Assembly (NCBI RefSeq): GCF_027946175.1
Contig: NZ_AP026671.1
Coordinates: forward strand, 1,674,001-1,738,000
Direction: 5' to 3'
Source: Nitratiruptor tergarcus DSM 16512
GTDB lineage: Bacteria > Campylobacterota > Campylobacteria > Campylobacterales > Nitratiruptoraceae
Length of the DNA: 64,000 bases
Shown: piece after piece, positions 1-64,000 of the stretch
Numbering within the stretch: position 1 is the first letter of the stretch
Layout of the letters: every line of letters begins with the position of its first letter
The notes under the pieces: generated by a model
What the model was told of the DNA's origin: nothing
What the model saw: only the letters and a program-made list of their open reading frames with translations
The model's database searches: none
Program-made: the position numbers and the translations under genes

Positions 1-1269
1 AAAGATGAGTATATTAAGATTGTAGAAGAGGCTCTTAAAGCTGGAGAAGATGGAAAAGATAGAACGGAAGAGGAAGAATATTACAAACCTTGGTGGACAC
101 CAGAAGTGGCTGTGATTGTTGCAGACTCTAAATTTAGACGAAACAAAGGAAGCGAATATCGCAAAGCATTCCTCAAGAAAACGAAATTCTTCGCATATGT
201 TGACTATAAAATGAGCGAAGCAGCGATGTTTGCTGATGTTTTACTTCCAGCAAAAAGTCACTATGAAGTGTATGATATTAGAACAAGCCCAGGATACCAT
301 CGCTTTACTAACCTTGCACAACCACTTGCTAACATGAAGCCAGTTGGTGAAGCGAAAGATGAATGGAGTATGTTTGCATTCCTAGCAAAAAAACTAGAAG
401 AAATAGCAAACAGACCCGAAAACAAGAAAAAAGCAAAAGTCCCAGATAGCAAAAAGTATGCAAGAACTGGATATAGAGATCTAGCAAACTTCTATAAAGA
501 GTATACTAATACTGACGAAGAGTCTGAAGCGGCGATGGAGCCATATTTGGGAACAGATAAACTTGCCGTACAAGCAGCACTCGAAAAATGTGAGCAGTAT
601 GCACCTTGGACAATGGAGAAGATGTATCAAGCAGGTGGTTTCTTACAGCTTAATGAAAAAGCTGCAAAGTTGAGTCCACTCTATGCAGATAGACCATACA
701 ATTCTGGTGAGTTTACGCTCTTTAAACTTGAGCCGTTTGAAACATTAACAGGAAGACAAACGTTCTATATAGATCATCCAACATATTTAAAACTAGTCAA
801 TGGTACAAACTATGCTCTTAAACCACTTGCGCCGCAAAGCAAGAAAAACCCATTTATGCTCATGACACCGCATGCAAGATGGTCAATACATTCTAACTGG
901 AAAAATAGTAGAACATTGCAGCGTCTACAACGTGGGGTGCCATATGTTGCAGTGAATAGAAAGATTGCCCAGATGAAAGGTATCAAAGATGGTGATACCA
1001 TCAGAATCTTCAACGAGCTTGGTGAATTTTATGCTATGGCAAAAGTGAGCTCTTCTGTAGCTCCGGATACTCTTGTTATGGAACATGGTTGGGAGCCATA
1101 TCAATACCTCTTTAATAAAGGGCACAATGAGGTAGTTCCAATGTCACTCAACCTTCTTGAATTAGCAGATGGTTGGGGACACCTCAAATTTGGTGGTCTT
1201 TGGGATGGTAACCAGTATGCCTATGATGGGGCAGTTGATATTGAAAAATCTACGAAGTTTACATATTAA
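1..1269 (+). CDS. Type II DMSO reductase family molybdoenzyme, alpha subunit (C-terminal part)
   Basis: The reading frame is open from the first base of the window, so this is the last 422 residues of a larger catalytic subunit whose start lies outside. The sequence around residues 40-100 (KFFAYVDYKMSEAAMFADVL, then the ADVLLP motif) is typical of molybdopterin oxidoreductases. The C-terminal third carries the molydopterin-dinucleotide binding fold (GDTIRIFNELGEF). The following NarH-like beta and heme-b-type gamma subunits place it in the NarG/SerA/ClrA/PcrA/EbdA/DdhA group. The residues that decide the substrate (Mo ligand, N-terminal cluster) are upstream of the window, so nitrate, chlorate, selenate or an organic substrate cannot be told apart. 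A beta-subunit gene follows after 12 bp. Confidence 0.85.
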   Translation, partial: KDEYIKIVEEALKAGEDGKDRTEEEEYYKPWWTPEVAVIVADSKFRRNKGSEYRKAFLKKTKFFAYVDYKMSEAAMFADVLLPAKSHYEVYDIRTSPGYHRFTNLAQPLANMKPVGEAKDEWSMFAFLAKKLEEIANRPENKKKAKVPDSKKYARTGYRDLANFYKEYTNTDEESEAAMEPYLGTDKLAVQAALEKCEQYAPWTMEKMYQAGGFLQLNEKAAKLSPLYADRPYNSGEFTLFKLEPFETLTGRQTFYIDHPTYLKLVNGTNYALKPLAPQSKKNPFMLMTPHARWSIHSNWKNSRTLQRLQRGVPYVAVNRKIAQMKGIKDGDTIRIFNELGEFYAMAKVSSSVAPDTLVMEHGWEPYQYLFNKGHNEVVPMSLNLLELADGWGHLKFGGLWDGNQYAYDGAVDIEKSTKFTY

Positions 1270-1281
1270 TAGGAGCGTGGC

Positions 1282-2409
1282 ATGTCTAAAAGACAACTAG
1301 CAATGGTAATGGATCTGAATAAATGTATCGGATGCCAAACCTGTACAGTCGCATGTAAAACACAATGGACCAATAGAAATGGTCGTGAATATATGTACTG
1401 GAATAATGTTGAAACATATCCAGGCGATGGATATCCAAAAAAATGGATGGAGCTTGGTGGTGGTTTTGATGCTGCAGGCGATCTCCAGCCTGGCATCATT
1501 CCAAATATTGAAGCAGATTATGGTGTGCCTTGGGATTACAACTATGAGTCACTTGCAGAACAAAACTTATTGAGTGATAAACCAGAGCCTGGTTTTAGAC
1601 CAGATCAAAGTCCAACATGGGGACCAAACTGGGATGAAGATGAGGGAGCAGGTAACTTCCCAATGGACAATTACTTCTTCTATCTTCCACGGATTTGTAA
1701 CCACTGTTCAAATCCAGGATGTCTTAGCGCTTGTCCAAGAGATGCAATTTTTAAACGAGAAGAGGATGGTGTAGTTTTAGTGGATCTTGATAGATGTCAG
1801 GGATACCGCTACTGTATCGCGGGATGTCCATATAAAAAGATCTATTTCAATCCAAAAATCTCTAAGAGTGAAAAGTGTATTCTCTGTTTCCCAAGAATTG
1901 AGCAGGGACTCCCGCCAGCCTGTGCACAGAGCTGTGTTGGTCGTATTCGATTCGTAGGCTTTTTGGATGATGAAGAGAGTCAAGTTTATAAATTGGTACA
2001 TAAATATAAAGTTGCATTGCCACTCAGACCAGATTACGGCACACAGCCAAATGTTTACTATGTACCGCCAACAGAAGCGCCACCAAAATTTGATGAAAAT
2101 GGTAAAATTATTGAAGGCAGCAACAGGATTCCTATTGAAGAGCTAGAAAAACTCTTTGGACCAGCAGTACATGATGCTATTAAAACAATCAAAGCTGAGC
2201 GTGAAAAACGTAAAAAGACTGGGAAATCAGAGCTTATGGATATATTGATTGCATATCAGCATCAAGATATGTTTAGACTCGACCATAATTACTATGTAGA
2301 AGTTGCGAAGAAGAAAGGTATGAAGCCACTGCCACTTGTTGATGAGAGATATGTGGCTGGAAAACATACAAAACCATCTTCAATATCTCATTTTAAGGTG
2401 CACGCATGA
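1282..2409 (+). CDS. Iron-sulfur beta subunit of the type II DMSO reductase family enzyme
   Basis: A 375-residue NarH/SerB-like electron-transfer subunit. It begins with a ferredoxin motif at Cys15-Cys18-Cys21-Cys25 and has further clusters in the middle (CNHCSNPGCLSACP, then CQGYRYCIAGCPYKK, then CILCFPRIEQGLPPACAQSC). In the CQGYRYC motif an aromatic residue replaces a cysteine, as in this family where one cluster is [3Fe-4S]; the expected set is three [4Fe-4S] and one [3Fe-4S]. There is no signal peptide; in this family the beta subunit is exported together with a Tat-bearing alpha subunit. A Shine-Dalgarno-like AGGAG precedes the ATG. The stop overlaps the gamma gene start by 4 bp, so the two are translationally coupled. 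Confidence 0.9.
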   Translation: MSKRQLAMVMDLNKCIGCQTCTVACKTQWTNRNGREYMYWNNVETYPGDGYPKKWMELGGGFDAAGDLQPGIIPNIEADYGVPWDYNYESLAEQNLLSDKPEPGFRPDQSPTWGPNWDEDEGAGNFPMDNYFFYLPRICNHCSNPGCLSACPRDAIFKREEDGVVLVDLDRCQGYRYCIAGCPYKKIYFNPKISKSEKCILCFPRIEQGLPPACAQSCVGRIRFVGFLDDEESQVYKLVHKYKVALPLRPDYGTQPNVYYVPPTEAPPKFDENGKIIEGSNRIPIEELEKLFGPAVHDAIKTIKAEREKRKKTGKSELMDILIAYQHQDMFRLDHNYYVEVAKKKGMKPLPLVDERYVAGKHTKPSSISHFKVHA

Positions 2410-3623
2410 GAAGAGTAATAACATTTACAGCAGCCCTCAGCTTGGCTGCAGTAACGGCAATGGCTGGAAATGTGGTAACCGCTGTTAAGGTTAAGAGTTT
2501 GAAAAATCTCCAATGTGGTGCAAAATTGGTACGTAAACATGCAAAATTTGTGCCTGTAACACTCTATCCACAAACTACTGTCAAACTTAATGATAAAAAG
2601 GCACTTGAGCTTAATAAAGATGCAAAAGCAAAAGTGGCTGAAGTAGCTGCATTTACTGATGGAAAAAATGTAGCAATCATTATGCGCTGGCCAGATAAGA
2701 GTAAAGATGTTTACAAAGGCTACGAAAGCGACAGCTATCCAGATGGATTTGCTGTACAATTTGCAGCAGATGCAAGCAACCCTCAAAAGCTTCCGTATAT
2801 AGGTATGGGAAGTGATGGCAGACCTGTTGAGATTTTCATTAGAAAAGCTTATGGACAAGGAGTATATGAGCCAAATGGCAATGGAGATGTTGCACATCAA
2901 GTAAATGAGCACAATACCAATTATTTTGGAAAAGGACTCAAAAAATTTAAAAAAGAGGTGAAAAAACTTGGAGTACTTCCATATCAAAGAGCCTTTGTGA
3001 GCGAAGGTTTTCGCAGTATGACGGAAATCAAAGATGGAAGTGTTAACTACCGCACTGATATGCATTACGTCAATAAAAAAGGTGGAATGTGGGGTGGAAT
3101 GGTTGTGAAGCCTCTCAAAGATGCTTATGCAGCACCAAGTAAGAATGAGTTAGCTGTTGCTGTGGCAGCGTGGGACGGAAAAGAGCTGCAAAGAGATGGT
3201 CTCAAAAGACTCTCTAGCTGGATTGCCGTCAAACTTCCTGGAGCAAAAAATAAGGCTTTAGAAGCAGTTGTAACAGAAAAAGCCAAAGGTGATGTTGCTA
3301 ACGGAAAGAAAGAGTTTGAGACTAATTGTGCAAGCTGTCACCGTGACAGAAATTTCCAAAATGCTCCTCTTTACATGGCACCAGGTCTTGAAAATATAGG
3401 TGGGCAGACTACTGCTGCATATATTAGAGAATCGATTCTTGATCCAAATGCGGTTGTGGTTCCTGGATATAACAGAAATGCTCATCCAAACTTTGCGTGG
3501 TATACAGTGGATGACAAAGGTAACAGAACTTCAACTATGCCACCATTCAACTATCTTGATAAAAAAGTTGTAGAAGATATCGTGGCATATCTGCAGACAC
3601 AAAAAGCGGAGGTTGCAAAATGA
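2406..3623 (+). CDS. Heme-binding gamma subunit (EbdC/SerC-like) with C-terminal cytochrome c domain
   Basis: A 405-residue exported protein with a Sec signal peptide (about residues 1-20, ending AMAG). The middle part resembles the ethylbenzene-dehydrogenase-type heme b gamma subunit (MRWPDKSK, YPDGFAVQFA, GMGSDGRPVEIF). From about residue 295 it continues into a monoheme cytochrome c with CASCH near residue 308 and a Met-containing TSTMPPF segment as a possible distal ligand. Stand-alone gamma subunits of selenate or chlorate reductases are around 200-240 residues, so the cytochrome is an added domain. It could pass electrons between the heme b and a periplasmic or membrane partner, which would explain why no NarI-like quinol subunit is visible. 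It overlaps its neighbours by 4 bp on both sides. Confidence 0.8.
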   Translation: MRRVITFTAALSLAAVTAMAGNVVTAVKVKSLKNLQCGAKLVRKHAKFVPVTLYPQTTVKLNDKKALELNKDAKAKVAEVAAFTDGKNVAIIMRWPDKSKDVYKGYESDSYPDGFAVQFAADASNPQKLPYIGMGSDGRPVEIFIRKAYGQGVYEPNGNGDVAHQVNEHNTNYFGKGLKKFKKEVKKLGVLPYQRAFVSEGFRSMTEIKDGSVNYRTDMHYVNKKGGMWGGMVVKPLKDAYAAPSKNELAVAVAAWDGKELQRDGLKRLSSWIAVKLPGAKNKALEAVVTEKAKGDVANGKKEFETNCASCHRDRNFQNAPLYMAPGLENIGGQTTAAYIRESILDPNAVVVPGYNRNAHPNFAWYTVDDKGNRTSTMPPFNYLDKKVVEDIVAYLQTQKAEVAK

Positions 3624-4033
3624 AAAAAATAGCGCTTTTAGCCCTTGTGGCTGCTGGCATGCTTTTTGCTAGCAGTGGTGAAAAGGGTGAGTTTGAGAAA
3701 AAAGGTTTTTTGACAACAAAATGGTGTGCGCAAAACGATCTTTTTGCAGACTGTCGTCTCGAATCTTACCATTGTGGTAGTGAAGGGTGCTATCGCAACT
3801 GGGTTCCTGGAGAACCAGGAAAAACAGAGATAGTACTTTATGTACATGATGAAGGAAAAATCTATGAAATCAAGCCAAGTGGCGTGCATGTGAGTGAGCT
3901 TTTGGAAAAGGCTGCAAACCGCAACGAGGTGACAATCATTGGTAAATTAGAGAGCGATGGTAAAACTATTGAAGCTATGGAGTTTAAAGCTCCACCACCT
4001 CCTAAAAAGTCTTTCTTTAAAGGTTGTCTCTAA
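3620..4033 (+). CDS. Small exported Cys-rich protein of the molybdoenzyme operon, unknown function
   Basis: A 137-residue protein that I do not recognise. It has a signal peptide (residues 1-18, ending MLFAS) and a mature region with five cysteines before residue 60 or so (WCAQ, DCRL, HCGS, GCYR) plus a cysteine two residues from the C-terminus (KGCL). A short proline run (APPPPKK) precedes that tail. The predicted beta-rich middle (KTEIVLYVHDEGKIYEIKPS, VTIIGKLESDGKTIEAMEF) looks OB-fold-like, but this is only an impression. It overlaps the gamma-subunit gene by 4 bp and is the last gene before a strong hairpin terminator, so it belongs to the enzyme operon. A role in metal or heme handling or as an extra subunit is possible. 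Confidence 0.7.
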   Translation: MKKIALLALVAAGMLFASSGEKGEFEKKGFLTTKWCAQNDLFADCRLESYHCGSEGCYRNWVPGEPGKTEIVLYVHDEGKIYEIKPSGVHVSELLEKAANRNEVTIIGKLESDGKTIEAMEFKAPPPPKKSFFKGCL

Positions 4034-4035
4034 TT

Positions 4036-4064
4036 CCAAACCGCCTTGGGCGGTTTTGGCTTTT
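4036..4064 (+). terminator. Rho-independent terminator after the molybdoenzyme structural genes
   Basis: CCAAACCGCC and GGCGGTTTTGG form a 10-bp stem around a very short TTG loop, followed by CTTTT. It begins two bases after the stop codon of the Cys-rich protein. It separates the structural genes from the chaperone gene downstream. Confidence 0.8.
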
Positions 4065-4080
4065 AGATATGAAAATTCGA

Positions 4081-4086
4081 TACAAT
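4081..4086 (+). promoter_or_regulatory. Putative -10 element (TACAAT) for the chaperone-Bat gene run
   Basis: TACAAT lies 31 bp before the GTG start of the TorD-like gene and directly after the terminator, so a new promoter is needed here. No clear -35 box is seen, which is common for sigma-70 promoters of Campylobacterota. Confidence 0.4.
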
Positions 4087-4116
4087 TGCTAAAATTTTTA
4101 TATCTAAAGGGTTTGT

Positions 4117-4692
4117 GTGGACAATAAAGCAAGAGCATTTGTGTATGCATTTTTATCAAGAGTCTTTGAAAAAGAGTTAGGAAAAAAAGAGATTGAAGAT
4201 CTCAAAAAGAGCCCCGATCTTCTTGCAGCTATTGGAGAAGAGACAAAAAACTACTTCAATGCTACTGATACACAGGAGATAGAGGAGGCTCTCAATATCG
4301 ATTTTAACTCCCTTTTTATAATAAATTCGCAACCAGTTGAATCACTTGTTATTGATTCAACCGGAGAGATTTTGGTGGGACTGCAAAATCCTGTTATGTT
4401 CTTCTATTTTGAAAATGGGTATGAGATAGATATGAACCGCACAGAAATCTTGGCTCCCGATCATTTGGCAATAGAGTTTGGATTTATGCAAAACCTGGCA
4501 TATAGAGATGAGGACAAGACTGCACTTAAATTTTTACAAAATCATCTTTTACAGTGGGTACCTCCCTATTTACTCGCGATGCAAAAGGTAGCACAAACGC
4601 CATTTTATAAAGATATTTGTGATTTTACTACTGATTATCTTTTTAGTGACTATGAGCTTTTACGTAAGGAAATAGGTGATGATGGAGTATAA
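4117..4692 (+). CDS. TorD/DmsD-family molybdoenzyme assembly chaperone
   Basis: A 191-residue, all-helical, cytoplasmic protein with the features of the TorD family: an N-terminal YAFLSRVFEKE segment and an ALNIDFNSLFI segment. The matching subunit in selenate, chlorate or dimethyl sulfide enzymes (SerD, ClrD, DdhD) inserts the cofactor and proofreads the Tat signal of the alpha subunit. It starts at a GTG preceded by an AAAGG sequence. Unlike in many relatives, it is transcribed apart from the structural genes, behind a terminator. It overlaps the next gene by about 10 bp. Confidence 0.75.
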   Translation: MDNKARAFVYAFLSRVFEKELGKKEIEDLKKSPDLLAAIGEETKNYFNATDTQEIEEALNIDFNSLFIINSQPVESLVIDSTGEILVGLQNPVMFFYFENGYEIDMNRTEILAPDHLAIEFGFMQNLAYRDEDKTALKFLQNHLLQWVPPYLLAMQKVAQTPFYKDICDFTTDYLFSDYELLRKEIGDDGV

Positions 4693-5713
4693 GCAAAAAG
4701 GAAAGCTCTTTACCTTTGATCTGCTTAAATGTTTGCGTACTGACTATTTTCATAATGACTGTAAAAAATGTATGGAGATCTGTCCTGAAAATGCATTCTA
4801 TTTTGATCGCAAACGTTTGAGTATCGATTTCGATAAATGTACTAACTGCTCTGTATGTCTTGGTGTCTGTCCAACTGAGGCTCTTACTTTAGATTTTTTT
4901 GACCCAAACGATTACATACTTAAGAATGAGACACATCTTTCATGCAAAAAAGATATACCATGTTTGAGTGCATTTTCAAGCGAGCACTTTATTACTATCG
5001 CTTTGCGTCATGGCACTTTAAGCTGTGATCTTTCACATTGTGAGGGGTGCCATCTCAATCCAGAGAATAAGACACTTCACTCAATCCGTGAGCGACTTGA
5101 AGAGGCTAAGCGATTTTTAGATGAGAGTGGTGCAGAAGCTGTTATTGAAGAAAAACCTTATCAAGAGGATAGAAGAGGCTTTTTTAAAGCGATTTTTAGT
5201 GCAGCCAAAGAGACAACAAAAGAAGAAAAGCTCTCCTCCTTGCAAAGCGATCTCAATAGAGTCCCTTTGAAGCTCACACTTTTGAAAAACTCTTTAAAAA
5301 AAGCGAGCAAAGATCTTACAAATAAAGAGATAAGCACTGCGTATAGCTTTCTTGGCAATAAAAAGATTGATGAGAATTGTACAAACTGTAGAGATTGTGT
5401 GCAGTTTTGCCCTACAAATGCGCTGTTTACTTCCAGTGAGGGAGATGCTATCTGGTTTATTGCAGGTAAATGTATCGATTGTGCAATATGTAACGGTATT
5501 TGTAAACCAAAGTCGATTACAGATGCGCAGACTCTCGATCTCGTAGCCTTTGCTTTTGATAGAGGTGAAGAGCTGATTCATCACCAAATTGAGATTTGTA
5601 GTGAGTGTAAAACTCCATTTGCCTATAAGAGTGGGGAAATGCTGTGTGACCGCTGCAAAAGTTTTGTAGATGAGTTTGCTGATATATTTAAACTTGCAAG
5701 TGATATGGAGTAA
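4682..5713 (+). CDS. Polyferredoxin-like 4Fe-4S protein
   Basis: A cytoplasmic protein of about 343 residues without a signal peptide. It carries two separated pairs of ferredoxin motifs: CKKCMEICP with CTNCSVCLGVCP near residues 25-65, and CTNCRDCVQFCP with CIDCAICNGICK near residues 235-285. Further Cys pairs (CKKDIPC, CDLSHCEGC) lie between them and a C-terminal CSEC-CDRC pair looks like a zinc ribbon. Tandem ATG codons at 4679 and 4682 and a GTG at 4676 are all possible starts. Position after a TorD-like chaperone suggests a NapF-like role in enzyme maturation or electron delivery, but this is inference. Confidence 0.7.
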   Translation: MEYKQKGKLFTFDLLKCLRTDYFHNDCKKCMEICPENAFYFDRKRLSIDFDKCTNCSVCLGVCPTEALTLDFFDPNDYILKNETHLSCKKDIPCLSAFSSEHFITIALRHGTLSCDLSHCEGCHLNPENKTLHSIRERLEEAKRFLDESGAEAVIEEKPYQEDRRGFFKAIFSAAKETTKEEKLSSLQSDLNRVPLKLTLLKNSLKKASKDLTNKEISTAYSFLGNKKIDENCTNCRDCVQFCPTNALFTSSEGDAIWFIAGKCIDCAICNGICKPKSITDAQTLDLVAFAFDRGEELIHHQIEICSECKTPFAYKSGEMLCDRCKSFVDEFADIFKLASDME

Positions 5714-6579
5714 TGCACTTTAGTTTTGAATACCCTTTTGCATTTTTTTGGCTTTTTATACTTTTTTGTTTTTTTCGCTGCAAAAGAGAGTATTGCAAAA
5801 TCTATTTTGCAAAAACTAACTTCTTACCACGCACACTTTTAAGCAAAGATTATCTCCCTCTCATTATCGCAGCTCTTTTTATCACTGCCCTTGCTTCACC
5901 ATTTACCTATTCGGCTTTTGCAAAGAGTGGAAAAAAGGGGCGCGATCTTGTGCTAGCTATCGATGCAAGCGGTTCTATGGGAGGAGATTTTGGTCAAAGA
6001 AGTAAATTTGATACTCTCATTGATCTTGCTCGTACCTTTATTCAGCATCGCTACGATGACAACATTGGTGTGGTAGTCTTTGGTACCTTTGCATACCCTG
6101 CAAGTCCAATAACATACGATACTAAGGCACTGCAGTTTTTATTAAACTATCTTGAACTCTCTATTGCAGGCAATAATACTGCCATAGGCGATGCGATTAT
6201 GGAAGCGGTGAAGATGCTCAAAAAAAGCGATGCAAAAGAGAAGGTCATTGTACTCTTTACAGATGGTTACCACAATAGCGGAAGTATCTCACCAAAACAG
6301 GCAGTAAAAGAGGCAAAAAAGATTAAAGCCAAAATTTATACTGTAGGAATTGGAGAGGAATTTGACAAAAAACTGCTTGAACGAATCGCTAAAGAGACAG
6401 GGGGAGAGAGTTTTAGTGCAAAAGATGAGAAGGCTTTGGCTGCAGTAATGGAACGCATTGATGAGCTTGAAAAGAGTCCTCTGCGCAGTGGCGTCTATAT
6501 CGATAAACGAACTCTTTTCCCTTGGATTGGAATAGCGTTAGTAGGGTTATTGCTCTATGATATAAGGCGAAAAATATGA
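5713..6579 (+). CDS. batA: BatA-like von Willebrand factor A membrane protein
   Basis: A 288-residue protein with hydrophobic segments at the N-terminus, a vWA domain in the middle and one C-terminal membrane helix (LFPWIGIALVGLLLYDI). The metal-ion adhesion site is complete, with DASGSMGG near residue 77 and a TDGYHNSG segment further on. This is the usual BatA/aerotolerance-operon architecture, where vWA proteins work with a MoxR ATPase to assemble or activate partner complexes at the membrane. The start codon overlaps the stop of the ferredoxin gene by one base, so the Bat cluster is co-transcribed with the chaperone and the ferredoxin. Confidence 0.85.
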   Translation: MHFSFEYPFAFFWLFILFCFFRCKREYCKIYFAKTNFLPRTLLSKDYLPLIIAALFITALASPFTYSAFAKSGKKGRDLVLAIDASGSMGGDFGQRSKFDTLIDLARTFIQHRYDDNIGVVVFGTFAYPASPITYDTKALQFLLNYLELSIAGNNTAIGDAIMEAVKMLKKSDAKEKVIVLFTDGYHNSGSISPKQAVKEAKKIKAKIYTVGIGEEFDKKLLERIAKETGGESFSAKDEKALAAVMERIDELEKSPLRSGVYIDKRTLFPWIGIALVGLLLYDIRRKI

Positions 6580-8072
6580 GCTTTTTATATCCATATCTTC
6601 TCTTTTTTACAATACCAGCACTTTTACTCACCTTTTTAATAAAGAAAAAACGCGCAAAACTTCCATTTAATCCAAAAATTGTTATAGCAAACCAAAGTGT
6701 CAATTATCTGCTCTTACCCTTTGTTCTTGCTTTAGTCATAGTTGCACTTGCTAGGCCAGTTCTCAAAAAACCGCTTCTAGCGCAAAAATCCGTCCAGCCA
6801 CTCTTTATAGCTATCGATTTTTCCAACTCGATGCGTGCTGAAGGGCGACTTGAAAAAGCAAAGAGGATCGCACTTGATTTAATACAAGAAGCCCCTTTTA
6901 AAATTTCTTTGCTTATTTTTACTACCAATCCACTCATTATCGCTCCTCCAACAAGTGATAAAGAGGCATTAAAAATGGCACTTGCAAGTATCAATCAAGA
7001 TGCAATTTTGACAAAAGGCACCGATTTTGCAAAACTGTTGGAGTTTATAGGAGAGTTTGAAGGGAAAAAGAATCTTGTTATTATCAGCGATGGGGGAGAT
7101 TTTAAAGATCCATCAATATTGGAAAAAATAGCGAAAAAGCATGATATAGCAATATATAGTGTTGGTGTTGGAAGTCGCAGTGGTGCACTCATTCCAACAC
7201 GTGAAGGGTATCTTAAAAGTGAAGGCAAGCTTGTAGTAACAAAACGCAACCCCAATTTTGAAAAACTTGGGAACTTTTATGATGAGCAAAATTATCTTGC
7301 AATTGTAGATGATATTGATAAAGAGCTGAGTCAGCAGCAGCAAAATGAGATTGTAGAGCTTTTTTGGATTCCGCTCTTGATTGCATTTTTGCTTTATTTC
7401 CATGCCTATACCACACTTTTTGAAAAGCTCCGTACAAAAAAACTTTTTCTTCTTGCTTTGGCTATAGGTGTGCATGCTTCATTATTGGATGAATTTGCAC
7501 TCCAAAGAGGCTATAAGCAAATAAAAAATCACCAATATAGTGATGCTGTGCAAACGCTCTCTTCCATACCCTATCTTGAAGCACGCTATGCTTACGCGGT
7601 AGCGCTCTTTCATCTTGGGAAAGTTCCTGAAGCTCTTAAAGTTTTTAAAACAATACGGAGCAAAGATCCAAAAGTAAAAGCAAAAATCTACTACAACATA
7701 GGTCTTTGCTATGAAAAGATGAGAAAGTATGAAGAGGCGTTGCGCTTTTTTATCAAAGCCTGTCAACTGCAAAGAGATGGAAAATGCCTCAAAAAAATAG
7801 AAAAGCTTGCTTTCAAAAAAAATCAAAAAAAGCAGCTTCTCCCCTTTGCGAAGCAAAAGATCGTACCAAAGGCAGGAAAAAAGGGCGAAAAGAGCAAACA
7901 AAAAAGCGCAGGAGGATCTAATATCAATCTTGCAATGCAGAGTGGAAGTGCACAAGGGGGCAAGAAGAGTAGGGGAGGGAGTCTTAGCAAAAAAGGAGAG
8001 GCACATCCAGTTAGTTCAAAAGTATATGAGTTAATTAATAAAGGATATATTGATGAGAAGCGTCCTTGGTAG
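6576..8072 (+). CDS. batB: BatB-like vWA protein fused to a TPR domain (BatB-BatC fusion)
   Basis: A 498-residue membrane protein. It has two N-terminal helices, a vWA domain with DFSNSM (DxSxS) near residue 85 and ISDGGDFKD later, a further membrane helix near residue 265 (FWIPLLIAFLLYFHAYTTLF), and tetratricopeptide repeats from about residue 305 to 400. The end is a lysine/glycine-rich tail. In Bacteroides-type operons BatB and BatC are separate genes; here the TPR part is fused on. It overlaps batA by 4 bp and the next gene by 20 bp. Confidence 0.85.
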   Translation: MSFLYPYLLFFTIPALLLTFLIKKKRAKLPFNPKIVIANQSVNYLLLPFVLALVIVALARPVLKKPLLAQKSVQPLFIAIDFSNSMRAEGRLEKAKRIALDLIQEAPFKISLLIFTTNPLIIAPPTSDKEALKMALASINQDAILTKGTDFAKLLEFIGEFEGKKNLVIISDGGDFKDPSILEKIAKKHDIAIYSVGVGSRSGALIPTREGYLKSEGKLVVTKRNPNFEKLGNFYDEQNYLAIVDDIDKELSQQQQNEIVELFWIPLLIAFLLYFHAYTTLFEKLRTKKLFLLALAIGVHASLLDEFALQRGYKQIKNHQYSDAVQTLSSIPYLEARYAYAVALFHLGKVPEALKVFKTIRSKDPKVKAKIYYNIGLCYEKMRKYEEALRFFIKACQLQRDGKCLKKIEKLAFKKNQKKQLLPFAKQKIVPKAGKKGEKSKQKSAGGSNINLAMQSGSAQGGKKSRGGSLSKKGEAHPVSSKVYELINKGYIDEKRPW

Positions 8073-9123
8073 TATTCTATTAGTTGTAGCGCTCTTTGGT
8101 GCAGATGTGCAAGTGAGCACTACTACGCCATTTTATAAAGAGCCGGTACTTCTTACATTTACATATAGCGATCCAGAGCCACAAAAGATTGTTTGGGTAA
8201 AGTTTTCTCCCGTTAAAGATCCTGCAATAGAGAGTCACTTTCTCAAAAAAACAGTAAATAGTGGATCGTATACGTTCTCTTATCTCCTTTTCCCTCTCAA
8301 AGAGGGCGAAATCACGATGCATTATATATTGAAGGTGAAAAAGTCGGCTGTGGAAGTGATTCAGCAAGATATTTTAGGCACAGGATATGAGCAGACAAAT
8401 CCAATAGAGGGAAAAGTGTATACCATCGATGTGGCACCTACAATATTCCATGTAAAGCATGTGAAGCCAGTAGATCTCTATGGTGATTTTCATATTACAT
8501 TGGATGTAGATAAAAACAAGGTGGAGAGTTATGAGCCACTCTATGTGAGTGTGCGGCTGCGAGGTGTTGGATATGTACCACAACTAGAAGATCCTTTGCA
8601 AATTCCTGGAGTAAAGATTCTCAAAGATAAACCACAAAAGAGTGTGCAATTTACTCCTAAGGGAGCTGAAGTTGATTATATCTTTCGCTATGCAGTTGTG
8701 AGTGATCATAACTTTACGATTCCAGCACTGCGGCTCAAAGAGTTTGATTTTGCTCGCTATAAAGATCTCACAACTCCTGCATATACAATTACAGTAATTC
8801 GCCCAAAAAATCTTGTTGATAAAGAGAATAATCCACTAAAAATAGAGCCAACATTTGAAAAGTTTCAAGCGGTTTTACTCTATGTGGCAGTTTTTCTTGC
8901 AGGTGTGTTAAGTGGAGTGATTCTTTACTTGCTATGGCGAAGAAAAGAGATAGAGGATATTTTGCTTGCACGCAATCATAAAGAGCTCTTAGCACTTTTG
9001 GTGGTACGCTATCCTAACTGTTTTGCAAAGGAGAAAGAGGCGCTTGAGCGTGAAGAGAATCTACAAAAAATCAAAAAAGAGATTATCAAAGGATTGAAAC
9101 AATGCAAATCATCCAAGCACTAA
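8053..9123 (+). CDS. batD: BatD-like exported membrane protein
   Basis: A 356-residue protein with a signal peptide (VLGSILLVVALFGAD), a long periplasmic beta-rich part with repeated short beta motifs, a membrane helix near residue 275 (AVLLYVAVFLAGVLSGVILY) and a charged cytoplasmic tail. This topology and its place after batB fit the BatD family. The ATG at 8053 is preferred over the TTG immediately before it. The MoxR gene starts 22 bp before its end. Confidence 0.7.
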   Translation: MRSVLGSILLVVALFGADVQVSTTTPFYKEPVLLTFTYSDPEPQKIVWVKFSPVKDPAIESHFLKKTVNSGSYTFSYLLFPLKEGEITMHYILKVKKSAVEVIQQDILGTGYEQTNPIEGKVYTIDVAPTIFHVKHVKPVDLYGDFHITLDVDKNKVESYEPLYVSVRLRGVGYVPQLEDPLQIPGVKILKDKPQKSVQFTPKGAEVDYIFRYAVVSDHNFTIPALRLKEFDFARYKDLTTPAYTITVIRPKNLVDKENNPLKIEPTFEKFQAVLLYVAVFLAGVLSGVILYLLWRRKEIEDILLARNHKELLALLVVRYPNCFAKEKEALEREENLQKIKKEIIKGLKQCKSSKH

Positions 9124-10019
9124 AAAATGAGGTAAAAAGAGTTATTGTTGGCCAAGAAGATATGCTTGATGCGATTATCGTGGCACTTTTGAGTGAAGGG
9201 CATATACTGTTAGAAGGGATGCCGGGACTTGCAAAAACCACCACTATTAAAACTTTTGCTCATGTTGTAGGTTTAAAATTTCAGCGTGTCCAGTTTACCC
9301 CTGATTTGCTACCAAGTGATATCATTGGAGCCAATATCTACAATCCTGCCGAGAGTAGATTTTATATAAGAAGAGGGCCCATTTTTACAAATCTCTTATT
9401 AGCAGATGAGATCAATAGAGCTCCAGCAAAGGTGCAATCAGCTCTTTTAGAGGCGATGCAGGAGCGCCAAGTTACCATTGATAAAGAAAGCTATAGACTC
9501 GATGAGCCTTTTGTAGTCATGGCAACGCAAAACCCTATTGAGCAAGAGGGAACATACAATTTACCAGAAGCACAACTCGATAGATTTATGATGAAAATAG
9601 TGCTTACATATAATACAAAAGATGAGGAGTTTGAGATACTTAATCGTTCTGAGAAAGGATTTGCTACAGATTTTGCGCAAGTTATTACAAAAGAGGATCT
9701 CTTACAGGCGAAAGAGCAGGTGAGTAAAATATTTATAGATGATGCTCTCAAGCGCTATATTCTTGATATCATCTTTGCTACACGCAAGCATCCTGATCTC
9801 TTCTATGGTTCAAGCCCAAGAGGAAGTATCGATCTGCTTAAAGCTGCGAAAGCGAAAGCTTACATGCGTGGGAGTGATTTTGTAACCCCAAGAGATATTT
9901 TAGAGATGGCCAAGCCAGTACTTAGGCATCGGGTGATACTCAGTTATGAGGCAAAAGCGAGTGGCAAAGATAGTGATAAGATTTTAGATGAGATCCTTAC
10001 AAAAGTGCCTATGCCATGA
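9102..10019 (+). CDS. moxR: MoxR-family AAA+ ATPase
   Basis: A 305-residue AAA+ protein with Walker A EGMPGLAKTT near residue 37, Walker B LLADEINRAP near residue 98, the MQERQVTI segment and the sensor motif ATQNPIEQEGTY, all standard for MoxR. MoxR proteins act as chaperones with vWA partners in metal cofactor insertion or complex assembly. Downstream of a molybdoenzyme operon a role in maturing that enzyme is possible, but the family is broad. The start lies inside the end of batD. Confidence 0.92.
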   Translation: MQIIQALKNEVKRVIVGQEDMLDAIIVALLSEGHILLEGMPGLAKTTTIKTFAHVVGLKFQRVQFTPDLLPSDIIGANIYNPAESRFYIRRGPIFTNLLLADEINRAPAKVQSALLEAMQERQVTIDKESYRLDEPFVVMATQNPIEQEGTYNLPEAQLDRFMMKIVLTYNTKDEEFEILNRSEKGFATDFAQVITKEDLLQAKEQVSKIFIDDALKRYILDIIFATRKHPDLFYGSSPRGSIDLLKAAKAKAYMRGSDFVTPRDILEMAKPVLRHRVILSYEAKASGKDSDKILDEILTKVPMP

Positions 10020-10813
10020 TTGATACACTCATAATAAAGACAAAAAGAGATGTTTTTAGTAAAAGCAGTGGTGTTTTTAGTTCCTCACAGCTAGGAGAGG
10101 GGTTTGATTTTTATGAGATGCGTGAATATAACTATGGAGAAGATGCAAGAAAAATAGACTGGCTTGTGAGTGCCAAACTGCAAAAGCCGTATGTGCGCAT
10201 CTATCAAGAAGAGAAACTGCGCAATATTGTACTTGTCTTTTTGCTTGGAGGCTCACTCTATTTTGGATCAAAGCGACTGAAAATCGAAACTCTTTTAGAA
10301 GCCTTTTTACTCATTGCTTTAAGTGGCGTGCGGATGGGAGAGAGAGTGATTGGCGTTGCCGATACGATGCAGCAGCTACCTAATATTTTCACTGTGGAGC
10401 AGTTTGTAAAAGATGTAACAGCAAGAAAGCTTCTTGGCAGGAGTGTAACACTCGATCTCCAGTCGCTCTTTTACGCAATTCATGAAAAATCACTTGTAAT
10501 CTTTTTAGGAGATTTTTTAGATCCTATAGATTTACGCCTCTTTGCTGCAAAGCATGAAGTAATTGCGCTTGTAGCGAGAGACTCTATAGAAAACACATCG
10601 TTGCATAGTGCATGTGAGGTTGTGGACTGTGAGAGTCTTAGAGAAAGAAGTGTAGTCTTTCATAAAAAGACTCTTAGCTCATACCGCTCAAATATACAGC
10701 AAGCTCTGGAGCAAAATTTTAAGGAGTTTCAAAAACTCCATATAGACTATCTGGAACTGTATGATACGGATGAGGTTTTTGGAAAATTAGCAAAATTTTT
10801 TATAGGAAGATAG
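10016..10813 (+). CDS. DUF58 protein (MoxR partner)
   Basis: A 265-residue DUF58 protein; the core motif is FYEMREYNYGEDARKIDW near residues 27-45, followed by a vWA-like C-terminal half (LVIFLGDFLDPIDLR). DUF58 proteins almost always sit next to MoxR. A hydrophobic stretch (IVLVFLLGGSLYF) near residue 70 is shorter than a usual helix pair. It overlaps moxR by 4 bp and abuts the next gene directly. Confidence 0.85.
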   Translation: MIDTLIIKTKRDVFSKSSGVFSSSQLGEGFDFYEMREYNYGEDARKIDWLVSAKLQKPYVRIYQEEKLRNIVLVFLLGGSLYFGSKRLKIETLLEAFLLIALSGVRMGERVIGVADTMQQLPNIFTVEQFVKDVTARKLLGRSVTLDLQSLFYAIHEKSLVIFLGDFLDPIDLRLFAAKHEVIALVARDSIENTSLHSACEVVDCESLRERSVVFHKKTLSSYRSNIQQALEQNFKEFQKLHIDYLELYDTDEVFGKLAKFFIGR

Positions 10814-11167
10814 ATGGAGTTGCTTCCTTTACCACCCTTTCATCATGCTTTATTGTTTGGTGTGTTTAGTATCTTTTGTATTGTAATTGTTTGGATATTG
10901 ATGCGAAGAAAAAAGCGAGAGCCTCTACCAAAACTACGCAGCAAAGAGGATATTTATACCTTTTCTAAGCAGTTGCAGCTTCTTGGAAATGATGCAGAGA
11001 TCCAAAAGCTTTTACAAGATTTAGCCCAATATAAATACTCTCCTCATCCTCCAAAACTTCCAAAAGACCTGCGCAAAAAGGCACTTGTTCTTTACAAAAG
11101 ACGCCTCCAAACTCAAAAACAGAAAGGCTTTTTACAACTTCTGCAAGCATTAAAAAAGAGGCATTGA
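10814..11167 (+). CDS. Small membrane protein of the MoxR-Bat cluster (DUF4381-like)
   Basis: A 117-residue protein with one N-terminal membrane helix (HALLFGVFSIFCIVIVWILM), an RRKKRE stop-transfer segment and a basic helical cytoplasmic tail. Position directly after DUF58 and the topology match the DUF4381 proteins of MoxR operons; sequence alone is too divergent to be sure. The ATG directly follows the upstream stop codon. It is the last gene of the run that began at 4117. Confidence 0.6.
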   Translation: MELLPLPPFHHALLFGVFSIFCIVIVWILMRRKKREPLPKLRSKEDIYTFSKQLQLLGNDAEIQKLLQDLAQYKYSPHPPKLPKDLRKKALVLYKRRLQTQKQKGFLQLLQALKKRH

Positions 11168-11244
11168 CTAAACAGACCCAATAAGAGTGTAAATTTTTTA
11201 CCACTCCAAAAAGTTCAAAGTGCAAAAAGCTACGCTGCCCTTCG

Positions 11245-11261
11245 AGTGCGATGCACTTTTT
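11245..11261 (+). terminator. Possible terminator after the Bat cluster
   Basis: AGTGC-GAT-GCACT is a 5-bp stem followed by a T run. A wider pairing of AAAGTGCA with TGCACTTT exists around it. The stem is short, so this is tentative. Confidence 0.4.
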
Positions 11262-11321
11262 AACGCTTTTTCTTGGTTAAACTTACAACTGTTTCACTCT
11301 ATTTACTCAGTACCAAAAATA

Positions 11322-11335
11322 TTGATATGTATCAA
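11322..11335 (+). promoter_or_regulatory. Fnr-type box, perfect palindrome, with -10 at class II distance
   Basis: TTGATATGTATCAA is a perfect TTGAT-N4-ATCAA site. TATAAT at 11358-11363 starts 29.5 bp from its centre, which puts the box at about -41.5. It should activate the DUF2249/NnrS-like/MIP18/DUF1858 operon. Confidence 0.85.
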
Positions 11336-11396
11336 TGACATTCCAGTGACACACCATTATAATTAGGAGTAAATTTATCTTAATTAGGAGGTTGCT

Positions 11397-11744
11397 ATGG
11401 AAGTTATTCCACAGGATGCACAAAAGGTCGAAGTTGAAGGAGCAACGGTAGATTTTTATAAATTTCAAAAGGATGGTGTTACTTACTACGCTTTTGATAC
11501 ATCACGATGTGGTCCTCCTGAACCTATGGTCAATGCAATGGCAGGACTCAAACTCATTACTTCACCAGATGTGAAACTCATAATGATTAATCACAAAATG
11601 CCTATGGGGCTTTTGAATAAGATTGAAGAAAACTTCAATATAGAAAAAGAGAATCTCGATGATGGAAGAGTGAAACTGGTTTTTAGTTATAAGCCAGGAG
11701 CGAGTGAAAAAGCAGATCTTGCAGATAGCGCCTGTCACGGTTAA
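11397..11744 (+). CDS. DUF2249-like protein, first gene of an Fnr-box operon
   Basis: A 115-residue cytoplasmic protein. The spacing of a TSRCGPPEPMVNAMAGL motif near residue 38, then a hydrophobic strand, then HKMPMGLLNKIEENF matches the pattern of DUF2249 domains (an acidic start, a PPEP-type turn, and a P-x-x-L-L helix). It also has a C-terminal Cys-His (ACHG). DUF2249 domains often occur near nitrogen-oxide and hemerythrin genes, but their biochemistry is poorly known. A strong AGGAGG Shine-Dalgarno precedes the ATG, and an Fnr-type box lies about 60 bp upstream. Confidence 0.65.
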   Translation: MEVIPQDAQKVEVEGATVDFYKFQKDGVTYYAFDTSRCGPPEPMVNAMAGLKLITSPDVKLIMINHKMPMGLLNKIEENFNIEKENLDDGRVKLVFSYKPGASEKADLADSACHG

Positions 11745-11758
11745 AAAGGAGGGGGAGG

Positions 11759-13006
11759 GTGTTTAATATTTCCAAAGATTTTGCGCCACCATTTTCATTA
11801 ATATCACCATTTTTCGTTGCTGGTGTTGTCTTCTATCTACTAGCAACTGTGGCGTTGCTATTTTACGGGGTAGATTTCTCCTACATGCAGCCTCAAATTG
11901 CTGGATGGGTACATCTCTTTTTGCTTGGCTATGTAATGATGATAATTTTTGGGGCAATGGCGCAGCTTATTCCAGTAGTTTTAGAGACAGGACACTTTAG
12001 TGTAGATTGGTACTATCTTATCTTTCCACTGCTATTAGTAGGTGTTGTTGGATTAGTAATAGGTTTTTGGCTAGATCCTTTATGGCTCAGTTTTGGTGGC
12101 ATATTTGTACTCATTGCAATGATTATTTTTGCAATTGATGTATTTTTGACGGTAAAAAAGAGTAGTATTGATACCTTTGTGCTTAAAGCTGTGAAATATT
12201 CCAATATCTTTTTACTCCTAGGAATTTTGAGCGGGTTTTTGATGGCTTTGACACTTAGTGGATTTATGGGAGTCGATATTGCACAGGTACTTAAACTCCA
12301 TGTTTTTGCTGTTGTTGGAGGGTATGTACTCCTTACAATTTATGGCATTAGTCTTGTATTGCTTCCTATGTTTGGTTTAGCCCACGGTTTTGATGAAAAA
12401 CCTGTACACAAAGCACTCTGGCTTATGGTGGCTGCAGTTGGATCTATTTTTATAGCAGTTTTGTTTGATTGGCAAATTTTTGCATATATGAGCTATATCT
12501 TTGCTCTTCTCTCAGTCGCACTCTATTTTTATCAGGTTTTTCTCATCTACAAAACACGTGTACGCAAAGAGCTTGATATATGGTATCGCTCTATGCTCTT
12601 TGGGTATGCAAGCTTTATGCTCGCTACAATTTTAGGAGTGCTCTATCTTTTGAGTGGACTCCAAAGTAGCCATCTCTTATATGGAATGTTTTGGTTTTTG
12701 TTTGTTTTTTTCATTTTTCTCATAAATGGGCATTTGTATAAAATAGTTCCGTTTTTAGTCTGGTTTCATAGATTTAGCGATCTCGTAGGCAAGCAAAAGG
12801 TACCAATGCTCCATGAGATGTATCCAAAAAAGCAGGCTGATTATCAGTTCTTTTTTACTGCTCTTGGAACTTTGTTTGTTGGTGTTGGATTGATAGCAAA
12901 TAATGTGCAGTTATTCCATGCAGGTGGGAGCTTTATGGTAGCTGGAGCTCTCTTTTTAGTTACAAGCCTTCGATGGATGTTACAGTTTAGGAGTACACAT
13001 GGCTAA
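11759..13006 (+). CDS. Polytopic membrane protein, NnrS / heme-copper-oxidase-subunit-I-like
   Basis: A 415-residue protein with about 12 membrane helices. Histidines sit at the edges of or inside helices in places reminiscent of NnrS or short subunit-I-like proteins: GWVHLFLLGYVMMIIFGAMA, VLKLHVFAVVGGYVLL, INGHLYKIVPFLVWFHRF. NnrS is a heme and copper membrane protein tied to NO stress; the assignment here rests on topology, histidine positions and neighbours, not on an alignment. The start is a GTG after a long purine-rich GGAGGGGGAGGG Shine-Dalgarno. It overlaps the MIP18 gene by 8 bp. Confidence 0.6.
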   Translation: MFNISKDFAPPFSLISPFFVAGVVFYLLATVALLFYGVDFSYMQPQIAGWVHLFLLGYVMMIIFGAMAQLIPVVLETGHFSVDWYYLIFPLLLVGVVGLVIGFWLDPLWLSFGGIFVLIAMIIFAIDVFLTVKKSSIDTFVLKAVKYSNIFLLLGILSGFLMALTLSGFMGVDIAQVLKLHVFAVVGGYVLLTIYGISLVLLPMFGLAHGFDEKPVHKALWLMVAAVGSIFIAVLFDWQIFAYMSYIFALLSVALYFYQVFLIYKTRVRKELDIWYRSMLFGYASFMLATILGVLYLLSGLQSSHLLYGMFWFLFVFFIFLINGHLYKIVPFLVWFHRFSDLVGKQKVPMLHEMYPKKQADYQFFFTALGTLFVGVGLIANNVQLFHAGGSFMVAGALFLVTSLRWMLQFRSTHG

Positions 13007-13307
13007 GGTGACAAAAGAGCAAGTCTATGATGCGATACGCACTGTTATAGATCCCGAAGTGGGATTTAATCTTGTGGATCTTGGACTTATCTATGATGTA
13101 GATATCGATGAAGAGAATAATGTACATGTAAAAATGACACTCTCCACACGGGGATGTCCACTGCATCAGATGATGCAGCAGTGGGTGAAGGAGGCGGTAG
13201 AGCGCATACCTGATGTAAAAAGTGTAGAGGTAGAGATTGTTTGGGATCCACCTTGGAATATCTCTATGGCGAGTGATGTTGTGAAAAAAGCGCTGGGGGC
13301 GAAGTGA
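12999..13307 (+). CDS. MIP18/DUF59-family Fe-S assembly protein (PaaD/SufT-like)
   Basis: A 102-residue protein with the family hallmarks DPEVGFNLVDLGLIYDV near residue 18, LSTRGCPL near residue 48 with the conserved cysteine, and VWDPPW near residue 86. Members help to assemble or deliver iron-sulfur clusters. In an operon with an NnrS-like protein and a DUF1858 (ScdA_N-like) protein, repair of clusters damaged by NO is a reasonable inference. It overlaps both neighbours by a few bases. Confidence 0.85.
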   Translation: MAKVTKEQVYDAIRTVIDPEVGFNLVDLGLIYDVDIDEENNVHVKMTLSTRGCPLHQMMQQWVKEAVERIPDVKSVEVEIVWDPPWNISMASDVVKKALGAK

Positions 13308-13531
13308 GAGAGCTGCAAAGCTTTCTGCGCCACTTCTATGGCGCAGGGATTCTGTTTTTTTACTATATGAAGTGGCCTATAGTATTAGGTCTGCCAGTAC
13401 TCTACTTTTATCTTGGTTATCCAAGATATTGGCTACTCGATTTGCTGTGGCTCTACTGCCTTGGACTTATAATCAAAGATATTGTTGTGGTTGTTTTACG
13501 CTGGAAGAGAGGAGAGAAGATATGGAGATAA
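13304..13531 (+). CDS. Small two-helix membrane protein, unknown
   Basis: A 75-residue protein starting with GTG, whose start overlaps the MIP18 stop codon. It has two hydrophobic helices (about residues 24-40 and 43-64) and a basic C-terminus (RWKRGEKIWR). I do not recognise it. Tight overlap on both sides (4 and 10 bp) supports that it is translated. Confidence 0.6.
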   Translation: MRELQSFLRHFYGAGILFFYYMKWPIVLGLPVLYFYLGYPRYWLLDLLWLYCLGLIIKDIVVVVLRWKRGEKIWR

Positions 13532-14019
13532 CACTCGATACAAAAATTTATGATTTACTTCAAGAGTATCCATTTTTAGAAGAGGAACTCATAAAAATCA
13601 ATCCAAAATTTAAAAAGCTCAAAAATCCCATTTTGCGTAGAACTGTTGCAAGAGTAGCTTCAATCAAACAAGCAGCAGCTGTAGGTGGTATGGATGCGGT
13701 AGAGCTGCTCAATGCATTGCGCAAGCGGGTGGGGCAAGAGCCAGTAGAAGTGGAAGTTACAAAAGAGCAAGAGAGTGCTCCTAGTTGGATTGCGCAAGAG
13801 CCAAAAGCTATTTTGGATGCAAATGAGCTTTTAGATAGTGGCAAAAACCCTTTGGCTGAGATGAGTAAACTTTTAAAAACGTTGCAAGAAGGTGATATTA
13901 TTTTGCTTAAATCCGATTTTAAACCAGAGCCCTTGATTGAGGAGATGCGCAAAAAAGGTATTGCAGTCTTCTCCCAGCAAGTGGGAGAGAGTGAGTTTTT
14001 TACTTATTTGAAGAAATAG
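13522..14019 (+). CDS. DUF1858 plus DUF2249-like protein
   Basis: A 165-residue protein starting at the ATG at 13522. Residues 1-70 match the DUF1858/ScdA_N pattern (LDTKIYDLLQEYPFLEEELI, then NPILRRTVARVASIKQAA). Residues about 95-165 look like a second DUF2249 domain (LDANELLDSGKNPLAEM, then LKSDFKPEPLIEEMRKKG). ScdA_N is the N-terminal domain of the RIC di-iron cluster repair proteins. The operon therefore contains two DUF2249-like domains. It converges on the FmdE-like gene with a 20-bp overlap. Confidence 0.65.
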   Translation: MEITLDTKIYDLLQEYPFLEEELIKINPKFKKLKNPILRRTVARVASIKQAAAVGGMDAVELLNALRKRVGQEPVEVEVTKEQESAPSWIAQEPKAILDANELLDSGKNPLAEMSKLLKTLQEGDIILLKSDFKPEPLIEEMRKKGIAVFSQQVGESEFFTYLKK

Positions 14020-14611
14020 TAAGAACTCTGTTCCAATTCTCTTTGTTAAGTAAAATCTTCTCAACACGCTCTTGCCAAAGGGACTGGAACATCTTTTTCT
14101 CCTCTATACCTGCTTTCCCCATTATAAGTAGTTGCATAAGCTCTTTCATTTTTGGATTTGGCGGCACACTTGATGGATCGTAAGCTAGATCTACATACTC
14201 CCCGTTATCTACTCGCTCAAGTCTTACTTGCCCTGATATCGGAGCATCATAAAAAAGTTTATTGCTTCTATTAAATCTGCCCCCTATACCCTTAAAGCCT
14301 GCTTCATCGCTTACACCGCAAATGTAGGCAATGGTATTACCGATGACCCCATTAACCTCTGCATCCTTTTTCCCTTTGACTAAAACTTTTATTTCACCTC
14401 TGTGGGGCATTGCATCAGGAAAGAGTTTTTCAAGCCCAAGTTTTGCCATAAGGTATGCACCTGCGACAGTAGGGCAAGAGTGACCAGCAAATTTCACCAC
14501 ATCTAAATAGGTGATCTCTATAACGCCAGATTCTATTGCACCAAGAAAATCTGCAAGAGGATCATAGAGCATTATCGATTCCACACGGTCAAAAAACTCT
14601 GGATATGTCAT
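14000..14611 (-). CDS. FmdE-like domain protein
   Basis: About 203 residues, starting at the ATG at 14611, which has AAAGGAT upstream. The signature KFAGHSCPTVAGAYLMAKLG is that of the FmdE domain, found in formylmethanofuran dehydrogenase subunit E and in many bacterial proteins of unknown role. The conserved Cys/His could bind a metal. The C-terminal zinc ribbon of archaeal FmdE is not present. An Fnr-type box with a well-spaced -10 lies upstream on this strand, which ties it to the denitrification genes. Function unknown. Confidence 0.65.
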   Translation of the reverse strand: MTYPEFFDRVESIMLYDPLADFLGAIESGVIEITYLDVVKFAGHSCPTVAGAYLMAKLGLEKLFPDAMPHRGEIKVLVKGKKDAEVNGVIGNTIAYICGVSDEAGFKGIGGRFNRSNKLFYDAPISGQVRLERVDNGEYVDLAYDPSSVPPNPKMKELMQLLIMGKAGIEEKKMFQSLWQERVEKILLNKENWNRVLTISSNK

Positions 14612-14665
14612 AAGGATCCTTTGTTTAAAATTTTTTAATGATAACAAAAAATGATTCAAAAAAAG

Positions 14666-14679
14666 TTGACTAAAATCAA
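14666..14679 (-). promoter_or_regulatory. Fnr-type box for the FmdE-like gene
   Basis: TTGACTAAAATCAA on the + strand. On the - strand the hexamer TATCAT (14643-14638) begins 29.5 bp from the box centre, which is class II geometry for the FmdE-like gene. The nap box is only 49 bp further on, so the intergenic region carries two sites. Confidence 0.7.
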
Positions 14680-14727
14680 AATAGGAGTAATTTTATCTTA
14701 ATTTATTCTTGGGAGTTTTAATTAAAT

Positions 14728-14741
14728 TTGATTTATGTCAA
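14728..14741 (+). promoter_or_regulatory. Fnr-type box of the nap operon
   Basis: TTGATTTATGTCAA, one base off the ideal palindrome. TAAAAT at 14764-14769 begins 29.5 bp from the centre, giving -41.5 geometry for napA transcription. Confidence 0.8.
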
Positions 14742-14822
14742 GGATTAAATAACCTTATACTTGTAAAATGGATAGTGTGAAAAAATACGCTTATCATGTA
14801 AGCAGTAAAAGAGGAGGCTTCA

Positions 14823-17633
14823 ATGGCTTTAAGTAGACGTGATTTTCTCAAAAGCACAGCTGCAGCAGCTGCGGCGAGTGCAGTGGGACTGAGTGTTCCA
14901 AAAGAGATGGAAGCTGCCGCAAACAAGGCAGAGGCTGGATGGCGCTGGGATAAAGCGGTGTGCCGCTTCTGTGGTACGGGATGTGGTATTATGGTTGCTA
15001 CCAAAGATGACCGCATCGTTGCAGTCAAAGGTGACCCATTAGCTCCAGTTAACCGTGGTCTTAACTGTATCAAAGGATACTTTACAGCAAAAATTATGTA
15101 TGGAGCTGACAGACTCAAAACTCCACTCCTTCGTATGAATGATAAAGGGGAGTTTGATAAAAAAGGAAAATTCCGCCCAGTTAGTTGGAAACGAGCTTTT
15201 GATGAGATGGAAAAGCAGTTCAAGAGAGCTTACAATGAGCTTGGACCAACTGGTGTGGCATTCTTTGGTTCTGGTCAGTACACTGTCCAGGAAGGATATG
15301 CTGCTGCTAAACTTATGAAAGCTGGATTTAGAAGCAACAACATCGACCCAAATGCACGCCACTGTATGGCAAGTGCCGTTGCTGGATTTATCCAGACGTT
15401 TGGTATAGATGAGCCAGCAGGATGTTATGACGATATCGAGCTTACTGATACTATCGTGCTTTGGGGTTCTAATATGGCAGAGATGCACCCAATTTTGTGG
15501 GCGCGCTGTACCGATAGAAAGCTTTCAAACCCAGATAAAGTAAAAGTTGTAGTACTCTCAACCTATACGCACAGAAGCTGTGACTTAGCAGATGATGTAA
15601 TTATCTTCAAGCCAAACACAGACCTTGCTATTTGGAACTATATTGCTAGAAGTATTGTTTATGATCATCCAGATGCAATCGATTGGAAATTTGTAAAAGA
15701 GTATACTGTCTTTGCTACCGGATATCCTGACATCGGCTACGGTATGAGAAATCCAAAACATGCCGAAAAGCTTGGATATAGCAAGAAAGAGATGGAGACA
15801 GTATGGCATCAAGATCATAAAAAACTCTCAGAAGAGGAGAAGAAAGCCCTTGCTCCATTTGGATATGGTAAAACTGACGTAATGAAGATGAAGCATGCTA
15901 AAGCTGCAGGTAAACACTGGGCTATCAGCTTTGAAGATTTCAAAAAATCACTTGAACCATATACGCTTGATTATGTAGCAAAAGTAGCTAAAGGTGATCC
16001 TGATGAGAGCCTTGAGAGCTTCAAAGCAAAACTTAAAAGACTCAAAGATCTCTATGTAGAAAAAGGGCGAAAAGTTGTAAGCTTCTGGACAATGGGTATG
16101 AACCAGCACACCAGAGGTACTTGGGATAATGAGCTTAGCTACGTAGTACACTTCTTACTTGGTAAACAAGCCAAACCAGGTGATGGAGCATTCTCACTTA
16201 CTGGACAGCCAAGTGCATGTGGTACAGCACGTGAAGTTGGTACATTTGCTCATAGACTACCAGCAGATATGGTTGTATTCAATCCTAAACATAGAGCAAT
16301 TTCTGAAAAAATCTGGAAACTTCCTAAAGGAACGCTCAATCCAAAAGTGGGAAGCCATATCGTAAAAATTATGCGTGATCTTGAAGATGGCAAAATCAAA
16401 TTTGCTTGGGTACATGTATGTAACCCATGGCAAGATACTGCTAACGCGAACCACTGGATCAAAGCAGCACGTACAATGGATAACTTTATCGTTGTGAGTG
16501 ATGGTTATCCAGGAATTAGTGCAAAAGTTGCAGACTTAATCTTGCCAAGTGCAATGATATATGAAAAATGGGGAGCATACGGAAATGCTGAACGCCGTAC
16601 GCAGCACTGGAGACAGCAAGTAACGCCAGTGGGTGATGCGATGCCAGATATTTGGCAGTATACTGAGTTTGCGAAACGATTTAAACTCAAAGAGGTATGG
16701 AAAGAGTGGAAACTTCCTGATGGAACAGTACTTCCAAACGTGCTTGATGAAGCGAAAAAGATGGGATATAGCCCAGATGATACACTCTTTGATGTACTCT
16801 TTGCAAATGACTACTATAGAAGCTTCAAATGGCCAGATCCTATTGGAGAAGGATTTGCTAATACTGAAGCTGAAGGTGACAAGCGTAATGTCATTGGTGC
16901 AGATGGTAAACCGTGGAAAGGGTATGGATTCTTTATCCAAAAAGCTCTTTGGGAAGAGTATAGAAAATTTGGTGAAGGACGTGGTCACGACTATGCGCCA
17001 TTTGATGTTTACCATAAAGTTAGAGGTCTACGTTGGCCAGTTGTAAATGGTAAAGATACACCATGGAGATTTAATGTCAACTACGATCCTTATGCGAAAC
17101 GTGAAAAAGAGCTTGGCCATGTGAAAGGTGAGTTTGCATTCTATGGACATGCACTCAAAGCTATTCCACAAGGCTCACTCTCTGGTCCAGATAAATCTAA
17201 GCCAAAAATTCACTTGCCAAACAAAGCAAAAATCTTTGCAAGACCTTACATGGAGCCACCTGAAAAACCAGATAGCTACTATGATACATGGCTCTGTACA
17301 GGACGTGTGCTTGAGCATTGGCACAGTGGTACTATGACTATGAGAGTTCCTGAGCTCTATAGAGCGGTTCCAGAGGCTCTATGCTATATGCATCCAGAAG
17401 ATGCGAAAAAACGTGGTGTAAAACGTGGTGAACTTGTATGGATTGAGAGCCGCCGCGGTAAAATCAAAGCAAGAGTTGAGACAAGAGGTCGTAACCGTCC
17501 GCCACGTGGACTCGTATTTGTACCTTGGTTTGATGAGAGGGTATATATCAACAAAGTTACTCTTGATGCAACATGTCCAATCTCTAAACAGACAGATTAC
17601 AAAAAATGTGCTGTAAGGATTACAAAGGCGTAA
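14823..17633 (+). CDS. napA: Periplasmic nitrate reductase catalytic subunit NapA
   Basis: A 936-residue molybdenum enzyme reducing nitrate to nitrite in the periplasm. It has a Tat signal (SRRDFLK at residues 4-10) and a [4Fe-4S] site at Cys47-Cys50-Cys54 with the fourth ligand in NRGLNCIKG. The Mo-ligand cysteine is in ARHCMASAV near residue 182, and there is a C-terminal dinucleotide-binding domain. The length and the insertion around residues 330-400 fit the epsilon-type NapA. It is first in the order napAGHBFLD typical of Campylobacterota, which lacks napC; electrons come from menaquinol through NapGH. It is preceded by GAGGAGG and controlled by the Fnr-type box upstream. Confidence 0.97.
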
Positions 17634-17653
17634 TGCCTTAAGGGGAGGGGATA

Positions 17654-18445
17654 ATGGATAAAAACAGAAGGGCTTTTCTCGTATCGATGGCACAAAATGT
17701 TGCCATTGCTGCGACAGGTGGATTTTTGTGGGCTGCCTATGTGGATGAAGTAAAGGCAAACCCACTCATTTTGCGTCCACCTGGAGCAAGAAAAGAGGAT
17801 GAGTTTATTAGTCTTTGTATCAAGTGTGGGCTGTGTGTAGAAGCTTGCCCCTATGATACATTGATGCTGGCAAAACCAGGAGATAATAAGCCTCTTGGAA
17901 CGCCATATTTTATACCGAGGGATATCCCATGCTATATGTGTGATGATATCCCTTGTGTGCCTCCCTGTCCTACTGGTGCTCTTGATATTGAGAGTGTCAG
18001 TGAGGTAAAAAATGGGCAGAGGGTCTTTGACATCACAAAGATGGATATGGGTGTAGCGATAGTGGATATGAAAAGCTGTATCGCATACTGGGGTATCCAG
18101 TGCGATGCATGCTACCGGGCGTGTCCACTCCTGGATCGTGCAATCTATATGGAGTATCGCAAGAATGAGCGCACAGGGAAGCATGCAAAGCTTTTGCCTG
18201 TAGTAGATCCTGATCACTGTACAGGATGTGGGCTTTGCGAGCATGCCTGTGTGACAGAAAAAGCAGCAATCAGAGTACTGCCAAGAGAGGTGGCGTTGGG
18301 AAAAGTTGGAAGCCACTATGTCAAAGGATGGCAAAAGAGTGATGAAGCGCGTCTCAAAGGAAGTAAAGGAATCCAAACTACGATTACGCCAAAAAGTAAA
18401 AAGAGTGCTGTAGATACACTCAATGAAGGGATAGATTTTGAGTAA
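17654..18445 (+). CDS. napG: Ferredoxin-type protein NapG
   Basis: A 263-residue exported iron-sulfur protein with an RR-containing Tat-like signal (RRAFLVSMAQN) and four cysteine groups for [4Fe-4S] clusters: CIKCGLCVEACP, CYMCDDIPCVPPCP, CDACYRACP and CTGCGLCEHAC. With NapH it forms the quinol dehydrogenase that feeds NapAB. It overlaps napH by 8 bp. Confidence 0.95.
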   Translation: MDKNRRAFLVSMAQNVAIAATGGFLWAAYVDEVKANPLILRPPGARKEDEFISLCIKCGLCVEACPYDTLMLAKPGDNKPLGTPYFIPRDIPCYMCDDIPCVPPCPTGALDIESVSEVKNGQRVFDITKMDMGVAIVDMKSCIAYWGIQCDACYRACPLLDRAIYMEYRKNERTGKHAKLLPVVDPDHCTGCGLCEHACVTEKAAIRVLPREVALGKVGSHYVKGWQKSDEARLKGSKGIQTTITPKSKKSAVDTLNEGIDFE

Positions 18446-19268
18446 ATTATGGAAAAAATATCGCTTCCTTATTTTGAGACGCTTCACACAGATTGCTATC
18501 CTTGCTCTCTATATAGGTGCAAATCTATGGGGATGGAAAATTTTGCAAGGGAATCTTAGCTCGTCTAAGCTTTTTGATGTAGTTCCTCTTGCAGATCCTT
18601 ATGCGGTACTCCAGATTTTTGCTACGGGAAGCCTTGTAGCTGCTGATGCACTCATTGGTGCAATTATTATCACGCTTTTTTATGCGACGGTTGGGGGAAG
18701 AGCATTTTGTAGCTACGTCTGTCCAGTCAATATGGTAACAGATTTGGCAAATTTCCTCAGACGCAAATGGAATTTGGATAAATTTGAGAAAAAATGGTGG
18801 GCAAGTAGGAATATTCGCTATTGGGTGATAGGAATAAGCTTTATCCTCTCGTTTGTGCTTGGTACAGCAGCTTTTGAGTTAGTAAGCCCTGTTTCTATGA
18901 CACATCGTGGCTTGATATTTGGTATGGGGTTTGGTTGGGCTGCGATTGTGACAATATTTTTGTTTGATCTGTTCATTCTCAAAAATGGATGGTGTGGGCA
19001 TATCTGTCCATTAGGGGGCTTTTACTCACTCATTGGTCGATTTAGCCTCTTTCGTGTGCGTCATAATCAGCCAAACTGTACACTCTGTATGAAGTGTAAA
19101 GAGGTGTGTCCTGAAAAAGAGGTGCTCTATATGATAGGCAAAAAAAGTCAGATCGTAGATATGGGCGAATGTACACTCTGTGGCAGATGTGTAGAAGTAT
19201 GTGATGATGACGCACTCGGGTTTAGTATACGTAATTTTGTAAAAAAAGGAGATCAAGATGAAACTTAA
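18438..19268 (+). CDS. napH: Quinol dehydrogenase membrane protein NapH
   Basis: A 276-residue protein with four membrane helices and the CxxxCP pairs of the family (CSYVCPVNM, CGHICPLGG). Two C-terminal ferredoxin motifs (CTLCMKCKEVCP, CTLCGRCVEVC) follow. It oxidises menaquinol together with NapG. It starts with TTGAGTAAATTATGG context; the ATG-type start coordinate chosen overlaps napG by 8 bp and could shift by a few codons. Confidence 0.93.
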   Translation: MSKLWKKYRFLILRRFTQIAILALYIGANLWGWKILQGNLSSSKLFDVVPLADPYAVLQIFATGSLVAADALIGAIIITLFYATVGGRAFCSYVCPVNMVTDLANFLRRKWNLDKFEKKWWASRNIRYWVIGISFILSFVLGTAAFELVSPVSMTHRGLIFGMGFGWAAIVTIFLFDLFILKNGWCGHICPLGGFYSLIGRFSLFRVRHNQPNCTLCMKCKEVCPEKEVLYMIGKKSQIVDMGECTLCGRCVEVCDDDALGFSIRNFVKKGDQDET

Positions 19269-19848
19269 AAAATTCTTGGGAGTTTCTGCAGTGCTTGCAA
19301 TGCTCTTTGCAGCAGGGTGCGGTGCAGCAACTGCACAAAAAACTAAAGTTGTAAGTGAAGATCAGCTCAGCTATCAAAGTAAAGGAACTCCACCAAAAGT
19401 AGAATATTCTAATGCAGCTCCTGGGACTGCAAAAAAATTTGCTAGAAGTTATGAGAATGCTCCACCTATGATTCCTCATAGTGTAGATGGGCTTTTACCT
19501 ATTACTATAAAAAACAATGCGTGCCTTGGATGTCATATGCCTAGTGTTGCAAAAAGTATGGGGGCAACGCCAATACCACCTACACACTTTAAAGACTTTT
19601 TCTTTGCAACGAAGAAAAAGCTTATCAAACAAAAACTTTATGAAGATAAGCAAGCGTATGAGAAGAGACTTGCCCTTATGGCAAAAAAAGAGGATATAGC
19701 ACCACAACGATATAATTGTAGTCAGTGCCATGCACCACAGGCAAATGCGAAACCGCTTGTTGCAAATACATTCAAGCCAGATTTTCGCGATCCTAATGCG
19801 AAGCACAGCTCGAAGCTTTACAAAAACTTGATGGAGGGTGTGAAATAG
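19258..19848 (+). CDS. napB: Periplasmic nitrate reductase diheme cytochrome NapB
   Basis: A 196-residue exported cytochrome with two heme sites, CLGCHM near residue 85 and CSQCHA near residue 156. The heme-flanking PHSVDGLLPITIKNNACLG region is typical. The signal peptide ends FAAGCG, which is close to a lipobox, so membrane anchoring as a lipoprotein is possible. It transfers electrons to NapA. Good GGAG Shine-Dalgarno inside the end of napH. Confidence 0.93.
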   Translation: MKLKKFLGVSAVLAMLFAAGCGAATAQKTKVVSEDQLSYQSKGTPPKVEYSNAAPGTAKKFARSYENAPPMIPHSVDGLLPITIKNNACLGCHMPSVAKSMGATPIPPTHFKDFFFATKKKLIKQKLYEDKQAYEKRLALMAKKEDIAPQRYNCSQCHAPQANAKPLVANTFKPDFRDPNAKHSSKLYKNLMEGVK

Positions 19849-20324
19849 TGAAAAGACGTGAGTTTTTCACTTCACTTCTCAAACCTGTAAAACAAAGAAA
19901 AGAGGAACAACCTCCTCTTTTCCCTCCCTATTTTAATGATATTAAAGATTTTGAAAAATGTAGAGAGTGTGAAAGTAAAGCATGCGTAGCAGCGTGTGAA
20001 GAGCAGATCATTGTTATTGTTGATGCAAAACCCTCTTTAGATTTTTCAAAATCTGGCTGCACCTTTTGTGATGCATGTGCAATTGCTTGTGAAGATGGTG
20101 TTCTTACTGTAGAGAATAAGCAGACTTTGCCAAAATTAATGATTGATATGTTAGGATGTCTTGCATGGCAAAAGACAATATGCAATATGTGCAAGGATGT
20201 CTGTTTAGAAAATGCGATAGAATTTAGTGGGCTTTTTAATCCACAAATAAATGATAGATGTACTGGATGTGGGTTTTGCGTGGGAGTTTGCCCTACGCAA
20301 GCAATAAAGGGGGGAGAAGGGTGA
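19848..20324 (+). CDS. napF: Ferredoxin-type maturation protein NapF
   Basis: A 158-residue cytoplasmic protein starting with GTG; it has four Cys groups, including CRECESKACVAAC, CTFCDACAIAC, CNMCKDVC and CTGCGFCVGVCP. NapF interacts with NapA before export and supports cofactor maturation. One base overlaps napB and 4 bases overlap napL, so the operon is tightly coupled. Confidence 0.9.
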   Translation: MKRREFFTSLLKPVKQRKEEQPPLFPPYFNDIKDFEKCRECESKACVAACEEQIIVIVDAKPSLDFSKSGCTFCDACAIACEDGVLTVENKQTLPKLMIDMLGCLAWQKTICNMCKDVCLENAIEFSGLFNPQINDRCTGCGFCVGVCPTQAIKGGEG

Positions 20325-21274
20325 AAAAAATAGCATTGTTTATCTATTTAATATCCTATGTTTTTGCAGCTACTGCTATAGAGCCTGTAAAAAGAGCAAA
20401 AGTTGATGCTGCAATTCTTGATATGGCTATTGCCAATGGTAAAATATATTTAGCTACAGATGCAAGTGAAGTTGTTATTGCAGATACAAATCTCACTATT
20501 TTAGATCGCATTAAAGTGCGTAAAATCAAGGATTTTATGGGCACGCTTAACAATGCAGATATCTATAGTGTTGATGTATTAGACGAAAAGGTGCTCTATT
20601 TAGCGCAAGCAGAGGGTGGATATGCAGAGCTTTTTGTTTATGAAAACGGAAAGAGTGTAAAAGTACTTGATAAATCTTTGATGCTCTATGCAAAGGCAGC
20701 AAAGTTTGTAGATAGCAAAAGAGCAATTATTGCCCTCATGAGTGATGAGGTTCTTCTTTATGATATAGCGAGCAGAAAGATTCTCAAACGTGTAAAGGCA
20801 GGGGAGTATTTTTACTCTTGTATGGCTATAGAGAAGGGAAGAAAATATGTAGCCATAGGAGATGAGGGTGGAGAGGTAATCGTTGTTGACACACAGACAC
20901 TGCAGCGAGTAAAACTTTTTAAAGATGTGAATAAAGATAAGATTCTCTCTATTTATATAAATGGGAATCTCATTGCTGCCGGAAGTAGAGCCGATAAGAC
21001 ACTAGCACTCTACTCATTAGATGGAAGTAGACCAAAAGTCTATAAAAATCCGGATTTTTTTATCTATGTAGTAGGACTAAGTCCAAATAATCATTATGTT
21101 GTCTTTGGTGATAATGAGAAGTATATTCTTAAAGTTGCTGATACAAATAGTTTAGATATTCGCTATAAACTTATAGGACATAAGAACCTTGTTAATGTTG
21201 TAAGGTTTTTAGATGCAAATAGTTTGCTTACAGGAAGTGAAACCGGAGAACTTATTAAATGGAGGTTAAAATGA
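20321..21274 (+). CDS. napL: NapL, periplasmic beta-propeller protein of the nap operon
   Basis: A 317-residue protein with a signal peptide (IALFIYLISYVFAAT) and repeated WD40-like blades (for example LVNVVRFLDANSLLTGSETG at the end). The GTG at 20321 overlaps the napF stop codon and is preceded by GGGGGGAGAAG, so it is preferred to an upstream in-frame start. NapL is specific to epsilon-type nap operons; its role in NapA activity is indirect and not resolved. Confidence 0.87.
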   Translation: MKKIALFIYLISYVFAATAIEPVKRAKVDAAILDMAIANGKIYLATDASEVVIADTNLTILDRIKVRKIKDFMGTLNNADIYSVDVLDEKVLYLAQAEGGYAELFVYENGKSVKVLDKSLMLYAKAAKFVDSKRAIIALMSDEVLLYDIASRKILKRVKAGEYFYSCMAIEKGRKYVAIGDEGGEVIVVDTQTLQRVKLFKDVNKDKILSIYINGNLIAAGSRADKTLALYSLDGSRPKVYKNPDFFIYVVGLSPNNHYVVFGDNEKYILKVADTNSLDIRYKLIGHKNLVNVVRFLDANSLLTGSETGELIKWRLK

Positions 21275-21618
21275 CACTCAGTAGTTGTGTGATACGTTGC
21301 AATCCGCGTGATTTAGAAGATGTAAAAAAAAGAGTTGAAGAGGCAAATGTATGTGATATCCATATTGTAGATGAGAGTGGATATATTGTTGTTACAATTG
21401 AGGGTGAAAATACTGCCCAAGAGATTGATAAACTCAAAACATTGCAGTTTTTAGATGGTGTGCTCTCAGCTGATCTTATTTATTCATATAGTGAAGAAGA
21501 GTTGGAGGCTTTGCGTGAAGATCTTGAGGTGCAAGAGCCAGTCCCTGAAATTTTAGAAAAAGATGTACCTGCAGAGCAGATTGTGTATCACGGTGATTTG
21601 AAAAAGAAATATATTTAG
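21271..21618 (+). CDS. napD: NapD chaperone with extended C-terminus
   Basis: A 115-residue protein; residues 1-75 have the ferredoxin-fold pattern of NapD (LSSCVIRCNPRDLEDVKKRV, then VVTIEG). NapD binds the Tat signal of NapA. The tail after residue 75 is acidic (about 40 residues) and longer than in E. coli NapD. The ATG at 21271, with GGAGG six bases before it, is preferred to the ATG at 21259. It overlaps the napL stop (ATGA). Confidence 0.85.
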   Translation: MTLSSCVIRCNPRDLEDVKKRVEEANVCDIHIVDESGYIVVTIEGENTAQEIDKLKTLQFLDGVLSADLIYSYSEEELEALREDLEVQEPVPEILEKDVPAEQIVYHGDLKKKYI

Positions 21619-21626
21619 GAAAAAAG

Positions 21627-22163
21627 ATGGATACTCGTTGGGATATGTTTATAGAAACAGAAGTACCACAAGATGAGCTTATCATCTCGCGCACCGATCT
21701 CAAAGGTATTATTACGTACGCCAATGAGACTTTTGCGCGCATTAGCGGATATAGACCAGAGGAGTTAATTGGAAAACCTCATAATATTTTAAGACACCCC
21801 GATATGCCAAAATCTGTCTTTAAAGATCTATGGGAGACAATCAAAGCAGAGAAAATTTGGAAAGGCTATGTGAAGAATCTTCGCAAAGACAGGGGCTATT
21901 ATTGGGTATATGCCGAAATTAGCGGAGTTTATAAAGATGGAAAGCTTGTCGAGTATAAATCGATGCGCAGTTGGATACCTAAAGATAAAAGAATCGAAAT
22001 GCAAAATCTCTATGACAAAATGCGTCTAGAAGAGGGGATTAATATTCGAGCAGTGAGCTATTTAGATGGTAAAACGTACCAAAATCTTCTTGATAAGAGT
22101 CAAAAGGCAGGAGTAACGCCAGAAAAACTTATCGCTAATTTAATCAATGAAGTAGAAAATTGA
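21627..22163 (+). CDS. Aer/CetB-like PAS domain sensor
   Basis: A 178-residue protein that is essentially one PAS domain (GIITYANETFARISGYRPEEL, then NILRHPDMP and GYYWVYAEISG) with a short helical tail. The RHPDMP signature is that of Aer/CetB-type flavin-binding PAS domains. It has no kinase, HAMP or methyl-accepting part, so it needs a partner such as a CetA-like receptor. It sits 8 bp after napD and so is likely co-transcribed with nitrate reductase. Its stop codon lies inside the Fnr box of the porin gene. Confidence 0.8.
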   Translation: MDTRWDMFIETEVPQDELIISRTDLKGIITYANETFARISGYRPEELIGKPHNILRHPDMPKSVFKDLWETIKAEKIWKGYVKNLRKDRGYYWVYAEISGVYKDGKLVEYKSMRSWIPKDKRIEMQNLYDKMRLEEGINIRAVSYLDGKTYQNLLDKSQKAGVTPEKLIANLINEVEN

Positions 22164-22173
22164 TTTAAATCAA
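22160..22173 (+). promoter_or_regulatory. Fnr-type box of the porin gene, perfect palindrome
   Basis: TTGATTTAAATCAA overlaps the stop codon of the PAS gene. TATGAT at 22197-22202 begins 30.5 bp from the centre, one base longer than at the best sites. Confidence 0.7.
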
Positions 22174-22269
22174 GGAAATAGAAATTAAGTTTTTTATATG
22201 ATGTTAATAACATTTAGTTAACGAGATGTAATGGAACAATGTTAATTTAACCAATTCAAAGGAGTAAGA

Positions 22270-23526
22270 ATGAGAAAAATTCATTTAAGTCTAGTATCAG
22301 CAGTGGTACTTGCTGGAGCAATTACAAGTGGAGCAAGTGCAGGAGTATTGGAAGATATTATTTCCAATCCGAAAGTAAGCCTGGAAATTCGTCCACGCTT
22401 TGAATATGTAGATCAAGATGGAGTTAGTGATGAAGCAAATGCGGTAACTGTACGAACGGCACTTGGACTTAATACTGCACTCTTTGGTGTAGAGGGACTT
22501 GGTGCACAATTGCAGGTTATGAATGTTACTGCATTAAATGATGATTATGCGCCTGAAAATGATTCAGGACATTATCCAGTAGTAGCAGATCCTGAGCAAA
22601 CAAGAGTAACACAGGCGAATGTAAGCTATGCTGCAAATGGATTTGTAGGTATTGTTGGTAGAAAAATGGTCGTACTCGATAATGCTAGATTTATCGGTAA
22701 TGTTGGTTGGAGACAGATGCCACAAACTTATGATTTGGCAGCTGTAATCTATAATGGAGTAGAAAATCTTAGCCTTTTAGGTGCTTATGTATGGAATGTA
22801 AATAGAATTTTTAATGCTGATGGAAATGGTCCAAAGAAAAAACACCTCTCAACTGGTTCAGTGTTGTTGCATGCAAGCTATAAAGTCTCACCAGCACTAA
22901 ATATAACAGCTTATGATTATATGATAGAAAACCTTATGGATCACATTGGTCTAAGACTTACTGGAAAATTTGATCTCAATGATGTAAAACTTAGCTATGT
23001 AGCTGAATATGCATTGCAAGATGATCCAAGTTTGGATGACAGTGATGATCCTCTCTACTCTCCAAACAGAGAGCAAGACACTGAGTACTATAACCTTGCT
23101 TTGAATGCAAAATATAATGCTTTTGTAGCGGGAATAGGTTTTGAGCATTTAGGAGATAAAGGTTCAGGTGATATGGCGTTTACTACTCCTCTTGCAACAC
23201 TCCATGCAATGAACGGTTGGGCTGATGTATTTCTCGGAACTCCTGCTGAAGGTCTTGAAGATTTGAGTGTGAAACTCGGTTACAATTTTGGAGAGTATGG
23301 AAATATTGTGGCTATTTATCATAGCTTCTCATCAGATACTAACAATGCAGCAGGAGATGATGATCTCGGAGATGAACTCGATATTGCATACAAATATAAA
23401 ATCGATAAAAATCTTGGATTGTTACTCAAGTATGCAGATTACAATGCGGGTGATGCCTCTTTTGGTAAAAAAGATGTAACTAAATATTGGGTACAACTCG
23501 ACTATAAATTTAGCGCAGAGCTTTAA
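22270..23526 (+). CDS. Outer-membrane porin (OprD / campylobacter MOMP type)
   Basis: A 418-residue outer-membrane protein with a signal peptide (LVSAVVLAGAITSGASAG), alternating beta-strand character throughout and an aromatic-rich C-terminal strand (YWVQLDYKFSAEL). The opening LEIRPRFEYVDQDG is typical of the family. Its placement between nap and nor genes and its Fnr-type box suggest it lets nitrate or nitrite through the outer membrane under denitrifying conditions; this is inference. AAAGGAG precedes the ATG. Confidence 0.85.
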   Translation: MRKIHLSLVSAVVLAGAITSGASAGVLEDIISNPKVSLEIRPRFEYVDQDGVSDEANAVTVRTALGLNTALFGVEGLGAQLQVMNVTALNDDYAPENDSGHYPVVADPEQTRVTQANVSYAANGFVGIVGRKMVVLDNARFIGNVGWRQMPQTYDLAAVIYNGVENLSLLGAYVWNVNRIFNADGNGPKKKHLSTGSVLLHASYKVSPALNITAYDYMIENLMDHIGLRLTGKFDLNDVKLSYVAEYALQDDPSLDDSDDPLYSPNREQDTEYYNLALNAKYNAFVAGIGFEHLGDKGSGDMAFTTPLATLHAMNGWADVFLGTPAEGLEDLSVKLGYNFGEYGNIVAIYHSFSSDTNNAAGDDDLGDELDIAYKYKIDKNLGLLLKYADYNAGDASFGKKDVTKYWVQLDYKFSAEL

Positions 23527-23530
23527 TATC

Positions 23531-23603
23531 TTCTCCCTTCGGGGAGAATAGAGAGCAGCACATTTTGCCAGTTTCATCCCCTCCCTTGTGCTGCTCTCTA
23601 TTC
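23531..23603. terminator. Two nested hairpins between porin and Crp/Fnr genes
   Basis: First, TTCTCCC-TTCG-GGGAGAA (23531-23547), a very stable UUCG-type hairpin directly after the porin stop. Second, a 17-bp perfect inverted repeat, GAATAGAGAGCAGCACA at 23546-23562 and its complement at 23587-23603, which includes the last codons of the convergent regulator gene. No long T run follows on either strand, so this may also act as an mRNA 3' stabiliser. Confidence 0.6.
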
Positions 23604-24236
23604 AAAAAAAGAACGAAGTCCCTCTTTGTTTGCTACTATGTATTGATTCCTCTCTTTTTGTAAAATCTTTGCTTTTTTAAATTTTGAGATGATACGTGAA
23701 AGAGTTTCAGGCGTGATATTAAGTAGTGTTGCTATTTCATTTTTCTTTAAGTTCATGAACTCATATTCATGCTCATAGATAAATTTTGCTACTCTCGCAG
23801 TAGAACTGAGTACTAAATCGTTAGTAATAACATGCTCCAAATAGCGGATTTTATTTGTGAGTGATTTGATAATAGTAAAAGCTACTTCGGGATCTTTTAA
23901 AAATTCATTTTCAAAAATATTGTAATCAATGAGAATAACTTTCCCATCTGTGAGAAATTCACCAGTTGCAGGATAGGGCATTTTTTCGAAATTGACCACT
24001 TCGGCTATAAGATTTGGAGGGTAAAAGACATGCAAAACAATCTTATTTCCTTTATGATCTGTTTTGTAAATTTGCAATATACCTTTTGTTAGTATCATTA
24101 AATGATTAGTAATCTCTCCCTCATAAAAAGCAATAGAGCCTTTTTTGAACTCTTTTGTCTTAGAAATCTCTTGAAGCCTCTGGAGCTGCTTCGGTGGTAA
24201 GTTATCGAAGAGGTAAAAGTTTTTAATTGTTTCCAT
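23598..24236 (-). CDS. Crp/Fnr-family regulator, DNR/NNR-like, probable master of the denitrification genes
   Basis: A 212-residue regulator with a cyclic-nucleotide-binding-like sensory fold (residues about 8-120), a dimerisation helix and a winged helix-turn-helix. The recognition helix TPETLSRIISKF has E-x-x-S-R, the residues by which Fnr reads TTGAT half sites. There is no cysteine anywhere, so it cannot hold the Fnr [4Fe-4S] cluster. Known cysteine-poor relatives (DNR, NNR) respond to NO, in DNR through heme. It is divergent from the nor operon and lies among nine matching boxes. The Shine-Dalgarno is weak, and a TATAAT on the minus strand (24276-24271) could be its own constitutive -10. 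Confidence 0.85.
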   Translation of the reverse strand: METIKNFYLFDNLPPKQLQRLQEISKTKEFKKGSIAFYEGEITNHLMILTKGILQIYKTDHKGNKIVLHVFYPPNLIAEVVNFEKMPYPATGEFLTDGKVILIDYNIFENEFLKDPEVAFTIIKSLTNKIRYLEHVITNDLVLSSTARVAKFIYEHEYEFMNLKKNEIATLLNITPETLSRIISKFKKAKILQKERNQYIVANKEGLRSFFE

Positions 24237-24326
24237 GTGCCTATCTTACTACTAATTTATATGGAAAAAAATTATAGTTGTAAACTAATTAAAGAGAGAT
24301 TAAACAGTGTGTCAAAATTGTGACAT

Positions 24327-24340
24327 TTGACTAACATCAA
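24327..24340 (+). promoter_or_regulatory. Fnr-type box of the nor operon
   Basis: TTGACTAACATCAA; TAAAAT at 24363-24368 begins 29.5 bp from the centre. The site is also 91 bp from the divergent regulator start, so feedback on the regulator is possible. A further palindromic pair, GTCAAA and TTTGAC (24311-24331), overlaps it. Confidence 0.8.
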
Positions 24341-24404
24341 ACATTTGAATTGAAAATATCTATAAAATAAATCTGTAATATGAATATTAAGAGAAGGAGA
24401 GGCA

Positions 24405-24740
24405 ATGGAATATTACATGCAAGATATTCCATATCAGGACTTTTTACCAATCTTTGTTATCTCGGCCGCTGTTATTATGTTTGGGATGATGTATGCCGGA
24501 TTTTTTACTTTGGTAAAACTTAGATTGGTAAAAAAGTTCTTTATGGTATTTGCATATCTCTCCTGGTTTGCACTGGTTGGGTGTATGTACTACCTAGGTG
24601 AACTTTTGCGTGTAGAGCCTTATACGCAAAAAGTTCTCATTGGTGCCATGGTTGGCTATCTTGTCTTTCCGCATGTTGTCTATTTTCTTTTAGAGAAGGT
24701 ACATGCGAGATTTGAGCATAATGAGGCTATCAATTCATAG
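24405..24740 (+). CDS. Small three-helix membrane protein in front of norC
   Basis: A 111-residue protein with three hydrophobic helices (about residues 13-36, 44-62 and 76-95) and charged tips. I do not recognise a domain. It is the first gene behind the Fnr-type promoter, with a GAAGGAGAGG Shine-Dalgarno, and lies 11 bp before norC. It may be an assembly or accessory subunit of the NO reductase. Confidence 0.65.
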   Translation: MEYYMQDIPYQDFLPIFVISAAVIMFGMMYAGFFTLVKLRLVKKFFMVFAYLSWFALVGCMYYLGELLRVEPYTQKVLIGAMVGYLVFPHVVYFLLEKVHARFEHNEAINS

Positions 24741-24751
24741 AAGGAGGCAGT

Positions 24752-25429
24752 ATGGAAAATAGGCCATCAGTGTGGAGCTCTAATCGCTTCTGGCGAAGGT
24801 CTGCTACATGGGTAACGGGTGTATCGGCAGTATTGCTGATATTTTTAACGATGGATTCAATGTCCCAGATGACAATGGGAACAGCCAAAGATATCCAAAA
24901 TAAAGTCACCAAGCGCATTCCATCACCGGTAGTGATCAACTATAAGATCGACTATCAGCTCAATAGAAAGCGCGGACATGAAGTGCCAATTATTGGTGGC
25001 ATGGATGCAAACGGCAATAGTAAATATGAAGAGAAAGAGAAGTTTTTTGGGAGAGACGATTACAGTGAAAAAGAAGCACAAGCTCTTATTCACAAAGGAA
25101 AACTAACAATCCAAGCGAAAAACTGTATGGATTGCCATACACTTTTAGGAAATGGTGCATACTACGCTCCAGATCTCACTAAAGCATGGCTCGATCCAAC
25201 ATGGAATACATTAGCAGCTGCATATGGAGGCAAAGAGTATGCAATAGCAAAATTTTTAGAAAATCCGCCTGCTATGGCTATGCATGAGCGCAAAATGCCA
25301 AATTTAGGTATTACACCAGAAGAAGCAAAAGCTGTGGTTGCATATCTTAAATTTATGGCGGCAATTGATACAAACGGATTTCCAAGAAACTTTGGAAAAA
25401 TAAAAGGAGCGGTAGATGCAAGGAAATAA
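24752..25429 (+). CDS. norC: Nitric oxide reductase cytochrome c subunit NorC
   Basis: A 225-residue protein with one N-terminal membrane anchor (ATWVTGVSAVLLIFLTMDSM) and a single heme site, CMDCHTLLGNGAYYAPDLT, at about residue 128, followed by a distal Met in KMPNLG. The heme neighbourhood is characteristic of NorC. At 225 residues it is longer than the usual ~150, with an insertion between anchor and heme (residues 50-115). It overlaps norB by 14 bp. Confidence 0.9.
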   Translation: MENRPSVWSSNRFWRRSATWVTGVSAVLLIFLTMDSMSQMTMGTAKDIQNKVTKRIPSPVVINYKIDYQLNRKRGHEVPIIGGMDANGNSKYEEKEKFFGRDDYSEKEAQALIHKGKLTIQAKNCMDCHTLLGNGAYYAPDLTKAWLDPTWNTLAAAYGGKEYAIAKFLENPPAMAMHERKMPNLGITPEEAKAVVAYLKFMAAIDTNGFPRNFGKIKGAVDARK

Positions 25430-26852
25430 TGTACAACTCTACGAAGGACAGAAGTTAGCACTCAAGTACTTTACGGTTGCGATTGCACTTTTTGGTGCAC
25501 AGCTGCTTTTTGGGCTTTTGGCTGCAATTCAGTTTTTGTATCCAGATTTTCTATTTGGAGTGATCGATTTCTCTATCAATAGAATTTTACATATCAATGC
25601 ACTAGTAGTTTGGCTTCTCTATGCGATGATAGGTGCAGTTTATTGGCTGCTGCCTGATGAGGCCGGTGTTGAAGTAGTTGGTGTTAAGCTAGGAAATTTA
25701 GCTTTTTACATACTCACTGCAGCAGTTGTAGTTGTTGTACTTGTCTATTTGCTTGTGCAAATTGGACCAGGTAAAGAGTCTACAATTTGGTTTATTACTG
25801 AAGGTCGCGAATATATTGAAGCACCACGATGGGCAGATATTGGTATCGTTGCAGTGGTATTAGTATTCTTGTTTAATGTATATGCTACTGTAATGAAGGG
25901 ACGCCATACTGGTATTTTGGTTGTATTGATGGCAGACCTTATCGCACTAGCTGGTCTTTACTTAGCTGGTATGTTCTATACTGATAATATCGCAGTAGAT
26001 CAATACTGGTGGTGGTGGGTTGTACACCTCTGGGTTGAAGCTACTTGGGAAGTCTATGTAGCAGCAGTTGGTGGTTATATTCTTATCAAAACTCTCAATG
26101 CTAACAGAAAAGTGGTTGAGATGTGGCTATGGATAGAGGTAGCCATGATGTTTGGTTCTGGTATCCTAGGTCTAGGTCACCACTATTTCTGGATTGGTAC
26201 GCCTGAGTATTGGTGGGAAATTGGAGCACTCTTTAGTGCACTCGAGCCAGTTCCATTAGTAGGTCTCTTTGTGCATGTTCTCTATGACTGGGGTAAAGAG
26301 AGAGGTAAAGGAAATACAATTAAAAATGTCCCAGCTTTTGCATGGCTTACTGTTGAGACTTTTGGAAACTTCCTTGGTGCAGGTGTTTGGGGATTTATGC
26401 ATACTCTCCCTCAAATCAACCTCTATACTCACGGAACGCAGTGGCCAGCAGCACATGGACACTTAGCATTCTTTGGAGCATATGTCGCAATAATGATTGC
26501 TGCAGTCTATCTTGCAATTCAAGGAAAAGCAGGTTTGAAAGAACTTAAAATGACAAAAGCTGGCTGGTGGGCAATCACTTTGATTACTGTAGGTGTGCTT
26601 TTGATGACTGTTGCATTGACACTCTCAGCATACGTGCAAACAATGGTTGAGAGAGGTATGTATGGAGGTACTTGGGAAGGATACTTTGTAGCGCAAGCAA
26701 ATCAATGGTTTGTACAAGGCTTGGGATGGAGACTTGCTACAGGTCTTATGGTTATAGCTGGTTATGTACTTTTGGTATATGATCTCTTAACTTGTACTAA
26801 AAAACAACCATCTGAAGTGTATGAAGCAAGTGGAGCAGCTGCAGCAGCGTAA
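25416..26852 (+). CDS. norB: Nitric oxide reductase catalytic subunit NorB
   Basis: A 478-residue polytopic heme-copper superfamily enzyme reducing NO to N2O. It has about 12 helices and the invariant histidines: HINALVVWLLYAMIGAVYWL (low-spin heme), WWWWVVHLWVEATWEVY and LGHHYFWIG (FeB region), and AHGHLAFFGAYVAIM (heme ligands). It is of the cytochrome-c-dependent cNOR type, as shown by the paired norC and the lack of an N-terminal quinol extension. Confidence 0.95.
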   Translation: MQGNNVQLYEGQKLALKYFTVAIALFGAQLLFGLLAAIQFLYPDFLFGVIDFSINRILHINALVVWLLYAMIGAVYWLLPDEAGVEVVGVKLGNLAFYILTAAVVVVVLVYLLVQIGPGKESTIWFITEGREYIEAPRWADIGIVAVVLVFLFNVYATVMKGRHTGILVVLMADLIALAGLYLAGMFYTDNIAVDQYWWWWVVHLWVEATWEVYVAAVGGYILIKTLNANRKVVEMWLWIEVAMMFGSGILGLGHHYFWIGTPEYWWEIGALFSALEPVPLVGLFVHVLYDWGKERGKGNTIKNVPAFAWLTVETFGNFLGAGVWGFMHTLPQINLYTHGTQWPAAHGHLAFFGAYVAIMIAAVYLAIQGKAGLKELKMTKAGWWAITLITVGVLLMTVALTLSAYVQTMVERGMYGGTWEGYFVAQANQWFVQGLGWRLATGLMVIAGYVLLVYDLLTCTKKQPSEVYEASGAAAAA

Positions 26853-26898
26853 TGCTGCACTGCTTATTAGCTAATAAAAATTTTGAGAAGGAGTTATT

Positions 26899-27063
26899 AT
26901 GATAGAACCATGTACCGATATAGTATGTAGTTTTTGGTCAATACTCAATCAAGGACCAATGACATTGACTATTACACTACATACATTGATTGTATTGCCA
27001 ATGATTTGGATCTACTTCGATGAGAAGAAAAAGATGGAAAGAGGCGATATTCCTCAAGAGTAG
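26899..27063 (+). CDS. 54-residue single-helix membrane peptide between norB and nirS
   Basis: The frame starts at ATG with GAAGGAG eight bases before it and ends at TAG. The product is 54 residues: an N-terminal Cys pair (PCTDIVCSF), one membrane helix (LTITLHTLIVLPMIWIYF) and a charged tail (DEKKKMERGD). It is too short for usual gene calls. Its strong Shine-Dalgarno, clean helix and position inside the nor-nir run support translation. Function unknown; it could be a small NorCB or NirS accessory. Confidence 0.65.
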   Translation: MIEPCTDIVCSFWSILNQGPMTLTITLHTLIVLPMIWIYFDEKKKMERGDIPQE

Positions 27064-27112
27064 AAGGTAAGATTGGGGAAGGGGGAAATTTAACCCTATG
27101 AAAGGAGTAACA

Positions 27113-28774
27113 ATGAAACTCAAAATTGGAATGAGTGCTGTACTAGCAGTAAGTGCCTTTGCAAGTGTGGCTTTAGCAGGAGGAGATATATATCTCGGCT
27201 CTGATGAGATGAAAAAGGCAACGCAGATCTATTTTGATAGATGTGCGGGATGTCACGGGATGTTAAGAAAAGGAGCTCTTGGTCCAAACTTGCTTCCTAA
27301 AAAAACCAAAGCAATGGGGACTGAGACGCTAGAGTATATTATTTATAATGGTACTCCTGGTGGTATGCCTGACTGGGGTGCATCAGGTGAGCTTACAAAA
27401 GCTGAAACGAAGTTGATGGCAAAATTTATCCAACTTCCTCCAGTATCACCTCCAGAAAAGAGTATGGCTGATATGAAAAAGAGCTGGAAGCTTTTGGTAC
27501 CACCAGAAAAGCGTCCTACAAAGCCAGAAACTACGAGAAATTGGGAGAACTATTTTGGTATAGTACTCAGAGATGTGGGTAAAGTAGCAATTGTTGATGG
27601 CGATACAAAAGAGCTTGTAAGCATTGTACCTTCAGGATTTGCAACTCATATCCTCAGAACCTCTAAATCTGGCCGCTATATGTATGCGATTGGGCGCGAT
27701 GGTAAAGCAAGCGTTATTGATCTTTGGATGAAAAAACCACAAAATGTTGCGGAAATTAGAACATGTAACGATGCAAGAAGTATCGATACTTCAAAAGCAA
27801 AAGGGTATGAAGATGAGTATGCAGTAGTTGGATGTTACTGGCCTCCTTCAATCGTAACACTCAAAGGTGATACGTTAGAGCCAATTCAAATCGTATCAAC
27901 TGCAAGCTATACCTATGATACAGGAGAATTTACACGAGAAGCTCGTGTTGCTTCTATTGTTGCAAATCACCATAAACCTGAATGGGTTATCAACGTTAAA
28001 GAGACAGGACAAGTATGGCTCTATAACTATGCAGATCCAAGAAACCCAGATATCCATATGCTTATGGCTGAGAGATATCTCCATGATGGTGGTTGGGATT
28101 TGACTAAACGCTACTTCCTTGTAGCTGCAAACGCAAGAAACAAAGTAGTTGCAGTCGATACAAAAGAGGGTGAAGTTGCTGCAATTATTCCAAGTGGCGG
28201 TACAAAACCACATCCAGGACGTGGTGCTAATATCAACCATCCAAAATATGGTCCACTATGGGCAACTGGTCATATCGGCTCAAATGATATTAGCTTTATT
28301 GGTACAGATCCAACATATCATCCACAATATGCTTGGAGAGTTGTGAAAAAAATAAGCTTGCCAGGTGATGGTGGTGGTAACCTCTTTATCAAAACACACC
28401 CAGCTTGTAAATATATCATTGCTGATAGACCAGTTAACCCAGATAGAAAGCTACAAACACAACTCTATGTTATAGATAAGAACAAACTTGAGGTTGTAAA
28501 AACTATCAAAATTCCTAAAAAATATGTGAAAGAGCGCACTGTAAAAGTTAACGGTAAAAAAATCAAAGTTAAACCTCGTGGTCCAGTGCATATCGAGTTT
28601 AACAAAGATGGTGATGAATTTTGGGTAAGTGTATGGGGTAATAAACTTCTCCCAAGTGCAATCTTGGTATATGATTCTGATTCACTTAAACTCAAAAAAG
28701 CAATCACTGGCGATTGGGTACGTACTCCAACCGGTAAATTCAACGTATTTAATACTAAATACGATATCTATTGA
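27113..28774 (+). CDS. nirS: Cytochrome cd1 nitrite reductase NirS
   Basis: A 553-residue periplasmic enzyme reducing nitrite to NO. The ATG at 27113 has GAAAGGAG just upstream and gives a clean signal peptide (MSAVLAVSAFASVALAG). Residues about 25-110 are a cytochrome c domain with CAGCHG; the remainder is the eight-bladed heme d1 propeller (NWENYFGIVLRDVGKVAIVD, then GRGANINHPKYGP). It needs heme d1, made by the nir genes downstream. It has no separate Fnr box and is probably transcribed from the nor promoter. It ends directly in a terminator. Confidence 0.96.
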   Translation: MKLKIGMSAVLAVSAFASVALAGGDIYLGSDEMKKATQIYFDRCAGCHGMLRKGALGPNLLPKKTKAMGTETLEYIIYNGTPGGMPDWGASGELTKAETKLMAKFIQLPPVSPPEKSMADMKKSWKLLVPPEKRPTKPETTRNWENYFGIVLRDVGKVAIVDGDTKELVSIVPSGFATHILRTSKSGRYMYAIGRDGKASVIDLWMKKPQNVAEIRTCNDARSIDTSKAKGYEDEYAVVGCYWPPSIVTLKGDTLEPIQIVSTASYTYDTGEFTREARVASIVANHHKPEWVINVKETGQVWLYNYADPRNPDIHMLMAERYLHDGGWDLTKRYFLVAANARNKVVAVDTKEGEVAAIIPSGGTKPHPGRGANINHPKYGPLWATGHIGSNDISFIGTDPTYHPQYAWRVVKKISLPGDGGGNLFIKTHPACKYIIADRPVNPDRKLQTQLYVIDKNKLEVVKTIKIPKKYVKERTVKVNGKKIKVKPRGPVHIEFNKDGDEFWVSVWGNKLLPSAILVYDSDSLKLKKAITGDWVRTPTGKFNVFNTKYDIY

Positions 28775-28808
28775 GAGAATGGGGCTCAGCCCCCTCTCAA
28801 TTTTTTTT
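28771..28808 (+). terminator. Strong Rho-independent terminator after nirS
   Basis: TTGAGAG-AAT-GGGGC pairs with GCCCC-CTCTCAA around a TCA loop and is followed by eight T. The stem includes the nirS stop codon. It would uncouple nirS from the heme d1 genes. Confidence 0.9.
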
Positions 28809-28811
28809 GTG

Positions 28812-28873
28812 TAAAATAATGATGAGCAAGAAGTGATAAGGCGACTTATTAGTTCTTGCTCCTCAAAGAGGAG
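28812..28873 (+). promoter_or_regulatory. Promoter-like -10 and structured leader with a hairpin on the ribosome-binding site
   Basis: TAAAAT at 28812-28817 follows the terminator. The leader then has GAGCAAGAA (28824-28832) pairing with TTCTTGCTC (28853-28861), with an inner ATAAG-GCGA-CTTAT stem. An alternative hairpin, CTCCTC-AAA-GAGGAG (28859-28873), covers the Shine-Dalgarno of the following gene. The two structures share 28859-28861, so they compete. Confidence 0.45.
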
Positions 28874-29541
28874 TAGAATATGAAAAGAGTCTTTTTTTCC
28901 CTTTTTTTTATTGGACTACTACATGCTGATGTGCTCATTCATGAGTTAGAAGCAAAATCCTCGCAAAAAAGCGGTTATGATATCTATTATAAATATTGCT
29001 CCATGTGTCACGGAAAGCAGAGAGAGGGTATCTCTGCTCCTCCCCTTTTACCATCTTTTATAAAGCGTATGAGTGATGAGAGATTGCGAGATATTATCAA
29101 AAACTCTCTCCCGCAAACACTCATGCCAAAATTCGATTTTTTAAGTGATGGAGAGGTTGCAAAAATTATCGCATATCTTCGATCTCCAGCGAAAAATATA
29201 CGTTGGACAAAAGAAGATATTAAAAAAAGTAAAGTAGCATTTAACAATCCTAAAAAAAACCTCGGCATCAAAAATATTGAGAATATAACACTAGTAGTGG
29301 AGCGTGGAGCAAACCGTGTGTGGGTAATGGAAAATGAGAAGGTTTTAGATAGATTCTCCTTTGTGAATGTGCATGGAGGATTAAAATATACGCTTGATGG
29401 AAAAAACTTTTATGTGCCTACGAGAGATGGGTGGATAGGTCACTATAGTCTTGAGCATGGAAGAGTAGAGCATAAAATCAGAGCCTGTGTTAATCTACGC
29501 AATATCTCTTTGAGTCGTGATGGAAAATACCTCTTTGCTAC

Positions 29542-30637
29542 TGCATAAGTTCAAACACATATGGCACTCCGAGAGGGAGAGTGAGGAGTGCAAATCAAAT
29601 ACACGTTGCCAGGGCTCAAAGGATATAAAAGATTAGAGAGGATATACTACAATTCGCTTATGATAAGCGAAGAGGCAAAAAGAAGAAAAAAGATATTGGA
29701 GTTTTGGGAAAAATATGGACTAGCAGCAACAACTGAAGCTTTTGGAGTAAGCAGAAGAACACTCTTTCGATGGAAAAAGAGTTTAAATGATGCAAATGGC
29801 GATATCAAAGCCTTAAATCCAAAATCACGAAGACCAAAAAGAGTAAGAGAGTCAAAAGTACCAAGAGAAGTTATTAATGAGATAAAAAGATTAAGAAAAG
29901 AGTATCCCAACATCGGCAAAGCAAAACTCTACCACCTGCTTAAACCTTTTTGTGAAGAAAAAGAACTTAAAACTCCCTCGGAATCCACAATAGGAAGAAT
30001 AATCGCAAAAGCACCAGATACAATGAGACTTTTTCCCTACCGCATCGATACAAAAGGAAAAGTGAAACCAAAAAAGAAGACACAAAAAAACAGAAAACCA
30101 AAAAACCTCAAATCTAAACCATTTGAACTCTGGGCAGTCGATACCATCCAAATAGTATCAAACGGTATAAAACGATATATCCTTACTATGATTGACCCAC
30201 TCACACGTATTGCATTCGCAGTAGCAATTCCATCTAAAAGAGCAAAACATACTGCATATGCTCTTGAAGCTTTAATTGATGGAATAACCTCCATCAAACA
30301 AAAACGTAAACTTGCAATTCTTTCAGATAATGGCAGTGAATTTAAAAAAGAGTTTGATGCTCTGCTTGAACAAAAAGGCTTTACACACTACTGGACATAT
30401 CCAAGGAGCCCTAAAATGAATGCACACAATGAAAGATTCAATAGAACAATTCAAGAACAATTTATTCAATACTATGAAGATTTACTCTTTACAGATTTGG
30501 ATGAATTCAATAAAAAATTAGCAAAATGGCTCATCGATTACAATACCAAAATACCACACTCTTCTCTTAATTTTAAATCTCCGGTACAATACCTTCTTGA
30601 AAATCATTATGAGTGCCATATGTATTGGACTTATACA
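29542..30637 (+). mobile_element. Insertion sequence (IS481/IS3-like, rve transposase), 1096 bp, with 5-bp target duplication
   Basis: The ends are imperfect inverted repeats: left end TGCATAAGTTCAAACACATA continuing into TGGCACTC, and the reverse complement of the right end TGTATAAGTCCAATACATAT continuing into GGCACTC. Both begin with TG, as in IS3/IS481-type elements. The element is flanked by direct GCTAC copies at 29537-29541 and 30638-30642. Inside is one transposase frame in the same orientation as the interrupted gene. Clean ends and an intact host frame point to a recent insertion. Confidence 0.9.
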
Positions 30638-31660
30638 GCTACTTGCCTGCTCCCACAAATGGTAGTAGTATTCGATAGAGCAAACTTGGTTCCTGTGAAA
30701 ACCCAAAAAGTTCAAGGCAAAATAAGTGCGCTCTATGAGCTTTATAGCAAAGATGAAGCAGTTTTTACGCTGCGCAACAAACCTGAACTCTATAGAGTAG
30801 ATACGAAAACATTAGAGTTTAAAAAATTTCCACTTGATAAACCGATTGAAGATTTTTTTATTGATCCTTTTGAAGAGTATATAATTGGCACTACGCGCCA
30901 CGGAAAAGATCTGCGTGTCTATGAGATAGATTCTCTCAAAGAGGTGTTTCACGCTCCAATGGAAGGGATGCCACATCTTTTTAGTGCAACTTACTGGTAT
31001 AAAGATGGAAAATTCTATTTTGCGACACCACATTTGCGAAGGCCTTTTATCACTGTATGGCAGATGTATGATTGGAAACTTGTGAAAAAAATTGATGTAG
31101 GAGGAGATGGATTTTTTGTCAAAACCCATCCTATGAGCGATTTTTTATGGGTAGATAATGGTAGCGATGAGCTTGTGTTAGTGGATAAAAGCTCGTTTGC
31201 TCTCAAAAAAATCGTTCCACGCAAAGGTAAACGCTATATTCATACAGAGTTTAGTGGAGATGGCAAATACGCATATTTGAGTATTTATGAGAGCGATGGG
31301 GATCTTTTAGTATGGCAGACAGATACATTTAAAGAGCTCAAAGACTACTCTGCAAATGTACCTGTAGGAAAGTATAACTTTATTAATAAAAACAGGAAAT
31401 TTTACCCGAGACTTTTTGGTCTATCTCTCTTTAAAGAGAAGTGTTGGGGATGCCATCATCAAACGGCTATGGCTTTTGGCCCTCCTTTTGCAGCAATTGC
31501 AAAAAAGCGGACACGGGATGAGATGATCGCGCAAATTCTTGATCCAAAAAATATGTATAAGCATTTGGGATACAAGAGAAACTCTATGCCAGCATTTAAG
31601 CTCTCTCCTAAAGAGTTGCAAAGTATAACTGATTATATTATGAGTTTTAAGGATAAGTAG
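29588..31660 (+). CDS. DDE (rve) transposase reading through into the NirN-like C-terminus
   Basis: Starting at GTG 29588 (or ATG 29659) the frame encodes an N-terminal helix-turn-helix (TTEAFGVSRRTLFRWKKSLN) and an integrase core with the DDE triad: AVDTIQ, LSDNGSEF and ERFNRTIQEQ. The transposase proper ends around residue 350 (SPVQYLLENH). No stop codon lies between there and the right end of the element, so the frame passes through the inverted repeat and the target duplication. It continues in phase with the second half of the nirN-like gene to its TAG, giving a 690-residue fusion. The fused part carries d1-propeller blades and CWGCHH but would lack a signal peptide. nirJ starts at a GTG overlapping this stop. 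Confidence 0.85.
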   Translation: MQIKYTLPGLKGYKRLERIYYNSLMISEEAKRRKKILEFWEKYGLAATTEAFGVSRRTLFRWKKSLNDANGDIKALNPKSRRPKRVRESKVPREVINEIKRLRKEYPNIGKAKLYHLLKPFCEEKELKTPSESTIGRIIAKAPDTMRLFPYRIDTKGKVKPKKKTQKNRKPKNLKSKPFELWAVDTIQIVSNGIKRYILTMIDPLTRIAFAVAIPSKRAKHTAYALEALIDGITSIKQKRKLAILSDNGSEFKKEFDALLEQKGFTHYWTYPRSPKMNAHNERFNRTIQEQFIQYYEDLLFTDLDEFNKKLAKWLIDYNTKIPHSSLNFKSPVQYLLENHYECHMYWTYTATCLLPQMVVVFDRANLVPVKTQKVQGKISALYELYSKDEAVFTLRNKPELYRVDTKTLEFKKFPLDKPIEDFFIDPFEEYIIGTTRHGKDLRVYEIDSLKEVFHAPMEGMPHLFSATYWYKDGKFYFATPHLRRPFITVWQMYDWKLVKKIDVGGDGFFVKTHPMSDFLWVDNGSDELVLVDKSSFALKKIVPRKGKRYIHTEFSGDGKYAYLSIYESDGDLLVWQTDTFKELKDYSANVPVGKYNFINKNRKFYPRLFGLSLFKEKCWGCHHQTAMAFGPPFAAIAKKRTRDEMIAQILDPKNMYKHLGYKRNSMPAFKLSPKELQSITDYIMSFKDK

Positions 31661-32763
31661 TGTTTAGATTAAGTAATCTACTCAAATCCACTCTGGAAGA
31701 GAAACCTTCAAGAGCTTTAAATGGTGCAATAGCGATATGGAATTTTACAAATCGCTGCAATCTTAGTTGTCTGCACTGCTATTCTAAAAGTGGTCTTGAT
31801 GCAACAGATACGCTTACAACAGAAAAGATTCTCTCTACTATTCCCCAGCTTAAAAATGCTGGAATCAAGTTTGTTATCTTTAGCGGAGGAGAGCCGCTTA
31901 CGAGAAAAGATATCTTTTTGATTGCCAAAGTCATGAAAGATGAGGGAATAATGACCTATCTTTCTACAAATGGGCTCTATATTAATCCTGGAAATGTAGA
32001 AAAAATTATTGATACATTTGGCTATATAGGTATTAGCATAGATGGAGATGAGAAGACGCATGATAGATTTAGAGGACTCGTAGGGTCGTATGCTAAGAGT
32101 CTGCAAGCAATTGATTTGATCCATCAAGCAGGTGGAAAAGTTGGGATACGTTTTACGATAACAAAAGAGACAAAAGAGAGCCTTGCACATATTTTTGAGC
32201 TAGCTGAGACAAAAGGTATTGATAAAATCTACATCTCCCATCTTGTCTATAGTGGTCGAGGCCTCGATAATCTTGCTATGGATCTTACAAAAGAGGAGCG
32301 TAAGGAGGCAGTTGACTTTATCATTGAGAAGGCTTTTGCTTACTATGATGAGGGGCGTGATATCGATATAGTTACAGGCAATATGGAGATGGATGCAGTA
32401 GTTTTTTTAGAAAAATTGAGACAAAAATATCCGCACAAAAACCACGTTTTAGAAGAGAAACTTCGACGTTGGGGTGGAAATAGTGCAGGGAGAAACTTAG
32501 TCAATATCAATAGCGAAGGTGATGTAAAGCCAGATCCCTTTTTTCCAATAACTCTTGGTAATATTTTTGATAAACCATTTGATGAAATTTGGCTGGATAA
32601 TGAAAATCCCTATTTGCAAAGGTTGCGCCAATTCCCGCGAAAAATTGGTGGTAAATGTGCTGCGTGTGAATGGATTGAGATATGCAATGGGGGTAGCCGT
32701 CCAAGAGCATGGGCAATAAGTGGAGATCTGTGGGATGAAGATCCTAGTTGCTATATTGTGTAG
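31660..32763 (+). CDS. nirJ: Radical SAM protein NirJ, heme d1 biosynthesis
   Basis: A 367-residue radical SAM enzyme with the cluster motif CNLSCLHC near residue 34, a GGEP motif (FSGGEPLTRKD) and a C-terminal SPASM-like cysteine region (GKCAACEWIEICNGGSRPRA). NirJ removes propionate side chains from didecarboxysiroheme to form the keto groups of heme d1. The GTG start overlaps the upstream stop by one base, so its translation depends on ribosomes finishing the transposase/NirN-like frame. Confidence 0.92.
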   Translation: MFRLSNLLKSTLEEKPSRALNGAIAIWNFTNRCNLSCLHCYSKSGLDATDTLTTEKILSTIPQLKNAGIKFVIFSGGEPLTRKDIFLIAKVMKDEGIMTYLSTNGLYINPGNVEKIIDTFGYIGISIDGDEKTHDRFRGLVGSYAKSLQAIDLIHQAGGKVGIRFTITKETKESLAHIFELAETKGIDKIYISHLVYSGRGLDNLAMDLTKEERKEAVDFIIEKAFAYYDEGRDIDIVTGNMEMDAVVFLEKLRQKYPHKNHVLEEKLRRWGGNSAGRNLVNINSEGDVKPDPFFPITLGNIFDKPFDEIWLDNENPYLQRLRQFPRKIGGKCAACEWIEICNGGSRPRAWAISGDLWDEDPSCYIV

Positions 32764-32784
32764 ATTTACTGCGAAAGGAAGAAA

Positions 32785-33882
32785 ATGCGAATAACTCTTT
32801 TGATTTTTTTACTTCTTAGTGCACTTTTAGCTCGCGAGAAGGTATTTGTGGTGGAGCGAGAAAACAGTGCATTAGCTGTGATAGAAAATCATAAATTGAA
32901 AAATGAAATACCAAATATGCACAATTTCAATCATGCAGTTGTGAAGTTTATAGAAAATGATGGGTATGCCATTACACGTGATGGATATTTGATTAAATTT
33001 GATCCACTGAAAGAGAAAAAACTCAAAGAGGTCAAAGCGAGCCAAAGTGCTATTGGTTTTACATTGGCAAAAGATTTTGTAGCAGTAGCTAATTATGCCA
33101 ACAAAACAGTAGAGATTTTTGATAGAGATCTTCATAAACTCCAAACTATCAAAACAGGCTCACGCAATGTAGGAATTAAAACATACAAAGACTACCTCAT
33201 TTTTGCAGCAATGGATAGTGATGCAATATGGGTTATGAAAAAGATTTCTACAACCACTTTTGATAGATTTGGTGTGCCACACAAAAAGATTTTTTTTAAA
33301 AAAGTAAAAGTTATTGAAAATGCTGGAGAGGTTCCTTTTGATGCAATGATCAATAAAAATCTCTATGTGGTGGGATTTTTCAACTCCCCCTTTGTTGGCG
33401 TATTGAATCTTGATACCTTTGAATATAAGCAAGTCCCACTGCAACTAGAAAAAAGGACAATAGTATTAAAAGTTCCCCATTTTGGCTTTTGGTCTATTAT
33501 GAAAGATAAATTTTTCATCCCAGCCGTAGGGGATAATAAAGTCTTTGTGTTTGATAAAGATTTTCATTTTATTAAAGCTATTGAAGTAGAAGGAAATCCA
33601 GTCTTTACTTCTCTTAGCCCTGATAGAAAATTTTTAGCAGTGACATTCAGTGGCAAAAAATTTCCTATTGTGCAAATAGTTGATACTAAAAGTTTGCAAG
33701 TTATTAAACGATTTGATTTTGGCGGAATGGTGCTGCATGTAAGATGGAGTGCAGAGGAGCCTTTGTTGTACGTTTCTAATAATGGAAAAAGTGAAGTTAT
33801 AGGGATGGATACCCGAAACTGGCAAAAGCTTTTTAGTGTAGCTGTGCCAAAACCTTCAGGGATTTTTATATTCAAATATTGA
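32785..33882 (+). CDS. nirF: NirF-like heme d1 biosynthesis propeller protein
   Basis: A 365-residue exported protein with a signal peptide (ITLLIFLLLSALLAR) and a d1-type beta-propeller without a cytochrome c part (KVFVVERENSALAVIENHKL at the start; FTSLSPDRKFLAVTFSG later). NirF binds dihydro-heme d1 and is essential for heme d1 formation. It is 21 bp after nirJ. Its last codon and stop lie inside the Fnr box for nirE. Confidence 0.87.
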   Translation: MRITLLIFLLLSALLAREKVFVVERENSALAVIENHKLKNEIPNMHNFNHAVVKFIENDGYAITRDGYLIKFDPLKEKKLKEVKASQSAIGFTLAKDFVAVANYANKTVEIFDRDLHKLQTIKTGSRNVGIKTYKDYLIFAAMDSDAIWVMKKISTTTFDRFGVPHKKIFFKKVKVIENAGEVPFDAMINKNLYVVGFFNSPFVGVLNLDTFEYKQVPLQLEKRTIVLKVPHFGFWSIMKDKFFIPAVGDNKVFVFDKDFHFIKAIEVEGNPVFTSLSPDRKFLAVTFSGKKFPIVQIVDTKSLQVIKRFDFGGMVLHVRWSAEEPLLYVSNNGKSEVIGMDTRNWQKLFSVAVPKPSGIFIFKY

Positions 33883-33892
33883 TGTAGGTCAT
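33879..33892 (+). promoter_or_regulatory. Fnr-type box of nirE
   Basis: TTGATGTAGGTCAT, one arm imperfect. TACAAT at 33915-33920 begins exactly 29.5 bp from the centre. Confidence 0.65.
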
Positions 33893-33947
33893 TGTTTTTG
33901 ATATGATGAACATATACAATGTGATAATTAATGTAAAAGGATAAGCA

Positions 33948-34712
33948 ATGGGAAAGGTCTATCTTACTGGTGCTGGACCTGGTGATATTGAGCTTTTGAC
34001 GCTCAAAGCTGCAAGGGTTATTAAAGAGGCCGATGTTATTATTTATGATAGACTTGCCAATCCTGAAATTTTACAAATGGCTAAAAATGGCTGTGAATTT
34101 ATCTATGTCGGTAAAGAGGATGGTAAACATATTCTCCCTCAAGAGCAAATCAATGAAGTTATTTACAAAAGCGCTCTGCGTTATGATGTAGTAGTACGCT
34201 TGAAGGGCGGAGATCCTTTTGTTTTTGGAAGAGGAGGAGAAGAGGGAAAATATCTTTTTGAAAGAGGAGTTGATTTTGAAATAATTCCAGGAATCACATC
34301 TTCAATAAGTGTGCCAGCCTATGCAGGAATACCTGTGACACATAGAGGCGTGAGTGTGAGCTTTCGCGTAGTAACTGGCCATGAAGCTCCTAATAAAGAG
34401 GCGAGCCAAATACCCTGGGAAAACTTTAAAACAGATGATACTATCGTTTTTTTGATGGGACTCCATAACCTCCAACAAATTGCACAAAAACTTATTGAAA
34501 TTGGCAAACCTAAAGATTTTCCTGTCGCAGTAATATCAAAAGGCACTACTCCTGAACAAAAAACAGTCGTAGGTACTTTAGAAAATATCTATGAAAAGGC
34601 AAGAGATCTTCCTACTCCTGCACTCATTGTAGTAGGTAAAGTTGTTAATTTAAGAGAGAGTCTTAACTGGTTTGAAAAGTCTGCTCGGCAAAACGCACTT
34701 GCCTACGCTTAG
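33948..34712 (+). CDS. nirE: Uroporphyrinogen-III C-methyltransferase (NirE/CobA-type)
   Basis: A 254-residue SAM-dependent methyltransferase that makes precorrin-2, the first committed step to siroheme and heme d1. The family motifs are all present: VYLTGAGPGDIELLTLKA at the N-terminus, VRLKGGDPFVFGRGGEE near residue 84, and GIPVTHRGVS near residue 126. It lacks the CysG N-terminal domain; that activity is encoded at 46094-46663. Its own Fnr-type promoter ties it to denitrification. Confidence 0.95.
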   Translation: MGKVYLTGAGPGDIELLTLKAARVIKEADVIIYDRLANPEILQMAKNGCEFIYVGKEDGKHILPQEQINEVIYKSALRYDVVVRLKGGDPFVFGRGGEEGKYLFERGVDFEIIPGITSSISVPAYAGIPVTHRGVSVSFRVVTGHEAPNKEASQIPWENFKTDDTIVFLMGLHNLQQIAQKLIEIGKPKDFPVAVISKGTTPEQKTVVGTLENIYEKARDLPTPALIVVGKVVNLRESLNWFEKSARQNALAYA

Positions 34713-34732
34713 CAAGCATTTTTATAAAATCA

Positions 34733-34746
34733 TTGATATAAATCAA
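34733..34746 (+). promoter_or_regulatory. Fnr-type box of nosZ, perfect palindrome
   Basis: TTGATATAAATCAA. The -10 spacing is less exact here: TATAAA at 34771-34776 begins 31.5 bp from the centre. A leader of more than 200 bp follows before nosZ. Confidence 0.75.
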
Positions 34747-34991
34747 TTTCTTTAAAGAAATATTTCGCATTATAAAATTTATGAAAATTTTTACACTACA
34801 AATACTCCAAAAAGTGGCAATTTTATGACAAATCTATGTCTGTCACCAAAATGTCACAATTCTTAAACCCTTTTCATTTTTTTGATAAAAAAAAGTAAAA
34901 ATTTTTATAAAACTAGGTAATTTTTAAGCTTTGAGTAAGGGACGTTGGCCTATAATTTTTTTAACGCCCATTTAACATAAAGGAGGTATCT
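34747..34991 (+). promoter_or_regulatory. Long nosZ leader with a second possible -10
   Basis: This stretch holds no gene. It contains AAATGTCACAATT (34849-34861), the reverse complement of a 13-bp sequence in the nor promoter, and a nearby GTCAC copy (34842-34846). TATAAT at 34951-34956 lies about 36 bp before nosZ and may be a second promoter. GGAGG precedes the ATG. Confidence 0.4.
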
Positions 34992-37595
34992 ATGAGGCGA
35001 ACATTTAAACGGCTCTTAAGTCTTGCCGCTGCGGTAGGGCTGGTCTCGAGTGCTGCTGTTGCGCAGAGTGAACTTGAAAAGATCATGAAAGAGCGGGGTC
35101 TTACCCAAGATGACATTTTGGCTGCTGCCAAAACCTATACTCCATCAGGAGGAAGAGATAAGTATATAGTATTCAGTTCTGGTGGACAGTCTGGTCAGAT
35201 AATGGTTTATGGCGTTCCATCAATGCGTATATTGAAGTTTATAGGTGTTTTTACGCCAGAGCCATGGCAAGGTTGGGGTTATGATGATGATACAAAAAAA
35301 GTCCTCAAAGAGGGATGGTATCGAGGTAAGCCAATAACATGGGGTGATACGCACCACCCAGCTATTAGTGAAACTAATGGTGTATATGATGGAAAATGGC
35401 TTGCAATCAATGATAAAGCAAACCCAAGAATCGCTATTATTGATCTCAAAGACTTCGTAACAAAACAGATAGTTGTTAACCCTGTTTTTAAATCAGATCA
35501 TGGTGGTGCATTTTTTACACCAAATAGTGAATATATTCTTGAAGCGTGTCAGTATGGTGCACCATTTGATAATGAATATCATCCGATGGAAGAGTATGCA
35601 GATGTTTATCGTGGTGGTGTGACATGTTGGAAATTTGATCATGAAAATGGTCGTGTAATAAAAGATGAATCTTTTGTTATAGAGATGCCACCATATATGC
35701 AAGATTTGAGTGATGCAGGTAAAGAGATGAGTTATGGATGGGGATTTACTAACTCATTCAACTCAGAGTTATATACAGGTGGTATTGAAAAAGGTCTTCC
35801 TCCATTTGAAGCGGGAATGAGTCGTAACGATACTGACTATCTGCATGTATATAACTGGAGAAAGCTTGCAGAACTTGCAAAAGATCCAAAAAATGTGAAA
35901 GTTATTAATGGAATTAAAGTAATTCCTATTGAAGTGGCAGTAAAAAATGATTGTCTCTTCCTCATTCCAGAACCAAAATCACCACATGGTGTTGATGTAA
36001 GCCCAGATGGACGCTATATTGTTGTGTGTGGTAAGCTTGATACCCATGCAACTGTGTATGATTTCAAAAAGATTATGGAAGCAGTGAAAAATCACGATTT
36101 TGCTGGAAAAGATCCTTACGGTATTCCTATTATTGATATGAAAAAAGCTATGCATTGTCAAGCTGAGCTTGGTCTTGGACCACTACATAACCAGTATGGA
36201 CCAAAATGGAAAACAGAAGGGGAAATTTATACTTCACTCTATGTTGACTCTCAAGTTGTAAAATGGGATTATCTCACCTGTGAAGTAAAAGATAGAGTAA
36301 ATGTGAATTACAACATCGGACACCTTTGTGGTATGGAAGGAAAAACTGAAGATCCACAAGGCGAATATATTATTGCATTAAATAAACTTGCAATCGATAG
36401 ATTCAATCCAATTGGACCACTTCATCCACAAAACCATCAGCTCATTGATATCAGTGGTAAGAAGATGAAGTTGCTCTATGATATGCCAGTGCCACTAGGT
36501 GAGCCTCACCAAGCAGTTGCAATTCGCGCAAGCAAACTCCATCCAGAAGTACGCTACCCAATGGGAACTAATCCATTTACTGGAAAGGTTCATGAAGGAA
36601 AAACACTTGCTGGACAAGAAAAAATTGTTCGTAAAGGTAATCATGTCTATGTATATGGTACACTTGTTAGAAGCCATATCAACCCAGAGCACGTAACTGT
36701 GAATAAAGGTGATATTGTCACATTCTACCTCACTAACCTTGAGCGTGCAGAAGATGAGACACATGGGTTTACAGTTGACTGGTACAATGTCCACGCATCA
36801 CTTGAGCCTGGTAAGACAGTTGCTGTAACATTCAAAGCAGACCGTGAAGGTGTATTCCCATACTACTGTACAGAATTCTGTTCAGCATTGCACCTTGAAA
36901 TGATGGGTTACTTGCTTGTAAAAGATCCAAACAAAAAATATAAATCTGTCAAAAAAATCAAACTCAAAAAAATGAGCAAAGAGCAGCTCATGAAAGAGTA
37001 TAAAAAAACAGTTGCTCTCAACGAAGCGACTAAAAAAGTTATTCAAAGCGTAGTGAAATTCCTCAAAGAGAATCACTATGAAAAATATCCTGTTGTAAAA
37101 CAGCTCGTTGAAGATGCTATGGATCAGTTTAACAAAGTGCCAGCTGAAGAGAAAAAAGCTGAAGAAGCGCTCAAAAAAGGCGATATAGAAACAGCTATCA
37201 ACTTCCAATATCAAGCTTGGCAATATCTTGTAAAAACTGCCGATGTTGGTATTAGAGCAAAAGACTTGCTAGTAAGAAAACTTGCTACTCCTATGAGTGA
37301 AGCTGCAAAACGTGGTGAAGCTGCATTTGCAGAAGGTGGATGTAACGGATGTCACGTTATCGGTAAGGTGAGCTCTGGACCAGACCTTGTAGGTGTTCTC
37401 AAACGCCATGAAAACGGTGAAAAATGGGTAGCAGAATTTATTAAAAATCCTGCTAGCAAATATAACGATCCGTATGTTAAAGCGATGATTGACTACTTCA
37501 ATCTCCGCATGCCTAATCAGCATATGAGCGATCAAGAGATCAAAGATATCATCGAATACCTCAAATGGGTTGACGAAAACGCCAACCTCTTCTAA
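34992..37595 (+). CDS. nosZ: Nitrous oxide reductase NosZ, clade II with C-terminal cytochrome c
   Basis: An 867-residue periplasmic enzyme reducing N2O to N2. The signal peptide is of the Sec type (LLSLAAAVGLVSSAAVAQ, no twin-arginine), typical of clade II. The propeller carries the CuZ histidines (for example SPHGVDVSPDGRY, GEPHQAVAIRAS). The cupredoxin domain has the CuA motif CTEFCSALHLEM near residue 625. After a helical linker rich in Lys/Glu there is a cytochrome c with CNGCHVIG near residue 783, as in Wolinella. It has its own promoter and terminator, so it can be expressed apart from nosB onward. Confidence 0.97.
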   Translation: MRRTFKRLLSLAAAVGLVSSAAVAQSELEKIMKERGLTQDDILAAAKTYTPSGGRDKYIVFSSGGQSGQIMVYGVPSMRILKFIGVFTPEPWQGWGYDDDTKKVLKEGWYRGKPITWGDTHHPAISETNGVYDGKWLAINDKANPRIAIIDLKDFVTKQIVVNPVFKSDHGGAFFTPNSEYILEACQYGAPFDNEYHPMEEYADVYRGGVTCWKFDHENGRVIKDESFVIEMPPYMQDLSDAGKEMSYGWGFTNSFNSELYTGGIEKGLPPFEAGMSRNDTDYLHVYNWRKLAELAKDPKNVKVINGIKVIPIEVAVKNDCLFLIPEPKSPHGVDVSPDGRYIVVCGKLDTHATVYDFKKIMEAVKNHDFAGKDPYGIPIIDMKKAMHCQAELGLGPLHNQYGPKWKTEGEIYTSLYVDSQVVKWDYLTCEVKDRVNVNYNIGHLCGMEGKTEDPQGEYIIALNKLAIDRFNPIGPLHPQNHQLIDISGKKMKLLYDMPVPLGEPHQAVAIRASKLHPEVRYPMGTNPFTGKVHEGKTLAGQEKIVRKGNHVYVYGTLVRSHINPEHVTVNKGDIVTFYLTNLERAEDETHGFTVDWYNVHASLEPGKTVAVTFKADREGVFPYYCTEFCSALHLEMMGYLLVKDPNKKYKSVKKIKLKKMSKEQLMKEYKKTVALNEATKKVIQSVVKFLKENHYEKYPVVKQLVEDAMDQFNKVPAEEKKAEEALKKGDIETAINFQYQAWQYLVKTADVGIRAKDLLVRKLATPMSEAAKRGEAAFAEGGCNGCHVIGKVSSGPDLVGVLKRHENGEKWVAEFIKNPASKYNDPYVKAMIDYFNLRMPNQHMSDQEIKDIIEYLKWVDENANLF

Positions 37596-37600
37596 TTCTC

Positions 37601-37624
37601 AAGGGGCCTTTTTGCCCCCCTTTT
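37601..37624 (+). terminator. Terminator after nosZ
   Basis: AAGGGGC and GCCCCCCTT pair around a CTTTTT-containing loop, followed by TTTT. It starts six bases after the nosZ stop. Confidence 0.75.
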
Positions 37625-37636
37625 ACTATACACATC

Positions 37637-37717
37637 AATGTTATTTTTATTATTTGTTTTGTAAAGCCACAATATCGCCATACTTTTATAATATAATCAA
37701 ATAATAAAAATAACATT
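37637..37717. repeat. Perfect 20-bp inverted repeat flanking a 41-bp core
   Basis: AATGTTATTTTTATTATTTG at 37637-37656 is the exact reverse complement of 37698-37717. The 41-bp core between them includes TATAATATAAT. The repeat lies between the nosZ terminator and the Fnr box of nosB. It is A/T-rich but perfect over 20 bp. Confidence 0.8.
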
Positions 37718-37726
37718 TGGTAATTT

Positions 37727-37740
37727 TTGATGTATATCAT
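37727..37740 (+). promoter_or_regulatory. Fnr-type box of the nosBDG... operon
   Basis: TTGATGTATATCAT, with one mismatch in the right arm. TAAGAT at 37764-37769 begins 30.5 bp from the centre. Confidence 0.65.
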
Positions 37741-37798
37741 TATACTTTGATAAAAAAAAGTGGTAAGATACTACTAATACTCAATGAAGGAAGAGAAG

Positions 37799-38584
37799 AT
37801 GAAGAAGTATCAAGTCTACGCTCTCATTGCGTTGGCAATATTGCTGTATTGGTTCGTAGTGCCAGCAGTTTTGACACATGATGTAAACTATTTGGCTAAA
37901 CAGGGTAAAGCGGATAAAATTCCTCCGATAGCCTATAAGGTGTGGGATTACTATATGAAGGGACGCTATGTAAGTCCTAATACTCCGCCTGAAGCATTGG
38001 ATAAAAACAAAAATCCAATTCTCAAAAAGATGATAGAGTACAATGCTGAGATTGGTGTTGCAAGTGCACCGATCTGGTATGTAGCACTCGAAGCACCTAA
38101 CTATCCAAAAGATGCATTTCCTGAAGGGATCCCTGTCTATTACCATTTCGATGGTTTTAGCGGTGATGTGCATGAGATGAATACAATTAATCACTTTATT
38201 GGTATGGATCCAATGGAAAGAGGTGCTCCATATTTACGTATGATTGCACCATATGTACTTGTACTTTTGGCTTTTGCGTATGTTCTCTTTATTCTCTATG
38301 ATTGGAAATGGCTTAACTTAATAATGTGGATAGCTGTAGCACTTCCTCTTATCTTCTTGGGATTTTACGCTTACTGGCTCTATTGGTTTGGTCACCATAT
38401 GCACGATTGGGGAGCCTTTAAAATTAAACCGTTTATGCCAACAGTCTTTGGGGATGGAAAAGTGGCGCAATTTACCACACACTCCTATCCAACAATCGGC
38501 TTTTGGCTACTATTAGCAATTAGCCTCTTTACGCTTTTAGCAATTATTTCAAAAAACAACTATCTCAAGCAAAAAGAGGCTTAA
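37799..38584 (+). CDS. nosB: NosB-like membrane protein
   Basis: A 261-residue protein with an N-terminal membrane helix (YALIALAILLYWFVVPAVL), a periplasmic part and three or four helices in the C-terminal half. Position after nosZ and before nosD matches nosB of the Wolinella-type cluster; its exact role in N2O respiration is unknown. The ATG at 37799 with AAGGAAGAG in front is better than the ATG at 37784, which has no Shine-Dalgarno. Its stop overlaps the nosD start. Confidence 0.8.
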   Translation: MKKYQVYALIALAILLYWFVVPAVLTHDVNYLAKQGKADKIPPIAYKVWDYYMKGRYVSPNTPPEALDKNKNPILKKMIEYNAEIGVASAPIWYVALEAPNYPKDAFPEGIPVYYHFDGFSGDVHEMNTINHFIGMDPMERGAPYLRMIAPYVLVLLAFAYVLFILYDWKWLNLIMWIAVALPLIFLGFYAYWLYWFGHHMHDWGAFKIKPFMPTVFGDGKVAQFTTHSYPTIGFWLLLAISLFTLLAIISKNNYLKQKEA

Positions 38585-39801
38585 TGCGCAGAGTAGCCCT
38601 GCTAGTATGTATTGGAGCTGTTTTGCACGCCAATATTTTGCAAGAGGCGATCAATAAAGCTAAGCCTGGTGCAAGGCTAGATCTGCCAAAAGGCGTGCTC
38701 AAAGGCTCTATTACGATAAATAAGCCTCTCATGCTAGTAGGGCACGATACGATTATTGATGGAGAAGGTAAAGGTACTGTTATAAAGGTTCGTAGTTCTA
38801 ATGTTATTTTGCAAGATCTTACTATCCGCAATAGTGGGAAAGAGCATGAAAAGGTAGATGCTGGGATTTCAGTAAAAGATGCTGCCTTTGTACAAATACG
38901 CAACTGTAAAATTCTTAACTCGCTCTTTGGTATAGATTTGCAAAATGTCAAAAACTCAAAAATTATAGGAAACTATATCACTTCAAAGCCTTTTCCTCTT
39001 GGTATTCGCGGTGATGGGGTAAGGTTATGGTATAGCAATGATAATGTTCTAAAAAATAACCATCTCTACAAATCGAGAGATTTTGTAGTGTGGTATAGTC
39101 ATGGTAATCTCATTGAAGGTAATATAGGGGAGTATGGCCGCTATAGTTTGCACTTTATGTATGCAGGTAAAAATATTGTGCGCAAAAATATCTATAAGCA
39201 CAATAGTGTTGGAATATTTTTTATGTATTCGCGAGATACTATTGCAGAAAATAATATTGTCATGAGCTCTTTAGGCACAACTGGTATGGGGATTGGGCTT
39301 AAAGATGCTTCCAATTTTGTTATAAAAAATAATACAATCCTCTACTGTGCGAAGGGGATGTATATTGATAGATCCCCATTTGAACCAGGTCAAAGTAATA
39401 AAATTGTGGGAAACAAGATTCTCTATAACTCAATAGGAATGCATTTTCATTCACTAAGCACTGATAATGTGATTACAAAAAATATCTTCAAAGGCAATAT
39501 GGAGAATGTCTATGATGATTCGGGGCAGGGGAGGATTCATGCAGTTATGAATAAATGGTATGAAAATTACTGGGATGATTACCAAGGGATTGATAAAGAT
39601 GGGGATGGAATTGGAGATATCCCCTACACGCTTTATTACTATGCAGATAAACTCTGGCTGCTCAATCCCAATGTGCGTTTTTTTTATGCTTCGCCAGTTA
39701 TTAGTATTCTCAACTTCTTATACAAACTTGCTCCAATTTCAGAGCCTATTAAGCTCTTGAGCGATCCAAAGCCTTTGATGTATGAAGAGGGGGTGTCATG
39801 A
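38584..39801 (+). CDS. nosD: NosD, periplasmic copper-site maturation protein
   Basis: A 405-residue exported protein with a signal peptide (VALLVCIGAVLHAN) and a right-handed beta-helix built from short repeats (NSKIIGNYI, NVLKNNHLY, NIVRKNIYK, NVITKNIF), typical of the CASH-domain NosD. NosD is needed with NosFY to build the CuZ centre of NosZ. One base overlaps nosB and 4 bp overlap nosG. Confidence 0.93.
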   Translation: MRRVALLVCIGAVLHANILQEAINKAKPGARLDLPKGVLKGSITINKPLMLVGHDTIIDGEGKGTVIKVRSSNVILQDLTIRNSGKEHEKVDAGISVKDAAFVQIRNCKILNSLFGIDLQNVKNSKIIGNYITSKPFPLGIRGDGVRLWYSNDNVLKNNHLYKSRDFVVWYSHGNLIEGNIGEYGRYSLHFMYAGKNIVRKNIYKHNSVGIFFMYSRDTIAENNIVMSSLGTTGMGIGLKDASNFVIKNNTILYCAKGMYIDRSPFEPGQSNKIVGNKILYNSIGMHFHSLSTDNVITKNIFKGNMENVYDDSGQGRIHAVMNKWYENYWDDYQGIDKDGDGIGDIPYTLYYYADKLWLLNPNVRFFYASPVISILNFLYKLAPISEPIKLLSDPKPLMYEEGVS

Positions 39802-40580
39802 AAGATAAAAAAAGAAGAGATTTTGTAAAGCAGATGGTAGGGCTTGGCGTGCTTGGAGTGGCAGCAGCCGGAACCGTGTGGGGTGGCAAAGAGCTGCTAG
39901 AACGAGAGGAGTCCCCACTGCGTCCTCCAGGTGCAATGCCAGAGCATCAATTTTTGGCTCTGTGTATTAAATGTGGACAATGTTTGCAGGTGTGTCCTTA
40001 TGATGCGATTATGTTAGAAGATGTTAATGGTAAAGCCGGAGTTGGAACTGCTTATATTGATCCAGATAAAAGAGGTTGTTATCTTTGTAAGGCATTGCCA
40101 TGTATTTTAGCTTGTCCAAGTGGTGCACTCAAGCATGAAGATGCTGATGATGTGCGCAAAACCCATATGGGTGTGGCTATCATTGCTAATGAAAATGCAT
40201 GTCTTGCCCTTTATAATAAACCGGTTCCAGAAAGTGAGAGAGATCTCATATATGATCATACAAAAGTGTTGACGCCTGCTGAGAGAAGAGAGAAAAAAGT
40301 TTATGATCTTCCAAATCCAAGTGAAAAGAGGACACTACAAGTTGAGCTTTTGAAAAAAGTAGAAAAGTATGTAGGGAAACAGTGTACAATTTGTGCTGAT
40401 CTTTGCCCCTATCCTGAGCAATCTTTAGCTATTGGAATGGTGCAAAAAGGAAAAGGTTACATTCCAGAAATTAGAAGCAAATGTGTAGGCTGTGGAGCCT
40501 GTGTAGAGCTCTGTCCTACTGATGTACTCAAAATAATTCCAAGAAAAACCTATGATGAGGTTTATGGAAAAAAGGCTTAA
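39798..40580 (+). CDS. nosG: NosG, NapG-like polyferredoxin
   Basis: A 260-residue exported iron-sulfur protein with a twin-arginine signal (KKRRDFVKQMVG) and four Cys groups (CIKCGQCLQVCP, CYLCKALPCILACP, CTICADLCPYP, CVGCGACVELCP). With NosH it is thought to form a menaquinol dehydrogenase feeding NosZ, analogous to NapGH. Confidence 0.9.
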   Translation: MKDKKRRDFVKQMVGLGVLGVAAAGTVWGGKELLEREESPLRPPGAMPEHQFLALCIKCGQCLQVCPYDAIMLEDVNGKAGVGTAYIDPDKRGCYLCKALPCILACPSGALKHEDADDVRKTHMGVAIIANENACLALYNKPVPESERDLIYDHTKVLTPAERREKKVYDLPNPSEKRTLQVELLKKVEKYVGKQCTICADLCPYPEQSLAIGMVQKGKGYIPEIRSKCVGCGACVELCPTDVLKIIPRKTYDEVYGKKA

Positions 40581-40583
40581 TAA

Positions 40584-41159
40584 ATGAAAATAGGTAATAG
40601 TTTAATCATAATAGCTTTGCTTTTTGCACTGAGTGGATGTGGTGAAAAGAAAGAGCAGCAGGAAAAACAAGCGGAAGCTCAGGGGCAGATAAAGGTAACT
40701 GAGGGTGTTGTTAAAGAGAAAAAGGCACAGAAAAAATCTCTTGATAAAGGAGAGTTTTACTACTCCTACAATGAAGGGAACAAGAAAAAAGAGGAAGTTG
40801 AGGATGAAGGAAGATATACAAGGTTAGGCGCATATCGCCATGTTGTAAACAACTATCAAAAAGTGCAGATTTCACTGTGGGCAAATAAGCTAAGTAAAGA
40901 TTTTCTCATCTACTGCTCTGCTTGTCACGATGACTATGCAAATGGAGTCATTGGGCCATCGCTTTTAGGTAAAGATGGGGCTTATATTTATAAGCAGTTA
41001 CAAGATTTCAAATCCGGTAAGAGAAAAAATGTGCTTATGGTACAACTTGTAAGGCGTTTAAGTGATGAGCAACTCAAACACTTAGCAGATGAGATAGCAG
41101 CATTTAATAAAAAAGTGCAAAAACTTCTTGAGCAAAATGGACAAAAGGATCAAAAATGA
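40584..41159 (+). CDS. nosC1: NosC1, monoheme cytochrome c lipoprotein
   Basis: A 191-residue protein with a lipobox (FALSGC) at about residue 18 and a charged Lys/Glu-rich linker. One heme site, CSACHDDYANG, lies near residue 112. The region FKSGKRKNV shortly after is shared with the next gene, showing that the two cytochromes are paralogues. It likely carries electrons from NosGH to NosZ. Confidence 0.88.
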   Translation: MKIGNSLIIIALLFALSGCGEKKEQQEKQAEAQGQIKVTEGVVKEKKAQKKSLDKGEFYYSYNEGNKKKEEVEDEGRYTRLGAYRHVVNNYQKVQISLWANKLSKDFLIYCSACHDDYANGVIGPSLLGKDGAYIYKQLQDFKSGKRKNVLMVQLVRRLSDEQLKHLADEIAAFNKKVQKLLEQNGQKDQK

Positions 41160-41647
41160 TACGACACATCATAGCAGCAATAGCAGCAGCATTAACTGTA
41201 TGGGCAATTTTGTATATGGCAAAGCTTGATCAAGAGGTAAATAGATTACAGATGATTCATGAAATTATCCAAAAGAGCAAGCTTGAGGTACCTATGGCGA
41301 AGAAAGCCACACCAACACAACAGCCGCAAAAAGCTGAAGAGAGTGAAGAGGAGAAAAAGCTTAAGGTCCTCAAAGAAAAAGCAGGACGTATGAGTGCATT
41401 TGAAGTAAGTACCACTTATAGAAGAAACTGTGCATCATGCCACGGTATCAATGGAGAGGGAGCAGTGGGACCAAAACTTATTGGCAAAAATAAAGAGTAT
41501 ATTTTGCAAGCACTCAAAGATTTTAAATCTGGTAAACGTAAAAACTATGTAATGTATGGGCTTTTGCAACAGCTTGATGATAAAGAACTTGATGATTTGG
41601 CAACGGAGATTGGATCATTTGCTCAAAAACTCAAAGAGGCACAATAA
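41156..41647 (+). CDS. nosC2: NosC2, monoheme cytochrome c
   Basis: A 163-residue cytochrome with an uncleaved N-terminal helix (IIAAIAAALTVWAILYMA), a charged linker and one heme site, CASCHGINGEGAVGPKLIG, near residue 93. FKSGKRKNYV is nearly identical to the segment in NosC1. It overlaps nosC1 by 4 bp. Confidence 0.88.
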   Translation: MIRHIIAAIAAALTVWAILYMAKLDQEVNRLQMIHEIIQKSKLEVPMAKKATPTQQPQKAEESEEEKKLKVLKEKAGRMSAFEVSTTYRRNCASCHGINGEGAVGPKLIGKNKEYILQALKDFKSGKRKNYVMYGLLQQLDDKELDDLATEIGSFAQKLKEAQ

Positions 41648-41659
41648 GAGGGGGAGGAA

Positions 41660-42571
41660 GTGGATAAATATAGCTGGAGTGTGAGGGAGCTTATTAATGC
41701 TCCTTTATGGTCAACTCTCTACTACCGTACAAAAGAGGGAAAAATCCGCCCAACCTGGCGGTTTTGGCGATGGCTTAGTGTCATTATCATCAATGTTGCC
41801 TTCTTTTTATCCTACCATATAGATATACAGTTTTTGGAAGGGACATTGACGGGATCAAGGCTCCTTGGATTTCACCTCATTGATCCGTTTGCTGCATTAG
41901 AAATTTTAGCAGCTGAGCATGAGGTACATACCAATATCATTATTGGTGTCTCTACCATTGTGGGGTTTTATTTTTTGGTAGGAGGAAAGGCTTTTTGCGG
42001 ATGGGTATGCCCCTATGGGCTCTTGAGCGAGATAGGGGAGTATTTTCATCAAAAGCTTGTGAGTAAACATATTATCAAAGAGCATAAATTCAATCCAAAA
42101 GTACGCTACATCTTTTGGGCGATTTTCCTAGCAGCAGCTGCGATTGATGGTTATATGGTTTTTGAAGTGATAAATCCAGTAGGGATTTTAAGCCGTTTTA
42201 TTGTGTATGGTTGGAGTTTAGCTATTGTTTGGGTTTTAGTAATACTTTTAATAGAGATCTTCTATTCTCGCCGTGCATGGTGTAAGTATGTCTGCCCTAT
42301 TGGTACAACCTATGCTTTTATTGGCTGGGTAAGCCCTATGAAGGTGCAGTGGGATATGGATAAGTGTGATCACTGTGCTGCTTGTTTTATTGCTTGTCCA
42401 GAGGAACATGTTTTAGAGCGTTTTAAAGCTAAATATGATGAAGAGCGCAAAGAAAAAGGGATTACAAAAGAGTTTGTTAAAGATGGTGATTGTATAATGT
42501 GTGCGAGATGTTTTGATGTGTGTCACGAAGATGCATACAATTTTGAGTTTAGGTTGAAGAATCTGGTATGA
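41660..42571 (+). CDS. nosH: NosH, NapH-like quinol dehydrogenase membrane protein
   Basis: A 303-residue protein with four membrane helices, CxxxCP motifs (CGWVCPYGL, CKYVCPIGT) and two C-terminal ferredoxin motifs (CDHCAACFIACP, CIMCARCFDVC). It starts at GTG after GGGGGAGGAA. It overlaps nosF by 4 bp. Confidence 0.9.
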   Translation: MDKYSWSVRELINAPLWSTLYYRTKEGKIRPTWRFWRWLSVIIINVAFFLSYHIDIQFLEGTLTGSRLLGFHLIDPFAALEILAAEHEVHTNIIIGVSTIVGFYFLVGGKAFCGWVCPYGLLSEIGEYFHQKLVSKHIIKEHKFNPKVRYIFWAIFLAAAAIDGYMVFEVINPVGILSRFIVYGWSLAIVWVLVILLIEIFYSRRAWCKYVCPIGTTYAFIGWVSPMKVQWDMDKCDHCAACFIACPEEHVLERFKAKYDEERKEKGITKEFVKDGDCIMCARCFDVCHEDAYNFEFRLKNLV

Positions 42572-43206
42572 TAGTAATTAAAGAGGCTGTGAAGCGCTTT
42601 TTAGATGTCAATGTCTTAGATCATGTAAATTTAACTATAGAAGATGGTGATAAAATTGCTCTCATGGGGCCCAATGGAGCTGGCAAAACCACTCTTGTGC
42701 GTTCCATTTTGGGCTTTTACCATCTCGATAGTGGCTCCATTGAGGTAGATGGCCTCTCTCCAATAAAGATGCGCCAAAGAGTGCTCACAAATATCAGCTT
42801 CATTCCTCAAACACCGCCACCTATTAAACTGAGCCTCACTGAGCTTATTGAGTATGTGGCAAAAAGCTCGCAAGTTGTGCCTCAAGCTATCTTTGAAGAG
42901 GCAAAGAGACTGGATCTTGCACTTGAGCAAAACTTGAGTAAGCCATTTTTTAAGCTCAGCGGCGGAATGAAGCAGAAAATGCTCATAGCCATTGCATTGG
43001 CAAAAAAGAGCAAGATGCTTATTTTTGATGAGCCAACAGCCAATCTCGATCCGAAAGCGAGAGAGAAGTTTTATAACCTTTTAGAGGAGCTAGATGCTAA
43101 AACTTCGACAATATATATAACTCACCGTCTTGAAGAGGTAGAGAGTCTTGTTAATAGAAAAATATATATGGATTTAGGCAAAGTGGTTGAAGATGAGAGA
43201 GTTTAG
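42568..43206 (+). CDS. nosF: NosF, ABC transporter ATPase for copper-site assembly
   Basis: A 212-residue ABC ATPase with Walker A GPNGAGKTT near residue 33, signature LSGGMKQKM near residue 130 and Walker B LIFDEPTANLD. With NosY and NosD it supplies the sulfur-containing species for the CuZ site. Confidence 0.93.
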   Translation: MIVIKEAVKRFLDVNVLDHVNLTIEDGDKIALMGPNGAGKTTLVRSILGFYHLDSGSIEVDGLSPIKMRQRVLTNISFIPQTPPPIKLSLTELIEYVAKSSQVVPQAIFEEAKRLDLALEQNLSKPFFKLSGGMKQKMLIAIALAKKSKMLIFDEPTANLDPKAREKFYNLLEELDAKTSTIYITHRLEEVESLVNRKIYMDLGKVVEDERV

Positions 43207-43648
43207 ATATTGGACAGTAGACATTAGATATTGGATAATTCTAATTTTTATCTCTTTAGCTTTTTGGGGATGCTCGAAAAAAGACTATACCAAAGAGCCA
43301 GCAAAGATGCACTGGGATCGAGACATGTGCGAGCGGTGTAAAATGGCAATTAGTGAGCGAAAATTTGCAGTGCAAGCGGTGGATGAGCAAGGAAGAGTAT
43401 ATAAGTTTGATGATATTGGATGCTACTTCTTATGGCATAAGCTCGAGCATCCTGAAATAAAAATCAAAAAGATCTGGATTACTGATGCCAAGACGGGTAA
43501 ATGGATCGATGCAAAAAAGGCAAAATACGTGCAAAACTATATTACACCAATGGGGTATGGATTTGGAGCGCTTACCCCACAAGAAGCGCCAAAAGATGCT
43601 TTGAGTTTTGATGAGGTAAGAAAAGCCGTAGAGAAGATTGGACGATGA
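43193..43648 (+). CDS. NosL-like copper lipoprotein, first copy (between nosF and nosY)
   Basis: About 151 residues. A lipobox-like FWGC ends the hydrophobic signal (WIILIFISLAFWGC). The metal site MCERCKMAI near residue 40 and the segment VYKFDDIGCYFLWHKL are those of the NosL family. The standard cluster has one nosL after nosY; this is a second, different copy. It starts inside the end of nosF; the N-terminus RYWTVDIRYW comes from a short AGATATTGGA direct repeat, so the exact start is uncertain. Confidence 0.75.
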   Translation: MREFRYWTVDIRYWIILIFISLAFWGCSKKDYTKEPAKMHWDRDMCERCKMAISERKFAVQAVDEQGRVYKFDDIGCYFLWHKLEHPEIKIKKIWITDAKTGKWIDAKKAKYVQNYITPMGYGFGALTPQEAPKDALSFDEVRKAVEKIGR

Positions 43649-44472
43649 AAAATCTCTTTTTGATAGCAAAACTCGATATTAAAGAGTCAACGCGTAGCAA
43701 ATGGTTTTTTGTTTATCTCCTTGTATTTGGCGGATTGATGGCGCTCTTTTTTGTTACAGGGATTACAGATAGTGTTGTCATGGGATTTACCGGCCTTAGT
43801 CGCTTGCTGCTAGTTTATATGCAAGTGACAATCGTTATTTTGCCTATTTTTATTTTGATAACTACTGTCAAATCTATCTCCGGCGATCGTGAGAGTGCTA
43901 TTTTAGAGTATATGCTCTCATTTCCGGTATCGCTCAAAGAGTACTACTGGGGAAAGATGTTGGGACGCTTTTTTATCGTCTTTTTCCCTGTGTTTTTAGC
44001 ACTTGTTTTAGGAATTGTTTGGGGAGTATTTAAAGGTGGGGAGCTTCCGTGGAAGATGCTTTTTGTCTATAGTGGATTTTTGTTTAGCCTGTGTGCTGCA
44101 TTTTTAGGAATAGCATTTTTTATCTCTACTATTGTGAAATCTCACGATGTTGCACTGGGGGCTAGCTTTGTAGTTTGGATAACGCTTCTTGCCTTTATCG
44201 ATATTGCTCTTATAGGACTGATGCTTGCAAATAGATGGAATGATGATCTCATTATTGCTCTTTCGCTTCTCAATCCTTTAGAGGTGTTTCGCGTAGGGGC
44301 TATTAGTCTTTTTGATCCAGAGCTTACAGTGATGGGGCCTGTTGCATACTTTTTGCTTGATACCTTTGGTCATACGATGATACTGTTTTATGCAGTGCTC
44401 TATCCTTTAGTATTAGGCATACTCTTTGCGATGTTAGGCTATTACTTTTTCAAAAAACGGGATCTACTCTAA
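43645..44472 (+). CDS. nosY: NosY, ABC transporter permease
   Basis: A 275-residue ABC-2-type permease with six membrane helices and the typical SISGDRESAILEYMLSFPVS segment near residue 75. It forms the membrane part of the NosDFY complex. It overlaps the first NosL-like gene by 4 bp. Confidence 0.92.
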   Translation: MKNLFLIAKLDIKESTRSKWFFVYLLVFGGLMALFFVTGITDSVVMGFTGLSRLLLVYMQVTIVILPIFILITTVKSISGDRESAILEYMLSFPVSLKEYYWGKMLGRFFIVFFPVFLALVLGIVWGVFKGGELPWKMLFVYSGFLFSLCAAFLGIAFFISTIVKSHDVALGASFVVWITLLAFIDIALIGLMLANRWNDDLIIALSLLNPLEVFRVGAISLFDPELTVMGPVAYFLLDTFGHTMILFYAVLYPLVLGILFAMLGYYFFKKRDLL

Positions 44473-44482
44473 AGGAGTGTAT

Positions 44483-44971
44483 ATGAAAAAAATTTTTGCA
44501 ATATTTCTCTTTGTTACGCTACTTTTTGGACAAAATGCGTCAAAGGATAGTAAGAGCTCTCAAAAAGCAACTCTTGACCCTATTTACCATCTTGATGTAA
44601 ATAAAAATCCTAAGTTCCAGGCAAAAATAGAGCTTGCAAATGGCAAGACAATTCTCTTTTGCTGTCCTAAATCGATGTTTTATTTCTATTTGCGCCCCTA
44701 CGAATTTCCTGAATATAAGATAAAAAAGGAGACCGATTTTAAAAAGCTCCTTGTCAAAGACTACATTAGCGGAGAGTGGATAAAGGCCGAAGGTGCGCTC
44801 TATGTTTTTGGAAGTCGCTTGCAAGGGCCAAAGGGGGATGATCTCATTCCTGTGCGCAATAAAGATACTCTTAATATCTTTCGCCTCAAATATGGTGGTA
44901 GTAAAGTGCTAACCTTTCCTGAAGTAGTTCATAAAGGTGTTGGACTCATCTATTTTCTTGATGCTCCGTAA
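44483..44971 (+). CDS. nosL: NosL-like protein, second copy
   Basis: About 162 residues with a cleavable signal peptide (IFAIFLFVTLLFGQ). FCCPKSMFYFYLRP near residue 57 and VKDYISGEWIKAEGALYVFG later match the NosL fold, but the metal motif differs from the first copy (CC in place of CxxC). The ATG at 44483 has AAAGGAG in front and is preferred to the GTG at 44477. It ends the nos operon and overlaps the convergent gene by 22 bp. Confidence 0.75.
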   Translation: MKKIFAIFLFVTLLFGQNASKDSKSSQKATLDPIYHLDVNKNPKFQAKIELANGKTILFCCPKSMFYFYLRPYEFPEYKIKKETDFKKLLVKDYISGEWIKAEGALYVFGSRLQGPKGDDLIPVRNKDTLNIFRLKYGGSKVLTFPEVVHKGVGLIYFLDAP

Positions 44972-45720
44972 CACTCTTGCCATAGTGAGCCATCAAGAGA
45001 GGGTGAAGCAAAATAGAATTTAAAGCGATTGTACTTTTGGCACCCCTCTTGGAAGGGTGCATACTCATACTCAACTGCATAGACGGCTTTATTTTGCTCT
45101 ATAAAGGGAAGATACTTATCGCATTCGCCATTTTCCACACACTCTTCCACTATGGCAAAATCAAATAGTTTTGCAAGCGTTTTTGCTTGGAATGGATCAT
45201 TTTTTAAAGCGATGAGTAAACCTCTTTTATGTGCTTCGTATGCTAAAAATCTATTAAATCTTAGCTGATCGCTATAACTGAGGGAGAATCCTGTATCATT
45301 GGTAAATCCATCAACATTATCAGGTTCAATACCATCACACCCTTTTTTAAGAGCAAGATCGATGCGCTTACGCATGATCTCTTTTACATGGCTATCGCGA
45401 ATATCAAGCCATCTTTCACCTGGCCAATCATTGAGAGGTTCTCCTATGGCGGTTTGAGGAAAGAGAGAGATATCAGGACGCCAATTCTCATACGTTCCTG
45501 CACTAAAGTAGCAAATCACTGTTTTGTTATGTTCATGAAGCTTTTTTATAAGAGTAGGAGAGGAGTCAAAAAGATCGATATCGTAGATTTGAGCATTATT
45601 GAAATTTGTAACATTCCCATCAAGTTGCCAGTAAAAGCTCATGGAAGGTGTTATTGGTTGAGCTTGAAGGAGCAAAAGTGCTAAGAAAAGTTCGCGAAAA
45701 ATCTGAATAGCACTATGCAT
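44950..45720 (-). CDS. GH114-like (endo-alpha-1,4-polygalactosaminidase-type) TIM-barrel protein
   Basis: A 256-residue exported protein with a short signal peptide (residues 1-20). The features FYWQLDG, KTVICYFSAGTYENWRPD, WLDIRDSHVKEIM, GCDGIEPDNVDGF and LIALKNDP are those of the GH114 family of TIM barrels, with likely catalytic acids in the EPDNVD region. Known members cut galactosaminogalactan-type polymers. Its start overlaps the stop of the gene before it in an operon with a siroheme-pathway dehydrogenase, which is unexpected. Substrate unknown. Confidence 0.75.
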   Translation of the reverse strand: MHSAIQIFRELFLALLLLQAQPITPSMSFYWQLDGNVTNFNNAQIYDIDLFDSSPTLIKKLHEHNKTVICYFSAGTYENWRPDISLFPQTAIGEPLNDWPGERWLDIRDSHVKEIMRKRIDLALKKGCDGIEPDNVDGFTNDTGFSLSYSDQLRFNRFLAYEAHKRGLLIALKNDPFQAKTLAKLFDFAIVEECVENGECDKYLPFIEQNKAVYAVEYEYAPFQEGCQKYNRFKFYFASPSLDGSLWQECYGASRK

Positions 45721-46091
45721 TATTTTTTGAAAAATTCCTTCACCCAGGCAAGCTCTTTTTGATTGAGTGAGAGTGTTTTTATAACTGTACCATTATCGTC
45801 TAGAATATGGAGTTTATTGCCTTCAACTTTGAGATGTTTCTCTCCCCACTTTTTGAGCATCGCATCATATGCTAAATAGACTTGTGCATTTGCAATATCG
45901 AGATCTTTGCCTGTACGTTTATTTACAATATCCACGCCTCCTAACTCTTTTGTAATTTTATAAGGAAAATAGGGCAAAATAGCTTCATAGACTCTTTTGT
46001 TTTTTGGTGCTGGCATATTTTCTAACAGCGCAGTAATGCTTAAGAAGATGAAAATAAATAGAAATGCCCAAATCAGTTTCTTACTAAACAT
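45720..46091 (-). CDS. Exported or anchored protein of unknown function
   Basis: A 123-residue protein with an N-terminal hydrophobic helix (LIWAFLFIFIFLSITALL) and a small basic domain. The middle GGVDIVNKRTGKDLDIANAQ is followed by a helix and a short beta part (NKLHILDDNGTVIKTL). I do not recognise it. It lies between the precorrin-2 dehydrogenase (2 bp away) and the GH114-like gene (overlapping), so all three share one transcript. Confidence 0.6.
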   Translation of the reverse strand: MFSKKLIWAFLFIFIFLSITALLENMPAPKNKRVYEAILPYFPYKITKELGGVDIVNKRTGKDLDIANAQVYLAYDAMLKKWGEKHLKVEGNKLHILDDNGTVIKTLSLNQKELAWVKEFFKK

Positions 46092-46093
46092 TG

Positions 46094-46663
46094 TTATCCT
46101 TTGAAGTGTTTTTGTATATACTCTTTTGCCTTTTTATCAAGAAGCTCCATTCGCTCTTTGCCTTTGGGAAGAGTTGCACGCAAAGTTTTAAGCTCTTGCA
46201 AAAAGGAGGCGATATTTGCTGGGAGGAGCTTTTCGATAGCGCGGCGCAGATATTTTGATAGAGCAGGTGAAGCGCCACTTGTAGAAAAGGCAATAATGAG
46301 TTCACCTTTTTTGATATAGGATGGAAAGATAAAATCACAATACTCTACGCTATCAACTGCATTGCAAAGAGCTCCATATTTTTGGCACTCTTCGTAGATT
46401 GTTTTTTGGACTTCAAGATCATCTACTGCTACGATGACAATGAAAAAGCCCTCTACATCTCCTGTTTGATATGATCTTTTATGATAGGGGAGGCTATGCG
46501 TAGTAATGAACTCTTGCACTCTTTCATCAATTTCTGGAGCAATGATGGTGATGTTGTGTGTAAAATCAAGAAGATGAGAAATCTTGTCTCCTGCAATTTT
46601 ACCACCACCCACTACGAGGATCTTTTTGTTATCAAGTTTGAGATATGCTGGAAAAAAACTCAT
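46094..46663 (-). CDS. Precorrin-2 dehydrogenase / sirohydrochlorin ferrochelatase (SirC/Met8-type)
   Basis: About 189 residues from the ATG at 46663, which has AAAGGAG before it. The NAD-binding motif ILVVGGGKIAGDK is at the N-terminus, with AVDDLEVQKTIYEECQKYG and a STSGASPALSKYLRR motif later. It matches the N-terminal half of CysG and would convert the precorrin-2 made by NirE to sirohydrochlorin or siroheme. It is divergent from nirDL with 110 bp between starts. Confidence 0.9.
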   Translation of the reverse strand: MSFFPAYLKLDNKKILVVGGGKIAGDKISHLLDFTHNITIIAPEIDERVQEFITTHSLPYHKRSYQTGDVEGFFIVIVAVDDLEVQKTIYEECQKYGALCNAVDSVEYCDFIFPSYIKKGELIIAFSTSGASPALSKYLRRAIEKLLPANIASFLQELKTLRATLPKGKERMELLDKKAKEYIQKHFKG

Positions 46664-46707
46664 ATAACTCCTTTGCGTAATATTAACCAATTTTACCTTG
46701 GAAGATT

Positions 46708-46721
46708 TTGATAGGTATCAA
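46708..46721 (+). promoter_or_regulatory. Fnr-type box of nirDL, perfect palindrome
   Basis: TTGATAGGTATCAA. TACAAT at 46744-46749 begins exactly 29.5 bp from the centre on the + strand. On the - strand no equally good -10 is seen for the divergent dehydrogenase gene. Confidence 0.8.
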
Positions 46722-46773
46722 GGATACAAAATGGTAAACTCATTACAATTATGAAAAAAAGAGAAGGAACCGG

Positions 46774-47766
46774 ATGCGTGAGGAGTTTGTGACGCTTATT
46801 CAAAAAGAGTTTCCCATAGCACAGCGTCCCTTTGCTGCATTAGCAAAAGAGCTAGGAAGTGATGAGGAGAGTGTTCTAGAGCTTTATAAAGAGTTGAAGG
46901 CACAAGATATTATTCGCCAAACTTCAGGGATATTTGATACAAAATCGTTGGGATATAAATCAAGCCTAGTAGCTTTTAAAACTAAAGATATAGAAGAAGC
47001 AGCAGCTATTATCAATACCCATCCTGGAGTTTCACATAATTATGAAAGAGATCACGATTTTAATCTCTGGTTTACCATTGCCGTTGAGCCACGAAGTAAA
47101 TTGGGGCTTGAAAAGACAGTGGAGCTTCTAGCGCAAAAGAGTAATGCACAAGAGTATATAATTTTGCCTACAAAAAAGATGTTTAAAATCAAAGTGCAGT
47201 TAGATCCCAGGGGTATGGGGAAAAAGAAAGAGAAAGTAGAGAAAAAGAAGAAAATATCTTTTGAACTCACTCCCCTGCATTATCAACTTATAAAGCTACT
47301 TCAAGAAGATATTGATGCAGTATATGAGCCTTTTGCAAAGGTAGTAGAGGAGCTTGGTATTGATTATGATACATTGATGCATGAGGCTAAAAAATTGCAA
47401 GAGGGCGGATATATGCGCCGTTTTGCTACCATTTTGCGCCATCGCAAAGCGGGGTTCAATGCCAATGCAATGGTGGTGTGGGATGTGGATGAAAAGAGAG
47501 CTGCAGAGATAGGAGAGAAAGTGGCGGCGTATCAGGCTGTGAGTCACTGCTATTTGCGTCCAACCTATCCCAACTGGCCATATAGCCTCTTTAGTATGGT
47601 GCATGGAAAGAGCAAAGAGGAGGTAGAAGAGGTGGTAGAGGAGATTGCAAAAGAGATTGAGCCGCGCGATTATCGCTATCTCTATTCTACGAGGGAGTTT
47701 AAAAAGCAACGCATCAAATATTTTAGTGATGCGTTTGCAGCATGGGAGAGAGAAAATGTTGACTGA
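46774..47766 (+). CDS. nirDL: Fused siroheme decarboxylase (NirD-NirL type)
   Basis: A 330-residue protein made of two AsnC/Lrp-like halves, about residues 1-145 and 165-330, joined by a lysine-rich linker (KKKEKVEKKKK). Each half has a helix-turn-helix start and a siroheme-binding part with the key histidine: HPGVSHNYERDHDFNLWF in the first and YQAVSHCYLRPTYPNWPY in the second. It decarboxylates siroheme to 12,18-didecarboxysiroheme, the NirJ substrate. Elsewhere the halves are separate genes (nirD, nirL, nirG, nirH). Confidence 0.9.
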   Translation: MREEFVTLIQKEFPIAQRPFAALAKELGSDEESVLELYKELKAQDIIRQTSGIFDTKSLGYKSSLVAFKTKDIEEAAAIINTHPGVSHNYERDHDFNLWFTIAVEPRSKLGLEKTVELLAQKSNAQEYIILPTKKMFKIKVQLDPRGMGKKKEKVEKKKKISFELTPLHYQLIKLLQEDIDAVYEPFAKVVEELGIDYDTLMHEAKKLQEGGYMRRFATILRHRKAGFNANAMVVWDVDEKRAAEIGEKVAAYQAVSHCYLRPTYPNWPYSLFSMVHGKSKEEVEEVVEEIAKEIEPRDYRYLYSTREFKKQRIKYFSDAFAAWERENVD

Positions 47767-48112
47767 TTTTTTTCGTGAAGAGCTGGTTTTTATTCTTATA
47801 GCGCTATTTGTTTTTGCAATTGCTGTTTTTGTGGTAACGCGTCCCTTTGTGGAGGTGAATGCAAAAAAAGTATTGAGTATTATAGGGATCTTTTTGCTTG
47901 TGGGATTGATTGCGCACTACACTTGGCGGCTCCATCATATGGAAAGTGTAAAAAAAGCTTTTGCTGCAGGGAAGAATATTTTATGTATCGATAAGACCAA
48001 TAAAATTGGCTATGTTCTTATTAATCGTGGAGAGTGGAAGATCGTTAATGATGAATTTGTGCACCCTGAGTTTCCTCGGGCGTACAATATCAGACAGTGT
48101 GTAGTGGAGTAA
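47756..48112 (+). CDS. Membrane protein of unknown function after nirDL
   Basis: A 118-residue protein with two membrane helices (VFILIALFVFAIAVFVV and VLSIIGIFLLVGLIAHYTW) and a C-terminal soluble part with two cysteines (ILCIDK and IRQCVVE). The ATG at 47756 lies inside the end of nirDL (11-bp overlap), so they are coupled; a longer frame that starts further upstream would overlap nirDL by over 100 bp. Not recognised. Confidence 0.65.
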   Translation: MLTDFFREELVFILIALFVFAIAVFVVTRPFVEVNAKKVLSIIGIFLLVGLIAHYTWRLHHMESVKKAFAAGKNILCIDKTNKIGYVLINRGEWKIVNDEFVHPEFPRAYNIRQCVVE

Positions 48113-48114
48113 TT

Positions 48115-48285
48115 ATGGAAGAGAAAAAAGAGGTAATAATTACGGGGCTTAAGATCCCCTTTTGGGATCTTGTGTGGTTTATGGTAAAGTTTACCCTTGC
48201 TTCAATCCCCGCTTTTGTAATTTTATATGGAGTTTTTTGGCTTCTTTCCTTTTTCTTTGGAGCATTAATTGCCCTTCCTTTTTGA
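48115..48285 (+). CDS. Small membrane peptide (DUF4492-like)
   Basis: A 56-residue protein: a charged, short cytoplasmic N-terminus (MEEKKEVIITGLKIPFWDL) and one long or two short hydrophobic helices (MVKFTLASIPAFVILYGVFW, LLSFFFGALIALPF). Such peptides of Campylobacterota are often grouped as DUF4492; the match is by pattern. The ATG is 2 bp after the previous stop. It overlaps the convergent gene by 21 bp. Confidence 0.55.
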   Translation: MEEKKEVIITGLKIPFWDLVWFMVKFTLASIPAFVILYGVFWLLSFFFGALIALPF

Positions 48286-48693
48286 GGGGACATTGCAAAG
48301 TACGGGATAGCTAAAATCTCTCCATGAACCAAGATCGAGCATATGATCATCAATAGTGTCATGGACAAGGTAGGTATAGTTTGTAGGAAGATTATGGTTA
48401 TGGTAGGTGAGGATATAGTGTCTATCTCCTGCTTCAAAAAAGGCAGTGGTGTTATTCTCTATTATATAGCTTTGATCGTACCTTTTTAGATCTAAATCTT
48501 CGAGAAACTTCTTCTTATCTTCTGCTTTTTTATACGCTTTTTTAATATCTTGCCACTGTGCTACTGTAGCTTGAGGACCAAAGGTGCTTTTGCATATCGC
48601 ATCAAAATCTTCATAGGGTGTATAACTTTGACTTGTAGGGAGAAAGTCAGCCATAAGAGTCATGCTAAGAGCTAGAGGGAGTAAAAACTTCAT
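48265..48693 (-). CDS. Exported protein of unknown function
   Basis: A 142-residue protein with a signal peptide (FLLPLALSMTLMA) and a mostly polar mature part with two cysteines (AICKSTFG and PVLCNVPSK) that may form a disulfide. It contains DRHYILTYHNHN and a DTIDDHMLDLGSW segment. Not recognised. GGAG lies before its ATG. Confidence 0.6.
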   Translation of the reverse strand: MKFLLPLALSMTLMADFLPTSQSYTPYEDFDAICKSTFGPQATVAQWQDIKKAYKKAEDKKKFLEDLDLKRYDQSYIIENNTTAFFEAGDRHYILTYHNHNLPTNYTYLVHDTIDDHMLDLGSWRDFSYPVLCNVPSKRKGN

Positions 48694-48715
48694 ATTGCAC
48701 TCCTTTTTTCTTTAA

Positions 48716-50092
48716 TTATACCTCAACTACTCGTATCATATTTGTAGTACCCTCTTTTCCAACAATACTTCCCATTGTAAGGATGATTCTATCTCCTGGA
48801 GTCACAATATTTTCTCTTTGTGCTACGTCTAAAAATTTTTGGATGAGGTGCTCTGGATTTTTGATTTTTGGCATCTCTAAAATCTGCGCTACTCCCCAAA
48901 CTAAAGAGAGCTTGTGGGAAGTATTTTTATCATGTGTCACAGCAATAATTGGTGCTTGAGGGCGATATTTGGCTATGCTTTTGACTGTTGTACCGCTACT
49001 TGTAAAGGAGACAATGGCTTTTGGGCTGATAGATTTGCAAAGGTCTGCTACACTTCCAGCAATCGCATCGATATCTTTTCCTTCATAGTGTTTATAAAAG
49101 GGATAGATGCTCATTGTCTCTTGAATTACTTTGCGTAGTGTCTCTACTGCTTCAACTGGATATTTCCCGACAGTCGTTTCATCGCTAAGCATTACTGCAT
49201 CGCTCCCATCCATTACCGCATTTGCTACATCACTTACTTCGGCTCGTGTAGGAAAAGGGGAGTTGACCATGGAGAGCAGCATCTGTGTAGCAGTTATAAC
49301 AGGTTTTCCTAAGCGATTGGCCTCTTTAATGATACGTTTTTGTATTACTGGAACCTTTTCAATGCCTACTTCAATCCCGAGATCTCCCCGTGCTACCATA
49401 ACCCCGTCGCTGGCCTGTAAGATTGATGCAAGATTTTCTACCGCTTTTTTTGTCTCGATTTTTGCCACTAGCCAAGGGTTTGCCCCCTCTTGGTGCAAGA
49501 TTTTGCGCGCTTTTTCGATATCTTGATCTGTATTTACAAAGCTTATTGCTACGATATCTACTCCCTCTTTTGCTCCAAAGCGTAAGTCCTTTTCATCTTT
49601 TGGTGTGAGGGCGCTGAGGCTAAGATTTGAGTGGGGGAAGTTGATACCTTTACGACTGGAGAGTACTCCAGAGTTTTTGACAAGGAGTGTCACACTATTA
49701 TACTCCTTTGCAATTACTTTTGCCCTAATGGTGCCATCAGCAAAGAAGACATACTCACCAACTTGTAAATCATCGATAATTTCTGGGTAACTGATAGTGA
49801 GATCATACTTGGAGTGTGGCATATCTTTGACAAGACGGATTTTGTCTCCTTTATTAAGCTCTAGTATCCCATCTATCTCACCTATTCTAATCTTTGGACC
49901 GCTTATATCTTGCAAAATTGCAGTTTTGCTTCCTAGTTTTTTTGCAGTTTCTCGAATCTTTTTGATTGAAGTATGATGGGTTTTATGATCAGCATGGCTA
50001 AAATTGAGGCGAAAGACATTGACTCCAGACTCAATAAGTTGTTCTATTTTATCAATGGAACTGGGTCCGAGTGTTGCAACAATTTTTGTCAT
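48716..50092 (-). CDS. pyk: Pyruvate kinase
   Basis: A 458-residue glycolytic enzyme. It begins MTKIVATLGPSS and carries the PEP/phosphoryl-transfer motifs: VFRLNFSHADH, AILQDISGPKIRIG, the MVARGDLGIEVG loop, and TATQMLLSMVNSPFPTRAEV. The C-terminal allosteric domain is present (VSFTSSGTTVKSIAKYRPQ). It catalyses PEP plus ADP to pyruvate plus ATP. It is divergent from the hydantoinase gene with 53 bp between start codons. Confidence 0.97.
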   Translation of the reverse strand: MTKIVATLGPSSIDKIEQLIESGVNVFRLNFSHADHKTHHTSIKKIRETAKKLGSKTAILQDISGPKIRIGEIDGILELNKGDKIRLVKDMPHSKYDLTISYPEIIDDLQVGEYVFFADGTIRAKVIAKEYNSVTLLVKNSGVLSSRKGINFPHSNLSLSALTPKDEKDLRFGAKEGVDIVAISFVNTDQDIEKARKILHQEGANPWLVAKIETKKAVENLASILQASDGVMVARGDLGIEVGIEKVPVIQKRIIKEANRLGKPVITATQMLLSMVNSPFPTRAEVSDVANAVMDGSDAVMLSDETTVGKYPVEAVETLRKVIQETMSIYPFYKHYEGKDIDAIAGSVADLCKSISPKAIVSFTSSGTTVKSIAKYRPQAPIIAVTHDKNTSHKLSLVWGVAQILEMPKIKNPEHLIQKFLDVAQRENIVTPGDRIILTMGSIVGKEGTTNMIRVVEV

Positions 50093-50108
50093 TTTGGCTC
50101 CTTCTTAC

Positions 50109-50116
50109 ATTATAAT
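50109..50116. promoter_or_regulatory. Overlapping divergent -10 elements between pyk and the hydantoinase gene
   Basis: The palindrome ATTATAAT gives TATAAT on the + strand (50111-50116) and on the - strand (50114-50109). It sits in the middle of the 53-bp gap, so polymerases for the two genes would compete. Confidence 0.5.
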
Positions 50117-50145
50117 ATCCTAAGATTTTAACAAGAAGGTTACCC

Positions 50146-53100
50146 ATGCTCAAAATCGCAATCGATAGAGGCGGAACATTTACAGATATCTATGCAGTTA
50201 TTGATGATAAACAGGTGATAACAAAAAAGATTTTGAGTGAAAGTCCTCTTTATGAGGATCCAAATAGCTATGGTGTGCAATTGATACTGGATGAAATGGG
50301 AGCTACGCTGGATGATATTGAGTGGATCCGGTTTGGTACCACGGTAGCTACCAATGCACTGCTTGAGCGCAAAGGGGTTGATCTTACATTTGTTGTGACA
50401 AAAGGATTTAGAGATATTTTAGAGATTCGCTACCAAAATAGAGCCGATCTCTTTGCGCTGGATATCAAAAAGCCTCAGCCTCTTTATAAAGAGGTGATTG
50501 AGGTTGATGAGCGAGTTATTCCCAAAGGAAGTGACTTTGAAGTGCTACAACCTCTGCAAGAAGTGCCAAAGCCAAAGCATAAGCATGTGGCTGTAATGTT
50601 TTTGCATAGCTACGGATTTGATGAGCATGAAAAACGTATCAAAGAGATATTACGTGAATTTGATGTAACAGTTTCAAGTGAAGTTATTCCCTTGCAAAAA
50701 GCAATCGATCGAGCAGATACTACAGTAGTGGATGCCTATTTAACACCAGTTGTGCAAGAGTATGTGCAAAAGATCCTCAAAAACCTAGACAAACAAAAAA
50801 ACATATATTTTATAAAAAGCGATGGAGGGCTTTGCAAGCCTGAAGAGTTTCGCGGCATCAACGCACTACTTAGTGGTCCGGCTGGCGGTGTGGTAGCCCT
50901 CTCAAGCATCTATGATGGAGTGCCACTCATTGGTTTTGATATGGGAGGAACGAGTACTGATGTGAGCCGCTATGATGGAAAAGTAGAGCTTAAAATGAGT
51001 GATGAGGTAGCGGGCTGCTACATCCACTATCCTATGGTAGATATTCACACAGTAGCAGCTGGAGGAGGCAGTAGACTTTTTGAGAAAGAGGGGATGTTGG
51101 TAGTAGGGCCTGAGAGTAGCGGGAGTGATCCGGGACCAGTATGTTATGGCAGAGGAGGAGAGCTGAGCATTAGCGATGCCAATGCGGTTACTGGTAGGCT
51201 TGAACCCGACTTTTTGCCAAAAGTCTTTGGAAAAAGCGGCAAGGAGCCTCTTGATATTGCAGCAGCCTGCAGTGCTTTTATGCCACTAGCAAAAAAGCTT
51301 GGAAAAGCGATAGAAGAGATAGCATTGGGCTTTATCGATGTAGCAAATGAGCATATGGCAAACGCAATTAAAGAGATAACTATCAAAAAGGGTTATGATC
51401 CCAAAGAGCATACGCTCTGCGTTTTTGGAGGAGCCGGTGGGCAGCATGCTGTGGGGGTGGCGAGAAAACTTGGCATCAAAAAGATCCTCATCCATCGCCA
51501 CAGTGGTATCCTCTCAGCTGTGGGTATCGCGTACGCTGATATCAAAACAGAGCGCATTGCAATGGCAAGCGGTAATCTCGAAGAGGATTTTGCAAAACTA
51601 GAGGCTGGAAGTGAGAGGTATCAAAAGTATAGAAGTCTCTTTGTGCGTTTTAAAGGTACTAATACATCTTTGGAAGTGCCTTATGAAAACTATAAAGAAC
51701 ACTTTTTAAAGCGCTACAAGCAGGTTTTTGGCTTTGTTCCTGTAGGGGAAATAGAGATAGAGAGTATCAAAGTAACACTCATCAAACCAACTGCCAAACC
51801 AAAACGCCCCAAAATTGCAGCAGGTACAGTAGAGCCAGTAAAAATGGGACGGGTCTACTTTGATGAGGGATGGCAAGAGGTGCCAATTTTTAATGAACTC
51901 AAAGCTGGGGCTACAATCCAAGGGCCAGCCCTTATCGCACTGGAGCACTCTATGGTAGTGCTTGATCAAAAAAGCCGCGCTTCAATTAATGAGTATGGAG
52001 ATATTCTCATAGAAGTAGAGCATGCAGAGCAAAGAGTTATCCAAGAGGCAAAACTCTCTCTTTTAGCAAATAGATTTGAGTTTATTGCCAAAAAGATGGG
52101 TGATATTTTGCAAAAAAGTGCAAAGAGCGTGAATATCAAAGAGCGTGCCGACTTTAGCTGCGCTATTTTTGATCCAGATGGCAATTTGATTGTCAACGCT
52201 CCCCATATTCCAGTACATCTTGGATCTATGAGCAGTGTGGTAAAAGCGATTATTGCCAAAGGGTACAAAAATGCCACATATATTACCAATGCTCCTTATG
52301 AGGGAGGCTCGCATCTGCCAGATATTACAGTAGCTACGCCCTATATTGAAGATGGCAAGACTCTTCTTTGGGTGGCAAGCCGCGGTCACCATGCAGATAT
52401 TGGAGGGAGTGTGCCTGGAAGTATGCCGCCATTTTCAAAGTTTTTACATGAAGAGGGGACAATTATAGAGAGCTTTGCAGTAGTAGAGGAGGGAGTATTT
52501 GCAGAAGAGATTTTGCGATCTATTTTTGAGAGTGCTGGTGCGAGAAATATTGAAGATAATATAAGTGATATAAAAGCGCAGATTGCAGCAAATATGGAGG
52601 GGATTCGTTCGCTCCTTCCTTTAAAAGAGGAGCTTTCTTGGTTTTTTCGTGCAATAAAAGAGGTGAGCGCAAGGAGCGTAAGAAGCTTTTTTGCTTCATT
52701 ACAAGCAGCAAGTGCCGAAGATTATCTTGATAACGGAGCAAAAGTTGCTTTGCAAGTCTATAAGAAAAATGGCAAAGTAGTTTTTGATTTTAGCAACTCA
52801 AGCCCGCAGCTGCTTTCTAATCAAAACGCCCCCTTTGCAGTGCTTAGAAGTGCAGTACTCTATGCCTTGCGCGTGATACTACAAAGAGATATTCCCCTCA
52901 ATGATGGAATATTGCAAGATATTGAGATTATCGCTCCAAAAGGGACGCTTCTCAATCCCGATAAGGAATTGGCAGTAGTTGGTGGCAATGTTACAACGAG
53001 CCAGCGCATAGTGGATGTGATATTTAAAGCTTTCAAAGTAGCTGCAGCAAGTCAAGGGTGCATGAATAATGTTATCTTTGGTAATGAGCGTTTTGGCTAC

Positions 53101-53523
53101 TACGAGACCATTGCAGGTGGGGCTGGAGCTACACCGCAAGCTCATGGGGCAAGTGGTGTGCATACACATATGACAAATACTAAGATTACAGATGTGGAAG
53201 TGATGGAGAGCCGCTTTCCTGTAATGATAGAAAAGTTTGCTTTAAGAAATGGTAGTGGGGGAGAGGGAAAATATAGGGGAGGAGATGGTGTAGAGCGTAT
53301 ATATCGCTTTTTGGAGCCAGTGGAAGTGAGTCTGCTTACAGAGCGAAGATCCTTTGCACCCTATGGTTTGTATGGGGGCAAAGAGGGAAAAAGGGGAGAG
53401 AACTATCTTGTGCGTGATGGAAAAACCTATAATCTTGGCGGTAAAGTCCACTTCTTTGCAAAAGAGGGAGACAAGCTCATAGTAAAAACGCCTGGAGGGG
53501 GTGGCTGGGGTACCACACAATAG
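50146..53523 (+). CDS. Fused hydantoinase A/B (5-oxoprolinase-type ATP-dependent amidohydrolase)
   Basis: A 1125-residue protein. Residues 1-510 or so are HyuA-like with an actin-like ATPase fold (DRGGTFTDIYAVI at the N-terminus, IGFDMGGTSTDVSRYDG near residue 265). Residues about 630-1125 are HyuB-like (NIKERADFSCAIFDPDGN, YEGGSHLPDITVATP, GNVTTSQRIVDVI, RYRGGDGVERIY is approximated by GEGKYRGGDGVERIY). Such proteins open 5-oxoproline or hydantoin rings with ATP. In bacteria the halves are more often separate genes; the fused form resembles eukaryotic 5-oxoprolinase and some bacterial ones. The precise substrate is open. Confidence 0.87.
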   Translation: MLKIAIDRGGTFTDIYAVIDDKQVITKKILSESPLYEDPNSYGVQLILDEMGATLDDIEWIRFGTTVATNALLERKGVDLTFVVTKGFRDILEIRYQNRADLFALDIKKPQPLYKEVIEVDERVIPKGSDFEVLQPLQEVPKPKHKHVAVMFLHSYGFDEHEKRIKEILREFDVTVSSEVIPLQKAIDRADTTVVDAYLTPVVQEYVQKILKNLDKQKNIYFIKSDGGLCKPEEFRGINALLSGPAGGVVALSSIYDGVPLIGFDMGGTSTDVSRYDGKVELKMSDEVAGCYIHYPMVDIHTVAAGGGSRLFEKEGMLVVGPESSGSDPGPVCYGRGGELSISDANAVTGRLEPDFLPKVFGKSGKEPLDIAAACSAFMPLAKKLGKAIEEIALGFIDVANEHMANAIKEITIKKGYDPKEHTLCVFGGAGGQHAVGVARKLGIKKILIHRHSGILSAVGIAYADIKTERIAMASGNLEEDFAKLEAGSERYQKYRSLFVRFKGTNTSLEVPYENYKEHFLKRYKQVFGFVPVGEIEIESIKVTLIKPTAKPKRPKIAAGTVEPVKMGRVYFDEGWQEVPIFNELKAGATIQGPALIALEHSMVVLDQKSRASINEYGDILIEVEHAEQRVIQEAKLSLLANRFEFIAKKMGDILQKSAKSVNIKERADFSCAIFDPDGNLIVNAPHIPVHLGSMSSVVKAIIAKGYKNATYITNAPYEGGSHLPDITVATPYIEDGKTLLWVASRGHHADIGGSVPGSMPPFSKFLHEEGTIIESFAVVEEGVFAEEILRSIFESAGARNIEDNISDIKAQIAANMEGIRSLLPLKEELSWFFRAIKEVSARSVRSFFASLQAASAEDYLDNGAKVALQVYKKNGKVVFDFSNSSPQLLSNQNAPFAVLRSAVLYALRVILQRDIPLNDGILQDIEIIAPKGTLLNPDKELAVVGGNVTTSQRIVDVIFKAFKVAAASQGCMNNVIFGNERFGYYETIAGGAGATPQAHGASGVHTHMTNTKITDVEVMESRFPVMIEKFALRNGSGGEGKYRGGDGVERIYRFLEPVEVSLLTERRSFAPYGLYGGKEGKRGENYLVRDGKTYNLGGKVHFFAKEGDKLIVKTPGGGGWGTTQ

Positions 53524-53583
53524 CCACAAAATCGCCTAAAAATTGCCACTTTCCTTTGTTAGAATTTTTCAAAAGGAGTGGCA

Positions 53584-55710
53584 ATGGATCTACAGTTTCC
53601 AAAAGCAATTATCAAACGAGATGGGAGTGTCGAGGAGTTTCGTGCCTATAAGATTGAAGATGCGATAAAAGCTGCTTTTGATAGTGTGCTTACTCCCTAT
53701 GATCGCAAAGTATTTGAGAGTGTTTTGATTCGCATTAGCTTTGATGAGGTCAAAGCTGTCGAAGAGATACAAGATATCATTGAGTATGAGCTCTTTCGTG
53801 CTGGCTATTTTGATGTGATGAAATCTTTCATCACCTATCGCTTCTTGCACAAGATGCAGCGAGAGCAGATCTTGGGACTCACTCCTGATACCACCTATAT
53901 AAATACTTCTAGTGCCGTTGAGGAGTATATCAATAAAAGCGATTGGCGTATCAATGCCAATGCCAATACGGGCTACTCCAATGCTGGACTTGTGAATAAT
54001 TTGGCTGGAAAAGTTATAGCAAATTATTGGTTAGATAAAGTCTATAGCCCAGAAGAGGGGGCTGCACATAGAAATGGAGATATTCATATACACGATCTCG
54101 ATTGCCTCACAGGATATTGTGCTGGATGGAGTCTGAGAGTTTTACTCAATGAGGGCTTCAATGGCGTAAGAGGAAGGGTTGAGAGCAAACCGCCCAACCA
54201 CTTTCGCACAGCCCTTGGGCAGATGGCAAACTTTTTAGGGATTTTACAGAGTGAGTGGGCTGGTGCGCAAGCCTTTAGCTCCTTTGATACTTACCTAGCT
54301 CCCTATGTATTTAAAGATAATTTGAGTTATGAAGAGGTAAAGGAGGCAATTCGTAGTTTTGTTTACAACCTCAATGTGCCTGCACGCTGGGGACAGAGCC
54401 CATTTACCAATATCACAATAGACTGGACTGTGCCACAAGATTTGGCTGATCAGATTCCAACCAAAAATGATAGACATCTCTTTGAAGAGGTAGCAAATGA
54501 TCCAAAAATTGTAAAAAAAGCGATGGAGCGCGGAGTAGCCTCTCCTTTGCAGCTTACTTATAAGCATTTTCAAAAAGAGATGCATCTCATTAATAGAGCC
54601 TTTTATGAGGTAATGACTGAAGGGGATAAAACAGGTCAGCCTTTTACTTTTCCAATCCCTACGGTGAATATCACAGAAGACTTTGACTGGTATGGAGAAA
54701 ATACAGATATTTTGTTTGAAAATACCGCAAAAATTGGGAGCAGTTACTTTCAAAACTTTATTGGTAGCCAATATATCATAGATCCAGAAACTGGAGAAAA
54801 GAGAGAAAACCCTGATAGCTATAAACCAAATGCCGTAAGAAGTATGTGTTGCAGGCTGCAGCTTGATCTGCGTGAGCTCCTTCGACGTGGAAACGGACTT
54901 TTTGGTAGCGCTGAGATGACAGGAAGTATAGGGGTAGTAACTATCAATATGGCGCGTCTTGGCTATCGCTTTAAAGGAGATAGAGTAGGACTCTTTAAAG
55001 AGCTGAAGCGCCTTATGGATATAGCAAAAAGTACACTAGAAAAGAAGAGAGCTTTTATTAATGAGATGTTTGCTAGGGGGCTTTATCCCTACACCAAGCG
55101 GTATCTCAAAGATTTTAATAACCATTTCTCTACAATTGGTGTGAATGGTATAAATGAGATGATTCGCAATTTTACAGATGATAAAGAGGATATTACTACT
55201 GCTTATGGCATAGAATTTGCCAAAGATGTGCTCGATTTCATGCGCCAAAAATTAAAGAGCTATCAAGAAGAGACTGGCAATCTTTACAATCTCGAAGCAA
55301 CACCAGCAGAAGGGACAACTTACAGATTTGCCAAAGAGGATAAGAAGCGTTATCCAGATATTTTGCAAGCTGGCTTTGGAGAAAATATCTATTATACAAA
55401 CTCTTCGCAACTGCCAGTGGGTTTTACCGATGATCCCTTTGAAGCTCTAGAACTGCAAGATGATCTGCAGTGTAAATATACAGGCGGAACGGTGTTGCAT
55501 CTGTATATGAGTGAAAAGATCAGCAGTGCTGAAGCTGCAAGAAAACTTGTCAAGTCTGTCATAGAAAATTTTCGGTTACCTTATATAACAGTTACACCAC
55601 TTTTTAGTGTATGTCCAAAACATGGATATTTACAGGGGGAACATGAGTTTTGTCCGCTCTGTGATGAAGAACTTATCCAAGAATATTTAAAGGAGGCAGA
55701 AGATGTATAG
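53584..55710 (+). CDS. nrdD: Anaerobic (class III) ribonucleotide reductase NrdD, lacking its glycyl-radical tail
   Basis: A 708-residue oxygen-sensitive enzyme. An ATP-cone is at the N-terminus (PKAIIKRDGSVEEFRAYKIE) and the ten-stranded barrel follows, with NGDIHIHDLDCL near residue 165 and the TPAEGTTYRFAKEDKKR segment near 580. It ends at SVCPKHGYLQGEHEFCPLCD, the zinc-site region (two CxxC-like groups). In E. coli NrdD this is followed by a second zinc CxxC and the glycyl-radical loop RVxGY. Here the frame stops after the first zinc cysteines and the radical loop is encoded by the next gene. AAAAGGAG precedes the ATG at 53584; a GTG at 53578 is less likely. Confidence 0.93.
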   Translation: MDLQFPKAIIKRDGSVEEFRAYKIEDAIKAAFDSVLTPYDRKVFESVLIRISFDEVKAVEEIQDIIEYELFRAGYFDVMKSFITYRFLHKMQREQILGLTPDTTYINTSSAVEEYINKSDWRINANANTGYSNAGLVNNLAGKVIANYWLDKVYSPEEGAAHRNGDIHIHDLDCLTGYCAGWSLRVLLNEGFNGVRGRVESKPPNHFRTALGQMANFLGILQSEWAGAQAFSSFDTYLAPYVFKDNLSYEEVKEAIRSFVYNLNVPARWGQSPFTNITIDWTVPQDLADQIPTKNDRHLFEEVANDPKIVKKAMERGVASPLQLTYKHFQKEMHLINRAFYEVMTEGDKTGQPFTFPIPTVNITEDFDWYGENTDILFENTAKIGSSYFQNFIGSQYIIDPETGEKRENPDSYKPNAVRSMCCRLQLDLRELLRRGNGLFGSAEMTGSIGVVTINMARLGYRFKGDRVGLFKELKRLMDIAKSTLEKKRAFINEMFARGLYPYTKRYLKDFNNHFSTIGVNGINEMIRNFTDDKEDITTAYGIEFAKDVLDFMRQKLKSYQEETGNLYNLEATPAEGTTYRFAKEDKKRYPDILQAGFGENIYYTNSSQLPVGFTDDPFEALELQDDLQCKYTGGTVLHLYMSEKISSAEAARKLVKSVIENFRLPYITVTPLFSVCPKHGYLQGEHEFCPLCDEELIQEYLKEAEDV

Positions 55711-55873
55711 AGAAGAAATTCTTAAAAAATTAGCACATAAACGCACAAAATGTATGGTCTATACAAGAGTAATGGGATATCATAGACCAGTAGAGAGTTT
55801 TAACATAGGCAAAAAGGGAGAGCATAAAGAGCGTACCTATTTTAAAGAGGAGCAATGCAAGGCGATGGTATAA
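55703..55873 (+). CDS. Detached glycyl-radical domain of the class III ribonucleotide reductase
   Basis: A 56-residue peptide. It matches the last part of NrdD: RTKCMVYTRVMGYHRPVESF, then NIGKKGEHKERTYF. The RVMGY motif corresponds to the radical glycine of E. coli NrdD (RxxGYLG) and FNIGKKGEHKER to its FNRGKQEEVKRR tail. It starts at an ATG 8 bp inside the end of nrdD in another frame, with a strong AAGGAGG six bases before it, so it is a designed start and not a frameshift scar. Only one cysteine of a zinc pair is present in it. It overlaps nrdG by 19 bp. It would have to dock into NrdD to place the radical. Confidence 0.85.
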   Translation: MYREEILKKLAHKRTKCMVYTRVMGYHRPVESFNIGKKGEHKERTYFKEEQCKAMV

Positions 55874-56538
55874 AAATTTATGATCTTACCTCTTTTACAC
55901 TGCTAGATTTTCCAGATACTCCAGCGGCTATTCTTTGGCTTGCTGGATGTAATATGCGTTGCCCCTACTGTCATAATCCAGACATTGTATATGGAAAGAA
56001 TGAAAAAGATTTTAATGCAGTAGTCCAGTTTTTAAAAAAAAGAAGAGGTTTGCTTGAAGGAGTGGTTATTAGTGGAGGAGAACCAACAATTCATAAAGAT
56101 ATAGAAACTATTTGCGCTACGATTAAAGATCTTGGATACAAGATCAAACTTGATACCAACGGAAGCCTTCCACAGGTGTTAGAGCAGCTTTTAGCAAAAG
56201 ATCTGCTAGATTTTATAGCTATCGATTTTAAAGCTCCCAAGAGTAAATTTCTTGCAATTACCAAATCAAAATCTTATGAAAATCTCATTGAGAGTCTCCA
56301 TCTTCTCAATCGCTATCGTATTCCTTATCAGGTGCGCACTACCGTGCATACAGATCTTTTAGATGAGAGGGATATTGAAGAGATTATAGCGCTTCTTGAA
56401 CAGATTGGATACACTAAAACCTACTATATACAAAACTTTATAAATTTGGGAAAAACTTTGTTACCACTACCAGAGCAAAAGAGAAAGCTCTTGCAAAACT
56501 TTAAAGCAAGCTTTCCTATTGCTTATCGCAATTTTTAG
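55855..56538 (+). CDS. nrdG: Anaerobic ribonucleotide reductase activase NrdG
   Basis: A 227-residue radical SAM activase with the motif CNMRCPYCHNPD near residue 31 and ISGGEPTIHKD near residue 77. It makes the glycyl radical, here presumably on the small peptide encoded just upstream, with which its start overlaps by 19 bp. It ends in a 4-bp convergent overlap with upp. Confidence 0.92.
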   Translation: MQGDGIKIYDLTSFTLLDFPDTPAAILWLAGCNMRCPYCHNPDIVYGKNEKDFNAVVQFLKKRRGLLEGVVISGGEPTIHKDIETICATIKDLGYKIKLDTNGSLPQVLEQLLAKDLLDFIAIDFKAPKSKFLAITKSKSYENLIESLHLLNRYRIPYQVRTTVHTDLLDERDIEEIIALLEQIGYTKTYYIQNFINLGKTLLPLPEQKRKLLQNFKASFPIAYRNF

Positions 56539-57149
56539 GTGTGAAATGCTCTATCCCCTGCATCACCAAGACCTGGAATAATATATTTTTGCTCATTGAG
56601 ATATGCATCTATTTGTGCGATATGGATATGGGCATTGGGATGGTTAGCATTTGTATACTCTAGACCCTCTTTGACACCAACTATATGCAAAGTTGTGATA
56701 GAAGCTGGTTTTTTTGCTGCGAGGATATCAAGAGCACTTTTGAGTGATCCTCCCGTGGCTACCATAGGATCGACGATGATGATATTTTTGCCCTCAATAT
56801 CAGGTAAGCGGGTATAGTAGAGTTTTGCTTCAAATGTGGTCTCATCACGTTTCATAGCTAAAAATCCACCCCTTGCATAGGGAAAAAGCTCCAGTAACCC
56901 CTCTTGCATAGGAAGAGCTGCGCGTAAAATTGCTACGACAACAATATTTTCTTGCTCTATAAAACTAAACTCTTTTTGCCCAATCCATGTAGGGATGCTC
57001 TTTTTGGTAAGAGAGAAACTACACGCTTCCATACAGAGAAGTTGAGCTAAGAGTTTGAGGTTGTGCCGAAACTCTTTTGGAGTGATGCGAATATCTCGAA
57101 GTCTATTGACAAGGTCTTTAATGAGAGGGTTTTTTGATTGGGAGATCAT
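56535..57149 (-). CDS. upp: Uracil phosphoribosyltransferase
   Basis: A 204-residue salvage enzyme making UMP from uracil and PRPP. It has VAILRAALPMQEG near residue 80, the PRPP loop IIIVDPMVATGGSLKSA near residue 127 and a C-terminal PGLGDAGDRAFHT uracil-binding tail. Its ATG overlaps the stop of the MazF-type toxin gene by 4 bp, so it is translated from the toxin-antitoxin transcript. Confidence 0.95.
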   Translation of the reverse strand: MISQSKNPLIKDLVNRLRDIRITPKEFRHNLKLLAQLLCMEACSFSLTKKSIPTWIGQKEFSFIEQENIVVVAILRAALPMQEGLLELFPYARGGFLAMKRDETTFEAKLYYTRLPDIEGKNIIIVDPMVATGGSLKSALDILAAKKPASITTLHIVGVKEGLEYTNANHPNAHIHIAQIDAYLNEQKYIIPGLGDAGDRAFHT

Positions 57150-57499
57150 GCATAATCCTTTAATCCTAAAATAAGTGTAATTTGATATTCTAGAGCAAAA
57201 AGCTCTTTTTGGGTGAGATGAGTAAGAGGTTGTGGTATGATTCTTTTTTTATCAATGGCGCGGATTTGATCGCATAATATGTCAGAATCTTGTTCCAATC
57301 TATCTCTTTTTTGTATGCGAAATCGTAATGGATAGGCATTATTGATAAGTTTTGTACTCAGTGGCAGTATAATGATTGTGGGGTGCTCAATCTCATTGAG
57401 AAAATCTGTTTGAAAAATGAGTACAGGTCTTAATTTGTCTACTTCATTGCCTCTTTTTGGATTGAGATTGGCAAGATAGATCTCTCCTCGTTTATACAT
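57146..57499 (-). CDS. MazF/PemK-type toxin
   Basis: A 117-residue protein with the MazF/PemK pattern: the N-terminal RGEIYLANLNPKRGNEVDKL, RPVLIFQTD, IIILPLSTKL and a central CDQIRAIDKKRI. This family cuts mRNA at short sequences. The gene overlaps the antitoxin gene upstream by 8 bp and upp downstream by 4 bp. Confidence 0.88.
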   Translation of the reverse strand: MYKRGEIYLANLNPKRGNEVDKLRPVLIFQTDFLNEIEHPTIIILPLSTKLINNAYPLRFRIQKRDRLEQDSDILCDQIRAIDKKRIIPQPLTHLTQKELFALEYQITLILGLKDYA

Positions 57500-57734
57500 T
57501 TTCTAAACCATCATCGATAGTATTTTCTAAATCTTCTATCATATTCGCACTCTCTTTTCTTATATTGAGTGAGGCTTGCTGTATCTGTCTCTTTATGTTT
57601 TGTAAAGCAATCTTTTTTTCATACTCTTTTATGGCTCTTCGGATAAGTTCGCTTTTGCTCAGTTTGAGTTTTCGTGAGAGGTTTGTGATCTCTTCAAAAA
57701 GCTTTTCATCTGTTTTGAGTGTAATTGTTTTCAT
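57492..57734 (-). CDS. Ribbon-helix-helix antitoxin of the MazF-type toxin
   Basis: An 80-residue protein. The N-terminal half has a CopG/ribbon-helix-helix pattern (KTITLKTDEKLFEEI, then LKLSKSELIRRAIKEYEK) for DNA binding; the C-terminal half is a charged helix expected to wrap the toxin. The ATG at 57734 with AAAGGAG before it is chosen over an upstream in-frame start because the operator lies in that extension. Confidence 0.82.
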   Translation of the reverse strand: MKTITLKTDEKLFEEITNLSRKLKLSKSELIRRAIKEYEKKIALQNIKRQIQQASLNIRKESANMIEDLENTIDDGLENV

Positions 57735-57748
57735 AATTACTCCTTTTG

Positions 57749-57770
57749 GTATTACTATTATAAGTAATAC
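57749..57770 (-). promoter_or_regulatory. Palindromic operator over the toxin-antitoxin promoter
   Basis: GTATTACT-ATTATA-AGTAATAC is a perfect 8-bp inverted repeat with a 6-bp spacer. The spacer read on the - strand is TATAAT, the likely -10 of the antitoxin-toxin-upp transcript, so a bound ribbon-helix-helix protein would block it. Confidence 0.75.
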
Positions 57771-57814
57771 AATATTTTTTTGCAAGTTATGTTGCACTGC
57801 TTTGAAAAAAGCTG

Positions 57815-57823
57815 TGTTATAAT
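57815..57823 (+). promoter_or_regulatory. Extended -10 promoter for the KaiC-like / reverse gyrase genes
   Basis: TGTTATAAT is a TGnTATAAT extended -10, about 24 bp before the start codon of the KaiC-like gene. No obvious -35 at the usual distance. Confidence 0.5.
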
Positions 57824-57846
57824 TTTTAAAAACCGAAGGAGTCTCT

Positions 57847-58734
57847 ATGGCCCAAGAGTCCCAAAACCAGCAAGATTATAGCTATCAAGAGCCAGAAGTA
57901 ATTAAAGAGGCTATCTATGTTGGCTCAAAAGCTTTAGAAAAGGCGCCCGAACTTATTGGTGTACCAACAGGAATTGAGGGACTAGATGATCTCTTTTTTA
58001 CCGTCAAGGAAGTAAAGGGAAAGCTTCAGAAGGTCTCTCTTGGAGGCATTCCCAGATACAGCGTCTTTAACATTACAGGAGTGAGCGATACAGGTAAAAG
58101 TCTTATGGTGGAGCAGTTTGCTATTGAGCAGGCGAGGAAAGGGGAGAAAGTTGCCTTCATCACTGTCGAGACACCGGCAAATTTTGTGGCTTCCTCTTTG
58201 AAATATCGAGCTTTAGCTATGGGATACAATTTTGATGAATTCCAAGACAATATCATTCTCATTGATGCAGCTTCCAACTACAAACTTCGTGAGTATGTGC
58301 CAGATCTCTTGGCAACGCTTGCATATGCCATCAAGGAGTATAAGATAAACTTTACTGTTATTGACTCTGTAACAGGGCTTTTTGAAAACAAGGAGATGAT
58401 GGCGAGAGCCATTGTACGAAGGGTCTTTAATTTTATGAAAAAGTGGTATCAGACGGCTCTTTTTGTCAGCCAAAAGCGAAGCGGCCATGAGGAGCTCAGT
58501 GCTGAGGCTGCGGGGGGATATGCAGTGGGGCATATTGTTGACGGTACGATGGTGTTGGCAAAAGAGCTGATTTCTAGTCAGTATCAAGCAAGAATGTATA
58601 AAGCAAAGCTGGGAGATGTGGTGCGACTCTTTCGGATTGATGGATGTCGTATGAGTGGTCACGATACAAAGACCCATTACATGGAGATTAGTGAAACAGG
58701 GCTTGTGAAAATTTTAGCTCCAATTGGTGAATAA
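57847..58734 (+). CDS. KaiC/RecA-superfamily ATPase (archaeal-type KaiC domain protein)
   Basis: A 295-residue single-domain ATPase. Residues 38-60 have the KaiC entry pattern (GVPTGIEGLDDLFF). Walker A is GVSDTGKS near residue 78, Walker B FTVIDSVTG near residue 175, and a GGYAVGHIVDGTMVLAKE segment follows. Proteins of this kind are mainly archaeal and are grouped in KaiC families of unknown role. A partner regulator gene lies 15 bp downstream and reverse gyrase follows, as a likely three-gene operon. It is not the circadian KaiC. Confidence 0.85.
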   Translation: MAQESQNQQDYSYQEPEVIKEAIYVGSKALEKAPELIGVPTGIEGLDDLFFTVKEVKGKLQKVSLGGIPRYSVFNITGVSDTGKSLMVEQFAIEQARKGEKVAFITVETPANFVASSLKYRALAMGYNFDEFQDNIILIDAASNYKLREYVPDLLATLAYAIKEYKINFTVIDSVTGLFENKEMMARAIVRRVFNFMKKWYQTALFVSQKRSGHEELSAEAAGGYAVGHIVDGTMVLAKELISSQYQARMYKAKLGDVVRLFRIDGCRMSGHDTKTHYMEISETGLVKILAPIGE

Positions 58735-58749
58735 AAAAAGGAGGCAAAA

Positions 58750-59412
58750 ATGATTATTTTAACCGGAGATACGCTAAATATTGATGAAAAGGGTGTGGAG
58801 AGACTTGTTGAGAGAGTTTTTTTCAAAAGCATCGATCTCTTAGGAGGATTGAAAAAATTAGCTGAATTTCGTACACTTACTTGGCTTCCAAGCCTTGCGC
58901 GCGCTGCATTTGCAATAGTATTACGCGAAGAATACCTCAAGCCAGAAGATGAGATAGCTGAATATGTGGGGCTGACGAGAAATACTGTAAGAAATATCCT
59001 CAGAGCAGATCCTGACCAAGCGATGTATAAGATCCAGCATCTTGATGAATTGAGCGCCCAAGAGAAAAAGGAACTCAAAGTCCATACTGCAGGAGGTGTG
59101 GCAAAGCTTGCTTACAGACTTGTCAAAGAGGGGCAAGATTCTCAAACCATTCTTGATTTTTGCCATACGATGGCTGGTGAAGCGCTTCAAGCAGCATCAT
59201 GTGAATCACCATGGGCATATCTTGTGCTCAAACACACAAAAGGTATTGGTTATCCTATTGTAAGTGATGAGGTATTGGGTGAGCGTCTTAGGGAAATTTC
59301 CATTAAAGGTGTAGATGGATCTACAGTAGCAAAAGGACTTGTCTATCCTATCAAAACTCCAGCCCAGCTTCTCAAAGAGATCAAAGAGTATTTGCAAGCC
59401 CAAGGCAAATAA
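58750..59412 (+). CDS. Probable regulatory partner of the KaiC-like protein (near-KaiC domain)
   Basis: A 220-residue soluble protein. Residues about 55-95 form a helix-turn-helix-like segment (LKPEDEIAEYVGLTRNTVRN), with a second helical part (HTAGGVAKLAYRLVKEGQD). This matches my recollection of the family that is regularly encoded next to archaeal KaiC-like proteins (TIGR03879 near_KaiC_dom); that link is from memory, not from a search. Clear AAAGGAGG before the ATG. It abuts the reverse gyrase gene, whose GTG starts at the next base after its stop. Confidence 0.65.
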   Translation: MIILTGDTLNIDEKGVERLVERVFFKSIDLLGGLKKLAEFRTLTWLPSLARAAFAIVLREEYLKPEDEIAEYVGLTRNTVRNILRADPDQAMYKIQHLDELSAQEKKELKVHTAGGVAKLAYRLVKEGQDSQTILDFCHTMAGEALQAASCESPWAYLVLKHTKGIGYPIVSDEVLGERLREISIKGVDGSTVAKGLVYPIKTPAQLLKEIKEYLQAQGK

Positions 59413-62400
59413 GTGATTCCTCTTATCTATAAAAAGATGTGCCCCAACTGCGGGGGCGACATCTGCAGTGAGAGACTTTTCAAAGGGCTAGTTTGTAAAA
59501 AGTGCCTGCCCAAGGAGGCGAATCCTTGTGAGGCATTAGAAGAGGGGGACTTTTTACAGATATGCAACCTTCAAAAAGAAGTAAGTGAGTTTGAAAGTTT
59601 TTTTGAGCAAAGAAGTGGTTTTTCTCCTAGAGAGCTGCAGCTCATGTGGGCAAAACGGCTCTTTTTGGATATATCCTTTGCGCTTCTAGCCCCCACAGGG
59701 GTAGGCAAGACTACATTTGGACTTATAAGTGCCTCTTTTTTGAAAACGCACGGCAAAAAGAGCTACTTAATTTTTCCCACTGCATTGTTGGCCAAGCAGG
59801 CTTATGAACGCCTTGCACAAATGGGTGAAGATGCACTACTGTATGACTCTCACGCATCCCAAAAACAAAAGGAGGCTGTAAAGGAGAAGATTCAAGAGGG
59901 CGATTTTTCTATTCTCATCACTACCACCTCCTTTTTGTATAAAAACTACTCTATCATCCCTCAGGTTTTTGATTTTGTTTTTGTAGATGATGTGGACTCT
60001 ATCTTGAAGTCTGCCAAAAATATCGACAAGGTTTTATATCTTTTGGGATTTGATGAAAGTGATATTCAAAAGACTCTCGAATTTATTGACTATAAACGCC
60101 GCCTTGTTAGACAAAAAAATATCGATTGGGAGGAGTTTGAGAGTAAAAGAAAAGAGATAGAATCGATTGCAAGAAAACGTAAAGCCACACTCATCGTCTC
60201 AAGTGCCACGGCAAATCCAAGGAGCCGACGAGTTTTGCTCTTTCGCGAGCTGTTGGGGTTTGAGGTGAGCAGGCCAAGTATTACGCTACGAAACATCGAA
60301 GATATCTATGAAGAGTCAGATGAGCTTTGGAAAAGAAGCATCGAGAGGATCCGAGAATTTGGAAAAGGGGGACTTCTTTTTTTGCCTTCAAACGCCACAA
60401 AAGAGGAGCTGCGTAAATTTTTAGCCTTTTTGGAAAAAGAGGGAGTAAAAGCGCAAAGTTATGAAGAGTTTGACGAAGAGGCCTTTCGAGAGGGAGAGAT
60501 AGATGTAGTGGTAGGGTTTGCGAGCTATCGCAATCCTCTAGCCCGTGGGTTGGATCTGCCAGATGTGGTGCGATACGCCCTTTTTGTAGGGGTTCCAAAG
60601 CTAGAATTTAAACTCGATTTGCAAAAGACAAGCTCGCTTTACTTCTTTTTACTTGCACTTGTGCCAGCACTCAAATCTGAGCCTTTTTTCCCACAAGTCT
60701 TGAAATATATAGACTATCTTAAACGCACGGCTTTTATTCCAGCACAAAGGCTTACCCCTCAAGCCCAAGAGAAGATTCAACATATCTACGACTGGCTCCA
60801 AGAGCTTTTAAATGAGGAGTTTATACAAAAAATCAATAAAAGTCCTGATGTATCATTGGTAAAAGATGATACATTCAAAGTCATCACCGCCGATGTGACG
60901 GGCTATATCCAAGCGAGCGGGCGTACAAGTCGCCTTTTTGTAGGAGGGCTTACCAAGGGGCTTAGTTTCGTACTGGTAGATAGCCAAAAAGCGTTTGTAA
61001 GTTTGCAAAAGAAGGTGAGATGGTTTAGTGAAGAGATTGTTTTTAAAAGAGCCGGTGAAGTTGATATCAAAGAGATTCTATATCAAATCGATGAGGATCG
61101 CAAGAAGGTAAGAGCAGCTTTGGCGGGTGGACTCAAAGAGCAAAAAGATTTTTTCAAAACAGCCCTTGTTATTGTCGAATCTCCGAACAAAGCAAGAACT
61201 ATCGCAAACTTCTACGGTAAACCACTAGTGAGAGAATCTAAAGGGATCAAGATTTATGAAATCGCCAAAGAGGACAAGATCTTAAATATCACTGCCTCGA
61301 AAGGGCACGTTTTTGATCTTAATAAAGAGGAGGGTTTTCATGGCGTTCTTACCAAGCCTGAGTTTGTAGAGATTTTTGAGCCAATAGACACCACAAAAGA
61401 GAGCATTATGCAGGCTATAAGGGAGCTTGACATCGAAGTATCGGAGGTTTTTATTGCGACCGACCCCGATACTGAAGGGGAAAAGATAGCATACGATCTT
61501 TTTTTAAATAGCCGCCCTTTCAATAGCACTATCAAGCGTACGGAGTTTCATGAGGTGACTAAATGGGCTTTTGATGAAGCTTTACAAGAGGCAAGAGAGG
61601 TCAATGAGGATAGAGTAAGAGCCCAGTTAGTCAGACGTGTTGCCGATAGATGGATAGGTTTTGAGATCTCACAATTCTTACAAAAAAAATTTGGCAAAAG
61701 AAGCCTCAGTGCCGGGCGGGTGCAAACGGCGGTGTTGGAGTGGATCGTTTTAAGAGAGTATGAGGCAAAAGAGAAGGTCTATGTGGTTACAACCTCTTTT
61801 GGAGGGCTTGAAGCAGGATTTGTCTTTGAAAAAGAAGAAGATGCAAAGAGCTTTTATGAAAATCTCCAAAAGATAAAACTGGAGTTTATCCAACAAAATG
61901 AAAAAGAGCTTTTTCGCTTGCCTTACTCTACCGATGCAATGCTTTTCGATGCCGCTTCCAGACTTCACTTTTCGCCACAGCGTACCATGCAGCTAGCGCA
62001 AGATCTCTTTGAAGCAGGATTTATCACCTATCACCGCACCGATTCTATTCGTGTCAGTCCCGCTGGACTTGCTATTGCCAAAGAGTATATAACAAGTCAC
62101 TTTGGAGAGGAGTTTTACAAACCAAGTCCTCACAGTAGCCAAGGGGGTGCTCACGAGGCTATTCGGCCCACTAGAGCGATGGATGCCCAAGAACTCGAAG
62201 AGTTTATGCGACTGCAAAATCAAAATATCACACAAGTACACTTGAGACTTTATGATCTCATTTTCCGCAACTTCATTGCTTCACAGATGAAAGAGGCAAA
62301 AGTATTACAGATCGATGCAATTGCCACTGTTCTTGGGCAGGTGGCAGAGCTTAGCTTTTACAAAAAAATCATAGAGGATGGGAACAATCTCATTTGGCCA

Positions 62401-62814
62401 GTGGATATTGTAGATATTGAAGAGGGAGAAGTAGAGGCACAAAAGAGTTTGAGCACCAGAAGTAAAGTGCCACGCTACAGCTACGCACAAATCATCAGGA
62501 TGATGAAAGAGCGAGGTGTGGGTAGACCTTCAACGTATGCTATAACGATCGATAAACTGCAGCAAAGACGCTATATTTTTCAAAAAGGAGGTATACTCTT
62601 TGCTACGAAAAAAGGGATAGCAGTCTATGAGGAGATCAAAAAGCATCCAGAACTCTACTACTTCGTCAACGAAAACTACACTAAAGAGCTGGAATCTTTG
62701 ATGGATGGAGTAGAAGAAGGAAAAATAGAGTTCGTAGAAATTTTACAAGAGCTTTATAAAACCTTGCAAGAGAGTATAGACAAAAAAGAGGAGACAGATA
62801 AGAGGAATAAGTAG
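59413..62814 (+). CDS. rgy: Reverse gyrase
   Basis: An 1133-residue fusion of an SF2 helicase-like half and a type IA topoisomerase, which introduces positive supercoils and marks life at high temperature. The N-terminal zinc finger is intact (Cys10, Cys13, Cys28, Cys31). The helicase half has Walker A LLAPTGVGKTT near residue 93 and DDVDSIL for motif II. The topoisomerase half has the Toprim start ALVIVESPNKARTI near residue 590, IATDPDTEGEKIAYD for the acidic site and the catalytic tyrosine in ITYHRTDSIR near residue 875. After the N-terminal finger region the topoisomerase half contains no cysteine, so the second zinc finger is absent. The GTG start is supported by direct coupling to the upstream stop. 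Confidence 0.96.
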   Translation: MIPLIYKKMCPNCGGDICSERLFKGLVCKKCLPKEANPCEALEEGDFLQICNLQKEVSEFESFFEQRSGFSPRELQLMWAKRLFLDISFALLAPTGVGKTTFGLISASFLKTHGKKSYLIFPTALLAKQAYERLAQMGEDALLYDSHASQKQKEAVKEKIQEGDFSILITTTSFLYKNYSIIPQVFDFVFVDDVDSILKSAKNIDKVLYLLGFDESDIQKTLEFIDYKRRLVRQKNIDWEEFESKRKEIESIARKRKATLIVSSATANPRSRRVLLFRELLGFEVSRPSITLRNIEDIYEESDELWKRSIERIREFGKGGLLFLPSNATKEELRKFLAFLEKEGVKAQSYEEFDEEAFREGEIDVVVGFASYRNPLARGLDLPDVVRYALFVGVPKLEFKLDLQKTSSLYFFLLALVPALKSEPFFPQVLKYIDYLKRTAFIPAQRLTPQAQEKIQHIYDWLQELLNEEFIQKINKSPDVSLVKDDTFKVITADVTGYIQASGRTSRLFVGGLTKGLSFVLVDSQKAFVSLQKKVRWFSEEIVFKRAGEVDIKEILYQIDEDRKKVRAALAGGLKEQKDFFKTALVIVESPNKARTIANFYGKPLVRESKGIKIYEIAKEDKILNITASKGHVFDLNKEEGFHGVLTKPEFVEIFEPIDTTKESIMQAIRELDIEVSEVFIATDPDTEGEKIAYDLFLNSRPFNSTIKRTEFHEVTKWAFDEALQEAREVNEDRVRAQLVRRVADRWIGFEISQFLQKKFGKRSLSAGRVQTAVLEWIVLREYEAKEKVYVVTTSFGGLEAGFVFEKEEDAKSFYENLQKIKLEFIQQNEKELFRLPYSTDAMLFDAASRLHFSPQRTMQLAQDLFEAGFITYHRTDSIRVSPAGLAIAKEYITSHFGEEFYKPSPHSSQGGAHEAIRPTRAMDAQELEEFMRLQNQNITQVHLRLYDLIFRNFIASQMKEAKVLQIDAIATVLGQVAELSFYKKIIEDGNNLIWPVDIVDIEEGEVEAQKSLSTRSKVPRYSYAQIIRMMKERGVGRPSTYAITIDKLQQRRYIFQKGGILFATKKGIAVYEEIKKHPELYYFVNENYTKELESLMDGVEEGKIEFVEILQELYKTLQESIDKKEETDKRNK

Positions 62815-63022
62815 CTAAGATAGAGTCAAACAACCTCAGTATGGTATAAAGAGAGGGTTATAGAATATAGGCTCTTATAAATAATTACAACTTTGCTTAA
62901 GATAATGTATTTTTTTACTCCTGTGCCTGTTAGTTATTACCTTCTCAACTAGCCATTGTAAAAAACTTATATATTATGAAAAATTTAGTTTTAAAGATTT
63001 ATAATCAAAAAAAAGGAGTAAT
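62815..63022. other. Intergenic region between reverse gyrase and ppk2
   Basis: I see no gene here. A/T-rich sequence near 62970 (TATATT) could serve as a -10 for ppk2. AAAAAGGAG lies just before the ppk2 ATG. No terminator hairpin is obvious. Confidence 0.5.
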
Positions 63023-63931
63023 ATGAAGAGTATTTTTGAAGATATCTACTATCTCAAAGAGCGGATCCAAGAACCAGATCTCAAAGAAAAGCTCGAAAAT
63101 TTAGAGCAGCAGTTTCATCTATTGCGCACCAAAAATGGTCTCAAGCAACTTGTGAAGAAAAAGAAGCTCAAAAAAGCGATAGAGTATATCAAGTATGAAG
63201 ATGAACTTACAAGACTGCAGATTGAGCTTATTAAGATGCAAAACTGGATATATGAAAATAAAAAGAGGCTTATGATTATATTTGAAGGGCGTGACGCAGC
63301 GGGAAAAGGTGGTTCAATCAAACGCTTTACTATGCATCTCAATCCCAGAAAGTATCGTGTTGTTGCACTGCCTGCTCCAACTGAAGTAGAAAAAGGGCAG
63401 TTCTATTTTCAGAGATATTTTCAGCATTTGCCAAATCCTGGTGAAATTGCATTTTTTGATCGCAGCTGGTATAACCGTGCTATTGTGGAGCCAGTATATG
63501 GGTTTTGTACAAAGGAGCAGTATGAGAAGTTTATGATGGAAGTGCCGGAGATTGAGCATGCGCTGATTGATGATGGGATAATGCTTATAAAATTTTGGTT
63601 TTCTATCTCCAAAGAGACGCAAAAAAGACGATTTGAAGAGCGTATGCACAATCCTTTAAAACAGTGGAAACTCAGTCCAGTTGATATGAAAGCGCAAGAG
63701 TTATGGGATGAGATAACGCATTATAAAGAGGAGATGTTTAGCCGTACGCACACATCATATAGTCCTTGGATTATAGTCAACTCTAATAACAAAAAACTCG
63801 CACGTCTCGAGTCAATTCGCTATGTGCTCTCTCAAATTCCTTATAAAGGAAAAGAAGAAGCAAAAGTCTCTCTCCATCCCGATCCTGATATAGTACAGCG
63901 CTACCATAGAAAAAATATTCAGATAGATTGA
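63023..63931 (+). CDS. ppk2: Polyphosphate kinase 2
   Basis: A 302-residue P-loop kinase. Walker A GRDAAGKGG is at about residue 89, the family motif FFDRSWYNRAIVEPVYGF (Walker B and lid) near residue 150, and the lid RFEERMHNPLKQWKLSP near residue 200. It uses polyphosphate to phosphorylate nucleotides or the reverse; the single-domain length fits class I PPK2. The first 80 residues are a charged coiled-coil-like region. AAAAAGGAG precedes the ATG. Confidence 0.93.
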   Translation: MKSIFEDIYYLKERIQEPDLKEKLENLEQQFHLLRTKNGLKQLVKKKKLKKAIEYIKYEDELTRLQIELIKMQNWIYENKKRLMIIFEGRDAAGKGGSIKRFTMHLNPRKYRVVALPAPTEVEKGQFYFQRYFQHLPNPGEIAFFDRSWYNRAIVEPVYGFCTKEQYEKFMMEVPEIEHALIDDGIMLIKFWFSISKETQKRRFEERMHNPLKQWKLSPVDMKAQELWDEITHYKEEMFSRTHTSYSPWIIVNSNNKKLARLESIRYVLSQIPYKGKEEAKVSLHPDPDIVQRYHRKNIQID

Positions 63932-63949
63932 GATTTTTCTCAATCTATC
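63922..63949 (+). terminator. Hairpin at the end of ppk2
   Basis: GATAGATTGAGA pairs perfectly with TCTCAATCTATC around a TTTT loop; the stem contains the ppk2 stop codon. The T run after it is weak (CTATTGAATATTTTT), so termination is likely but not sure. Confidence 0.6.
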
Positions 63950-64000
63950 CTATTGAATATTTTTCAACTTATTTATGGAAAGTTTTATTTACACTATATT

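Follow-up and report, generated by a model that had tools for sequence, protein, structure and literature searches.

A DUF2249, oxidase-fold and MIP18 gene set linked to nitrogen-oxide respiration in Nitratiruptor tergarcus

Results and discussion

In the window, i.e. the whole 64,000-nucleotide stretch of Nitratiruptor tergarcus DSM 16512 DNA analysed here (contig NZ_AP026671.1, positions 1,674,001 to 1,738,000), five forward-strand genes are set in a nap-nor-nir-nos island of this Nitratiruptor genome. The first, g1 (11397..11744), encodes a small cytosolic protein of probable DUF2249 type, PPEPM subtype, with a putative TusA/SirA-like core, and is followed by g2 (11759..13006, GTG start), which encodes a 12-helix membrane protein of the heme-copper oxidase/NO-reductase fold without the binuclear site (HCO-homology protein, HCOH). 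Downstream lie g3 (12999..13307) for an Fe-S cluster assembly factor of the MIP18 family (SufT/PaaD-like; PF01883), g4 (13304..13531) for a lineage-specific protein of 75 residues with two predicted membrane segments, and g5 (13522..14019) for a DUF1858-DUF2249 protein of 165 aa, read from the ATG at 13522 and homologous to DrpB. All five open reading frames of the original prediction were present, and the tight overlap that it described holds for three of the four junctions (8, 4 and 10 bp) but not for g1 and g2, which are 14 bp apart. An FmdE-like gene on the reverse strand (14000..14659; PF02663, 28.3 bits vs. a cut-off of 22.9) converges with the operon; it adjoins the g1-g2-g3 triad in many loci and is co-stranded with it in some other families, a recurrent neighbour whose membership of the module is uncertain. 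The same genome carries a second cassette, hemerythrin-DUF2249-HCOH.

The operon is preceded by a Crp-Fnr box of the Nss/Dnr type, TTGATATGTATCAA (11322..11335), a perfect TTGAT-N4-ATCAA palindrome centred about 41 bp upstream of the predicted transcription start, with a -10 hexamer TATAAT (11358..11363, forward strand) 22 bp downstream of the box. With the start of transcription predicted from sequence, this is the layout of a class II Crp/Fnr promoter (box near -41.5 plus -10 hexamer). The box had been rated the best Fnr-type site of the window; it is real and perfect, but it ties with three other perfect palindromes (at 22160, 34733 and 46708). Upstream of the triad orthologues the box was perfect in 57 of 102 regions and carried one mismatch in a further 29, and the spacing to the -10 hexamer was exactly 22 bp in 75 of 87 loci. 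We regard the box as beyond chance because of this fixed spacing and because 86/102 orthologous upstream regions had it with 0-1 mismatch, vs. 0/104 control regions before g3. In Nitrosophilus labii, of a sister genus, the same motif is the Nss motif, located at -48/-49 (PMC11539149). The operon is probably governed by a Crp-Fnr regulator of the Dnr/Nss type, and the window encodes a Crp-family regulator (23598-24236) that is a candidate for binding at 11322.

The AF2 model of g2 (pLDDT 93.6) contains 12 transmembrane helices, the number initially proposed, and its whole length matched cbb3 CcoN (Z 34.0) and cNOR (Z 32.2) in a structure search; all significant PDB structural matches were oxidases or NORs, in a list from which the absence of other folds is uninformative. 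Profile matches to COX1 were obtained for 9 of the 29 g2 orthologues. For g2 itself no Pfam or NCBIfam match was found, a PDB sequence search with its profile returned a chance match only, and direct profile comparisons with NorB and with the two NnrS proteins of the genome (one of these comparisons with poor settings) gave nothing significant. The helix-7 His pair and the helix-10 HxH, both present in the NorB of the window, are absent from the g2 family alignment, and because of their absence g2 lacks a binuclear site. Two histidines, His52 on helix 2 (codon 11912..11914, forward strand) and His181 on helix 6 (codon 12299..12301, forward strand), are invariant in 23/23 aligned sequences from four phyla, Campylobacterota to haloarchaea; when g2 is aligned with NorB, at sub-significant level, His52 falls on the low-spin heme ligand of helix 2. 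These features fit a heme-copper oxidase fold protein without catalytic site, matching the HCO-homology proteins.

The membrane protein had originally been taken for NnrS, with histidines in NnrS-like places. While NnrS (PF05940) resembles g2 in size, membrane location and NO context, no NnrS profile match was found for g2 or its 29-member family, and two genuine NnrS genes lie elsewhere in the genome (263 and 207 bits). The conserved histidines differ as well, being His61, His314 and His336 in NnrS (numbering of L031; helix placement from sequence, without a model), the last two late in the chain, whereas the second conserved histidine of g2 is on helix 6. NnrS coexists with the HCOH cassette as separate genes, and the NnrS cut-off is reached by one distant group-B relative from a different genome. 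Identity with NnrS was thus ruled out by profile, histidine set and gene content, and g2 is a neighbouring family to NnrS with the heme-copper oxidase fold.

DUF2249-like parts were seen in both g1 and g5, as predicted, but their scores (PF10006; 14.1 and 20.6 bits) stay below the Pfam cut-off of 29.5, as does that of a DUF2249 paralogue in the same genome (25.9 bits). Profile comparison links the g1 type to the C-terminus of Thermus DrpB and to rhizobial DUF2249 proteins, and relates DUF2249 to TusA (above cut-off in Ensifer). The best structural match of the g1 AF2 model (pLDDT 88.6) was the SirA-like 3hz7, with Z 7.4 over 71 residues, a Z range that can reflect a common arrangement. The CPxP catalytic Cys of TusA/SirA-like carriers is replaced in several g1 orthologues, which mostly keep PPEP; without a conserved Cys, we rejected the idea that g1 carries sulfur in the way TusA does. 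In g5, the part first read as ScdA_N-like proved to be DUF1858 (71.2 bits, above cut-off), and a Pfam profile search found no ScdA_N or hemerythrin domain in g1-g5. Residues 6-165 of g5 share 30% identity with residues 13-176 of Thermus DrpB (E 3e-27); g1 is only remotely like DrpA, its link to the DrpB C-terminus being the better one. The predicted cluster-assembly factor was confirmed in g3, a clear FeS_assembly_P/MIP18 protein (PF01883, 76.8 bits vs. a cut-off of 23.5), which remained below the cut-offs of the SufT-type models TIGR02945 (108.4 vs. 143.4 bits) and TIGR03406 (101.3 vs. 202.6 bits). No Pfam or NCBIfam family matched g4, whose orthologues in other Campylobacterota lie after g3 or near nap.

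In 103 of 109 loci g1, g2 and g3 stood next to each other in the same orientation; of the five-gene order, this triad is conserved, while g4 and g5 extend it in a lineage-specific manner. The cassette was found in 78 of 88 genomes with nosZ vs. 28 of 210 without it (counts that ignore phylogeny). Across loci it is flanked by genes for heme d1 biosynthesis and by nap, nor and nirS, and many copies have a crp gene next to them. In Ensifer and Rhizobium etli the DUF2249-HCOH-MIP18 grouping adjoins norECBQD/nirK/Crp-Fnr, in Thermus it adjoins nar-drpAB, and in a haloarchaeon HCOH and DUF2249 genes, without MIP18, adjoin nirK. The predicted link to nitrogen oxides is well supported by the nap-nor-nir-nos island, the conserved Nss/Dnr-type promoter, the co-occurrence with nosZ and cNOR, and the rhizobial and Thermus cassettes beside nor/nirK and nar. 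The triad is also present in 23 genomes that have neither nosZ nor cNOR, which counts against a nitrogen-oxide module, though 21 of the 23 carry NapA.

Among known systems, the closest to g2 are the HCO-homology proteins of the three-unit type, reportedly described by Pei et al. 2014 (Protein Sci 23:1220) as having the heme-copper oxidase fold. That work is cited in PMC11218638. The HCO-homology proteins share with g2 the 12 helices, the oxidase fold, two conserved histidines and a gene link to denitrification and DUF2249, a likeness by fold and histidines to which we add the constant order DUF2249-HCOH-MIP18 and the promoter in front of it. The catalytic subunit of NOR/cbb3 oxidases resembles g2 in its whole-length fold (Z 30-34) but has a CuB/FeB site and helix-10 heme ligands, both of which g2 lacks. 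With RIC/YtfE-ScdA the operon shares the idea of metal-centre repair under NO, and the second cassette the hemerythrin partner, but the ScdA_N plus hemerythrin architecture is absent from the five genes. The drpAB region of Thermus thermophilus likewise places DUF2249 proteins beside nitrate respiration genes, and the drpAB stretch of pTHTHE1601 also encodes an HCOH and a MIP18 protein. Thermus DrpB consists of DUF1858 followed by two DUF2249 units, whereas g5 has DUF1858 and one unit, the second unit type being the separate g1; the Thermus region further has a protoglobin and a short COX1-like protein, while the Nitratiruptor operon has g4. The bicistronic drpA and drpB were read as encoding nitrate sensors; drpAB double mutants made NarG yet had little nitrate reductase activity, and the deletion rendered nar/dnr expression independent of nitrate (PMC6282519). 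The publication of DrpA/DrpB as nitrate sensors and not as repair proteins counts against a repair reading. COG4309/DUF2249 was found in NO regulons (PMC1274295). The original statement that this combination has no described function is correct for the cassette as a whole within the literature searched, where we found neither biochemical nor mutant data on g1-g3 in any organism, but not for its parts, which are described (DUF2249, PMC1274295; DrpA/DrpB, PMC6282519; HCOH).

We tentatively propose, at slightly less than even confidence, that the operon serves nitrogen-oxide respiration as a membrane-anchored accessory module, protecting or maturing metal centres. Signal transduction, in which the DUF2249 proteins sense nitrate or NO and modulate Crp-Fnr regulators with g2 as membrane sensor, is somewhat unlikely: the homology of g5 to DrpB across about 160 residues, the crp gene beside many cassettes and the nitrate-independent nar/dnr expression after drpAB deletion speak for it, but none of the five proteins has an output or DNA-binding domain, the constant partner is an Fe-S assembly factor, and the same Thermus paper describes a maturation defect (PMC6282519). 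Moreover, the cassette adjoins nor/nirK in Rhizobium etli, which is not known to respire nitrate. A dedicated maturation or assembly set for one denitrification enzyme (nitrate, nitrite or NO reductase) or for the heme d1 cofactor appears quite unlikely. It would agree with Sulfurovum-type loci, where the cassette lies between heme d1 genes and nap, and with the inactive NarG of drpAB mutants (PMC6282519); yet the cassette occurs in genomes without a NirS, nosZ or cNOR match (NirS search without positive control) and the enzyme sets beside it differ between phyla, and therefore no single client fits. The triad in genomes without a NirS match in that same search also led us to reject a role confined to heme d1 biosynthesis.

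Two further readings concern g2 itself. Its heme-copper oxidase/NOR fold, with Z 32 to cNOR, could suggest an enzyme, i.e. an NO reductase or a NorB relative handling NO/N2O, but the missing helix-7 His pair and helix-10 HxH make this highly improbable. That g2 transports heme, copper, sulfur species or a nitrogen compound, with the other proteins handling the cargo, we hardly expect either: it is a 12-helix membrane protein adjoining metal- and sulfur-handling proteins, but its significant structural matches are heme-copper oxidases and none is a transporter, and its conserved residues are heme-ligand-like.

In the accessory module that we favour, a Dnr/Nss-type Crp-Fnr regulator would switch on the operon, whose core is g1 (DUF2249), g2 (oxidase fold with the catalytic site lost) and g3 (MIP18-type), this lineage adding g4 (two-helix) and g5 (DrpB-like DUF1858-DUF2249). 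A single heme may be held between His52 and His181 of g2, close to the periplasmic side, where it could meet NO or shift its redox state. Both the MIP18 factor and the DUF2249 proteins, which are TusA-like, might dock at the strongly conserved cytoplasmic end of g2 (Q69, K328, W335 and loop 343-354), and these cytosolic partners could maintain or restore Fe-S clusters, or other metal centres, in enzymes that nitrogen-oxide respiration damages or requires. A broader version, which we consider unlikely, would be a nitrogen-oxide-response cassette across bacteria and haloarchaea. Its oxidase-fold protein, catalytically dead, would hold a heme between helices 2 and 6, in a pore that is empty in oxidases, and pass on NO or redox state to a cytosolic TusA-like/MIP18 machine restoring metal clusters, with Thermus DrpA/DrpB as one part of the whole.

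Conclusions

DUF2249 proteins beside NO genes have been known since 2005, without a function. The gene set described here appears to be a largely unstudied accessory of denitrification, whose exact job may be the protection or maturation outlined above. The constant partnership of DUF2249, oxidase-fold and Fe-S assembly proteins in several phyla provides a concrete, testable hypothesis for DUF2249 and suggests a fresh reading of the Thermus DrpA/DrpB data, and the g2 family is a natural experiment in reusing the oxidase fold with no reaction centre.

The g1-g5 operon and its genomic island

All five open reading frames of the original prediction were found as described: g1, a small DUF2249-type protein (11397-11744), g2, a 12-helix membrane protein (11759-13006), g3, a MIP18 protein (12999-13307), g4, a 75-residue protein with two predicted membrane segments (13304-13531), and g5, a DUF1858-DUF2249 protein (13522-14019). 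Family scans gave strong matches of g3 to MIP18 and of g5 to DUF1858 and no match for g2 and g4; the DUF2249 parts proposed for g1 and g5 were matched, but below threshold. The genome belongs to Campylobacterota and, judged by the g2 gene, Nitratiruptor assemblies are among its closest named relatives. The five genes lie a short way upstream of napA, and the island beyond, with gene names assigned in part by reading translations, comprises nap, a Crp-Fnr regulator, norCB, nirS, nirJ/nirF, nosZ and nos accessory genes. At 106-3623, upstream of a TorD-like gene and cut by the window edge, lies a molybdopterin enzyme accompanied by an Fe-S subunit; its heme subunit, of the ethylbenzene-dehydrogenase type, is fused to cytochrome c (EB_dh plus Cytochrom_C). 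At 28880-31660 an insertion sequence interrupts a NirN-like cytochrome c/d1 gene. Its first half reaches d1-profile position 94; the second half resumes at position 96, in frame behind the transposase within ORF 29588-31660. A remnant of a related transposase adjoins the NnrS gene of locus L031 (2772-2954).

Homologues of g2 were found in 125 of 298 genomes of the class, forming two groups. In the group A loci read (109, including some genomes met twice), g2 is immediately preceded by g1 in 107 and immediately followed by g3 in 103, while g4 and g5 are additions of the window's family and a few others; thus the conserved unit is the triad g1-g2-g3 and not the five-gene set initially proposed. 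Many loci also have an FmdE-like gene next to these genes; it is convergent in the window and co-directional elsewhere. Two loci (L049, L072) carry lone g2 homologues (36-37% identity) with neighbours lacking g1 and g3.

A TTGAT-N4-ATCAA box with 0-1 mismatch was present upstream of g1 in 86/102 regions, before g2 in 10/109 and before g3 in 0/104. Exactly 22 bp after the box follows a TATAAT-like hexamer in 75 of 87 box-bearing g1 upstream regions (perfect in the window, at 11358-11363), an arrangement that, as read from the sequence, corresponds to a class II Crp-Fnr promoter. In Nitrosophilus labii this motif precedes the start of transcription of denitrification genes by 48-49 bases, and regulators similar to Wolinella NssA and NssB were described alongside it (PMC11539149). 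The Crp-family protein at 23598-24236 has no cysteine and is therefore not an Fe-S FNR; it is one candidate for binding the g1 box. Besides the perfect g1 box of the window at 11322-11335, three more perfect ones, at 22160, 34733 and 46708, are sited upstream of a porin gene, upstream of nosZ and between divergent cysG-N-like and nirDL-like genes.

g2 has an oxidase fold

The AlphaFold2 model of g2 (29 sequences, mean pLDDT 93.6, pTM 0.92) aligned along its full length with heme-copper oxidases and NO reductases (Foldseek E 2.8e-7), with Z 34.0 to cbb3 CcoN and 32.2 to cNOR and rmsd 3.0-3.5 over 375-387 residues. COX1 matches were obtained for 9 of 29 orthologues (best E 3.4e-7). The helix-7 His pair and the helix-10 HxH, both present in the window's own NorB, are absent from the g2 alignment. 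Two histidines, His52 on helix 2 and His181 on helix 6, are invariant throughout groups A and B as well as in the homologues of Thermus, rhizobia, Paracoccus, Cupriavidus and haloarchaea, and His52 aligns with the helix-2 heme ligand of NorB in a profile alignment below significance. Conservation is otherwise strongest at the ends of helices 2, 6 and 10, which are cytoplasmic if g2 is oriented as in the oxidase fold. In these respects g2 agrees with what is described for the three-unit heme-copper oxidase homology (HCOH) proteins of Pei et al. 2014. It is not NnrS, contrary to the likeness first supposed: no NnrS match was obtained, the His pattern differs and two genuine NnrS genes lie elsewhere in the genome. 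A group B HCOH protein (G278:C19:11147-12013) also matches the NnrS profile barely above cut-off (31.6 bits) and possibly bridges the two families.

A second cassette, hemerythrin - DUF2249 - HCOH (group B), stands at another locus of the same genome (L073, C1:157844-158863 region). Other Campylobacterota keep it too, and Cupriavidus has it minus DUF2249; hemerythrin goes with 18 of 20 group B genes examined. On Cupriavidus pHG1 the order hemerythrin - HCOH - Crp is near NnrS and nosZ.

Spread and link to nitrogen-oxide respiration

The triad occurs in 78/88 nosZ genomes vs 28/210 without nosZ (odds ratio 51) and in 38/43 cNOR genomes, as raw counts ignoring phylogeny. Among 23 triad genomes lacking both genes, NapA was above cut-off in 21 and hybrid-cluster protein present in 18; the window NirS as query found no match there, in a search without independent positive control. 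In Sulfurovum-type loci heme d1 genes and nap adjoin the triad.

The same grouping recurs on plasmids of other organisms; the HCOH proteins of Thermus, rhizobia, Paracoccus and the haloarchaeon are recognised by the profile of the g2 family with 119-213 bits. The order is norECBQD - hemN - DUF2249 - HCOH - DUF2249 - MIP18 - NnrS - nirK - Crp/Fnr regulator in Ensifer and Rhizobium etli, HCOH - DUF2249 - MIP18 - Crp/Fnr in Paracoccus alcaliphilus, and nar - DrpA - DrpB - short COX1-like protein - protoglobin - HCOH - MIP18 in Thermus thermophilus; in a haloarchaeon, HCOH and three DUF2249 genes adjoin nirK and MIP18 is missing. The 144-residue COX1-matching protein (L169:7521-7955), which with protoglobin separates the Thermus drpB and HCOH genes, appears to be a single-unit oxidase homologue with four helices. 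In T. thermophilus HB8 (NC_006462, 123797-124189) the match covers only the last 131 residues of the HCOH protein, next to a gene annotated as MIP18, a pattern like that of a decayed cassette. DUF2249 (COG4309) belongs to the NnrR and NsrR regulons together with norB (PMC1274295), and four DUF2249 genes are induced in denitrifying Haloferax (PMC11218638). The predicted link of the module to nitrogen oxides is borne out with high probability by the nap-nor-nir-nos island, the conserved promoter of Nss/Dnr type, the co-occurrence with nosZ and cNOR and the nor, nirK and nar neighbours in other phyla.

DUF2249 is related to TusA, and the best structural match of the g1 model is a SirA-like protein, although the TusA cysteine is not kept in the g1 family. 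As g5 shows 30% identity to DrpB and the g1 profile finds its best, if weak (17 bits), match in the DrpB C-terminus, the two together look like a split DrpB; Thermus DrpB is one protein, whereas its counterparts here apparently occupy two genes. DrpA and DrpB were published as nitrate sensors, and sensing is one main rival explanation of the module, the other being enzyme-specific maturation; in Thermus drpAB mutants nitrate control is lost, and NarG is made but little active (PMC6282519).

The kinds of part in the cassette are already known; in the literature searched, most subscription papers lying outside its scope, we found no description of the triad as a fixed unit with its promoter, of its distribution across phyla or of the relation of g1 and g5 to DrpB. 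Our own reading, given as a whole slightly less than an even chance, is that the module is an accessory of nitrogen-oxide respiration: g2, carrying heme, would anchor it at the membrane, where it would protect, repair or mature metal centres while nitrogen oxides are respired.
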